Assembly: GCA_021372575.1 (NCBI GenBank)
Contig: JAJFUE010000068.1
Span: forward strand, 1-40,366
Direction of reading: 5' to 3'
Origin: a bacterium
GTDB lineage: Bacteria; Sumerlaeota; Sumerlaeia; MVZB01
DNA length: 40,366 bases
The notes under the pieces: model-generated
What the model was told of the DNA's origin: nothing
Seen by the model: only the letters and a program-made list of their open reading frames with translations
The model's database searches: none
Translations under genes and position numbers: made by a program
Part shown: one piece after another, positions 1 through 40,366 of the stretch
How positions within the stretch are numbered: the first letter of the stretch is position 1
Layout of the letters: the number at the start of each line of letters is the position of its first letter

Positions 1-138
1 CTGGTTTGATGCATGTGGGCTCGTGTCACTGCTGGACCAGAGACAACGGCTGCAAAGCCGCTCATGAACCGCCGGATACGGAACCGTACGTCCGGTGGTG
101 TGGGAGGACGGGGGGAGCAATCCCCCCTCCTACCCGAT
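1..138 (+). mobile_element. 3' end of a group II intron (domains V and VI), 5' part outside the window
   Basis: The catalytic domain V folds from 68-99: ACCGCCGGA (68-76) pairs with TCCGGTGGT (91-99), the upper stem TACG/CGTA closes a small GAAC loop, and a two-base CG bulge (89-90) sits on the 3' side as in canonical domain V. Domain VI follows directly: GGG (102-104) pairs with CCC (133-135) and AGGA (105-108) with TCCT (128-131), leaving A132 as the bulged branch-point adenosine, with a G-rich/C-rich distal hairpin. The intron should end at about 138 (CCCGAT). The reverse transcriptase and domain I lie upstream of the window. The 3' exon is a TTTCATC/ATTCATC heptad block, so the element appears to sit inside a repeat. 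Confidence 0.85.
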
Positions 139-160
139 TCATCTTTCATCATTCATCATT
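137..160. repeat. Heptanucleotide repeat block (ATTCATC/TTTCATC)
   Basis: Three perfectly phased heptads (137-143, 144-150, 151-157) of the NTTCATC family are followed by a decayed unit. The same family occurs at 3524-3551 and 17781-17836. The first unit overlaps the last bases of the group II intron. Confidence 0.85.
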
Positions 161-165
161 CCCAT

Positions 166-354
166 CTATCCGGCGTCCGCGATCCCGCCTTCTTCCTCGT
201 CTTCCTCACCCATGCACGAGTCGTGTTCGACGATCGTGGATTGAACGCTTCCGGATTCGGCCACCAGCGCTTCAAGGTCCTGTTCGGATTCTTCGCCCTC
301 GCTGATGTCCTCATTGACCAATTGCACAACCTTTTTCAATGGTTTCTCGGTCAT
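166..354 (-). CDS. Small acidic hypothetical protein (62 aa)
   Basis: I do not recognise a family. The ATG at 354 is preceded on the minus strand by GGAGG with 7-nt spacing, and a TGGTAAAAT extended -10-like sequence lies just upstream (382-389), so the unit is credible despite its size. The N-terminus is basic/amphipathic (MTEKPLKKVVQLVNED). The rest is very rich in Glu/Asp and ends in a Gly/Asp tail, with a single cysteine near residue 48. There is no signal peptide or membrane segment. A charged leader plus a short tail can resemble a RiPP precursor, but no modification enzyme is next to it, so that is only a possibility. It ends 28 bp from the group II intron junction. Confidence 0.45.
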   Translation of the reverse strand: MTEKPLKKVVQLVNEDISEGEESEQDLEALVAESGSVQSTIVEHDSCMGEEDEEEGGIADAG

Positions 355-381
355 GGCGATGCCTCCAATTGGTATCACCCC

Positions 382-389
382 ATTTTACC
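382..389 (-). promoter_or_regulatory. Candidate extended -10 promoter for the small acidic ORF
   Basis: On the minus strand TGG precedes TAAAAT (387 to 382), forming a TGN-TAAAAT extended -10 element 28 nt before the ATG at 354. No convincing -35 lies at the usual distance. The rest of 355-602, which is a gap of about 250 bp, holds only the hexamer repeat at 510-551. Confidence 0.3.
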
Positions 390-509
390 ATGTCGTGCGC
401 GCTGCGGCTGGCAATCGTATTTTGCAAAACCTGCTTGACTTGACCGCATGAGCGAGTGAAAAGTCTTTCGGCAAAAGCCATGATCGAGACAGGTCTCGGT
501 TTCCAGGTC

Positions 510-551
510 GATTACGATTACGATTACGATTACGAGCACGAGCACGAGCAC
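510..551. repeat. Hexamer repeat (GATTAC)4(GAGCAC)3
   Basis: Four perfect GATTAC units (510-533) run directly into three GAGCAC units (534-551). The same two-part repeat recurs at 5252-5269, 12765-12800 and 24712-24747, always in the same order on the + strand. It is open in five of six frames and here reads (DY)n(EH)n in the frame of the next gene, upstream of its likely start. Confidence 0.95.
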
Positions 552-602
552 GAACCGATAACTTTCGTCAAGGGCGCTTACGATCGGGGTATTTTTCTTT
601 CC

Positions 603-1982
603 ATGGCCATACTCCGCCGCTACCGTCTCGAACTCGTCCTGTTCGCCTGCGTGTTCGCCCTGATGGGCGCATTCAAGTGGCGGCAGTATCGCTCGTTCGG
701 CATCCATGATTACGACACCGGCATCTATGGCAACGTGGCGTGGAACATCGCCCACGGCAACGGTTTCTACAGCGCGATCAACAACCGCAACCAGCTTGGC
801 GAGCATTTCTCGCCGATCATGGCCGTGTTCGCGCCGCTCTATCGCGTCTGGCCGAATCCGCTCAACATCCTGCTGGCGCAGGCCGTTGCCGTCGCGCTGG
901 CGGTCGTGTTGTTTTACGAGATCGCGGTTCTATTGTCCGAATCGCTCCCCGGGCGCGAGCGACGATGGTTTGTCTTCACCTGCACCGGCATGGCCTTGTT
1001 TTACCTGCCGCTGCAAAGCTCGCTGATTTTCGAGTTTCATCCCTCGACGCTCGGCATGCCGATGGTGGCGGGCGCGGTGTTGTGCCTGCACCGCAAAAGA
1101 ACGGCCGCGTTCTGGCTGCTGGTCGCGGCGCTGCTCACGACCAAGGAGGTCGCGCTGTTGTCGATCGCCGGGCTGGGGTTTTATGCGGGCTTCGTGCTGC
1201 GGCGGTGGCGATTGATGCTGGCCCTGATCGCGATTTCAGCGCTCGCGGCGGCCGTGATCTTCGGGCTCATCATGCCCGAGTTCCGCGGCCCCAAGGAATG
1301 GCGCCATGGCGACCGGCTCGATCCCTTCTCGCTGTTCGGCGACAAGCTCCAATACCTCTGGCGGCTGGGCTGGCACCTGGGCCTGACGCCGTTCTTCTCG
1401 GGCGCGGCGCTGATCGCGGCGATCCCCACGACGCTGCTCAACGTCAGCGTCGGCATGGACAACCAGTTTTCGATTCTGTATCACTACGACGACCAGAACT
1501 GCGTTTTCTGGATTGTGGCCGGCATGCACGGGCTGGCGCGGGTGTATTCCCGGGCGCGCGGGATGGCGTTCTTTTCGCGCAACGCGTGGCGCGCGCCATG
1601 CGCCCTCGCGGTGTTCGTCGTTGGGGTATCGTTTGCCGGCGGCGGCGTCAGGTTCGTCGATCACTGGCATATCAACCGGATCCGCAAGTCCAGGGAAGCG
1701 CTGCAAGCGAACCTCGCGAAATACGTCGCGCTGCCGCCGGAAATCGGCGTCGCCACGCAGACAGGGTTCGGCCCCTACCTCTGCCACCGAAGCCGCTTCG
1801 TCGAGATGGAATATAATTTCATTCGATACAAGTATTACAAGCCCGGCGATTATATTCTGCTTTCGGACCGCGTCGAGGACGGGGGGCTGGACATCAAGGC
1901 GCTCATCGAGGCCTATCGGGCGGACCCCGGCCTCGAGTTGGTCGAAAAAAACAAGCTCCTGACGGTGTTCCGAGCGCGATGA
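603..1982 (+). CDS. DUF2079 family integral membrane protein
   Basis: A protein of 459 aa with many hydrophobic helices. The DUF2079 hallmarks are visible: a segment reading FGIHDYDTGIYGNVAWNIAHG near residue 30, then LGEHFSPIMAVFAPLY, and later LTTKEVALL. This family resembles GT-C glycosyltransferases in topology (an acidic loop after the first helix), but its reaction is not established. The frame is open from 456 because the GATTAC/GAGCAC repeat lies in phase. The ATG at 603 was chosen because it precedes the first membrane helix and avoids the repeat-coded DYDYEHEH stretch. No strong ribosome-binding site is seen. It is a single gene with no obvious operon partner. Confidence 0.75.
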   Translation: MAILRRYRLELVLFACVFALMGAFKWRQYRSFGIHDYDTGIYGNVAWNIAHGNGFYSAINNRNQLGEHFSPIMAVFAPLYRVWPNPLNILLAQAVAVALAVVLFYEIAVLLSESLPGRERRWFVFTCTGMALFYLPLQSSLIFEFHPSTLGMPMVAGAVLCLHRKRTAAFWLLVAALLTTKEVALLSIAGLGFYAGFVLRRWRLMLALIAISALAAAVIFGLIMPEFRGPKEWRHGDRLDPFSLFGDKLQYLWRLGWHLGLTPFFSGAALIAAIPTTLLNVSVGMDNQFSILYHYDDQNCVFWIVAGMHGLARVYSRARGMAFFSRNAWRAPCALAVFVVGVSFAGGGVRFVDHWHINRIRKSREALQANLAKYVALPPEIGVATQTGFGPYLCHRSRFVEMEYNFIRYKYYKPGDYILLSDRVEDGGLDIKALIEAYRADPGLELVEKNKLLTVFRAR

Positions 1983-1991
1983 CCGCATGCC

Positions 1992-2020
1992 TTGACAGAT
2001 ATCTGTACATGTACTATATT
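1992..2020 (+). promoter_or_regulatory. Sigma-70-type promoter of the yefM-yoeB pair
   Basis: A perfect -35 TTGACA (1992-1997), exactly 17 bp of spacer, and a -10 TATATT (2015-2020). A GGAGG ribosome-binding site (2033-2037) and the antitoxin ATG (2044) follow at normal distances. Confidence 0.85.
2004..2015. promoter_or_regulatory. Candidate YefM operator (TGTACA palindrome)
   Basis: GTACATGTAC (2005-2014) is a perfect 10-bp palindrome and includes a TGTACA core (2004-2009), the core reported for YefM-YoeB operators. It lies within the -35/-10 spacer, so antitoxin binding would block RNA polymerase directly. This is consistent with the usual conditional-cooperativity autoregulation of such pairs. 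Confidence 0.7.
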
Positions 2021-2043
2021 TGATCTTTGAACGGAGGAGATAT

Positions 2044-2298
2044 ATGAATACGGTTTCTTATACATCCGCCCGGGCCAAGCTGGCCCAAACAATGGAGCAG
2101 GTTTGCAATGACCGGGCGCCGGTCATCATCACGCGCCAGAACGCCCGGCCGGTCGTCATGATGTCGCTCGAGGATTTTGATGCGCTCGAGGAAACCGCGT
2201 ATTTGCTGCGCAGTCCGGCCAACGCCGCGCGCCTCGCCGAATCGCTCGCCCAGGCCGCCAAGGGCAAACTGGTCAAAGGCAGACTCACCGGCAAGTGA
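2044..2298 (+). CDS. yefM: YefM-type (Phd/YefM family) antitoxin
   Basis: An 84-aa antitoxin of the Phd/YefM family. The N-terminal DNA-binding fold is recognisable from the 'YTSARAKLAQTMEQVCNDR' and 'PVIITRQNARPVVMMSLED' patterns (residues about 5-45), followed by the helical linker 'ALEETAYLLRSPANAARL' that leads into the toxin-wrapping C-terminus. It should neutralise the adjacent YoeB and repress the promoter at 1992-2020. The ATG at 2044 has GGAGG 6 nt upstream; an earlier in-frame start at 2020 would lie in the -10 box and is rejected. The stop overlaps the toxin GTG (GTGA, 2295-2298), so the two are translationally coupled. Confidence 0.93.
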   Translation: MNTVSYTSARAKLAQTMEQVCNDRAPVIITRQNARPVVMMSLEDFDALEETAYLLRSPANAARLAESLAQAAKGKLVKGRLTGK

Positions 2299-2549
2299 AG
2301 ATCCTGTTTACCGAGCATGCGTGGGACGATTACCTCGAGTGGCAGCGCGTCGATCCCAAAATGGTGCGGCGGATCAACGAACTGATCCGCGCCGCCGGGC
2401 GCAATCCATCCTCGGGCATCGGCAAACCCGAGCCTCTTAAATTCAGCCTCGGTGGCTGCTGGTCGCGCCGCATCGATTCCGAACACCGGCTCGTTTACAA
2501 AATCGACCGCGAAACTTTAATCGTGATCCAGTGCCGGTATCATTACTAA
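2295..2549 (+). CDS. yoeB: YoeB-type ribosome-dependent mRNA interferase toxin
   Basis: An 84-aa toxin, the same length as E. coli YoeB and closely similar throughout (for example W-D-D-Y-L-x-W near residues 10-16, GKPEPLK at 43-49, WSRRI at 56-60, EHRLVY at 63-68, C-terminal RYHY). The residues equivalent to the catalytic Glu46, Arg65, His83 and Tyr84 are all present at the same positions, so it should be active: it cleaves mRNA in the ribosomal A site. It starts on a GTG inside the antitoxin stop. The intact active site and operator suggest a functional addiction module rather than a relic. Confidence 0.95.
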   Translation: MKILFTEHAWDDYLEWQRVDPKMVRRINELIRAAGRNPSSGIGKPEPLKFSLGGCWSRRIDSEHRLVYKIDRETLIVIQCRYHY

Positions 2550-2577
2550 GACAGAGACCCTGCCGTGGTGAGACAAC

Positions 2578-3462
2578 GTGTTTAAAGAGTCTGCACGCTT
2601 ATTGATCGCGGCGCTGATCGTTTTTGGCGGCATGATGGCGTCGGTCATTCTGTTTGGCTCGCTTTACGGCACCGGGCCGTGGGAATGGCTTGTTGTTCCG
2701 ATTATGCTTGGCACGCTTGGTATTCTTTTGTTCGTGACGTATGTCGGGTTCAACAGGGGCCATGCCTCTCGCCATTCCGAGACTAATGCAAGACCTTTCA
2801 ATTGGCTGAGCCCGCCGGCATTTGATCCTGTCAAAAGTTTGCTTTCGCAACTGGAATTCATGGACCCCGCTTCGGCCACTCCCGAAACGCGCGAAGCGAT
2901 CCGAGAGAAGATCCTGCAGTTCGGCCCTGACGCGCTTAGAACCATCCTGAAATTGTCGCGCCATGAAGGCGACGATTACCGGGAAGATGTTTACAGCCTC
3001 TTCGATGCCCTCACCGGCGACCCGATCCAATTTTTCATTGATCACCTTGACGATGAGGACCGGGAAATCCGCTGGTCGTGCCAGAAATGGATCCGCGATA
3101 AAGGCAAGGGCGATACGCGACCGGTCGAGCCGCTAATCCGCATTTACGCCACGCGCGGCAGGGCTGAGGGCAGCTGTGTTTCGGAGGCTCTGTTTGGGAT
3201 CGGCCCCTCGGCGGAAAAGCTTGTTGTGGAGATGGTTCTTGATGACAAACTGCCGGCCGACTTTCGTGTGGCGGCCGCTGAGAACTTTGAGTCCGATGTT
3301 ATCGAAGACGACCAGATGGTCAGGTTGAGGCAAATTTTGGAATCGGAGTTGACGGCTCCGGCTTTGAAGGACGCCGTCAGGGCCATGCTGGAGACAAACG
3401 AAAATTGGCGCGCATTGATGGCACGAAAGAGAGAAAGCACAGGCGGGCAAGCTGAAGCTTGA
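2578..3462 (+). CDS. Membrane-anchored HEAT-repeat-like hypothetical protein
   Basis: 294 aa. Two transmembrane helices are visible at about residues 7-28 and 38-58, followed by a cytoplasmic region of short amphipathic helical pairs (about 80-285) typical of HEAT/armadillo repeats, such as the stretch reading 'LRTILKLSRHEGDDYREDVY' and the later 'VVEMVLDDKLPADFRVAAAE'. No catalytic motif is seen; such folds usually mediate protein contacts. The only plausible start is the GTG at 2578. The gene is visibly less GC-rich than its neighbours, as are the genes at 9292-11346 and 19157-19891, suggesting more recent acquisition. It follows yoeB by 28 bp and might share its promoter. Confidence 0.6.
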   Translation: MFKESARLLIAALIVFGGMMASVILFGSLYGTGPWEWLVVPIMLGTLGILLFVTYVGFNRGHASRHSETNARPFNWLSPPAFDPVKSLLSQLEFMDPASATPETREAIREKILQFGPDALRTILKLSRHEGDDYREDVYSLFDALTGDPIQFFIDHLDDEDREIRWSCQKWIRDKGKGDTRPVEPLIRIYATRGRAEGSCVSEALFGIGPSAEKLVVEMVLDDKLPADFRVAAAENFESDVIEDDQMVRLRQILESELTAPALKDAVRAMLETNENWRALMARKRESTGGQAEA

Positions 3463-3523
3463 ACTCCGAACCGGAAATCCCATGTTGGGTCGGGTAGGTT
3501 CCCGTTTCTTTGGGATCGGATTC

Positions 3524-3567
3524 TTTCATCATTCATCTTTCATCATTCATCATTGGTTCATCATTCT
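3524..3567. repeat. Heptanucleotide repeat block (NTTCATC family)
   Basis: Four phased heptads (TTTCATC, ATTCATC, TTTCATC, ATTCATC; 3524-3551) followed by degenerate copies up to about 3567. It sits between the HEAT-like gene and the thioredoxin promoter. Confidence 0.9.
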
Positions 3568-3579
3568 CTTCCGCCCCCC

Positions 3580-3608
3580 TTGACGCTTATACACCAAGAA
3601 GTTAACAT
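3580..3608 (+). promoter_or_regulatory. Promoter of trx
   Basis: TTGACG (3580-3585), 17 bp, TAACAT (3603-3608). It would give a leader of about 50 nt with an AGGAG ribosome-binding site (3651-3655) before the GTG start of thioredoxin. Confidence 0.65.
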
Positions 3609-3664
3609 GGACACATTGGGAACGCGCCGCCGTGGGGCGGGCGTCATAGAAGGAGAAAATAACC

Positions 3665-3994
3665 GTGGCAAGTGACAAAGTGCTGAACCTGACCGATACT
3701 GATTTCGACAAGGTCGTCGCCGCCGGCGAGCCGATCCTCGTCGATTTCTGGGCCGAATGGTGCGGCCCGTGCAAGCGCATGATCCCCGTCGTTGATGAGA
3801 TTGCGAACACCTATGCCGGCCGGCTCAAGGTCGCCAAGGTCAACATCGACGAGCATCAGGCGGCCGCCACGCGCCTGGGCATCCAGTCGATCCCGACGCT
3901 GGTCATTTTCAAGAACGGGCAACTCGCCGAGCGCATCGTCGGCGCGGTGCCCCGCGACACCCTGGTCGAGGCGATTGAACGCGTCCTCGCCTAA
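3665..3994 (+). CDS. trxA: Thioredoxin
   Basis: A 109-aa single-domain thioredoxin, the normal family length. The redox-active WCGPC motif is present near residue 34 (DFWAEWCGPCKRM), and the cis-proline loop is seen as 'IQSIPTLVIFKNG' around residue 77. It reduces cytoplasmic disulfides, including those of ribonucleotide reductase. The GTG start at 3665 has AGGAG 9 nt upstream. NrdR, the regulator of ribonucleotide reductase genes, follows after 64 bp that contain a strong hairpin; the pairing is functionally coherent. Confidence 0.95.
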   Translation: MASDKVLNLTDTDFDKVVAAGEPILVDFWAEWCGPCKRMIPVVDEIANTYAGRLKVAKVNIDEHQAAATRLGIQSIPTLVIFKNGQLAERIVGAVPRDTLVEAIERVLA

Positions 3995-4010
3995 TAAATC
4001 AAACGGGCCC

Positions 4011-4034
4011 GTGGGCCGGCCCGCGCCGGCCCAC
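4011..4034. terminator. GC-rich hairpin between trxA and nrdR (possible attenuator)
   Basis: GTGGGCCGGC (4011-4020) and GCCGGCCCAC (4025-4034) form a perfect 10-bp stem with a CCGC loop; the outer GGCCC/GGGCC bases can extend it across a small bulge. No T-tract follows, so it is not a classical terminator. It may dampen read-through from trxA into nrdR or stabilise the trxA 3' end. Confidence 0.4.
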
Positions 4035-4058
4035 CCGGGCCTCAGCCCCAAGGCATCC

Positions 4059-4532
4059 ATGAAATGTCCATTCTGCGGGCGCCTGAACAACAAAGTCATT
4101 AACTCGCGCCTGACCCCCGACGAGACCTCGATCCGGCGCCGCCGCGAGTGCATCGACTGCGGCTCGCGGTTCACGACGTATGAATACGTCGAGCGCACAC
4201 CCGTCCTCGTCGTCAAGCGCGACGGCCGCCGCCAGCCGTTTGATCGGCAGAAGCTCATCGGCGGCCTGATGCGCGCCTGCGAGAAACGCCCCGTGACGCT
4301 CGAGCAGATTGACGCGCTCGTCTCCGAGGTTGATAAGGAACTGCAGAACGCGATGGAGCCCGAGGTCAGCTCGCTGCGCATCGGCGAGATGGTGCTGGCC
4401 CGCCTGCGCGGCCTCGACGAAGTCGCCTACGTGCGGTTCGCCTCGGTGTATCGCCAGTTCCGCGACGTCAGCGAGTTCAGCGAGGAAATCAGGACGCTCG
4501 CCGAGCGCGAACAGCAAAAACCCAACCCGTAA
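4059..4532 (+). CDS. nrdR: Transcriptional repressor NrdR
   Basis: 157 aa, the family length. The N-terminal zinc ribbon is complete (MKCPFCG at residues 1-7 and CIDCG near 31-35), followed by 'SRFTTYEYVE' and the ATP-cone region starting 'VVKRDGRRQPFDRQKL' (about 49-140). NrdR senses ATP/dATP and represses ribonucleotide reductase operons through NrdR boxes; no nrd gene lies in the window. The ATG at 4059 places the zinc ribbon at the extreme N-terminus as in all NrdR proteins. An upstream extension of the frame through trxA is spurious. Confidence 0.96.
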   Translation: MKCPFCGRLNNKVINSRLTPDETSIRRRRECIDCGSRFTTYEYVERTPVLVVKRDGRRQPFDRQKLIGGLMRACEKRPVTLEQIDALVSEVDKELQNAMEPEVSSLRIGEMVLARLRGLDEVAYVRFASVYRQFRDVSEFSEEIRTLAEREQQKPNP

Positions 4533-4581
4533 TCGGGCATTGCCGATCCATCACTTTGCATTCTGAATCCAGGACTGAACC

Positions 4582-5199
4582 ATGAATTCTGCACTCCGCA
4601 TTCCGCATTCCGCACTGGTCATTTGCGCGGCGCTGGCGGTTCTCGCGCTGGCCGGTTGCGCATCGCAGGGTAAGATCCTCGTGCCGCAGCAGAAGAACGC
4701 GGCCATGCAGTATGGCTATGCCGAGCGCATGCGCGAGCAGGCCAACCTGCCGATCATTTTCCCGGACAAGAAGGCGTATGCTTCCGAGCGCGTCAAGATC
4801 TACGAGAGCTGGGCGGCAGTCGTCAGGAATTTCCCAGCCGACCGCGAAGCCACGCCGCTCGCCAAGATCAACATGATCGAAATGGACGCCGGCCTCGACG
4901 ACCGCAACGCGCCGCACTCGGGCGCGACCCGCAAGCTGAGCATCAGCAGCAGCGTCGATCGTCGCGCCATCGAGGCCTATGAAGCCCTGATCAAGGAATA
5001 TCCCGAGAACCGGTTCGTCCAGGCCAAGGCCCGTTACGACCAGGCGCTGATTTACAAGCGCGCCGGCGATTACGCCAAAGCCACCGACCTGTTCAAGTTC
5101 CTGGCCGAGAACTTCGGCAAGGATTCCAACCCGAGCCTGAAAGTCATCGGCCAGAAATCCGCCGCCTATTACCAGGAAACCTACGTCATCGGCAAGTGA
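4582..5199 (+). CDS. Lipoprotein with TPR-like C-terminal region
   Basis: 205 aa. A lipoprotein signal peptide ends in LALAGC, with Cys26 as the lipidated residue. The mature part has a helical, tetratricopeptide-like region at about 135-200 ('AIEAYEALIKEYPENRFV', 'AGDYAKATDLFKFLAENF'), reminiscent of BamD/YbgF-type outer-membrane lipoproteins, but the family cannot be fixed. Oddity: residues 1-13 are encoded by five phased heptads (GAATTCT GCACTCC GCATTCC GCATTCC GCACTGG, 4584-4618), so a repeat supplies the positively charged n-region of the signal peptide. No alternative ATG exists. It lies upstream of the signal peptidase pair and ends 9 bp before it. Confidence 0.75.
   Translation: MNSALRIPHSALVICAALAVLALAGCASQGKILVPQQKNAAMQYGYAERMREQANLPIIFPDKKAYASERVKIYESWAAVVRNFPADREATPLAKINMIEMDAGLDDRNAPHSGATRKLSISSSVDRRAIEAYEALIKEYPENRFVQAKARYDQALIYKRAGDYAKATDLFKFLAENFGKDSNPSLKVIGQKSAAYYQETYVIGK
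4584..4618. repeat. Heptad repeat (GCATTCC family) forming the start of a lipoprotein gene
   Basis: Five consecutive 7-nt units covering codons 2-13 of the lipoprotein. A relative in another phase lies inside glnE (14932-14966). Confidence 0.85.
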
Positions 5200-5208
5200 G
5201 CGGCGTGA

Positions 5209-6123
5209 ATGGTGGATCGTGCATCGTGGATCGTGCATCCGGAGAGGATTCGATTACGATTACGAGCACCAGCCTTCGCCAAGGCTTCGGCCGGCAAGCC
5301 GAGCACGACTCAGGACTCAGCACTCAGGACTCAGGACTCAGGACTCTTGGCATCTTCGCCGGCTGTCACCGAAGCGCCTCCCGCGCCGCCCAAGCCCGCC
5401 TTCTCCCTCATGACGGTGTTGCGCGAGTGGTGCGACGCGTTGGTGATCACGATCCTGCTGGCGATGTTCATCCGCACGTTTCTCGTTGAGCTTTACAAGA
5501 TTCCGAGCGGTTCGATGTCGCCGACGCTCGTTGGGGGTCAGGTCGTCGAGACCGATTACAATCGCGACGGCCGCGCCGATCTCCTCATGCTCGGCGATGG
5601 CTCGGCCCTGTTGTTCGTGAACGATGGCAGCCGGCTCGTCGCGCACGGCCGCGTGACGATCGCGCCCGAGGAGCGCGCGCGCTACGAAAGCGCCGGCGCC
5701 ATCGTCGAACGCGACGACCGCATCCTCGTCAACAAGTTCGCGTACTGGTGGCGCGCGCCGCGCCGGGGCGAGCTTGTGGTGTTCAAGGTGCCCGGGCGCA
5801 TCTGGAGCCCCGACCGGCCGATCTACATCAAGCGTTGCGTCGGCCTGCCGGGCGAGCACATCGGCCTGGCCGCCGACGGCCGCCTCGAGATCGACGGCAA
5901 GCGCGTCGAAGAGCCGCTGTTTTTCCGTGCGCAGCATTACTCGGCCGCGCCGGGCCTGCAGGACAAGGCGGTCGAAAACAACCAGATTTATGTCTTCGGC
6001 GACAACACGCTGAACAGCTATGATAGCCGGTATTGGGGGGGCGTGCCACTCAATCACTTGCGCGGACGACCCTTTTTCCGGTATTTTCCGCTGGGCAAGA
6101 TGATGTTCCTGAATTCCGACTGA
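5209..6123 (+). CDS. lepB: Signal peptidase I (first of two), with an inserted FG-GAP-like segment
   Basis: 304 aa. It cleaves signal peptides at the periplasmic face. A membrane helix (about 75-92) leads into the catalytic box 'YKIPSGSMSPTL' with Ser102; the general base is Lys208 in 'YIKRCVGLPGE'; box C reads 'RRGELVVFK' and box E 'GDNTLNSYDSRYWGGVPL'. The Ser-Lys distance (106 residues) is about twice that of ordinary enzymes. The extra stretch contains 'DYNRDGRADLLML' and 'GSALLFVNDGS', which look like one FG-GAP/VCBS-type calcium-binding repeat. The first 45 or so residues are coded by several short repeats; ATG 5410 is an alternative start just before the helix. An 11-bp gap separates it from the second copy. 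Confidence 0.88.
   Translation: MVDRASWIVHPERIRLRLRAPAFAKASAGKPSTTQDSALRTQDSGLLASSPAVTEAPPAPPKPAFSLMTVLREWCDALVITILLAMFIRTFLVELYKIPSGSMSPTLVGGQVVETDYNRDGRADLLMLGDGSALLFVNDGSRLVAHGRVTIAPEERARYESAGAIVERDDRILVNKFAYWWRAPRRGELVVFKVPGRIWSPDRPIYIKRCVGLPGEHIGLAADGRLEIDGKRVEEPLFFRAQHYSAAPGLQDKAVENNQIYVFGDNTLNSYDSRYWGGVPLNHLRGRPFFRYFPLGKMMFLNSD
5212..5342. repeat. Composite repeat island at the 5' end of lepB
   Basis: Four repeat types lie end to end: GTGGATCGTGCATC twice (5212-5239, i.e. four heptads), (GATTAC)2GAGCAC (5252-5269), an imperfect palindromic CTTCGCCAAGGCTTCGGCCGG segment (about 5275-5300), and five ACTCAGG/ACTCAGC heptads (5308-5342). All are read in frame by the first signal peptidase if the ATG at 5209 is used. 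Confidence 0.9.
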
Positions 6124-6134
6124 AGGACCAAACC

Positions 6135-6995
6135 GTGAGCCGACAGGCCAGCCCAAAGCCCAACCCCAGGAAGACCGGCGCCAAAACCGACCATGAACCC
6201 GGTGGCGTCCGCGGCTTCGTCGATGAATTGATCTTCATCTGCGTCATCGTGATGTTCTTCCGCATGTTCGTTGTCGAATTATACAAGATCCCGTCGGGCT
6301 CGATGACGCCGACGCTGCTGGGCGGGCGCGTCACCAAGGTCGATCTCGACGGCGACGGCATCAAGGAGCTCCTGTTCAGGGATCCCAATTCGATCGAGCC
6401 GCTTTCCTACAAGTGGAACGGCGAGCGCTACATTTACGCCGGCCACGTTCCCGTGCCGTCGGCGCTGATCGACGACTGGGACGCCTCCGGCCGCTTCCGC
6501 TACCAGTTCGACCGCATCCTCGTCAGCAAGATTCCCTACATGTTCCACAATCCCCAGCGCGGCGACATCGTCGTGTTCAAGGTGCCGCCGATCATCTTCA
6601 AGCCCGACGCCTCGATCTACATCAAGCGCGTCGCCGGCCTGCCCGGCGAGCAGATTTCGTTCAACCGCGACGGCCGCCTGATGATCAATGACCAGCTCAT
6701 TGAGCATCCCGATTTCTACAGGACGCAGCATTACGAGGCGATCGTGCCGAACGATTCAGGCGTGACCGACAGGCCGCCCAACCTGCATCTGTTCCCCAAC
6801 GTCAGTTATTTCCCCGTCGGCGCCGGCATGCGCCTTGAGCGCATCCTGGTTCCCGACGGCATGGCCTACGTCTTCGGCGACAACGCGCAGGGGAGCCTTG
6901 ACAGCCGCTTCTGGGGTGGCGTCCCGCTCCCCAACATCAAGGGCCGCGCGTTCCTGCGCATCTGGCCGCTGAACCAGATCAAGTTCCTGCACTAA
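6135..6995 (+). CDS. lepB: Signal peptidase I (second of two), with the same type of insert
   Basis: 286 aa, a tandem paralogue of the preceding gene. It has a membrane helix at about residues 31-46, catalytic box 'YKIPSGSMTPTLLGG' with Ser56, 'RGDIVVFKVP', the general-base Lys164 in 'YIKRVAGLPGEQI', and box E 'FGDNAQGSLDSRFWGGVPL'. Ser-Lys spacing is 108 residues. The insert again begins right after the serine box with a DxDxDG motif ('VDLDGDGIKELLFRD'), matching the first copy in position and character. The GTG at 6135 has GAAGGA 7 nt upstream and sits 11 bp after the first gene, so this start is preferred to the frame-open ATG at 6033. Two such enzymes may share substrates or specialise. 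Confidence 0.9.
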   Translation: MSRQASPKPNPRKTGAKTDHEPGGVRGFVDELIFICVIVMFFRMFVVELYKIPSGSMTPTLLGGRVTKVDLDGDGIKELLFRDPNSIEPLSYKWNGERYIYAGHVPVPSALIDDWDASGRFRYQFDRILVSKIPYMFHNPQRGDIVVFKVPPIIFKPDASIYIKRVAGLPGEQISFNRDGRLMINDQLIEHPDFYRTQHYEAIVPNDSGVTDRPPNLHLFPNVSYFPVGAGMRLERILVPDGMAYVFGDNAQGSLDSRFWGGVPLPNIKGRAFLRIWPLNQIKFLH

Positions 6996-7059
6996 AAAGA
7001 TCCGGCGGTTCGTTCCGTACGTGTTTGGCGGATCCGGCGCTTCGGGGGACGACCGCGCT

Positions 7060-7087
7060 TTGGATGGGGAACCTCCCGTGCTAGAAT
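7060..7087 (+). promoter_or_regulatory. Candidate promoter of the nfeD-slipin operon
   Basis: TTGGAT (7060-7065), 16 bp, TAGAAT (7082-7087), about 50 nt before the NfeD ATG. The match is moderate. The 6996-7139 gap otherwise contains two copies of GATCCGGCG and no clear terminator. Confidence 0.4.
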
Positions 7088-7139
7088 ACAGAAAAACCGA
7101 GAGACGTTCTTGCGTAAGGGTTTGTTCGGGACGGTTGAC

Positions 7140-8507
7140 ATGCGACTGGCTTTCACCCTTCTCGTCTCCATTCTCGCCTCTCTCATGAGCCCGCGGGCTG
7201 CCGCGGCCGCCGCCGACGCGCAGCCGTTGCCCCATGCCAACCTGATCGTGCTCGACAACCAGATCATGACGCCCGTCACGAGCGGTTTCATCGGCGACGC
7301 GATCCGGCGCTCCGAGACCGACGGCGCGGCCTGCCTGATCATCATGCTCGATACGCCGGGCGGACTGCTCGAATCGACGCGCGAGATCGTCAAGGCGATC
7401 ATGAACGCGCGGGTGCCGGTGGTCGTGTTTGTCGCGCCGCCGGGCGCGCGCGCGGCTTCGGCGGGGGTGTTCATCACCTTGTCCGCGCACGTGGCGGCGA
7501 TGGCGCCCTCGACGCACATCGTCGCCGCGCATCCGGTCACGATGGGCGAGGGCGAGGGGATCAAGCCGCTCGTGCCGCAGGAAAATCAGCCGCCGCCGAC
7601 CACCGACACGATGAGCCGGAAGGTCATGAACGACACGGTCGCATGGATCGAAGGCATCGCGCGGGCGCGCGGGCGCAACGTGGACTGGGCAAAGCGCGCC
7701 GTGACCGAAAGCGTCTCGATCGGCGAGGATGAGGCGGTGAAATTGCGCGTCGTCGATTTCATTGCCGCTAACACGGACGACCTGCTCGCCAAGCTCAACG
7801 GGCGCGAGGTGGCGCTGCCGGACGGGACGCGTCGGCTCGCGACGCAGGGCGTCCGGCTCGACACGATCGCGATGAACTGGGTGCAGCGCGTCCTAGCCGT
7901 CGTCGTCCACCCCAATGTCGCTTACATCCTGATGATGCTCGGCATCCTGGGCCTGATTTTCGAGTTCACGACCTCGACATTCGGCTTTTCGGGCGTGTTC
8001 GGGCTGATCTGCCTGCTGCTCGCGTTCTACGCGTTCCATGTGCTGCCGGTCAACTACGCGGCGCTGGCGCTGATCCTGCTCGGGCTGGGTCTCATCATCG
8101 CGGAGGTCAAGATCGTGAGCCATGGACTCTTGGCCATCGGCGGCACCATCTCGCTGGTGCTGGGGAGCATGCTGCTGTTCGAGTCGCCGGCGCCGTCGTT
8201 GCGCGTGTCGCTGCCGCTCATCCTGATGACGGTGGGGACGATGGCGGCGATCGTGCTGCTGCTCGTGTGGCGGGCGGTTCGGGCGCAGGCGTGGCCGGCG
8301 GCCACCGGGGCGGCGGGGATGATCGGGGAAACCGGCAAGGCGGCGACCGCGCTGAGTCCCGACGGGCAGGTGTTCGTGCACGGCGAAATCTGGAACGCGA
8401 CGGCGACGGAGCCGATCGAACAAGGCTCGGCCGTGCGCATCGTTCAGGTCGATGGACTGCATGTGACAGTCGAACCGATCAAAGTTGAAACGCGGGGAGG
8501 TGCGTGA
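7140..8507 (+). CDS. nfeD: Long-form NfeD membrane serine protease
   Basis: 455 aa. It has a signal peptide (1-25), then a ClpP-like protease domain (about 30-230) with '[11 protein letters not shown]', the nucleophile serine in 'RAASAGVFI' and the probable general-base lysine in 'SRKVMNDTV', then a block of membrane helices (about 250-370) and a C-terminal OB-fold NfeD domain. By analogy with the archaeal PH1510 protein it cleaves its slipin partner or other hydrophobic substrates. The ATG at 7140 was chosen because it gives a proper signal peptide; an in-frame TTG at 7110 is less likely. Its stop overlaps the slipin ATG by one base, the usual nfeD-slipin arrangement. Confidence 0.92.
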
Positions 8508-9274
8508 TGCCACAGGAATTCTTGGTGCTGCCGGTGTTCGTGATCGTGTTCTGGGTGATGAACTGCGTGAAGATCATCCGCGAGTATGAGCGCGGCGTGA
8601 TTTTTCGGCTGGGGCGGCTGCTGCCGAGGCCGATCGGGCCGGGCATCAAGTTCATCCTGTGGCCGATCGACAAGATGGTGCGCATGAGCCTGCGCACGGT
8701 CACGCAGGACGTGCCGCCGCAGGACGTGATCACGAAGGACAACGTCTCGATCAAGGTCAACGCGGTGATTTATTTCCGCGTCGTCGATCCGAACAAGGCG
8801 GTCGTCGAGGTCGAGAACTACCTGTTCGCCACGTCGCAGATGGCGCAGACCACGCTGCGCAGCATCCTGGGCCAGGTCGAGCTCGACGAGCTGCTGGCGC
8901 AGCGCGAGAAGCTCAACCAGCAGCTTCAGGTGACGATCGACCGCCACACCGATCCATGGGGCGTGAAGGTCTCGGCGGTCGAGACGAAGCAGGTCGATCT
9001 GCCCGAGGAGATGAGGCGGGCGATCGCGCGCCAGGCCGAGGCCGAACGCATCCGGCGCGCCAAGGTGATCGGCGCGGAAGCCGAATTCCAGGCCGCCGAA
9101 AAGCTGGTCGAGGCGGCGAAGATGATGGGATACCATCCGATTTCGCTGCAGCTGCGCTACCTGCAGACGCTCGCCGAAATCGCGACCGAGAAGAACTCGA
9201 CGATCGTGTTCCCGACGCCGATCGACCTGTTCACGCCGTTCATGAAGAAGATGGGGCTGCCGACGGCGGAGTGA
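8507..9274 (+). CDS. Slipin (SPFH/stomatin-like membrane scaffold protein)
   Basis: 255 aa. A single N-terminal membrane helix (about 3-20) is followed by the SPFH domain: '[16 protein letters not shown]', '[19 protein letters not shown]', '[19 protein letters not shown]' and '[19 protein letters not shown]', then a coiled coil and a short C-terminal tail. Slipins assemble into membrane microdomains and are the standard partner of long NfeD. The ATG at 8507 has GGGGAGG 6 nt upstream and overlaps the nfeD stop (TGATG), so the two are coupled. It ends 17 bp before the stop of a convergent gene with no clear terminator between them. Confidence 0.95.
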
Positions 9275-9291
9275 GCGGCTGAGTGAATCAT

Positions 9292-11346
9292 CTACTTTGC
9301 CGCGCTTACAGCGGCGAGTTTCTTGACCCATTCGAGGCCGAGCCGTCCGGGCTTGGTCGTGACGTCAAGCAGAGCGTTTTTGCCGGCTCTGTTATAGATC
9401 TCTTCCGGAACGCGGATTTTTTCCGAGGTGCGCTCTGGGCGCCAGGATTGCACGACTAAATATCGAAAGAAAGCCTTGTCGCCAAGCGGCTCCTTCTCAA
9501 GGACACGGACGCGATGGGTGGTCGGCGGAGCGGCGTCCAATGCGCCGTTGATGATTTCGATTCCTGTCCAACAACTGAAAAAAAGCGGGAGCGCAGCAAA
9601 GAAGGCCATCACGGAAACCGCGACGCCAAGATGCCAGATTCTTTTTTTATCCCGTTTTTTGTAACTGTCGGCTGAGTAGTAAAGCGCCAGCCCGGACGCG
9701 ATGGAATACACGGCCCACAACGGAATCGAGTAACGCAGTGAATAGAGAACGCCTTCGTTCTCATTAACGGTGGAGTATTTAAGGGAGAGGAATAGGCCGA
9801 ACATGAAAAAAAACATCATCAATCCCAGCCCATTCAGCGCGAGGGCATACAGCGGAAAATATGGAAGCCACTCACTCCAGCGCGCGCAGGGATGAACGGC
9901 GGGGGGCTGAACGGGAAACGATGGCGGCGGGATCAGTGCCTCGTTCCAATCGACTGTCGTTTCGTTGAGCTCGTCCTTGCTCCACTCGGCAATAAGGCAC
10001 GAACCCGGCTTATAATTCAGGTAAACATGCTTTAATTCTGGATCGGGATCGGAAGACTCGGCGGTTCCGACAAAAGATTCGGCTGGATTCGAGACGCGCC
10101 CGATCGTTTTCTCGATGAAGCGCCAGGCATCGTTCGGGCTGACCCGCCTCGTTTCGATGATTTCTCCCGCGCGCGCGAAGATAACCGGGAAGGTGGACGG
10201 CATTCCATCAATCGCGTCGATTTCGCGGGCCAGGTTGCAGCGGCGGCGCGCCAGTTCAAAGTTGAACCGCCTTTGCGAACCGGATACGATCTGGCCGACG
10301 ATCCATTCGGCCTCGGCTTTTTTCCGGAGCAATGAAAGATCGCCGTGGCGGAGATCAAGATAGAACGCGTCGTAGTCAGGAAGCGGCTCGTTATCCCAAT
10401 CCGATGCGTGCGATTTCGAATATTCCCGGTGGAATGGGCGGCGAATCGCTTTGTTGAACAGGATGACCCCATACCTCGAGGCGAAGCGGCGCTCGGGCAC
10501 GGGCGCGGTGAGATAGGCCGGATAAACGATTTGCAGCGCGCATTCGAGGTGCCGGACGTAGGTTTCGTAATCCCACGGGCGCGGTTGATCACGCAGCCAC
10601 TCCTCGAGGGTTCGCATCGGCAGCGGCGGGTAAGCTTCGCGGGCGAATCCGTGCAGCGGGATCACGCGTGAAGGGCTCTGCGCGTTCCGAAGGTGACGGG
10701 AAGAATAGATCCGCGGGATCTTCACCGATGACTCGTAGGCAAGAAAGAGATCGTCGATCCTGCCGGTTTTCGCGCCGGCGATGAATTCGCGGATCAGCGC
10801 CAGTTTCTTTTTCAGCGTGCGGCGCGGCGTAAGCCCGGCCTTCATCCTGTAAAGAATGATGAAAAGAATAATCCCCCACGGCACCCATGCGACAATCATC
10901 GACACCTGCCAACACAGCGCGCGAAAATAATTTTGATCGTATCGGTTCATAACGCGGCCATCATGGCCAACGTAAATATCGAACCGTGTCCCATCGGAAA
11001 GTTTCGGAAGATCAGCGCCTGTAACTTTCATCGTCCTGACGGCAGGCTTACCTTTGTAAATGAACTTATAGGAAACCTCGCAGTCGCCGTGGCGGCTTTC
11101 AGCGTTGCGCTCTATGGAGAGGATGACGGCATCGAGCCGTTCGCCTTCGCGCATCGTCCGGTTGGAACTATGCAGGGCAACTCCGCTCAGCGTGACGAAA
11201 GCCAGATCAATCAGTGCAAGAATGATAAGGAAAAGGTATCGCCGAAAGAAGGTCGTGATCAAAATTCGCCGGCGCTCGCGGCGCAGGGCGTGCAGATACC
11301 AACCCTCGATCCCATCCTGCGCGGTTGCATACGTGAGATTCATCAT
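9292..11346 (-). CDS. Large multi-pass membrane protein of unknown function
   Basis: 684 aa, not recognised. Hydrophobic segments lie at about residues 30-55, 140-165, 500-530, 545-565 and 580-605. Between the first two is a roughly 80-residue extracytoplasmic module ('MREGERLDAVILSIERNAES', then 'CEVSYKFIYKGKPA') resembling DUF3592-type domains; a similar module follows the last helix ('VRVLEKEPLGDKAFFRYLV'). The middle 300 residues are soluble and charged, with no known motif. ATG 11346 was chosen over the open start at 11385 because GGAGA precedes it by 7 nt on the minus strand. The gene is AT-richer than its surroundings. It is convergent with slipin and divergent from rubrerythrin. Confidence 0.65.
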   Translation of the reverse strand: MMNLTYATAQDGIEGWYLHALRRERRRILITTFFRRYLFLIILALIDLAFVTLSGVALHSSNRTMREGERLDAVILSIERNAESRHGDCEVSYKFIYKGKPAVRTMKVTGADLPKLSDGTRFDIYVGHDGRVMNRYDQNYFRALCWQVSMIVAWVPWGIILFIILYRMKAGLTPRRTLKKKLALIREFIAGAKTGRIDDLFLAYESSVKIPRIYSSRHLRNAQSPSRVIPLHGFAREAYPPLPMRTLEEWLRDQPRPWDYETYVRHLECALQIVYPAYLTAPVPERRFASRYGVILFNKAIRRPFHREYSKSHASDWDNEPLPDYDAFYLDLRHGDLSLLRKKAEAEWIVGQIVSGSQRRFNFELARRRCNLAREIDAIDGMPSTFPVIFARAGEIIETRRVSPNDAWRFIEKTIGRVSNPAESFVGTAESSDPDPELKHVYLNYKPGSCLIAEWSKDELNETTVDWNEALIPPPSFPVQPPAVHPCARWSEWLPYFPLYALALNGLGLMMFFFMFGLFLSLKYSTVNENEGVLYSLRYSIPLWAVYSIASGLALYYSADSYKKRDKKRIWHLGVAVSVMAFFAALPLFFSCWTGIEIINGALDAAPPTTHRVRVLEKEPLGDKAFFRYLVVQSWRPERTSEKIRVPEEIYNRAGKNALLDVTTKPGRLGLEWVKKLAAVSAAK

Positions 11347-11508
11347 GGATTGTCTCCGAGCGACCATCTTTGAATCGCTCGGCACCGATAGTCAAGCCGG
11401 CCTTTGAAGACTATCCGGCTGTGAAAGCCGATTTCTCGACATTCGGATGCTGGGATTGCTAAACTGACTTTATTGTGCTCGGTTAAAATCAATTTTGCGG
11501 GAGAGGCC

Positions 11509-12186
11509 ATGATGAATACGAAACATGCGTTCATTGTCCTGCTGGGATTCGCGGTCGTGATCGGCACCGCGCCGGCTGCGCAAACGAAGCGCTCGACCGA
11601 GAAAACCACCGGCACCGCCGAGAAGGTCGAGGTCGGCACCACGCTGCAGAACCTGCAGGCGGCGTTCATGGGCGAATCCAGCGCCAGCGCGCGTTACGCA
11701 GCGTACGCCAAAAAGGCCGACGAGGAAGGCTATAAGCAGGTGGCCAACATGTTCCGCGCCGCGGCCAGGTCCGAAACCATTCATGCGGCCAATCACGCGG
11801 CGGTCATCAAGAAGCTGGGCGGCGAGCCGGGCGTCATCAACGGGAAGCATTGGGAATTGAAGGCGCCGGAGGTCAAAAGCACGCGCGAGAACCTCGAGGC
11901 GGCCATCAAGGGCGAGAAGTACGAGTCCACGTCGATGTATCCGGCGTTTATCAAGAAAGCCCGCGCCGACAAGAACGCCGCCGCCGTGCGTTCGTTCAAT
12001 TACGCAAACCAGGTCGAAAAGAACCATGCGAAACTCTATCGGACGGCGCTCGACAACCTGGATGCGTGGAAAGACGCCGGCCAGAAATTCTGGGTCTGCC
12101 AGGTCTGTGGCAACATCGTCGAGAAGGTGGATTTCAAGTATTGCCCGGTGTGCAACGAGCCCAGGAAAGAATACAAGCAGATGTAA
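11509..12186 (+). CDS. rbr: Exported rubrerythrin
   Basis: 225 aa. The diiron four-helix bundle carries all expected ligands: Glu in 'FMGESSASARY', ExxH in 'SETIHAANH', Glu pairs in 'IKGEKYES' and ExxH in 'VEKNHAKLY'. A C-terminal rubredoxin-like domain has CQVCGN and CPVCNE, binding one iron. Rubrerythrin reduces peroxide. Unusual is the N-terminus: 'MMNTKHAFIVLLGFAVVIG' followed by APAAQ is a clear Sec signal peptide with an AxA-type cleavage site near residue 24, so the enzyme should be periplasmic, while classical rubrerythrins are cytoplasmic. ATG 11509 (or 11512) follows GGGAGAGG. The DUF2231 membrane gene begins 49 bp downstream. Confidence 0.92.
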   Translation: MMNTKHAFIVLLGFAVVIGTAPAAQTKRSTEKTTGTAEKVEVGTTLQNLQAAFMGESSASARYAAYAKKADEEGYKQVANMFRAAARSETIHAANHAAVIKKLGGEPGVINGKHWELKAPEVKSTRENLEAAIKGEKYESTSMYPAFIKKARADKNAAAVRSFNYANQVEKNHAKLYRTALDNLDAWKDAGQKFWVCQVCGNIVEKVDFKYCPVCNEPRKEYKQM

Positions 12187-12235
12187 GCTCGATGACGATT
12201 GCGATGGCAAATCAAATAATCATTGAGGTGTCACG

Positions 12236-12760
12236 ATGTCGAACTGGCTACCCTTCCCGACGTGGGATGGCATGCACCCGCTTGTCGTCCATTTCCCGAT
12301 CGCGCTTCTGATTGTCTCGCCGGTTTTCATCGTGCTCGGATTGATCCGGCCGGACCGGTTCAGGCTTTTCAGCCTGTCGGCGCTGATCCTGATGTTCCTC
12401 GGGACGGCCGGCGCGTGGCTGGCCGTGGAGACCGGCGAGGCCGCCGCCGACTTGGTCGAGCGCACGCCGCAGATCACGGCGGCGATTGCGGAACACCAGG
12501 AAATGGCCGAGACCACGCGGCTCATTTTCACGATCCTGACGGTTGTATATGCGTTGGTGCTGGTCCTGCCGCGTTTCGCGAAATGGATACAGCCGCGTCC
12601 GCAAACGGTGATCCACGTGTTGTTTTTGCTGGTCTATATGGGATCGTGCCTGGCGGTGGCGCGCACGGGTCACCTGGGCGCAAGGCTCGTGCACCACTTC
12701 GGCGTGCGCGCGATGATCAACGACCCCGGCGCCCCGCCGCTGGAAGAAAAGGCGGAATAG
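12236..12760 (+). CDS. DUF2231 family membrane protein
   Basis: 174 aa with four hydrophobic helices (about 17-37, 43-65, 95-118, 125-148). The family signature 'MHPLVVHFPIAL' is at residues 13-24, with a later conserved histidine at 'ARTGHLGARLVHH'. The histidines sit at helix ends as in b-type cytochromes, so heme binding is plausible but unproven. GAGG stands 7 nt before the ATG. Lying directly downstream of an exported rubrerythrin, it could pass quinol electrons to it; this is inference from context. The gene is followed by a (GATTAC)4(GAGCAC)2 repeat and then by a convergent gene. Confidence 0.8.
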   Translation: MSNWLPFPTWDGMHPLVVHFPIALLIVSPVFIVLGLIRPDRFRLFSLSALILMFLGTAGAWLAVETGEAAADLVERTPQITAAIAEHQEMAETTRLIFTILTVVYALVLVLPRFAKWIQPRPQTVIHVLFLLVYMGSCLAVARTGHLGARLVHHFGVRAMINDPGAPPLEEKAE

Positions 12761-12764
12761 CGTC

Positions 12765-12800
12765 GATTACGATTACGATTACGATTACGAGCACGAGCAC
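12765..12800. repeat. Hexamer repeat (GATTAC)4(GAGCAC)2
   Basis: Perfect units, in the short gap between the convergent DUF2231 and DUF5107 genes. Same order and orientation as the other copies. Confidence 0.95.
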
Positions 12801-12824
12801 GATTTTACGGCTCATGAACGGTTA

Positions 12825-14564
12825 CTAATCTTCGCCGTATTCGCGGTAGGCACCGAATTGGGCGAGGTCGTCCTCGCCGAGGAAGGCGATATCGGCCAGC
12901 GGCGGTTCGCCGAGGGCCTTCTCGATCGCGCGCCACAGGCGCGTGCGCGCGTAACGCTGGTGAACAAGCTGGAACGCCGTTGCGCGCAGAACCTCCTTCG
13001 CCTCGGCGTGGCGGCCCTGATCGAACCGCAGATACGCCAGGCGCTCGCGGACCCATTCGTCGTCGAGCGCCGCGATTTTGTCGAACCACTCGTCACGCTC
13101 GGCGAGCGTTTGCTTGCCGAGGCCGGCCAGGGCCAGATCGCGCTCGACCATCACCTGCGGATGCAGCGCGATGGCCGGCTCGCGGATTGAGCGGAACGCC
13201 TCGGCGGCCGCCGCGAAATCCTCCTTGTTGCGCCGGTAAAGCCGTCCGGCCAGCGCGCGGGCGCGGTCGTCGCTCGATTGATTCAGCACATTCAAGGCCT
13301 CATCGATCCGGTCGCATCCGGCCAGCCACGCGCCGAGCTGAAACAGCCAGCGGCCGCGCCGGTCGCCGTTGGCGAGCTGCGCCGCCCACATGATCGCCTC
13401 GTCGATCTGCATGCCGCTTGGGGCCCAGTGGTTGTCGATGAGGCTCGGCGGCTCGGGGATCGCGCCCGTGTTCTGATCGGCATGAGCCTTCGCGAGCGAC
13501 TCCCAGATCGCCACGTCGTCGCGCCGGGCAAATGCGAAACTCGGCACCACGTCCAGGCCGACGAGCTTCGCCTCGGGGACCGCCATCGCGTGGATGTCCA
13601 TTCGCGAATCAGTCGGATACCAGAACTCCTGGTGCCAGCGCGTCTGGCCCGGCTGAAGCTGGTCCTTGATCGACTGATCGACGAGCGGGCCGCCCTGGAT
13701 TTCGAGGTATTGGTCGCCGGCGGGCGACGACGCGGCCGACCAGGGCTTGTGCCGGCCGATGCCGTACGTCCAGAACTTGATGCCGGGCGTGAGCTTCGGA
13801 TCGGCGACGTGGTAGAGTCCCACGCCGCGCCCCGGGTTATACACGCCAAACGCGCAGCAGTCGGGATCGCGCCAGAAATAGCCGGCCATGCGGTCGATGT
13901 CGGCTTGGCGCCGCGGGCCTTCTTTTTCCCAATCGATCGTCTTCATCTCGCCGCCGTGATACAGGACGGGGCCGTTCGGGAAGCTGATTTCGACGTCCGG
14001 GTCGGCGAGCATGCAGGCGTTCGACCATGACATCCACGGCCGCGGCTGCGAGGTCGGATTGTAGAAAACCGTGCGCTGGCTGAGGAACGCGTCGGCCTCG
14101 CCGAGCGAAAACTCGACCGTCCAGTGCATGCCGAACCGCAGCTCGCGTTCGCCGCACCACGCGTAGGCGCGGCCGTCGATCCGGGCGGTGCGCGCAAGGA
14201 CCGGAACGGCCTGCACCGGCGAGTGTGAGATCGGGAAGCTCACCTCGATGCCGCCGGGGATGTAAAACCCGCGCGGCAGGATGCGCACGGGGCGCACGAC
14301 TTCGGGCGCATACATCACGTCGCGTTTCGAGGCCTTGTGGAAAATCGAAAACACCTTGCCGCCGAAGTCGGGGCAGATCTCGACTATCAGTTTGTCGTTC
14401 TCGAGCCGGATGAAGCGGAGCTCACGCGGCTGCGGCCGGCGGCTCGTTTCGCAAAAACTCTCGTACGGATAGACGCCGTCGGGATCCTGCGCCGTCGGGA
14501 TCGGACCCGAGGGGATGAGCGTGTGGACGAGAAGCGTGCGACGGTATTCGGTTACGTTCAACAT
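12825..14564 (-). CDS. DUF5107 domain protein with TPR-like C-terminus
   Basis: 579 aa. The N-terminal two thirds match the DUF5107 beta-sandwich type: 'LIVEICPDFGGKVFSIFHKA', 'GGIEVSFPISHSP', 'PWMSWSNACMLADPDVEISF', 'GVYNPGRGVGLYHVADP' and 'WHQEFWYPT'. The domain resembles aldose-1-epimerase-like/galactose-mutarotase folds and may act on sugars. The C-terminal part (about 390-560) is helical with TPR-like pairs ('IDEALNVLNQSSDDRARALAG'). No signal peptide, so probably cytoplasmic. ATG 14564 is preferred to the open TTG at 14594. It is downstream of glnE on the same strand but about 100 bp away, so a shared operon is uncertain. Confidence 0.8.
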   Translation of the reverse strand: MLNVTEYRRTLLVHTLIPSGPIPTAQDPDGVYPYESFCETSRRPQPRELRFIRLENDKLIVEICPDFGGKVFSIFHKASKRDVMYAPEVVRPVRILPRGFYIPGGIEVSFPISHSPVQAVPVLARTARIDGRAYAWCGERELRFGMHWTVEFSLGEADAFLSQRTVFYNPTSQPRPWMSWSNACMLADPDVEISFPNGPVLYHGGEMKTIDWEKEGPRRQADIDRMAGYFWRDPDCCAFGVYNPGRGVGLYHVADPKLTPGIKFWTYGIGRHKPWSAASSPAGDQYLEIQGGPLVDQSIKDQLQPGQTRWHQEFWYPTDSRMDIHAMAVPEAKLVGLDVVPSFAFARRDDVAIWESLAKAHADQNTGAIPEPPSLIDNHWAPSGMQIDEAIMWAAQLANGDRRGRWLFQLGAWLAGCDRIDEALNVLNQSSDDRARALAGRLYRRNKEDFAAAAEAFRSIREPAIALHPQVMVERDLALAGLGKQTLAERDEWFDKIAALDDEWVRERLAYLRFDQGRHAEAKEVLRATAFQLVHQRYARTRLWRAIEKALGEPPLADIAFLGEDDLAQFGAYREYGED

Positions 14565-14666
14565 GGAACAACACCCGGCGAGTAATGGGAACAACCATGC
14601 GCGATCAGGGCAAGCGCAGTGATATTCAACGCCATGGGGCGGAAGGTGTCAATCGCGGAGCGCAGG

Positions 14667-17600
14667 CTACCCCAGGATTGCCTCGAACTGCCGGCGGTTG
14701 CGGATGAGGACGGCGGTGACGTGGTCGGTGAGGGAGCGCGCCGAGCCGGCCAGGAGCGGGCGGCAGGCGCGCTCGAGGGCCTCGAGTTTTTCGCCGGCCT
14801 CCGGGATCCACGAGCGGTCGGATTCGAAGAGCAGGCGCGTGCGGTCCTCGAGCCGGCGCAGCCAGGTGTAATCGTCGCGAAGTTGTTCCGCAACCGAGGG
14901 CTCAAGCAAAATCGGTTTTTCGTTTTGCGTTGATTCCGCACCCCGCGTTCCGCGCTCCGCACTCCTGAGGAACACCGCGAGCGGGCCGAGCCCCATGAGC
15001 CCGGGGTCGCGCGCGAGGCCGCTGAGCTGGATGAACTGGGCGATGAACTCGAGATCGACGATGCCGCCGCGGCCGGTCTTGAAGTCGAGGCTCACCCAGC
15101 GCGGGATTTTCCGGGACTGCTCCATCCGCGCGCGCATCGAGCGGATCTCGGCGGCGAGATCGACCGTTTCGAGGCGCGAGACGATGCGCTCGCGCACGCC
15201 GGCCATTAATCTTCCGGCAAGCTCCAGGTCGCCGGCGATCGGGCGCAGCTTCATGATCGACTGCATCTCCCAGATCTGCGCCCGCTGGCGGAAGTAATCG
15301 AGGTAACGCCCGAGCGGCGGGACGAGCGGCGCCGAGGCGCCTTCCGGCCGCAGCCGCGCATCGACTTCGTAGGGGCGGCCTTCCTTCGTCGTGAGCGTCA
15401 GGAGCGCCATGACGCGCTCACCCAGCGAGGCGGCGGTTTCGGCGGGCGACGGCGTCCCGGCCGCAAACGATTCGTCGCACACGAAAATCAGGTCCAGATC
15501 GGTGAACTGGTTGAACTCGCGCGCGCCGAGCTTGCCCATCGCGAGGACCGCGAAGCCGCGCGGCTCCGCGCCGAGCCCCATTTCGCTCGCGGCGCGCTTC
15601 AGGACGGCCCTGACGACGAGTTCGGCCGTGAGGCACAGCCGCGCGTTGAACGTCTCGAACGAAATGAAGTTGCCCAGCTTGCCGAGGCCGGACATGAGGT
15701 GCTCGAAGCGTTTGAACCGGCTGAGGCCGCGCGCGAACGCGTCGTCGCTGTCGGCCGTCGCGCTCCAGCGCTCGAGCCGCTCGCGCAGCGCCGGCTCGTC
15801 CGCGCCGCGCGAGATCTCCGTCGGCTCGTAGAGGTAATCGAACAGCTCGGGGTGCGCGATCATCGTGCGCGCGAGCACGTTGCCCGAGCCCATCGCGAGA
15901 AAAAGCAGGTCGAACAGCGGCCCGTTGCGCAGCAGGATTTCGTAGTAGCCGGCGAGCGAACCCGACGCGACGAGAAACGACTCGAAGTTGGCCAGTGCAA
16001 TCTCTGGCTGCGGGTTTGCGCGCGCCAGCTCGAGCAGGCGCGGCAGAATCTGCGCCCACGCGCGGCGGCCTTCGAGCGTCAGGTAATGCCGGCCGAGGCC
16101 GCTCAGCCGGCGCAGCATCTTGAGCGCGCTCGGCGAGGCCAGGCCAAACGCGGCCAGGTGCGGCAGGACCGTGGCCTCGGGCTCGCCCGACAGGATCAGC
16201 GCGGCCGCGCGCGCCGATGGCGCGTCGCGCGCGGCGCTGTCATCGACCGCCATGAAGAATTCGGTGAACGCCTTGTGCACGCGCGCCGAGATTGCGTTCC
16301 AGCGCTCCATGAGCTTGTCGCCGGATGCAATCCCGCAGCGCCCCGCAAGCAGCCCGAGCTCGCGCGGGTCGGCCGGGAGCATGTGCGTCTGGCGCAGGTT
16401 GGTCATTTGCAGCCGGTGCTCGACCGTGCGCAGGAAGACGTAATCCTCGGCCTCCTGGCGCGCCTGCGCGGTCGGGATCAGGCCGGCGTTGGCGAGCGCG
16501 CTCAGCGCCTCGATCGTGCTTTGCGCCCACAGCGCCGGCTGGCCTTCGCCGTGCAGCATCTGCTGCGTCTGGACGAGGAACTCGATCTCGCGGATGCCGC
16601 CCGTGCCGCGCTTGATCTCGCGGTGCGCGGCGTCGCGCGTCGCGACCACGTGGTCGATGCTCTGCTTGAGCTCGCGCATTTTCTGGACGAGGCGCCCCTT
16701 GTGCAGCGGGTCGTAAATGAGCGGACGCGTCATTGCCGAAAAGCGCCGCCCCAGGTCGGCATCGCCGGCGACGGGGCGCGCCTTGAGCAGCGCCAGCCGC
16801 TCCCACGGGTGCGCCTGCGTCTCGTAATAGAATTCGTATCCGTCGATCGAGCGCACGAGCGGCCCGCTGGCGCCCTCGGGCCGCAGCCGCATATCGACGC
16901 GGTAAAACGAGCCCTCGTCGGTCGGGTTCATCAAATAAGCAAGCAGTTCCTCGGCGAGCCGCGTGAAGAACTCGTGGTTGGTGACCGCGTGGCTGCCGTC
17001 GGCGCGGCCGCGCGTGTTGCCCTCGGCGCCATACACGAACAGCAGATCAATGTCGGACGAGAAATTGAGCTCGCGTCCGCCGAGCTTGCCCATGCCGATG
17101 ATCGCGAACGGGACACAACCCTTTTCGTGCTCGATGAGCGGCTCGCCGTGGCGCGCGACAATCGCCGGCATGAGCTCGTTGATCGCCCACTGCAGCGTCG
17201 CCGAGGCGAGGTCCGAAAGCTCGCGCGCCATGCCGAGCTCGTCCGAGTGTTTCATCAAGCGGCGCAGCGCAAGCCGCATCAACTCGCGGCGGTGGCAGTG
17301 GATCGATTCCACGCGGCGCGCCTCGGGCTCGCGGATGCCCGACACGGCGCGCGAAAACTCGGCAAGGAACGTCTCGACGGTTCGCGCCTCGCCGATCTTC
17401 TGGATCCGCAGCCAATCAAGGTTGTTCGAATGGCGCACGAGCAGGTCGGCCATGAACTGCGACGCGCCCATGGCGGTTGCGAGGCGCTTGAGCAGCGGAT
17501 GCGGAAACGAGGCGATCTCGGCTGCCGGATCCGCCGGCCGGCGCGATTCCGCAAGCCGGATCAGACCCACCAGCGCGGCATCCGGCGAAACGTCCGTCGC

Positions 17601-17789
17601 GAGGAGCGCAAGGAGTTTGTTGAGGAGATCGGGATAAGCGATCAAGGGCTGAAGCAGTCGCGCGGCGGTCGCTGGATCGTGAAAGCCGAGCTCGGCCAGC
17701 GGCTCCGCGGCGTCCGCGCCCCCAACCAGCGCCGAAACGGCGCGCCCGACCTGCTCGGATCTAGTTTTGCCGGTTAATCTTTTCATCAT
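14667..17789 (-). CDS. glnE: Glutamine synthetase adenylyltransferase / adenylyl-removing enzyme
   Basis: 1040 aa, about 90 longer than the E. coli enzyme. Both nucleotidyltransferase halves are present: 'GMGKLGGRELNFSSDIDLLF' (about 228-247) for deadenylylation and 'AMGKLGAREFNQFTDLDLIF' (about 748-767) for adenylylation of GlnA, each with the DxD metal pair. Further signatures include 'DMRLRPEGASGPLV' and 'DARLRPEGASAPLV'. It normally responds to PII and glutamine; neither partner is in the window. Two oddities: the start ATGATG lies inside an NTTCATC heptad array, and residues encoded by 14932-14966 ('RSAERGTRGAES') are a heptad repeat inserted in the C-terminal domain without breaking the frame. 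Confidence 0.95.
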   Translation of the reverse strand: MMKRLTGKTRSEQVGRAVSALVGGADAAEPLAELGFHDPATAARLLQPLIAYPDLLNKLLALLATDVSPDAALVGLIRLAESRRPADPAAEIASFPHPLLKRLATAMGASQFMADLLVRHSNNLDWLRIQKIGEARTVETFLAEFSRAVSGIREPEARRVESIHCHRRELMRLALRRLMKHSDELGMARELSDLASATLQWAINELMPAIVARHGEPLIEHEKGCVPFAIIGMGKLGGRELNFSSDIDLLFVYGAEGNTRGRADGSHAVTNHEFFTRLAEELLAYLMNPTDEGSFYRVDMRLRPEGASGPLVRSIDGYEFYYETQAHPWERLALLKARPVAGDADLGRRFSAMTRPLIYDPLHKGRLVQKMRELKQSIDHVVATRDAAHREIKRGTGGIREIEFLVQTQQMLHGEGQPALWAQSTIEALSALANAGLIPTAQARQEAEDYVFLRTVEHRLQMTNLRQTHMLPADPRELGLLAGRCGIASGDKLMERWNAISARVHKAFTEFFMAVDDSAARDAPSARAAALILSGEPEATVLPHLAAFGLASPSALKMLRRLSGLGRHYLTLEGRRAWAQILPRLLELARANPQPEIALANFESFLVASGSLAGYYEILLRNGPLFDLLFLAMGSGNVLARTMIAHPELFDYLYEPTEISRGADEPALRERLERWSATADSDDAFARGLSRFKRFEHLMSGLGKLGNFISFETFNARLCLTAELVVRAVLKRAASEMGLGAEPRGFAVLAMGKLGAREFNQFTDLDLIFVCDESFAAGTPSPAETAASLGERVMALLTLTTKEGRPYEVDARLRPEGASAPLVPPLGRYLDYFRQRAQIWEMQSIMKLRPIAGDLELAGRLMAGVRERIVSRLETVDLAAEIRSMRARMEQSRKIPRWVSLDFKTGRGGIVDLEFIAQFIQLSGLARDPGLMGLGPLAVFLRSAERGTRGAESTQNEKPILLEPSVAEQLRDDYTWLRRLEDRTRLLFESDRSWIPEAGEKLEALERACRPLLAGSARSLTDHVTAVLIRNRRQFEAILG
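14932..14966. repeat. Five in-frame heptads inside glnE
   Basis: GATTCCG CACCCCG CGTTCCG CGCTCCG CACTCCT on the + strand. Read in frame on the minus strand it adds an Arg/Gly/Ala/Ser-rich loop to GlnE. Confidence 0.85.
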
Positions 17790-17836
17790 TCATCATTCAG
17801 CATTGATTTCTCATCTTTCATCTTTCATCTCTCAGC
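17781..17836. repeat. Eight phased heptads containing the glnE start codon
   Basis: TTTCATC ATTCATC ATTCAGC ATTGATT TCTCATC TTTCATC TTTCATC TCTCAGC: eight consecutive 7-nt units with no slippage. The first two provide the glnE ATGATG on the minus strand, and the whole block is its 5' leader. Confidence 0.95.
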
Positions 17837-17888
17837 GCTCTGCCTTAGACTGATTCTGCCGACTCCGCCGGGTCTCGGCAAGTATTGC

Positions 17889-19088
17889 ATGCTCAACACC
17901 CGTCAACAAGTCATCAACCGCGTCCTCGAACTGATCGATATGACTTTTCTGGACGACACGCTGCTGCAGAAGCCGGCGTGTTTCGGCGTGGCCGTGACGA
18001 CCCTGTGCAACCTGCGCTGCCCCTACTGCGTGCGCGAGGCGCTCGGCGCCAAGGAAAACCTGCACATGGACTACGACGCGTTCGCCCGTCATATCGGCGA
18101 CATCAAGACCGCCCGGCGCGTCAGCCTGTTCGGCCTCGGCGAACCGTTCCTGAACCCGCGTTTCTTCGATTTCGTCAAGCTCTGCAAGGACGCCGGCGTC
18201 TATGTCGCGACCTCGACGCACGGGATGAGTTTGAAACCCGAAGTGCGCGAGAAGCTCGTCGATCTGCAACTCGACGAGCTCAACGTTTCGATGGACGCCA
18301 CCGAGAAGAAGTTGTTCGAGACGCTGCGGCTGGGTGCGAACTTCGACACGGTCGTCGGGCAGGTGACGGCGCTCGCCGAGCTCAAGCGCGCGCGCGGTGT
18401 GCCCAACCCGATGATCGCGATCAACATGGTCCTGCACGCCCACAACGTCGAGCAGGCCCCCGACATGATCCGGCTCGCCAAAAAGATGGACTGCCAGTCG
18501 GTGTCGTTCTCGAGCGCGGTGATCTACCGGCCCGAGGACGAGTCAATCAACGTGCTCGACACGCCGCGCCTCGAAAAGGCGCTCGAGGCGGCGCGGCGCA
18601 TGGGCGAGCGGCTCGGCATCGACATGTTCTTCTGGCGCCAGAAGGCCTTCGGCGCGCGCCCCGACATCTACCAGGCCGGCGCGGCCTACGGCTGCGGCCA
18701 GCTCAACTCGACGATGATCGTCGAGCGCAACGGCAGGATGAAAACCTGCTGTTACATCGAGGAATACCAGGGCGACGCCTTTGGCGAAGGCCTGGCGGCG
18801 GCGTTCAACAACGAGTCCATGCGCAAGCTGCGGCGCGACATGATGGAAGGCCGCGTCCGGCCGGAGTGCCAGGGCTGCGTCTTCCTGCGCGAGCGCACGC
18901 CGTTCTGGATCCAGGGCAACCTCAACGAGGCCGCGCGCATCACCGAGACCAACGAACTGCTGACCGAAGACGATCGCGCCAAGCTGCGCGACCTGATCTC
19001 CGACACCGAACGGCTCAAGGAAGCGATTTACCCCGAGCACAAGACCATCGCCGCGACCGAAATCGGCGCCGAGTTCGCGAAAAAATAG
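17889..19088 (+). CDS. Radical SAM / SPASM-like protein of unknown specificity
   Basis: 399 aa. The 4Fe-4S motif is Cys40-x3-Cys44-x2-Cys47 ('TTLCNLRCPYCVREALG'), followed by the expected TIM-barrel features ('VSLFGLGEPFLNPRFFDF', 'LDELNVSMDATEKKLF'). A C-terminal cysteine cluster ('AYGCGQLNSTMIVE', 'MKTCCYIEEYQG', 'RPECQGCVFLRERTPFW') is like the SPASM region that binds extra iron-sulfur clusters. The substrate cannot be named. It starts 52 bp after the glnE heptad array with no visible Shine-Dalgarno sequence. No small peptide substrate gene is adjacent; the next genes are the zinc-ribbon-like protein and a glycosyltransferase. Confidence 0.85.
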   Translation: MLNTRQQVINRVLELIDMTFLDDTLLQKPACFGVAVTTLCNLRCPYCVREALGAKENLHMDYDAFARHIGDIKTARRVSLFGLGEPFLNPRFFDFVKLCKDAGVYVATSTHGMSLKPEVREKLVDLQLDELNVSMDATEKKLFETLRLGANFDTVVGQVTALAELKRARGVPNPMIAINMVLHAHNVEQAPDMIRLAKKMDCQSVSFSSAVIYRPEDESINVLDTPRLEKALEAARRMGERLGIDMFFWRQKAFGARPDIYQAGAAYGCGQLNSTMIVERNGRMKTCCYIEEYQGDAFGEGLAAAFNNESMRKLRRDMMEGRVRPECQGCVFLRERTPFWIQGNLNEAARITETNELLTEDDRAKLRDLISDTERLKEAIYPEHKTIAATEIGAEFAKK

Positions 19089-19093
19089 CTTTG

Positions 19094-19132
19094 TCGCAGA
19101 GGCGCAGAGACGGGCAGAGGGCGCAGAGAAGG
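19094..19132. repeat. GGCGCAGAGA-type short tandem repeat
   Basis: Four imperfect units of the CGCAGAG type between the radical SAM gene and the AT-rich gene. Unlike the other families its period wanders between 7 and 10 nt. Confidence 0.75.
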
Positions 19133-19156
19133 TTCCCCGTGAATAGGAGTCATGCG

Positions 19157-19891
19157 ATGGGCTGGCCGAAAAGAAAACGATTTTTAATCCCATCAATTTT
19201 CATCGCAGGGATTTTGATCCCGATCTTCTTTCTAACAATTAAGCAACCAAAGGTGACGAAGCTTGGAGCAGGTGGTGAGCGGTGCCCGTTTGGACATAAC
19301 GATATCGAAGCGATTCCACAAGAATATTCTTACGACAGCGATCAATTTTCACCCGCTTATCTCGGGCGTTGCAGAAAATGCGGAGCCGAATATTCTCCAA
19401 GAGAGCAATTCTGGGGTCATGAGGCGTCAAAGTTGACTGCTTTGCCGTTTGATTTCAGCTGGCCGATTGCAGAATTTCCTCTGCCAAAGGATGCCAAAAC
19501 ATCTTATACACAATTAATATATAAGGGGAAATTGCTGACAGAATTGATGTGGTTTGAGATGCCATGCTTGCCGGATGAGCTAAAGGCATTTAATGACAAA
19601 ATCAAAGCATTTGTGGCCGTGCACGTTGGCAACCGTTACAAATCAGACGAAATCTTAAATAAGTATCCCAAAGGCTATGACTTCGAGATAAAAGAGAAAA
19701 AATGCAGCGTTCAATATTTCTATATGGAAGACGACAAGAAGGCAAGATTCACGGTTTTCATAGCGAATCCCGAATTCGGCGAAATCAACAAACATGCCTA
19801 TTCAACTTCGCGTGAAGCCCCTGACTATGAGGTTGTTCATATCCCGCTGAGCCGTAGATTGCGCTCATGGATTCCATTCAATTCGGATTGA
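19157..19891 (+). CDS. AT-rich hypothetical protein with an N-terminal anchor and a zinc-ribbon-like motif
   Basis: 244 aa, not recognised. A basic N-terminus and one hydrophobic helix (about 10-28) would anchor it in the membrane. Then come CPFGH (about 44-48) and CRKCGAEY (about 72-79), a likely four-ligand zinc ribbon, followed by a soluble alpha/beta region with aromatic residues and no catalytic motif. ATG 19157 has TAGGAG upstream with 7-nt spacing. Base composition and codon use are strikingly AT-rich compared with the flanking radical SAM and glycosyltransferase genes, which points to horizontal transfer. A CGCAGAG repeat borders its 5' side. Confidence 0.6.
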   Translation: MGWPKRKRFLIPSIFIAGILIPIFFLTIKQPKVTKLGAGGERCPFGHNDIEAIPQEYSYDSDQFSPAYLGRCRKCGAEYSPREQFWGHEASKLTALPFDFSWPIAEFPLPKDAKTSYTQLIYKGKLLTELMWFEMPCLPDELKAFNDKIKAFVAVHVGNRYKSDEILNKYPKGYDFEIKEKKCSVQYFYMEDDKKARFTVFIANPEFGEINKHAYSTSREAPDYEVVHIPLSRRLRSWIPFNSD

Positions 19892-19966
19892 CTCATCAAT
19901 GCACAGGCAGGTCTCATTTTTTTTATGGCCTTGAACTCCCGGTCAGAAAACGATTATCGTCGGCAC

Positions 19967-20908
19967 ATGAGTGATGCGTCCGGCAACCGCACGTTTGGCG
20001 TGGTGATTCCGAACTGGAACGGCGCGGCGTTTATTGAGCGGTGCCTGGGGTCGGTGTTGGCCGCCGTGCGCCGCTCCGGCCGTGCGATGGAGATCATCAT
20101 CACCGACGACGCGAGCGGCGACGGCTCGGCCGACATCATCGCAAAGAGCTTCCCGTCGGTGAAATTGATCCGCTGGGACGCGAACGTCGGCTTTGGCGAG
20201 GCCGTCGGGCGCGGGATGGCTGCGGCCACGGCCGATTGGATTTTTCTGCTCAACAACGATCTCGCCCTGAAAGAAGACTTTTGCGAGCGGCTGATTTCAG
20301 TTCTCGACGCGCAACCCGATCCCAAGCGCGTCTTTGCGATCGGCGCGCGCACGCTCGATTGGGCGACCGGCGCGCCGAACCACGGCGGCCAGCTCGCGCG
20401 CTGGAAAGACGGCCTGATCATGCAGGAGCCGTTCGAGAGTGACGACGCGGCCGAGGCCGGTTTCTTCCAGGCCGGCGCGTGTTTAATCAACCGAAATAAA
20501 TTTAACGAGCTCGGCGGGTTCGCGCCGATTTTCGCCCCCGGCTATTGGGAAGATTACGACCTCGCATGGCAGGCGCGGCGGCGCGGCTGGTCGGTCATGT
20601 ACGATCCGCGCGCCAATGCGTATCATCTCGGCAAGGGCTCGATGGCCGAGCGCCTCGGCGACTACGGATTGTCATTAACATTAAAACGAAACCACCTGTT
20701 ATTCGTGTGGGCCAACCTGAGCGACACAGGCCTCCTCGCGAAGCACTTCGCATCGCTTCCCAAACTGGTCCTAAAAAAAGAAGGCCTCGCCGGCTGGGGC
20801 CGCGCTTTGATCGCAGCACTCGAGCGATTGCCTGCAGTGCTGAAACTTCGCAGAACGCGAATGGGTGTTTGCGGTAAAAGCGATCGGGAATTAATGGAAC
20901 AGAGATAA
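19967..20908 (+). CDS. Family 2 glycosyltransferase (rhamnosyltransferase-like)
   Basis: 313 aa. A GT-A fold is shown by 'VVIPNWNGAAFIERCLGSV' near the N-terminus, the nucleotide-sugar aspartates in 'IITDDASGDGSADII', 'FLLNNDLAL', and the acceptor-side 'GYWEDYDLAWQARRRGWS'. This pattern is typical of WbbL-like enzymes that build surface polysaccharide. The ATG at 19967 places the first strand 11 residues in, as in relatives; ATG 19925 is in frame and possible. No strong ribosome-binding site is seen for either. It is followed by an inverted repeat that probably ends transcription. Confidence 0.85.
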   Translation: MSDASGNRTFGVVIPNWNGAAFIERCLGSVLAAVRRSGRAMEIIITDDASGDGSADIIAKSFPSVKLIRWDANVGFGEAVGRGMAAATADWIFLLNNDLALKEDFCERLISVLDAQPDPKRVFAIGARTLDWATGAPNHGGQLARWKDGLIMQEPFESDDAAEAGFFQAGACLINRNKFNELGGFAPIFAPGYWEDYDLAWQARRRGWSVMYDPRANAYHLGKGSMAERLGDYGLSLTLKRNHLLFVWANLSDTGLLAKHFASLPKLVLKKEGLAGWGRALIAALERLPAVLKLRRTRMGVCGKSDRELMEQR

Positions 20909-20988
20909 TCCGTAATCATTCGCATGAATCCGTAGAATCCGCGTTTAATTGGACGCGGATGACGCGGATTGAAGCTGATGAATGCGGA
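20909..20988. repeat. ATCCGCGT/ACGCGGAT inverted and direct repeats between convergent genes
   Basis: ATCCGCGT and ACGCGGAT form an 8-bp stem around TTAATTGG (roughly 20937-20960), and GACGCGGATGACGCGGATT is a direct 9-nt duplication. It fills the gap between the glycosyltransferase (+) and the symporter (-) and could serve as a bidirectional stop. No T-tract is present. Confidence 0.6.
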
Positions 20989-22707
20989 TTAAGATTCCTT
21001 GGGCACAGGCGCGCAGATGAACTGGGAAGCAACGATCATTACCAGTGCGCCCATCGGGGCAAACCATGGGAACGACAGTGTGAGGTTCACCGGCTCGGGC
21101 GATCCCGGCAGCACGGCCTTGAATTGATTTAAAAAGATAATGAATAACATGAACGCGCAGACGGTGAGCGGAGCCGATGCCTTGCGCGGCAGCAGCCATG
21201 CCGCCGTGAGCATCATGATCATGCCGATCGCGACGATCGCCCACAGCGCCCACGGCTCATGCCACCTGAGCGCGAAGATCGTCAGGATGCTGAGCAGCGC
21301 GGACCATTCCATGCCCGCCGCCTGCCGCCTTAACTTCGGAATGAGCGCCATTAAAAACGTGCCGAGGATCCCGCCGGCGGTATAACCGACCACCGACAGC
21401 GCGAGCACGATCAGCAACCCGCCGCCTGAGATCACGATCTGGAACATTGATGCCATGCCGCACAAGACGACGCCCCAGAACACGACAAACAAGCGGCTGA
21501 GGCCGATCGCGGCCGCCTCGGATCGATCATCGCCGTGAGTGAGGGTAATGCGGCCGATGCGCTGCAGCATCTCGAGCGTTTGCTGCGCGAGCGCGGCCAG
21601 GATCGACTCGAGCGTGCTGATTGCCGCCGCGAAGATTCCGGCCACCATGATCCCGCCGAACACCCAGTTGACGCGGTACTTGATGAACACCGGCAGCAGG
21701 CTGTTTTCGTCCTTGTTGATCTGCGCGAGTTCCTGCGGGAGAGGCACGCCCGGCAGGCCGCTTTTTTTGTAGAACGCCCACAGCGCGACGCCGACAAACA
21801 GGCAAATCAGCATCAGCACCTGGCTCACGCTGCTCCAGATGATCGCGCGGCGCGCCTCACGCGGGCCTTTGCAGCAGAACATGCGCTGCACCATCATCTG
21901 GTCGGTGCCGTAAGCGGCCAGGCCCCCGAGCGTCGATGCGACGAGGCCGGTCAGCAGCGTGAATTCCTTGCGTGGGTCGAGGCTCAGGTCGAGCCAGTGC
22001 AGCTTGCCGGCGTCATAGGCCAGCTTCAAAATTGTGCCGACGCCGGATTCGCCGGTTGCGGTCTGGAACTGGCCGACGACGACGACCAGCGTCAACGCCG
22101 CCGAAAGCGAGAAGATGACGAACTGGATCACGTCGGTCCAGATCACGGTGCGGATGCCGCCCATGTAGGTCCACAGGATCGCGACCGCGCCGACGATCCA
22201 GATCGACATGTGAATGCTTGCGTCGCTCGGCGTGCCGCTCATGCTCAGGACCACGTTGAGCACGACGGCCGTCATGAGGACGCGCGCGCCCTGGCCCATC
22301 ATGCCGCCGGCCATGAACAGAAGGCTTGTCACGCGGCGCGCTCGCTCGCCGAGCCGGTTGCCGATGTATTCGTACGGGCTGTAGATTTCCTCGTCGTAGT
22401 AACGCGGCACGAACACGAAGCCGACGATGATGCGCGCGAGGATCGTGCCGACGCCGAGGATCGCGTACGTCATGTCGCCGGTTTCGGCCCACAAAAACGC
22501 GGGCACGCCGACGAGCGTCATCGCCGAGAGCTCGGTCGCGATGATCGAGCCGCAAATCGCATACCACGGCAGCTTGCGCCCGCCGAGGAAGAAGTCCCGG
22601 ATCGTGGCCTGCTTGCCGGCGAGCTTGCCGCCGAGCCACGTCGTGAAAATCATGTAGCCGATGATGATGACCCAGCTCGCGGGAGAAAAATGGCCGGTGA
22701 ATGACAT
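20989..22707 (-). CDS. Sodium/solute symporter (SSS family)
   Basis: 572 aa with about 13 hydrophobic helices, as usual for the family. Typical sequences are 'DFFLGGRKLPWYAICGSIIA' near residue 38, 'TELSAMTLVGVPAFLW', 'GGMMGQGARVL' and 'GGLAAYGTDQMMVQRMF', the last being the SSS signature region. It imports a small organic solute with sodium; the substrate (sugar, inositol, sialic acid or other) cannot be told. The ATG at 22707 gives a normal N-terminus. A large inverted heptad repeat (22728-22823) separates it from the permease gene upstream. Confidence 0.88.
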   Translation of the reverse strand: MSFTGHFSPASWVIIIGYMIFTTWLGGKLAGKQATIRDFFLGGRKLPWYAICGSIIATELSAMTLVGVPAFLWAETGDMTYAILGVGTILARIIVGFVFVPRYYDEEIYSPYEYIGNRLGERARRVTSLLFMAGGMMGQGARVLMTAVVLNVVLSMSGTPSDASIHMSIWIVGAVAILWTYMGGIRTVIWTDVIQFVIFSLSAALTLVVVVGQFQTATGESGVGTILKLAYDAGKLHWLDLSLDPRKEFTLLTGLVASTLGGLAAYGTDQMMVQRMFCCKGPREARRAIIWSSVSQVLMLICLFVGVALWAFYKKSGLPGVPLPQELAQINKDENSLLPVFIKYRVNWVFGGIMVAGIFAAAISTLESILAALAQQTLEMLQRIGRITLTHGDDRSEAAAIGLSRLFVVFWGVVLCGMASMFQIVISGGGLLIVLALSVVGYTAGGILGTFLMALIPKLRRQAAGMEWSALLSILTIFALRWHEPWALWAIVAIGMIMMLTAAWLLPRKASAPLTVCAFMLFIIFLNQFKAVLPGSPEPVNLTLSFPWFAPMGALVMIVASQFICAPVPKES

Positions 22708-22727
22708 GGGGTGGTCCGGGGATTGCC

Positions 22728-22823
22728 GATTTCAGATTGACGATTGACGATTGACGATTTCAATCAGGCGTCGATCGCAACTCATCCTAAATCGTCAATC
22801 GTCAATCGTAAATCGTAAATCAT
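22728..22823. repeat. Inverted pair of heptad arrays (GATTGAC / CAATCGT)
   Basis: The left arm has five heptads (GATTTCA, GATTGAC x3, GATTTCA; 22728-22762). The right arm has five complementary heptads (AAATCGT, CAATCGT x2, AAATCGT, AAATCAT; 22789-22823). The arms form a nearly perfect 33-bp stem with a 28-nt loop between the permease stop and the symporter start. The last bases of the right arm include the permease stop codon. Confidence 0.95.
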
Positions 22824-23860
22824 GTTTTCCCCGTTCGCCTTCCCCTGATCAGCAAGCCGATAAAAAACGGCCCGCCGAGAAGCGCCGTCAGGATGCCGAC
22901 GGGGAGCTCGGCGGCGTGCCACACCGAGCGCGCGAGCGTGTCGCACACGATGAGAAACGCCCCGCCGGCGAGCATCACGCACGGAAGCAGCAATACGTGC
23001 CCCGGCCCGACGATCCGGCGCACCGCGTGCGGAACGAGCAGCCCGACGAACCCGATCGGCCCCGCCACCGCGACGACCGCGCCCGTCGCGAGCGATCCCA
23101 GAAAGAACGCCCCGACCTGAAGCCGCGCGACGTTGACGCCGCGGCCGCCGGCGAGTTCCTCGCCCAAGGCGATCTGGTCCAGCGGCCGCGCCAGCGCGAG
23201 CATGCCGATGATCGACGGGATCACCAGCATCGCGAGCGGGCCGATGTCGGACCACGTCGCGCCGGTAAGCTGGCCGATCATCCAGATGTCCATGTTGCGC
23301 AGCACGTTCGGCGACGCGAAATACCGCGCGGCCATGATGAGCGCCGAAAAGATCAGGCCCATCGTCACGCCGGCCAGCAAAAGTTCGTTTGTCGAAAGCT
23401 TGCCGCCCGTGCGCGCCAGCATGTAGATCATCACGATCGCAAACAGCGATCCGGCGAACGCGAAGATCTGGACGAGGCCGATCGGTCCCCACGACAGCGC
23501 AAGCCCGGGAATCAGCGCCGGCAGGTAGATCGCCACGACCGCGCCGAACGATCCGCCGCTGGCGACGCCCAACGTGTAAGGGGTCGCGAGCGGGTTGCGC
23601 AGCAGCGCCTGGAAGAGCGCCCCCACCATCGCCAGTGCCGCGCCGGCCAGCATCCCGGCAAGAATTCTCGGCAGCCGGATGTAAATCAGGATATCGACAT
23701 CCACGCTGCGCGCGTCCGGATTTCTCAGCCACTCGCGCATGGCCGCCGCGGGATGGATCGTTTCCGATCCAATGAACGGTGCGACGGCCATGGCCGCGAT
23801 CGCAACGAGCAGGAACGCGCCGACGACGGCGATGAAGCGGGCCGGGGTGACGCGGCTCAT
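22820..23860 (-). CDS. FecCD-type ABC transporter permease (iron-chelate/cobalamin)
   Basis: 346 aa, the normal length for a BtuC/FhuB/FecCD permease. Signatures include 'IYIRLPRILAGMLAGAALAM' (about 59-78), 'ALLRNPLATPYTLGVASGGS', and the ATPase-contact and C-terminal region 'VGPIGFVGLLVPHAVRRIVG'. It moves a siderophore, heme or corrinoid inward with the ATPase encoded by the upstream overlapping gene (4-bp ATGA overlap at 23857-23860). The periplasmic binding protein and the outer-membrane receptor are not in the window, so the substrate is open. I saw no cobalamin riboswitch or Fur box nearby. Confidence 0.93.
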   Translation of the reverse strand: MSRVTPARFIAVVGAFLLVAIAAMAVAPFIGSETIHPAAAMREWLRNPDARSVDVDILIYIRLPRILAGMLAGAALAMVGALFQALLRNPLATPYTLGVASGGSFGAVVAIYLPALIPGLALSWGPIGLVQIFAFAGSLFAIVMIYMLARTGGKLSTNELLLAGVTMGLIFSALIMAARYFASPNVLRNMDIWMIGQLTGATWSDIGPLAMLVIPSIIGMLALARPLDQIALGEELAGGRGVNVARLQVGAFFLGSLATGAVVAVAGPIGFVGLLVPHAVRRIVGPGHVLLLPCVMLAGGAFLIVCDTLARSVWHAAELPVGILTALLGGPFFIGLLIRGRRTGKT

Positions 23861-24672
23861 CGCGCGCCTCCCCGCCGGCCGAGCAGCACGACCATCGGCG
23901 ATCCCACGACCGGGTTGGGCTCGACCATGAGGTTCACGTCATAGGCCTGTCTGAGGATCGGTTCGCGCATGACCTCGGTGGGCGCGCCGTCGGCGACGAG
24001 CCGGCCCTCGTGCAGCAGCGCCAGCCGGTCGCAGTAGCGCGCCGCGAGGTTCAGGTCGTGCGTGATGACGATCACGCCCAGGCCCGCGTGCGCCAAATCC
24101 GAAATCTGCTCGAACACGTCGATCTGGTGGTGCAGGTCGAGTGCCGACGTTGGCTCGTCGAGCAGCAGGAACCGGCTTTGCTGCGCGAGCACCGATGCCA
24201 GCAGCACGCTCTGCCGTTCGCCGCCGGAGAGCTCGGCCAGCGGCCTGCGCGCGAACGCCAGCGTGCGCGTCCAGGCCATTGCGAGTTGTACGACTTCCCT
24301 GTCGTGGGGGCCGGGCACGCCGAGCGGCCCGATGTGCGGGTAGCGCCCCTGCGCGACGATCTCCTCGACAGTGAAATCGAACGTCGGCCGCACGTCCTGC
24401 GGCAGCCACGCCACCGCGCGGGCGCGTTCGCGCGGCGAAAACCGCCCCAGCGACTTTCCGGCGAGTTGCACGTCGCCAGCCGTCGGCGCAAGCTGTCCCG
24501 CCAGCGCGCGCATCAGCGTCGATTTGCCCGAGCCGTTCGGACCGACGAGGCCGATCAGCTCGCCGGGCCGGCAAACAAGGTCGATCTCGCGCAGGCACCA
24601 CCACGTCGGCTGGAACTGATGGCCGACGCCGCGCGCGGCAAGCTCGATGCCGGTCGTATCCGGCGGGGGCAT
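23857..24672 (-). CDS. ABC transporter ATP-binding protein, FecE/BtuD type
   Basis: 271 aa. Walker A 'GPNGSGKST' (about 44-52), the Q-loop 'WLPQDVRP', signature 'LSGGERQ', Walker B 'FLLLDEPTSALDL', and the H-loop 'VIVITHDLNLAARYC' are all intact. It powers the FecCD permease encoded downstream. The frame stays open to 24747 because the GAGCAC/GATTAC repeat lies in phase (giving VLVLVIVIVI), but the ATG at 24672 gives the normal family N-terminus and is preferred. It is transcribed divergently from mqnA. Confidence 0.93.
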   Translation of the reverse strand: MPPPDTTGIELAARGVGHQFQPTWWCLREIDLVCRPGELIGLVGPNGSGKSTLMRALAGQLAPTAGDVQLAGKSLGRFSPRERARAVAWLPQDVRPTFDFTVEEIVAQGRYPHIGPLGVPGPHDREVVQLAMAWTRTLAFARRPLAELSGGERQSVLLASVLAQQSRFLLLDEPTSALDLHHQIDVFEQISDLAHAGLGVIVITHDLNLAARYCDRLALLHEGRLVADGAPTEVMREPILRQAYDVNLMVEPNPVVGSPMVVLLGRRGGAR

Positions 24673-24711
24673 GAGGGACTGGATGGGTTCGTACGTCAAG
24701 TTCGCTCGTTC

Positions 24712-24747
24712 GATTACGATTACGATTACGAGCACGAGCACGAGCAC
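24712..24747. repeat. Hexamer repeat (GATTAC)3(GAGCAC)3
   Basis: Perfect units located in the 175-bp divergent gap between the ABC ATPase and mqnA. Here the repeat lies where the two 5' ends face each other, unlike the copy at 12765 between two 3' ends. Confidence 0.95.
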
Positions 24748-24847
24748 GATGTCGCGCTCATGGTACGGGCTCGCTGATCATCACAATGTGGCATATGCGC
24801 GCGGGGTGTGCGAATATTTTCGGATGGTGCGCGCGCGATCACAGTCC

Positions 24848-25675
24848 ATGAACGGCAACCGGCTGCGGCTCGGGGCCGTCGCTTATTTGAACGTGCAGCC
24901 GCTTGTTTACGGCCTCGATGAGCTTGCCGGCGACGGCATCGAAATCAGCGATGCGCCGCCAAGCCGCCTTGCGCGCTGGCTCGAGGCCGGCAAGGTCGAT
25001 GTCGGCATGGTCTCGGTCGCGGCGATCTTCGACCACCCGGAATGGAGCGTCGCGCCGCGGACGATGATCGGGACGCGCCGCGCCGTTCGCAGCGTGATCC
25101 TCACCGGCCTCGGCAAGCCGCGCGACTGGCGCGTGCTTCGCCCCGACGCCCAATCGCGCACGAGCAACGCGCTTGCGCGGGTGCTTCTCGAAAAAAAACT
25201 GGGCCTCAGCCTCGAGCAGGGCGAGCCGGTTCCGTTCGATGAGCCCGAACCGTCCGATTTTCTGCGCCCCGGCGAGGCGATGGTCATGATCGGATCGCGC
25301 GCGCTCAGGTCGTGGGGGCCGCTTCGCCGGCGCGGCGCGACGATCCTCGACATGGGAACCGTCTGGCGGCGCTGGACGGGCCTGCCGTTCGTGTTTGCGA
25401 TGTGGGCGATCGTGCCGGGCGCCCCGATCGGCCCGTGGCTGCCGGTCATGGACGAGCTCAAGGCGCGCAACATGCGCCGGCTCGGCACGGTCGCCTCCAG
25501 TTGGCAGGGTCTCGCGTTCGACCGCCTCACCCCGCGCCAGGCCGCCTACTACCTGCGCCGCAACGTCGATTTCAATTTCGACCCCGCCGCGCGCAAGGGT
25601 CTCCAGCGCTTTTACAGCGAAGGCCGCGCCCTCGGCCTGTTCAGCAATCAATGGAAGCTGAACCTCTTCAAATAG
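24848..25675 (+). CDS. mqnA: Chorismate dehydratase MqnA (futalosine menaquinone pathway)
   Basis: 275 aa. 'LRLGAVAYLNVQPLVYGL' at the N-terminus, 'KVDVGMVSVAAIFDHPEW', 'SRTSNALARVLLEKKLGL' and 'GTVWRRWTGLPFVFAMWA' are typical of the MqnA/MqnD periplasmic-binding-like fold; the 'VAYLN..P' and 'GLPFVFAMW' patterns point to MqnA, which converts chorismate to 3-[(1-carboxyvinyl)oxy]benzoate, the first step of futalosine-route menaquinone synthesis. Other mqn genes are not nearby. ATG 24848 was chosen because it places the first strand at residue 6; ATG 24824 is possible. Confidence 0.92.
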   Translation: MNGNRLRLGAVAYLNVQPLVYGLDELAGDGIEISDAPPSRLARWLEAGKVDVGMVSVAAIFDHPEWSVAPRTMIGTRRAVRSVILTGLGKPRDWRVLRPDAQSRTSNALARVLLEKKLGLSLEQGEPVPFDEPEPSDFLRPGEAMVMIGSRALRSWGPLRRRGATILDMGTVWRRWTGLPFVFAMWAIVPGAPIGPWLPVMDELKARNMRRLGTVASSWQGLAFDRLTPRQAAYYLRRNVDFNFDPAARKGLQRFYSEGRALGLFSNQWKLNLFK

Positions 25676-25717
25676 CACCGCCCGTCCTATCCCCGATCCC
25701 CGATCCACCATAATTGA

Positions 25718-25745
25718 TTGACCTGCGCCCTCCGATTGATATCAT
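25718..25745 (+). promoter_or_regulatory. Promoter of tRNA-Gly (and probably the downstream glycosyltransferase)
   Basis: TTGACC (25718-25723), 16 bp, TATCAT (25740-25745). It lies 23 bp before the mature 5' end of the tRNA. Confidence 0.6.
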
Positions 25746-25768
25746 ATTCCGTGGTCCCGTCCTCAGGG

Positions 25769-25843
25769 GCGCCTGTAGCACAACGGTTAGTGCATCGGCC
25801 TTCCAAGCCGAGGATACGGGTTCGATTCCCGTTAGGCGCTCCA
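25769..25843 (+). tRNA. tRNA-Gly, anticodon TCC
   Basis: A full cloverleaf: acceptor GCGCCTG/TAGGCGC (7 bp, last pair G-U), D stem GCAC/GTGC, anticodon stem TCGGC/GCCGA with loop CTTCCAA (anticodon TCC, glycine GGA/GGG codons), T stem ACGGG/CCCGT with loop TTCGATT, discriminator T and a genome-encoded CCA (25841-25843). It is a solitary tRNA whose 3' end is only 7 nt before the next open frame. Confidence 0.97.
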
Positions 25844-25850
25844 ATTTTAT

Positions 25851-27788
25851 TTGCGTCGCGCTGCCAACTTGGACCCACGCCAACCACCCACGCCGGGAAG
25901 ATCGAACCAGAAACTCCTCATCGCGGGGTTTGTCTTTTTCGTGTTCATCGCCGCGTTCCTTGTGCGGCGCCATGAGCTCGACCAGTCGAGCTTCTGGCTC
26001 GACGAAATCCACCAGTCCAATTGCACGACGCTGCCCGTCTCGCAAATCTGGTCCAAGAGCCCCGCCAACAAGCCGCCGCTCGATTATTACATCCAGTCGC
26101 TGTTCATCGGCCGCACGCCCGACGAAACGCGCGGCAGAATCCACGCCTGCATCATCGGCTCGGGCGTCGTCGCCCTTTTGGGCGCGCTGGGCTTGCTGCT
26201 CGGCGGGTGGCGCTGCGCGTGGATCATGGCGAGCCTCACGCTCTCGCTGCCGCTGATGATCCGCTATTCGCAGGAAGGCCGCCCCTACATCCTGCTCCTG
26301 TTCAGCGAGTGCCTCTTCTTTCTCGTGCTGTGGAAAATGATTCTTGGGCCAAAGCCGATTGCCGCGCGCTGGTGGGCGGCGCTGACGGCCTCGATCGTCC
26401 TGTGCATGTGGTCGCATTTCCTGGCGCTGTTTGCGTGCGTGCTGGGCATTGGATTCGTGATTGCGTGGATATTGATCAACCCGCAGGCGCGAAACGCCGC
26501 GTGGGTTGAAATCAGGAAACCCAAGACGATCCTGACTCTCGCCGCGATGGCCGCCGTGATCGCGCTGGCATGGTGGCCGCTTCAGGCGCGCGCCGCCAAG
26601 GCGCTGGTCGAAGATTTTTACGCCCCGTTCAACCGCGCCACCTGGAAGGGCATGCTCACGCAGTACCTCGACATCTATGCGGCCGGCTACGAGTGGTACC
26701 AATACACCAAGGGCGGCCACGTTTTCTTGATTCTGCTCATGACGATCGGCTGGCTCGGCTGGACGCTCCGGAAACGCAAGGCGCTCTTCGCCAACTTCTG
26801 CCTTGTCCTGTTCCTGGCGAATTACTTCGGGATGTTCGCGTTTTACGGCCACAAGGACCACTGGATGGAGATGCGCTACACGATCGCCGCGCTGCCGCCG
26901 GCGATCCTGCTGGCCGGCATGGGCGTCGAGACGATCCTGGCCGCGGCCGCGTTCGGCGCGCGGATGCTCGGCTGCGAAGGGCCCAGGCTGGCGCGGATCG
27001 AACGCACGATGCTCGCGGCGGTGTGCCTCTTCTTCGTGTGCGGGTTTACCGCCTACGTCATCCAGAAGCCGTTCCTCAAGGCCGACTGGCGCGGGCTCGG
27101 CCACTTGCTCAAGAAAACCAAGGCCCAGCCGCCGCTGATCATGACCGCCGCCCATCAGGACGCCACGGCCGTCAAGCATTACCTCAAGCGCTACGACGTC
27201 AAGAGCAAGGCGATCAATTACAGCTTCAACATGTTCGTGCTCGAAACCTACATGCTGTTCAACGAGGACGTGTTCGCGGTGTGGGGGATCATGGGCGTGA
27301 ACCCCAAGAACTTCGAGAAAAAGCTCGACGATCTGCCGCTGCACAAGGTGAACCCGGGCTATCTTTACATCGACGTCCGGCGCACGGCGCGGCCAAAGGA
27401 GATCCTGGCCAAGGCGGCCCTCGGCGACCCCGCCTGTCCGCTGCTGCTGAGCGGATGGGGCGCGCCGGACGAGCTCGGCAAACAAAAAGCGCGGCCGATG
27501 CCCAATGGTCGCGGTTCGCTGTTCTTCGATTGCCCCAAGCCGCGCGATCTGACGGTCGCCTTCGCCGTCCGGCCCGATTCCGCCGCCACCACGCCGACGC
27601 TCAGCCTCACCGTGAACGGGACGAAGCTCCCCGCCCGCGCGCTGCACGAACAGTGGAACCTCGCAAGCTGGAAACTCGACAAAAAACTGGTCAAGCCCGG
27701 CCGCAATGTCGTCGAGCTGTCAATGCCCACAACCGCAACGACACTGCGCGTCCGCGACATGAAAGTCATCGCCTGGCGGAAAAAATAA
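25851..27788 (+). CDS. GT-C glycosyltransferase of the PMT_2/ArnT-like type
   Basis: 645 aa. A first membrane helix (about 22-38) is followed by the acidic catalytic loop 'ELDQSSFWLDEIHQ' and 'NKPPLDYYIQSLFIG', the pattern of dolichyl/undecaprenyl-phosphate-sugar transferases. Several more helices run to about residue 410, then a soluble extracytoplasmic region ends in a beta-rich module ('TPTLSLTVNGTKLPARALHE'). It probably transfers a lipid-linked sugar to lipid, glycan or protein; the acceptor is unknown. The start is a TTG 7 nt after the tRNA-Gly CCA with no Shine-Dalgarno sequence; TTG 25869 is the only near alternative. No promoter fits in between, so it is likely co-transcribed with the tRNA. 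Confidence 0.85.
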   Translation: MRRAANLDPRQPPTPGRSNQKLLIAGFVFFVFIAAFLVRRHELDQSSFWLDEIHQSNCTTLPVSQIWSKSPANKPPLDYYIQSLFIGRTPDETRGRIHACIIGSGVVALLGALGLLLGGWRCAWIMASLTLSLPLMIRYSQEGRPYILLLFSECLFFLVLWKMILGPKPIAARWWAALTASIVLCMWSHFLALFACVLGIGFVIAWILINPQARNAAWVEIRKPKTILTLAAMAAVIALAWWPLQARAAKALVEDFYAPFNRATWKGMLTQYLDIYAAGYEWYQYTKGGHVFLILLMTIGWLGWTLRKRKALFANFCLVLFLANYFGMFAFYGHKDHWMEMRYTIAALPPAILLAGMGVETILAAAAFGARMLGCEGPRLARIERTMLAAVCLFFVCGFTAYVIQKPFLKADWRGLGHLLKKTKAQPPLIMTAAHQDATAVKHYLKRYDVKSKAINYSFNMFVLETYMLFNEDVFAVWGIMGVNPKNFEKKLDDLPLHKVNPGYLYIDVRRTARPKEILAKAALGDPACPLLLSGWGAPDELGKQKARPMPNGRGSLFFDCPKPRDLTVAFAVRPDSAATTPTLSLTVNGTKLPARALHEQWNLASWKLDKKLVKPGRNVVELSMPTTATTLRVRDMKVIAWRKK

Positions 27789-27835
27789 AAAAGGGGCGTA
27801 GGACATGGATACGCCGCCTCACGACCTCAAGCGCA

Positions 27836-27874
27836 AACGAGGGTTGAATCGCCGGAGCGGACTCAACCCTCGTT
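27836..27874 (+). terminator. Hairpin after the GT-C glycosyltransferase gene
   Basis: AACGAGGGTTGA (27836-27847) and TCAACCCTCGTT (27863-27874) make a perfect 12-bp stem with a 15-nt loop. It is followed by GTTGTC rather than a clean T-run. A smaller GGCGTA/TACGCC hairpin lies just upstream. It ends the + strand unit and also faces the 3' end of the cysteine-rich gene on the minus strand. Confidence 0.5.
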
Positions 27875-27896
27875 GTTGTCGCGTTCGCGCTGTTTA

Positions 27897-28352
27897 TCAG
27901 TGAGTGTGAGCGGTTTTATTCGTTTCCGTTTTTTTCATCTCACATTGATCTTTGCCCTCGCAAGCCTTTGAACCCTTCACCGAGCAACAAGCCTTGCCAT
28001 CGGCTTTGGTTTTGGAATCCGCCGCGCAGCAGGCCATTGCCCTGGCGCCAGCTTTGGCCTTGCAGCCCGCGCAATCCGCGCATTTTCCGCCGACCGCGCA
28101 CTTGCAATCCGCCAACGAGCAGCAGGCCGTCGCCTTGGCGTCAGCCTTGGCCTTTGAGCCCATCATTGCGCAGCCGGCCATCGTTGTGCAGCCGGTCATG
28201 TTTTTGCAATCCGCGCAGCCGTCTTTGCATGTGCAGTCGGCCTTGGAACAAGCCGTCGCCTTGCAATCGGCCTTGCATTTGCAATCCGCCGTCGCGCAGC
28301 CTGCCGCCGCGATGACGATCGTCATCAGGAACAACATCCAAACGTTTTTCAT
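27897..28352 (-). CDS. Cysteine-rich lipoprotein, probable metal-binding (metallothionein-like)
   Basis: 151 aa. A lipoprotein signal peptide ends in IAAAGC, so Cys19 is lipidated. The mature part holds 24 cysteines in 133 residues, mostly in Lys/Ala/Asp-spaced units such as 'CATADCKCKADCKATACSK', repeated 'CADCK/CADCAGCK' and three CC pairs, plus a methionine cluster ('TTMAGCAMMGS') and a C-terminal HTH. This is low-complexity thiol-rich sequence suited to binding soft metals; no known family is assigned. GAGGAG lies 7 nt before the ATG. The gene is divergent from the cusC-cusA-cusB operon across a 327-bp region, which supports a role in periplasmic or envelope copper/silver buffering. Function is inference. 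Confidence 0.75.
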   Translation of the reverse strand: MKNVWMLFLMTIVIAAAGCATADCKCKADCKATACSKADCTCKDGCADCKNMTGCTTMAGCAMMGSKAKADAKATACCSLADCKCAVGGKCADCAGCKAKAGARAMACCAADSKTKADGKACCSVKGSKACEGKDQCEMKKTETNKTAHTH

Positions 28353-28398
28353 AATCGTGCTCCTCAATCTGCTTCGTTCGGCAGGGTTACGCGCCGAT

Positions 28399-28428
28399 CT
28401 CATACTTTCCTGTACGGAACGTCCCCAA
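28399..28428 (-). promoter_or_regulatory. Candidate promoter with dyad for the cysteine-rich gene
   Basis: On the minus strand TTGGGG (28428-28423), an 18-bp spacer and TATGAG (28404-28399). The spacer contains TTCC-GTACA-GGAA, a dyad placed as in MerR/CueR-type metal promoters. Box matches are weak, so this is tentative. In the rest of the divergent gap 28353-28679 I see no convincing promoter for cusC. Confidence 0.3.
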
Positions 28429-28679
28429 AGCAACTTTTACTTGCCGTCTGACCGGAGCCGCCGATGGCATGATCGGGAAATCCATGGCAAAGGGCGCGCA
28501 TCGAGTCCTGTTCAGGGTGCGGCGTGGAAAATTCTTTGGCCCGACACCGAGCATGCAATAAGCTGAATATTGAAGGAATTGGCGAAAAACACCCAATACG
28601 CGCTTGAAGTCTTTGATTGGCCCGGCCCATGGATTCATTCGGCAAAATCCGTTGATCGACTGCCGGAAGGCCCATCGAC

Positions 28680-30032
28680 ATGCCCCGATTCCATCTCCGC
28701 CTTGTTCTCGGCTTCTCGCTGCTTGCGCTCTTTTCGTGCAGCCGGGTGATTCATCCCGCCGGCGAGGCCGCCGAGCGCGAACGCGCCGCGCGCGCCGGCG
28801 CGATCTTCGAAAAACCCGCCGACAAGCGGCCGCTGCCGGACCTGTCGGAGTCGGCGCCGCTGCCGCAGGCGCTCGAATACGCCTTCAACGCCAACGGCGA
28901 GATCGAGGCCGCGTGGCGCGAATGGCGCGCCGCGATCGAGCGCGTGCCGCAGGCCGGCGCGCTCGCCGACCCGCGCCTCAGCTTCAGTTTTCTTTTCGAC
29001 GCCGCGAATCTCGGCAGCTTCGGCGGCGCGCTCAATTCGATTCGCCTGATGCTCGACCAGGAAATTCCCGGCAAGGGCAAACGCCCGGCAAAGGCGCAGC
29101 AGGCGTTGGCCGAGGCGCAATCGGCGGGCGAAAAATTCCGCGCCGCCAAATACGGCCTTCAGCGCCGCGTCGTGCAGGCCTACGCCGACCTTGCGCTCAA
29201 CCGCCGCCTTGTCGAGCTCACGTCCGAGACACTGCGGCTGCTCAACGAATCCTATAACGTCGCGCTGCACCGTTATCACGAAGGAGGCATGGCGCCGCTC
29301 GGCGATCTGCGCAAGCTCGAGGTCGAAATCGCGCGCGCGCAGAACGAGCAGCAGAGCCTCATCATCCAGCAGCGCGGACTCGAGGCCGCGCTCAACGGCG
29401 TGCTCAACCGCCCCGCCACTGATCCCGTTGGCAAAGTCGAAATTCAGGACGTCGCCGATCCGCAGGGCTCCGACGCCGAGCTTCTCGAGCGCGCGGCCAG
29501 GTCCAACCCCGACCTTGCCGCGCTGCGACGCGACATCGAAGCGCGCGGGGCCGCGCAGGTCCTTGCCGAGCTTCAGCGCCGGCCCGATTACTCGATCGGC
29601 GGCGGGCTCGACAACCCGCTCATGCCGATCGTGACGCTGGGCATGACGCTCCCGATCAACACCGAGCGCATCCAGGCGGGGATCAACGAGGCGCTTCAGA
29701 TGCGCGCGGCCGCCGAGGCCCGGCTTCGCACCACGCAGTCCGACACGCAGGCGCGGCTCATGGTCGCCCTCGCCACTCTGCGCGAAAACCAGCGCGCGAT
29801 CGACAACTACACGAGGTCGATCATCCCGCGCACGCGCGAGCTGCTGGACACGCAGCTCACCACCTACGGCTCGGGCGGTGGCGAAGTCCTCGACGTCCTC
29901 GACACGCAGCGCATGCTGATCGAGCTGCGCAAAATGGTCCCGCGCGCGCGCGCCGACCGCATGCGCGCCTCGGCCGAGATCGAACAAATCGTCGGCGACG
30001 ACATCTATCATTACATGCCGGCCCAGCCATGA
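28680..30032 (+). CDS. cusC: Outer-membrane factor of a CusC/TolC-type efflux system
   Basis: 450 aa. The N-terminus (MPRFHLRLVLGFSLLALFSCS) looks like a lipoprotein signal, with Cys20 as possible lipidation site, though the -2 Phe is not ideal. Long coiled-coil helical repeats follow in two halves (about 55-230 and 255-440), with the OEP-family patterns 'DPRLSFSFLFDAANLG' and 'PIVTLGMTLPINTERIQAG'. It should form the outer-membrane channel for the RND pump. ATG 28680 has GGAAGG about 10 nt upstream. Its stop overlaps the cusA ATG (ATGA, 30029-30032), showing tight coupling. Confidence 0.9.
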   Translation: MPRFHLRLVLGFSLLALFSCSRVIHPAGEAAERERAARAGAIFEKPADKRPLPDLSESAPLPQALEYAFNANGEIEAAWREWRAAIERVPQAGALADPRLSFSFLFDAANLGSFGGALNSIRLMLDQEIPGKGKRPAKAQQALAEAQSAGEKFRAAKYGLQRRVVQAYADLALNRRLVELTSETLRLLNESYNVALHRYHEGGMAPLGDLRKLEVEIARAQNEQQSLIIQQRGLEAALNGVLNRPATDPVGKVEIQDVADPQGSDAELLERAARSNPDLAALRRDIEARGAAQVLAELQRRPDYSIGGGLDNPLMPIVTLGMTLPINTERIQAGINEALQMRAAAEARLRTTQSDTQARLMVALATLRENQRAIDNYTRSIIPRTRELLDTQLTTYGSGGGEVLDVLDTQRMLIELRKMVPRARADRMRASAEIEQIVGDDIYHYMPAQP

Positions 30033-33000
30033 TTGAATCCATCATCGAGTACTCGTGCCGCAACAAGGCGATTGTCATTGCGTTTTTCGTTGCGCTCTCC
30101 GCCGCCGGCGTGTGGGTCATGCAGCGCACGCCGATCGACGCGATTCCGGACCTCTCCGAAAACCAGGTCATCGTCTTCACCGACTGGCCCGGCCGCAGCC
30201 CGCGCGAAATCGAGGACCAGATCACCTACCCGCTTTCGGTCAACCTTCAGGGCCTCGCCGGCGTGAAGGCCGTGCGCTCGTCGTCGGAATTCAACTTCTC
30301 GATGATCAACATCATCTTCGACGACTCGGTCGATTTCTACTTCGCGCGCACGCGCGTCCTCGAGCGCCTCGCGCTTGCCTCGACGTTCCTGCCGCAGGGC
30401 ATTGTGCCGTATCTCGCGCCCGACGCGACCGCGCTCGGCCAGATCTTCTGGTACACGGTCGAAGGTCAGAAAGAGGACCTCGGCTCGCTGCGCTCGATCC
30501 AGGACTGGTACGTGCGCTACCAGCTCAACTCCGTGCCCGGCGTCGCGCAGGTCGCGAGCGTCGGCGGCATGCCGCGCGAATACCAGATCGACGTCACGCC
30601 CGAAAAACTGCGCGCCTACAACGTCACGCTCGGCCAGATCTACGACGCGCTCGCCAGGAGCAACAGCGCCGTCGGCGGCGGCGTGATCCAGAAGGGCAAC
30701 GCCGAATACCTGATCCGCGGCGTCGGCTGGATCCGCGGCATGAACGACATCCGCGAGACGGTCGTCGTCGCGCGAAGCGGATTCCCGATCAAGATCGGCG
30801 ACGTGGCGACCGTGCAGATGGGCCCCGAATTCCGCCGCAGCATCCTCGAAAAAGACGGCCGCGAAGTGACCGGCGGCGTCGTGATGATGCGCTACGGCGA
30901 AAACCCGCTCGACGTCACCCGCCGCATCAAGGACAAGATCCGCGAGCTGCAGCGCGGCCTCCCCGAAGGCGTCCGCATCGTCCCCTTCTACGACCGCACG
31001 CGCCTGATCGAAAACGCGGTCCACACGGTTCGCCGCGTGCTCGAACACGAAATCCTCATCGCCACGATCGCGATCCTGCTCATCCTTGCCCACGTGCGCA
31101 GCGTGTTCGTGATCGTGATCACGCTGCCGCTGTCGATCCTCATCGCGTTCATCCTCATGCGCGCGTTCGGCATCTCGTCGAACATCATGTCGCTCTCGGG
31201 GATTGCGATCTCGATCGGCATTCTGGTCGATCAATCCATTGTCATGCTGGAGAATTCCACGCATCGATTGACCGCGAAATTCGGCCACGAGAAGATCACG
31301 GGCGATACCACCGACATTGTCGCGGCCGCATGCCGCCAGGTCGGCCGCCCCATCTTTTTTTCCGTTGTGATCATGGTGATCTCGTTCCTGCCGGTCTTCG
31401 CGCTCACCGGCCAGGAAGGCAAGCTGTTCCACCCCCTCGCGTTCACGAAAACCTTCGCGCTCATCGGCACGGCGATCATTTCGATCACGCTCGTGCCGGC
31501 GATCATCCCGCTTCTCGTACGCGGCCGCCTCTCGCACGAGATGGACAACTGGATCATCCGCAGCTTCATCGAAATGTATCGGCCCGTGCTGGGGTTCCTC
31601 ATCAAGCGGCCCAAGACCGTCGTGTGGCTGTTCGTGATCCTGCTGTCGCTCGGGCTGCTCACCGCGCGGCACCTCGGCCGCGAGTTCATGCCGCCGCTCG
31701 ACGAAGGCAGCATCCTCGACATGCCGGTCACCGTGCCGCGCGCATCGGTCACCGAAGTCGCCGACGACCTCAAGGCGCGCGACGCCCTTCTGCGCTCGTT
31801 CCCTGAAATCGAGCTGGTCGTCGGCAAGGGCGGCCGCGCCGACACCCCCACCGACCCCTCGCCGCTCGACATGGTCGAGACCGTGATCACGCTTCACCCA
31901 CGTGACCACTGGCTCAAGCGCAAGCTCAACTTCACCGACGCGCATCGCGAGACCGACCGCGTGATCGGCTTGCTCGAAAACGCGGGTTCGATCAAGCGCA
32001 TCGAGAACGCCGATGCGCGCGGTGCATTCATCAACAGTGTCGCCAACTCTGCGCTCACGCGGTTTGATTCGGCGATGTGCCTCGACATCGTCCGTCGCCA
32101 GCTCGCGCTCAACGATACGCTTGCCGATGATTCCGTGCGCCTCATCGCCGACCGCCTGTTCGCGCAGATCGACGGCCACCAGGGCTGGGCGAAACCTTTT
32201 GCGCCCGCCGAACGCATGGCGCTCACCGACGAGCTCATCCGCGCGCACCACGCGCAGTTCGTGCGCCCGGGACAGGAGATCGATATCCGCGCGGTGATCG
32301 ACGACGCGCTGGCGCGCCTCAAATCCGGCGGCCACCTCAGCCCCGCGATGGCCGATCCGCTCGCGCCGATCCCGTCGCGCTGGAATTCGTTCACGCGCTT
32401 CGTCAGCGAAACGCTCGATCGCGAGCAGCTCGATTTCGTCCAACAGACCGCCGTTGCGCTCGACGCGATGCGCTTCAAAAACACGAGCGAGTGGGTCCAC
32501 GATACCAACCAGCAGCTCTTCACCCCGGCGATGCTCCAGTTCGAAAAAGCCCTCCTCGCCGAGGCCGAGTCGAACGCGAAGATGGAAAACCGGTGGACAG
32601 CAAAAGACTCAGCCCTCAGTCCTCAGCCCTCAGTCCTGGCTTCTTATTTCGGCGATCACGCCTTCCTGTGGCTGAAAACAAAGGCCGATCTCGTGCGCGA
32701 GCTCGATGAGAACGTGCGCATGGTCGGGTGGGCGAACATCTGGACGCAGCCGATCATCAACCGCGTCGATATGCTCGCCACCGGCGTGCGCACGCAGCTT
32801 GCGGCCAAGGTCTATGGTCGCTCGCTCGACCAGATCCAGCAGGTCTCGAACCAGATCGCCGATGCGCTGCGCGCGATCCCCGGCGCGGTCGATGTCGTCG
32901 CCGACCAGATCGTCGGCAAGGGCTACATCGAGATCGAGGTCGATCGCGAGCGCGCCGCGCGTTACGGAGTCAAGGTCGGCGACGTGCTGGACGTGATCGA

Positions 33001-33925
33001 GGTTGCGCTCGGCGGCAAGCCGATCACCACGACCGTCGAGGGCCGCGAGCGTTATCCCGTGCGCCTTCGCTACGCGCGCGACTGGCGCGCCGACGAGGAT
33101 TCGATCAAGCGCATCATCGTCGAGACCGCCGACCCCGGCGCGCCCGTGCACCTTTCGGACGTCGCCCGCGTGCGCGTCGTCGAGGGCCCCGTGATGATCA
33201 AGAGCGAAAACGGGCTGCTGCGCTCGTACGTGCAGCTCAATGTGCGCGACCGCGACATCGTCGGTTTCGTCGAGGAAGCACAGCGCATCATCAACAATAA
33301 AATTCATCTGCCCGAAGGCTCGTATATTGAGTGGACCGGCCAGTTCGAGCACCAGGTGCGCGCGCGCAACACGCTGCGCATCGTCTTCCCGACCGTCCTC
33401 GTGCTCATCTTCCTGATCCTTTACCTCACGTATCACGACCTCGCGCACGCGACGCTGATGATGCTCGCGGTGCCGGGCGCGCTCGCCGGCGGCGTTCTGT
33501 TCCAATGGCTGTTCGGCTACAACTTCAGCGTGGCGGTGTGGGTCGGTTACATCGCGTGCTTCGGCATGGCGACCGAGACCGGCATCATCATGCTCGTCTA
33601 TTTGCGCGACGCGATCGCCGAGCGCGGCGGCCTCGCCGGCATCCCGGACCTCGCCGTCCTTGAAGAGACCGTGATGGCGGGCGCGGTCCACCGCCTGCGC
33701 CCGAAGCTGCTCACCGAGGGCACCGCCATCGTGGGGCTCGCGCCGATGCTGTGGGCGAGCGGCGTCGGCGCCGAAGTCATCGCCCCCATGGCCGCCCCCG
33801 TCCTCGGCGGCCTCCTCATCGCCGACGAGGTGATCGACATCTTCCTCCCCGTTCTCTTCTGCCAGGTCGAAAAACGCCGCTGGCGCAAGATTCACGAACC
33901 CGAAAGTGAAGAACATGACGCATAA
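30029..33925 (+). CDS. cusA: Heavy-metal RND efflux pump, CusA type, with a ~250-residue insertion
   Basis: 1298 aa, against about 1045 for E. coli CusA. HME-RND features are clear: 'TPIDAIPDLSENQVIVFTDW' near the start, the TM4 proton-relay aspartate in 'GILVDQSIVMLEN' (about 401) and the TM10 glutamate in 'MATETGIIMLVYL' (about 1183). Met565 ('ILDMP'), Met615 ('SPLDMVET') and Met915 ('RVDMLATG') match the Cu(I)/Ag(I) methionine triad; the first two keep the E. coli spacing of exactly 50. The third is displaced by about 250 extra residues (roughly 630-890), alpha-helical in character and including a heptad-coded stretch 'SALSPQPSVL'. It exports Cu(I)/Ag(I) to the outside with CusB and CusC. 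Confidence 0.93.
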   Translation: MIESIIEYSCRNKAIVIAFFVALSAAGVWVMQRTPIDAIPDLSENQVIVFTDWPGRSPREIEDQITYPLSVNLQGLAGVKAVRSSSEFNFSMINIIFDDSVDFYFARTRVLERLALASTFLPQGIVPYLAPDATALGQIFWYTVEGQKEDLGSLRSIQDWYVRYQLNSVPGVAQVASVGGMPREYQIDVTPEKLRAYNVTLGQIYDALARSNSAVGGGVIQKGNAEYLIRGVGWIRGMNDIRETVVVARSGFPIKIGDVATVQMGPEFRRSILEKDGREVTGGVVMMRYGENPLDVTRRIKDKIRELQRGLPEGVRIVPFYDRTRLIENAVHTVRRVLEHEILIATIAILLILAHVRSVFVIVITLPLSILIAFILMRAFGISSNIMSLSGIAISIGILVDQSIVMLENSTHRLTAKFGHEKITGDTTDIVAAACRQVGRPIFFSVVIMVISFLPVFALTGQEGKLFHPLAFTKTFALIGTAIISITLVPAIIPLLVRGRLSHEMDNWIIRSFIEMYRPVLGFLIKRPKTVVWLFVILLSLGLLTARHLGREFMPPLDEGSILDMPVTVPRASVTEVADDLKARDALLRSFPEIELVVGKGGRADTPTDPSPLDMVETVITLHPRDHWLKRKLNFTDAHRETDRVIGLLENAGSIKRIENADARGAFINSVANSALTRFDSAMCLDIVRRQLALNDTLADDSVRLIADRLFAQIDGHQGWAKPFAPAERMALTDELIRAHHAQFVRPGQEIDIRAVIDDALARLKSGGHLSPAMADPLAPIPSRWNSFTRFVSETLDREQLDFVQQTAVALDAMRFKNTSEWVHDTNQQLFTPAMLQFEKALLAEAESNAKMENRWTAKDSALSPQPSVLASYFGDHAFLWLKTKADLVRELDENVRMVGWANIWTQPIINRVDMLATGVRTQLAAKVYGRSLDQIQQVSNQIADALRAIPGAVDVVADQIVGKGYIEIEVDRERAARYGVKVGDVLDVIEVALGGKPITTTVEGRERYPVRLRYARDWRADEDSIKRIIVETADPGAPVHLSDVARVRVVEGPVMIKSENGLLRSYVQLNVRDRDIVGFVEEAQRIINNKIHLPEGSYIEWTGQFEHQVRARNTLRIVFPTVLVLIFLILYLTYHDLAHATLMMLAVPGALAGGVLFQWLFGYNFSVAVWVGYIACFGMATETGIIMLVYLRDAIAERGGLAGIPDLAVLEETVMAGAVHRLRPKLLTEGTAIVGLAPMLWASGVGAEVIAPMAAPVLGGLLIADEVIDIFLPVLFCQVEKRRWRKIHEPESEEHDA
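32607..32634. repeat. In-frame CCTCAGT-type heptads inside cusA
   Basis: ACTCAGC CCTCAGT CCTCAGC CCTCAGT: four phased heptads related to the ACTCAGG array at 5308-5342, lying within the extra segment of the pump gene. Confidence 0.85.
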
Positions 33926-34055
33926 GACTCATAGGACGCATAGGCCCCATGATCTCCACCGAAAGCTGTTTGCAAAGTCCCGCAGGGACGACCGCTTTCA
34001 GCCCGCCACGATAGTGGCGGGTAAAGAGACCGATAAACACGAGTCCCGGAGGGAC
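33911..34055. repeat. Repeat cluster between cusA and cusB
   Basis: Three elements: GACGCATA-type 9-mers around the cusA stop (33917-33950), two copies of GTCCCG(C/G)AGGGAC (33977-33989 and 34043-34055), and between them a perfect CCCGCCAC-GATA-GTGGCGGG hairpin (34002-34021). The whole fills the 165-bp gap before the cusB GTG and would fold strongly in the transcript, so it may lower cusB expression relative to cusA. Confidence 0.8.
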
Positions 34056-34090
34056 GATTGAATCACCGAATCAACAACGGAGACCCTAAC

Positions 34091-35863
34091 GTGAATCACC
34101 CACTCCATAAACGCATTCTCTTCTTCCTCAAGCTCCTCGAAATCCGCCTGCGCTTCGTGCTGATCCTCATCATCACCGCGCTCGTCGTCGGCTACTGGGA
34201 TCACATCCAGAATTATTGGGAGCGCTGGCAGCGCGAGCGCGCCGGAACCGTCGAGCAGCACGAGCATGCCGCCGAGTTCGAATTCTTCTGCCCGATGCAC
34301 CCGTTTGTCGTTCGCCACGCGCCGGGCAAGTGCCCGATCTGCGGCATGGAGCTCGTGAAGCGCAAACCGGGCGCCGCCGCGGCGCTGCCCGAAGGCACGA
34401 TCGCGCGCGTGCAGGCCTCGCCCGAGCGCATCATGCAGGCCGGCGTGCAGATCGAGCCGGTGGCATATCGGTTGCTTGTGCGGTCGGTCCGCACGTACGG
34501 CGTGATCGAGCCCGATGAAACCAGAGTCGCGCGCATCGCGGCCCGATTCCCCGGCCGCATCGAAAAGCTGATGGTCAACGCCGTCGGCATGAACGTCAAA
34601 AGAGGCGAGCCCCTCGCGCGCATTTACAGCCCGCGGTTCCTCGCCGCGGCGCAGGAATACATCCAAGCGCTCAATTCCGAGCGGCAGACAAAGGCCAGCT
34701 CGGTTGCCGGCGCCGACGAAAAGCGCCGCGCAGCGCAGCTCAGCGAATATGCCCGCCAGCGCCTGCTCCTTGCCGGATTCACCGAGCAGCAACTCAACGA
34801 CATCCGCGACGCCGGCAAGGTCGCCAACACCGTCACGCTCTATTCGCCGCTCGCCGGCACGGTCCTCGAAAAGAAGTCGCTCGAGGGCGATGTCGTCGAG
34901 GAAAGCTCGATGCTCTACACGATCGCCGATCTGTCGCGCCTGTGGGTTCAGGTCTCGGTCATCGAGTCCGACCTCGCATCGATCAAGCCGCAGATGCCGG
35001 TCGAGATCACGACCGTCGCGTTCCCCAACGAGATCTTCTACGGCACCGTCGATTTCATTTATCCGACCGTCAACCCGGACAGCCGCACGGCCAAGGTGCG
35101 CGTCGTGATCGACAACCCCGCCGGCAGGCTCAAGCCCGGGATGTATGTGACGGCATCGATGCGCTCGCCCGTCGGAGAGTACGGCCCCGTCGCTTCGTTC
35201 CAAAAGCAGGCTGCCGCGCCGCAACCCGCGCCGAACATCAAGCTGCCGACGATGACCCCCGAGGGCGCCGACCGCTACCTCAACTCGCTCGCGCCCGGCG
35301 CGATGTATTACCAGTGCCCGATGGACAAGGAAGTGATTTCCGACAAACCCGGCGACTGCCCCAAGTGCGGCATGCACCTCGAGATGAGCCACAAGGCCGC
35401 CGAGCCGAAGAAGGCCGTCGAGCGCGTTGACGAGCCTTCGACCGAGCAGTGGGCCGAGGGTTGGTCGTGCCCGATGCACCCCGACGAGCTCGCAGCCGGC
35501 CCCGGCGTCTGCACGATCTGCGGTTGCGGGATGAAGCTCGAAAAAATCCGCATCGAGCGCGTGCTGTCGATCCCCGAGTCCGCCGTCATCGATACCGGCA
35601 CGCGCAAGATCGTTTATGTCGAATCGCAGCCGGGCGTGTATGACTCGCGCGCGGTCAAGCTCGGCGAGCGTGCCGGCGCATTCTACCCCGTCATCGAAGG
35701 CCTGAAGCTCGGCGACCGCGTCGTCGAGCGCGGATCGTTCCTCATCGACGCCGAGGCGCGGCTCAACCCGCCCGCAACCGGCGGGACGGCTCCATCGGCC
35801 GCGATGCCAGGCATGGCGACTCCAACCGGCGGTGCGCACGCCGGCCATCAGCATGGATCATGA
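34091..35863 (+). CDS. cusB: CusB-type periplasmic adaptor with three heavy-metal-binding modules
   Basis: 590 aa. An N-terminal membrane helix (about 15-35) is followed by a first HMBD module ('FFCPMHP' with Cys67 to 'CPICGMELV'), the adaptor core ('GRIEKLMVNAVGMNVKRGEP', alpha-hairpin 'YARQRLLLAGFTEQQLNDI', 'YSPLAGTVLEKKSLEGDVV'), a beta-barrel, then two more HMBD modules starting at Cys409 ('YQCPMDKEV', 'CPKCGMHLE') and Cys460 ('WSCPMHPDE', 'CTICGCGMKLE'), the membrane-proximal domain and a Met/His-rich tail ('MPGMATPTGGAHAGHQHGS'). Typical CusB has none or one HMBD. The third module has an extra Cys-Gly before its GM. GTG 34091 has GGAG 8 nt upstream; a TTG at 34058 is in frame. Confidence 0.92.
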   Translation: MNHPLHKRILFFLKLLEIRLRFVLILIITALVVGYWDHIQNYWERWQRERAGTVEQHEHAAEFEFFCPMHPFVVRHAPGKCPICGMELVKRKPGAAAALPEGTIARVQASPERIMQAGVQIEPVAYRLLVRSVRTYGVIEPDETRVARIAARFPGRIEKLMVNAVGMNVKRGEPLARIYSPRFLAAAQEYIQALNSERQTKASSVAGADEKRRAAQLSEYARQRLLLAGFTEQQLNDIRDAGKVANTVTLYSPLAGTVLEKKSLEGDVVEESSMLYTIADLSRLWVQVSVIESDLASIKPQMPVEITTVAFPNEIFYGTVDFIYPTVNPDSRTAKVRVVIDNPAGRLKPGMYVTASMRSPVGEYGPVASFQKQAAAPQPAPNIKLPTMTPEGADRYLNSLAPGAMYYQCPMDKEVISDKPGDCPKCGMHLEMSHKAAEPKKAVERVDEPSTEQWAEGWSCPMHPDELAAGPGVCTICGCGMKLEKIRIERVLSIPESAVIDTGTRKIVYVESQPGVYDSRAVKLGERAGAFYPVIEGLKLGDRVVERGSFLIDAEARLNPPATGGTAPSAAMPGMATPTGGAHAGHQHGS

Positions 35864-35867
35864 TTGA

Positions 35868-36353
35868 TTATTGGGTTCGCCGGGCGCGCGGTGTTGGCGC
35901 CGCGGCGTGTTTCAACTTGTCGGGCAGCTTGTCCTTGAACGTCTTCGGCATCAGCGCCAGATCCGAGGCCTGCGGCGGCGTCATTTTGTGCTCGATCATC
36001 GTCGTGCCGATGTCGGGCGGATACCAGTAGCAGGTGATGTTGTCGGTGACGTGGAGCCACAGCCGGTCGCGGCTGTCCCAGCACATGAACCATTCCTTGC
36101 CGGCGGGGAAGGTTTTGTATTCGTCGGCGGCGCCGCTTTTGAACACGAAGCGGTAGCGCATTTCCCCCTTGCCGGCGGTCTTGACCTGGACCGACAGCCT
36201 TTCGCTCGGCGCGGTGTAGGTGCCCTTCTCGCTGAAGAGCGTGTCGGGCGCCATCGGCTCGTGCCCGTCGCATCCGCCCATGCCGATGCAAAACGCCATC
36301 AGCCCGAACAGGGCGGCCAGTTTGACGATTGAAATGTTTAATTGACGCATCAT
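35868..36353 (-). CDS. Small putative lipoprotein of unknown function
   Basis: 161 aa. The N-terminus (two Met, a basic residue, a hydrophobic stretch) ends in 'CIGMGGCDG', a plausible lipobox with Cys28 or so lipidated. The mature part is a compact, probably beta-rich domain with 'MRYRFVFKSGAADEYKTF', 'WFMCWDSRDRLWLHVTD' and 'ITCYWYPPDIGTTMIEH', then a basic Lys/Pro/Arg tail. Two further cysteines in the domain could pair. No family is recognised. It is convergent with cusB (4-bp gap), so its link to metal efflux is only positional. No clear ribosome-binding site stands before the ATG at 36353 (36350 is an alternative). Confidence 0.6.
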   Translation of the reverse strand: MMRQLNISIVKLAALFGLMAFCIGMGGCDGHEPMAPDTLFSEKGTYTAPSERLSVQVKTAGKGEMRYRFVFKSGAADEYKTFPAGKEWFMCWDSRDRLWLHVTDNITCYWYPPDIGTTMIEHKMTPPQASDLALMPKTFKDKLPDKLKHAAAPTPRARRTQ

Positions 36354-36391
36354 GCGTTTATATATCTGCAAATTGCGTAAAAACGGCAAGG

Positions 36392-37090
36392 TCAAAATTC
36401 GTTCTTCCTCGGCCAGAACGGCGCGGTGTAGTTGAGCTTGTCGAGTTCGCCCAGCCCGCGCCGGTAGATCTTAAACGCCCCATACACGGGCAGGCAGATG
36501 GCGGCGGCGACCGTGGCGGTATAGAGAAAATTCGACCATAGCTCCAGCGCCTGGATGTGCGAACGCCCGAGCAGATTGAAAACATCTCTCGCGATGTATA
36601 AAAAAATCGGAATCCAGACCGGAATGGCTGCCCATATGACCTGATTGACCAGCACTCGCCGGCGCGGCGCGAGATCGAGGCGCAACTCGATATCCATGCC
36701 GATGATCGCGTGGTATGCGGCCGTTCCCCATATCAGGTAAGGGATCAGGCAAAGCTGTTCCACGAACAGCATGCAAAGTGCCGAGAAAATGAAAAAATAA
36801 TCGAGCCCATGAATGTATTCGGTGGGGTAGAGCGCGTCGGCAATCAGCACGCGATATCCCGGCAGGACCCTGATCTCGTCGGTGCAATGCCTCAGCAGCC
36901 GGTGCCCGTTCCAGTTCGTTTGGATATACAGGAACGTCGCCGTGATCAACCACAGCATCGACAGGTTCGCGATGAAGTTAAAACCCGTTCCGCGTTTGCC
37001 CACCGGAAACTTGAATTTCCAGAAAAGCCCATACAGAACGGCGCACACCGCCAACGCCAGCCAGTATCTTGTTTTCCTGTTCAGGACCAT
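36392..37090 (-). CDS. Multi-pass membrane protein of unknown function
   Basis: 232 aa. Hydrophobic segments at about 10-25, 42-58, 98-125, 150-175 and 185-210 suggest four or five helices; conserved-looking loops include 'RVLPGYRVLIADALYPTEY' and 'IELRLDLAPRRRVLVNQV'. No family is recognised. The frame is open upstream through acnB, but that part is an overlap shadow; the ATG at 37090, 38 bp after the acnB stop, gives a sensible membrane start. It may be transcribed from the acnB promoter. Codon use is a little less GC-rich than acnB. Confidence 0.65.
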   Translation of the reverse strand: MVLNRKTRYWLALAVCAVLYGLFWKFKFPVGKRGTGFNFIANLSMLWLITATFLYIQTNWNGHRLLRHCTDEIRVLPGYRVLIADALYPTEYIHGLDYFFIFSALCMLFVEQLCLIPYLIWGTAAYHAIIGMDIELRLDLAPRRRVLVNQVIWAAIPVWIPIFLYIARDVFNLLGRSHIQALELWSNFLYTATVAAAICLPVYGAFKIYRRGLGELDKLNYTAPFWPRKNEF

Positions 37091-37128
37091 CGCCGCCGCC
37101 AAAAGGTTATTCCGCTTATCTTTTACTC

Positions 37129-39732
37129 TTATCGCTTCCGCGGCGCGATGCGGAATTTCTTCATTTGGTCGAAGTTCATGAATCTGTAGATCTCGGGCGC
37201 GAGCACGTCGAGTTTTTCCGTCGCGGCGCGGTATTCGTCGGGCGTCGGGATGTGGCCCTGCATTGCCGTGACTGCCGCGAGTTCGGCTCCAGCCAGATAG
37301 ACTCTCGTGTTGTCGCCCATGCGCCCCTGGAAATTGCGCGTCGAGGTCGAGACGCACGTCGTGCCGGGCTCGAGCCGCGCCTGGTTGCCCATGCACAGGC
37401 TGCAGCCGGGCAGCTCCGTGCGGCATCCTTTGAGGTTCTCAAAAATTTTGTAATAGCCTTCCTCGCGCAGCACGAATTCGTCCATGCGCGTCGGCGGACA
37501 CACCCACAGCCGCGATGCCGCGATCGCCGCGCCGTCCAGCACCCGCGCCGCCGCGCGGTAGTGCCCGATGTTCGTCATGCACGAGCCGATGAACACCTCC
37601 TGCACGGCGTCGCCCGCGACCTCGCTCAAGGGGCGGATATCGTCCGGGTTGTTCGGGCACGCAAGCAGCGGTTCGGTGATGTCGCTGAGGTCGATCTCGA
37701 TCACGGCCGCGTAGCGTGCATTCGCGTCGCGCTCCAGCAGCTTCGGATCCTCAAGCCACGCATCCATCTTCCCGATGCGCCGCTCGAGCGCCTTGGCGCT
37801 CTGGTAGCCGTCCTCGATCATCGACTTCATCAGCGCGATGTTGCTGCGCAGGTATTCGGCGACCGGCTCCGCGTTCAGCTCGATCGTGCACGCCGCCGCC
37901 GAGCGCTCGGCCGACGCGTCGCTCAGCTCGAACGCCTGCTCCACCTTCAAATCCGGCAGCCCTTCGATCTCCAGAATGCGCCCGCTGAAGACGTTCTTCT
38001 TGTTCTTCGCAGGCACCGTGAGCAGTCCCTGCTTGATCGCGAAATACGGGATCGCGTTGACCGCGTCGCGCAGCGTGATCCCCTTGCGCAGCTTGCCGCT
38101 GAAGCGCACCAGCACCGATTCGGGCATTTGCAGCGGCATCACGCCCAGGGCGGCCGCGAACGCCACCAGCCCCGAGCCCGCCGGGAAGCTGATCCCGATC
38201 GGGAACCGCGTGTGGCTGTCGCCGCCCGTGCCGACCGTGTCCGGCAGCAGCATGCGGTTGAGCCAGCTGTGAATGATGCCGTCGCCGGGCCGCAGCGACA
38301 CGCCCCCGCGATCGGTGATGAACCCCGGCAGTGTCGCGTGCGTCAAGCGGTCGGAGTCGGTTGGGTAGGCCGCCGTGTGGCAGAACGACTGCATGACGAG
38401 GTCGGCCGAAAACCCGAGGCACGCCAGCTCGATCATCTCGTCGCGCGTCATCGGGCCGGTCGTGTCCTGGCTGCCAACGCTGGTCACGACCGGCGTGCAG
38501 CTCGTGCCGGGGTGGATGCCGTCCGTGCCGCACGCGCGCCCGATCATCTTCTGCGCGAGCGTGAACCCCACGCCCTCCTCGCGCGTGTAGTTCGGCGCGA
38601 TGAAGTGGTAGGTCGGCTCTGTGAGCCGACTCTTCGCGCCCGGAGTCGGGTCGACGACCCGACCTACCGCCTCTCGCACGTTGTTCGTCAGCGTCTTGCC
38701 GATGATCAGGCTGACGCGGCCGCCGGCGCGGTATTCGTCAGGCAGCGTGTTTGGCTTGAGCCTGAACGTGGACAAAACATTTCCGCTCTCGTCTTCGATC
38801 CTGCCCGCGAACGGGAAGATTGAAATCCTCTGCCCGGTCACCAGCTTGCTCACGTCGCACTCGATCGGCAGCGCCCCCGCGTCCTCGAGCGTGTTGAAGA
38901 AGATCGGCGCGATCACGCCGCCCAGCACGACCCCGCCGCGCCGCTTGTTCGGGATGAACGGGATGTCCTCGCCGATGTGCCACAGCAGCGAATTGACCGC
39001 CGACTTGCGCGAACTGCCCGTACCGACCACATCGCCGACGAACGCCACCACGGTCAGTAGGTCGCTTCGGCTCGAAGCAACCTGTTTCAGCTCGGCGATT
39101 TTATCAATCCCGCCCGGGAACCGTTTTTCTCCCATCGCGAGCGCATGGCGCGGGATGTCGGCGCGGCTCACGGCGTGCACGGCCGGCGAAAGATCGTCCG
39201 TGTTGATCTCGCCATCGACCTTGAACACAACCGCGTTGATACGCTCGGGCAGCGGCGGCCGACTCGTGAACCACTCGGCGGCGGCCCACGAATCGATCAC
39301 TCGCCGCGCGGCGCGGTTGCCCGATTCGGCCAGTGCCAGCACGCGCCGCCACGCGTCGAACACAAGCAGCGTGCGGCTAAGCGCTTTCGCGGCCTCGTCC
39401 GCAAGCTCGGGAACCTCCAGAAATTCGATCAGCGGATTCAAATTGTATCCGCCAAGCATCGTCCCGAGCAGCTCGACCGCGCGCCGGCGATCGATGAGCG
39501 GACATGCAACGCGTCCCCTCGCGATGTCCGCGAGGAACGAAGCCTTGACCTGCGCGGCCGGATCGACCCCCGGGCTGATGCGATCGACGAGGAGGGGCAG
39601 GTCGGCTCTGTGAGCCGACTCCGGATCCATCAGCAATTCGCAAACCTCGCGCGAATGCGCGGCATTGAGCGGCAGCGGCGGGATGCCCATCGCGGCGCGT
39701 TCGGCGGCATGCTTGCGGTAAACGTCGTTCAT
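37129..39732 (-). CDS. acnB: Aconitate hydratase B
   Basis: 867 aa, the family length, with the N-terminal HEAT-like domain ('[20 protein letters not shown]'), a swivel domain and the catalytic core. The 4Fe-4S ligands are in '[16 protein letters not shown]' and '[13 protein letters not shown]'; the core patterns '[15 protein letters not shown]', '[12 protein letters not shown]' and '[19 protein letters not shown]' are highly conserved. It isomerises citrate and isocitrate in the TCA cycle. Two REP-like palindromes lie in frame: 38607-38668 encodes an extra stretch ('[18 protein letters not shown]') between 'NNVREAVG' and 'GFTLAQK', and 39599-39621 encodes 'ESAHRADLP' near the N-terminus. The ATG at 39732 has a GGGGG-containing leader. 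Confidence 0.97.
38607..38668. repeat. 62-bp compound palindromic (REP-like) element inside acnB
   Basis: Outer arms GGTAGGTCGG (38607-38616) and CCGACCTACC (38659-38668) enclose two hairpins, GTCGGCTC-TGT-GAGCCGAC (38612-38630) and GTCGGGTC-GAC-GACCCGAC (38645-38663). Such cloverleaf-like palindromes are typical of REP/BIME elements mobilised by RAYT transposases; no RAYT gene is in the window. Confidence 0.9.
39599..39621. repeat. Second copy of the acnB palindrome (23 bp)
   Basis: Identical over 23 bp to 38610-38632, in the same orientation, also within acnB and in frame. Confidence 0.95.
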
Positions 39733-39788
39733 TGCTCAACCCCCGCACCGATTTTAGCAAACATCCGCGTCACGCGCAAAAACTACAC

Positions 39789-39814
39789 AAAAAACCGGGC
39801 CCATTCGTGCCCGG
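39789..39814 (-). terminator. Rho-independent terminator on the minus strand, upstream of acnB
   Basis: Read on the minus strand, CCGGGC (39814-39809), an 8-nt loop and GCCCGG (39800-39795) are followed by six T (39794-39789). It would stop transcription arriving from the right before the acnB start at 39732. Confidence 0.7.
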
Positions 39815-39825
39815 CACGACGCAAA

Positions 39826-39862
39826 CCCTGTAGGCCGCGTTCGCCGAACGCGGCCTACAGGG
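39826..39862. repeat. 37-bp perfect palindrome (REP-like)
   Basis: An 18-bp arm (39826-39843, CCCTGTAGGCCGCGTTCG) and its exact reverse complement (39845-39862) surround one central C. It belongs to the GTAGG...CCTAC type of palindrome also seen as outer arms in the acnB element. Confidence 0.95.
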
Positions 39863-39987
39863 AAAGGGTTTTCATCAAGTATGGATGTACAGCGGCAAGC
39901 GGGTCGCTTTTGGGGAGCGACGCGGGGGAAGGGGAGATTGCAACGAGTGAAGGACCCCAAGCCATGGCAGCAGACGCAGATCGTGCG

Positions 39988-40366
39988 TCAGCCGGTATCG
40001 GGGGGCGGAGAAGGCTCGGGCGAAGCGGGAGAATGCTCGGAAGTGACACAAAGGGAATGGCGGGATGAGACGTGAGGTTGCGAATCGTGAGAGATGCTGG
40101 GCTGAGCGGATTCGGATGGAGAATCTTGAGTCGAGGGGCGGTTTTGCCGCTCGGGGGAGCGGCGTTGCCACTCCGCGCGGTGGCGCATGATGTCGGCGAT
40201 GACGCGATTGAGCGCGCCCGCGATACGGTCCAAGGGCATCGCGGGGATGGAGCGGATCGAGTGGATCTCGCTGATGGAGGCGACGGACGCGACGGAGGCG
40301 ATGGAAGGGTCGGGGGATTGTCGATTATCGGGATCGGAATCGGGATCGGGAGATGGCGAATCGGTA
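39988..40366 (-). CDS. Possible C-terminal part of a CDS running off the window
   Basis: The minus strand is open from the window edge to a TGA at 39988-39990, about 125 codons. The central part ('SIRSIPAMPLDRIAGALNRV', then 'IADIMRHRAEWQRR') looks like genuine protein with an amphipathic helix, and the minus-strand terminator at 39789-39814 fits as its end. The flanks are Ser/Pro/Asp-rich low-complexity sequence, the first of it coded by GGGATC/GGCGACGGA-type tandem repeats (about 40270-40360). I do not recognise the family. It may be a real degenerate tail or repeat-derived open sequence. Confidence 0.35.
   Translation of the reverse strand, partial: TDSPSPDPDSDPDNRQSPDPSIASVASVASISEIHSIRSIPAMPLDRIAGALNRVIADIMRHRAEWQRRSPERQNRPSTQDSPSESAQPSISHDSQPHVSSRHSLCVTSEHSPASPEPSPPPDTG

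Follow-up and report, generated by a model that had tools for sequence, protein, structure and literature searches.

What does a short lipoprotein unusually rich in cysteine do beside an operon predicted to export copper and silver? Here, we consider one such gene in a 40,366-nucleotide stretch of DNA from a bacterium of the phylum Sumerlaeota (the window), following it from its own signals and neighbours to its relatives, its host and the known proteins that it resembles.

The lipoprotein gene and the neighbouring operon

The gene, its export and lipidation signals, its Cys density and repeats, its position and the Cus type of the adjacent pump are all apparent at the sequence level; the features concerned are as follows.

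27845..27880, no strand assigned: inverted repeat ACGAGGGTTGA...TCAACCCTCGT, ends approximate, read from the sequence
27897..28352, minus strand: orphan Cys-rich lipoprotein, recognised by its open reading frame, lipobox IAAAGC, Cys count and repeats; no family or solved relative
28161..28199, minus strand: Met/Cys patch, residues 52-64 (MTGCTTMAGCAMM), from the translation
28353..28679, no strand assigned: divergent intergenic region of 327 bp between the lipoprotein gene and cusC; no palindromic operator or sigma-70-like promoter recognised
28360..28365, minus strand: Shine-Dalgarno-like GAGGAG with the ATG 7 nt downstream, read from the sequence
28680..30032, plus strand: cusC-like outer-membrane efflux protein (OEP family) with a lipobox-like LFSC (PF02321, E 8e-34)
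30029..33925, plus strand: cusA, RND pump of the CusA/CzcA family (TIGR00914, 1038.8 bits against a cut-off of 701.45)
34058..35863, plus strand: cusB, periplasmic adaptor with three heavy-metal-binding (HMBD) stretches (PF16576, E 5.5e-72; PF19335, three matches)

The candidate gene is a 151-residue open reading frame on the minus strand (28352..27897, by translation), whose product reads MKNVWMLFLMTIVIAAAGC|ATADCKCKADCK...AHTH. By inspection, the N-terminal MKNVWMLFLMTIVIAAAGC is a signal peptide with a hydrophobic core that ends in a lipobox, AAGC, with its invariant cysteine, and signal peptide and lipobox lie in frame with GAGGAG and ATG; the frame thus arranged looks like a real gene. 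Cys19 is the predicted lipid anchor. In E. coli, the Lol rule predicts the destination membrane from the residue at position +2, and as this residue is Ala rather than Asp, the rule, which comes from E. coli while the phylum here is Sumerlaeota, predicts the outer membrane; the protein is probably anchored there, at the periplasmic face. Downstream, a long inverted repeat lacking a U-run separates the stop codon from a convergent gene, and this repeat, absent from the list returned by a terminator scan, is a possible two-way terminator.

The mature protein of 133 residues contains 24 Cys (18%), 29 Ala, 22 Lys, 11 Asp, 6 Met and 2 His, and since Cys19, predicted to be lipidated, is counted among the 24, there are 23 possible free thiols. 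Cys makes up on average 1.06% of the window's 25 other predicted proteins, and at the window's own Cys rate the observed content has a probability of about 2e-22, which excludes chance as its source. The chain is also internally repetitive: its best self-alignment scores 154 against a maximum of 124 among 200 shuffles, none of which reaches the observed value, with ADC occurring six times (0.44 expected) and ADCK four times (0.08 expected). In contrast to these units, the spacings typical of metallothioneins show no enrichment over composition, CC, CXC and CXXC each being found three times against 4.2, 3.4 and 2.8 in shuffles of the same composition. Four of the six mature Met residues, together with two Cys, fall within residues 52-64, and both His lie in the C-terminal HTH. 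Much of the initial annotation is thereby borne out, namely the term lipoprotein, the figure of 24 Cys for a mature part of 133 residues (exact, with Cys19 included), the ADCKC/CADCK-type units, the Met cluster and the terminal His. An AlphaFold model has no fold and no confident helix, with a mean pLDDT of 43 that rests on a single sequence, for which such a score would often be obtained anyway; it is as expected for a disordered sponge such as apo-SilE, and the chain is of low complexity and probably disordered.

The operon on the other side of the intergenic region was described as a cusCAB from which the lipoprotein gene diverges, and this arrangement is confirmed, the three genes running in the order cusC-cusA-cusB from 28680 to 35863 on the plus strand. 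Residues M565, M615 and M915 of the window CusA align with M573, M623 and M672 of E. coli K-12 CusA, and the retention of this three-methionine site points to Cu(I)/Ag(I), not divalent ions, as the exported metal. Together with the three HMBD motifs of CusB and the TIGR00914 match, it upholds the Cus label, and the pump is by these features predicted to be a monovalent Cu(I)/Ag(I)-type HME-RND system. No copper regulator was recognised beside the operon, and no operator or promoter shared by the two transcription units was seen in the 327-bp region. Relative to the E. coli protein, the window CusA carries an insertion of about 245-250 residues (window 31913-32686) after the region of the second metal-site methionine; the insertion is common to the aligned relatives from Hydrogenedentota and Sumerlaeota, and a similar pump length is found in many planctomycetotal relatives.

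Elsewhere in the window, 11473-12186 encodes a protein like rubrerythrin/nigerythrin that seems to begin with a signal peptide, perhaps an exported rubrerythrin, and 5209-6995 holds two tandem genes that by inspection resemble signal peptidase I (YKIPSGSM motif), both of which have additional inserted sequence after the motif. One simple repeat, (CGATTA)n(CGAGCA)n, recurs at three sites, 509-553, 12764-12804 and 24711-24750, each time near gene ends.

Relatives of the lipoprotein and of the pump

The lipoprotein matches nothing in Pfam, NCBIfam or the PDB, and no homologue was found in 41 kin genomes, on plasmids, on viral contigs, in GTDB genome contigs (searched with peptide seeds, a method that would overlook a strongly diverged repeat protein), in 47 whole genomes holding 48 related cusA loci, or at any of 79 related cusA loci, which belong mainly to Hydrogenedentota and Planctomycetota. 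Five weak matches in the 47 genomes (E 0.02-0.08) were set aside as chance, having wrong-looking frames or stops. In the searched genomes, none of which has the lipoprotein, CusA identity reaches 82% (partial match). By sequence comparison the lipoprotein is an orphan, and with homologues missing from every searched genome, a conserved genetic link to Cus cannot be shown. The proposal that it is a new component of Cus-type systems was therefore too strong for a gene without homologues, conservation across the 79 loci and 47 genomes giving it no support.

A search for short Cys-rich lipoproteins beside HME-RND operons had also been suggested, and its outcome is divided, for homologues are missing while unrelated secreted Cys proteins are about 4.5-fold enriched upstream of the pump gene. 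The scan that revealed them was one of composition, retaining open reading frames of 45-260 residues with a signal-like N-terminus, at least five Cys and at least 4% Cys; filters for signal peptides and overlaps were added because most Cys-rich frames of the first scan were frame artefacts. By distance from cusA, it returned 24 frames within 4 kb on the upstream side (8.7 per 100 kb) and 12 within 4 kb on the downstream side (5.0 per 100 kb), with eight farther away (2.0 per 100 kb) and five in unrelated control stretches (1.8 per 100 kb). The upstream set thus compares as 24 in 276 kb with 13 in 666 kb for far and control sequence combined, a ratio of 4.5 (P 8e-6, computed over phylogenetically non-independent loci), and as the five control frames also look like artefacts, the true enrichment may exceed this value.

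Examples of these proteins are found at L027:5072-5530, L045:7084-7524, L015:5748-6188, L077:5333-5842, L016:532-936 and L004:7370-7885 (locus and coordinates), and at L083:7069-7455, from the same class as the window's host. Nine of ten that were tested belong to no Pfam or NCBIfam family, the remaining one (L046:13512-14000) resembling Csp1 below the cut-off; Cus pumps of the window's type therefore often adjoin small exported Cys proteins, which vary between loci. At most related loci, the gene for the small Cys protein precedes cusA in the same orientation, whereas the window's gene is divergent and unrelated in sequence; it has the highest Cys count of the scanned set and is denser in Cys than nearly all. 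The recurrence of such mostly dissimilar proteins at the Cus operons of planctomycetes and hydrogenedentotes suggests partners that arise repeatedly, and which have been overlooked because they have little sequence in common.

Regarding the proteins themselves, those at L027, L045, L083, L015, L077, L016 and L032:3086-3484 match no Pfam or NCBIfam family and many of them end in a hydrophobic tail such as LRI, FLN or RLLF, and the loci with upstream Cys-rich secreted proteins come from Planctomycetota, Hydrogenedentota and Sumerlaeota. The protein at L004:7370-7885, from Hydrogenedentes, is exported, carries YHS-like and HMBD-like Cys motifs (by inspection) and immediately precedes cusA.

The host genome and possible functions

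The host assembly (4.63 Mb, 95.6% complete, with the gene on contig C106) was searched with family models whose controls matched, and returned no P-type ATPase (PF00122), HMA domain (PF00403), CsoR (PF02583), CusF (PF11604), MNIO enzyme (PF05114; control matches where expected, in two genomes), DsbA (PF01323) or VKOR (PF07884). Each single absence is weak, since the assembly is an incomplete MAG and one family model was used for each; together they point to copper handling at the level of the envelope, in an envelope without the common thiol oxidases. With no P-type ATPase, HMA domain or CsoR detected, envelope defence is the main recognisable route and Cus the main recognisable copper exporter; with no CusF, the usual soluble metal carrier is missing; and with neither DsbA nor VKOR, exported thiols may stay reduced. 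That P-type ATPase, HMA, CsoR, DsbA and VKOR should all go undetected in one bacterial assembly is unusual if real. The same composition scan, applied to 296 kb sampled from this genome, gave one other Cys-rich exported frame, which we take to be similar to a FeoB-associated protein.

Our preferred reading, to which we assign about an even chance, is that the lipoprotein is an envelope thiol sponge for Cu(I), and perhaps Ag(I), that lowers the free metal while Cus clears it. Exported by Sec and held by its lipid at the periplasmic face of the membrane, the chain would bind soft monovalent metal in the envelope through a Met patch and some 23 Cys thiolates, keeping free Cu(I), and perhaps Ag(I), low while the neighbouring pump removes it. 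The thiols may be reduced, bind metal and be co-regulated with the pump, and the reading as a whole draws on composition, signals, position and genome context. Two indirect lines favour a metal role in the envelope, the roughly 4.5-fold excess of small Cys proteins just upstream of related cusA genes and the host inventory without detectable P-type ATPase, HMA, CsoR, CusF, MNIO, DsbA or VKOR. For the lipoprotein gene taken by itself, the case consists of position and composition. On the side of the sponge are the Cys density beyond chance, the ADCK repeats, the lipobox and start signals, and a Cu(I)/Ag(I)-type pump with an HMBD adaptor, and against it stand the lack of a homologue, Cys spacings at shuffle level, no shared operator or promoter, and a divergent layout where most relatives have theirs on one strand. 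Of the membrane-tethered thiol sponge put forward initially, a Cys-rich envelope lipoprotein beside a genuine Cus operon survives, its description as a metallothionein holds by analogy only, and its description as a Cus component finds no support in conservation.

The lipoprotein may possibly also hand its metal to the pump through the CusB adaptor, a step favoured by position and nothing beyond it, and sequestration by itself would explain the same facts. A wider proposal, which we consider rather doubtful, concerns Sumerlaeota without P-type copper ATPases, CusF, CsoR and Dsb-type oxidases: here a lipid-anchored polymer of unmodified thiols would take the place of the soluble carrier and, as a membrane-tethered metallothionein, donate Cu(I) to Cus. 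Copper defence would then be confined to the envelope, and the polymer would be one among many Cys-rich proteins that evolved independently as partners of planctomycete-type Cus pumps.

Two other readings seem to us unlikely, to a similar degree. In the first, the lipoprotein is structural or redox-active, its Cys forming disulphides among themselves or with envelope proteins, or acting as a thiol buffer against oxidants, with the Cus operon an incidental neighbour. The Cys of chlamydial OmcA and OmcB form disulphides, and a short Cys-rich lipoprotein has the make-up of OmcA too; divergent neighbours need no common function, and the Cys spacing is not of the metallothionein type. However, no member of the DsbA or VKOR families was found in the host, other Cys-rich exported proteins are few in the 296 kb sampled, and the gene adjoins a Cu(I) pump of a kind at which Cys proteins are enriched. 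In the second, what the chain soaks up in the envelope is a different soft metal (Zn, Cd, Hg or As), or metal generally, and it is no partner of Cus. Thiolate-rich chains bind many soft metals, the sequence does not reveal any selectivity, and nothing conserved ties the orphan to copper genes, but the Met triad marks the adjacent pump as one for monovalent Cu/Ag.

Far less probable is a frame without function, arisen by chance or decaying from low-complexity repeats. The lack of homologues, a near-neutral codon score and an opposite strand that is also open (27952-28566) would fit such a frame, but Shine-Dalgarno sequence, ATG, signal peptide and lipobox align in one frame, with no signals of these types seen in the opposite one, and the Cys and repeat statistics also argue against it. 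Least probable of all, and rejected because the MNIO enzyme (PF05114) is missing from the host genome search in which controls matched as expected, is a bufferin- or oxazolin-like MNIO RiPP with Cys converted to copper-binding heterocycles, a class of Cys-containing, Sec-exported copper binders in which about 16% of Buf2 members are predicted lipoproteins (PMC12452194) but from which the lipoprotein also departs in having no DUF2282 match and no EGKCG repeat.

Comparison with known copper-binding proteins

An envelope thiol sponge for copper, the reading that we prefer, is not new in kind, being preceded by SilE, CusF, Csp1 and the bufferins, and the novelty initially seen in it gives way to a direct precedent in SilE, which is disordered and acts as a periplasmic sponge next to a Cus-type pump (PMC5008109). 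Like the lipoprotein, SilE and PcoE are small, exported, low-complexity and probably disordered, are encoded as their own unit beside a Cus-type RND pump, and are proposed to take up metal ahead of that pump (PMC5008109); an interplay of SilE with SilB has also been described (PMC8686694). SilE binds metal through His and Met motifs, with no lipid anchor described in PMC5008109, whereas the lipoprotein has 24 Cys, few His and a predicted lipid anchor, and no sequence relation between the two was found. The pump neighbourhood of SilE/PcoE is present in the window (Met triad, divergent cusCAB), but the family with its His/Met motifs is not, the lipoprotein having two His only.

CusF and SilF are likewise periplasmic accessories of Cus pumps, but CusF is a folded five-stranded beta-barrel (PMC7558416), and neither the lipoprotein nor the host genome matches CusF_Ec. 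Proteins of the Csp1 type (TIGR04401, DUF326) are exported, contain many Cys and store exported Cu(I) bound to thiolate (PMC12510493, PMC7558416), and a gonococcal member protects against copper (PMC12510493); they differ in being four-helix bundles, with a Tat signal in methanotroph Csp1, and searches of Pfam and NCBIfam gave the lipoprotein no match to either family. Bufferins (Buf1 DUF2282, Buf2) and oxazolins, also Sec-exported and Cys-containing, chelate periplasmic copper with modified Cys, some being predicted lipoproteins (PMC12452194), but they require the MNIO enzyme, not found in the host genome, and the lipoprotein lacks their DUF2282 and EGKCG features.

Metallothioneins such as SmtA are small, very Cys-rich and low-complexity as well, but cytosolic, and as the lipoprotein matches none of their families in Pfam or NCBIfam, with CC, CXC and CXXC spacings unenriched, the name applies by analogy only. 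Chlamydial OmcA, a short Cys-rich envelope lipoprotein, is alike in make-up, but has a disulphide cross-linking role and no metal pump known in its context. Among exported sponges, SilE relies on Met and His, Csp1 on folded helix bundles and bufferins on modified Cys; the novelty would lie in a copper sponge that is lipid-anchored and uses unmodified Cys, and such a protein, if real, would show that plain thiols can function in a bacterial envelope where the usual disulphide machinery is missing.
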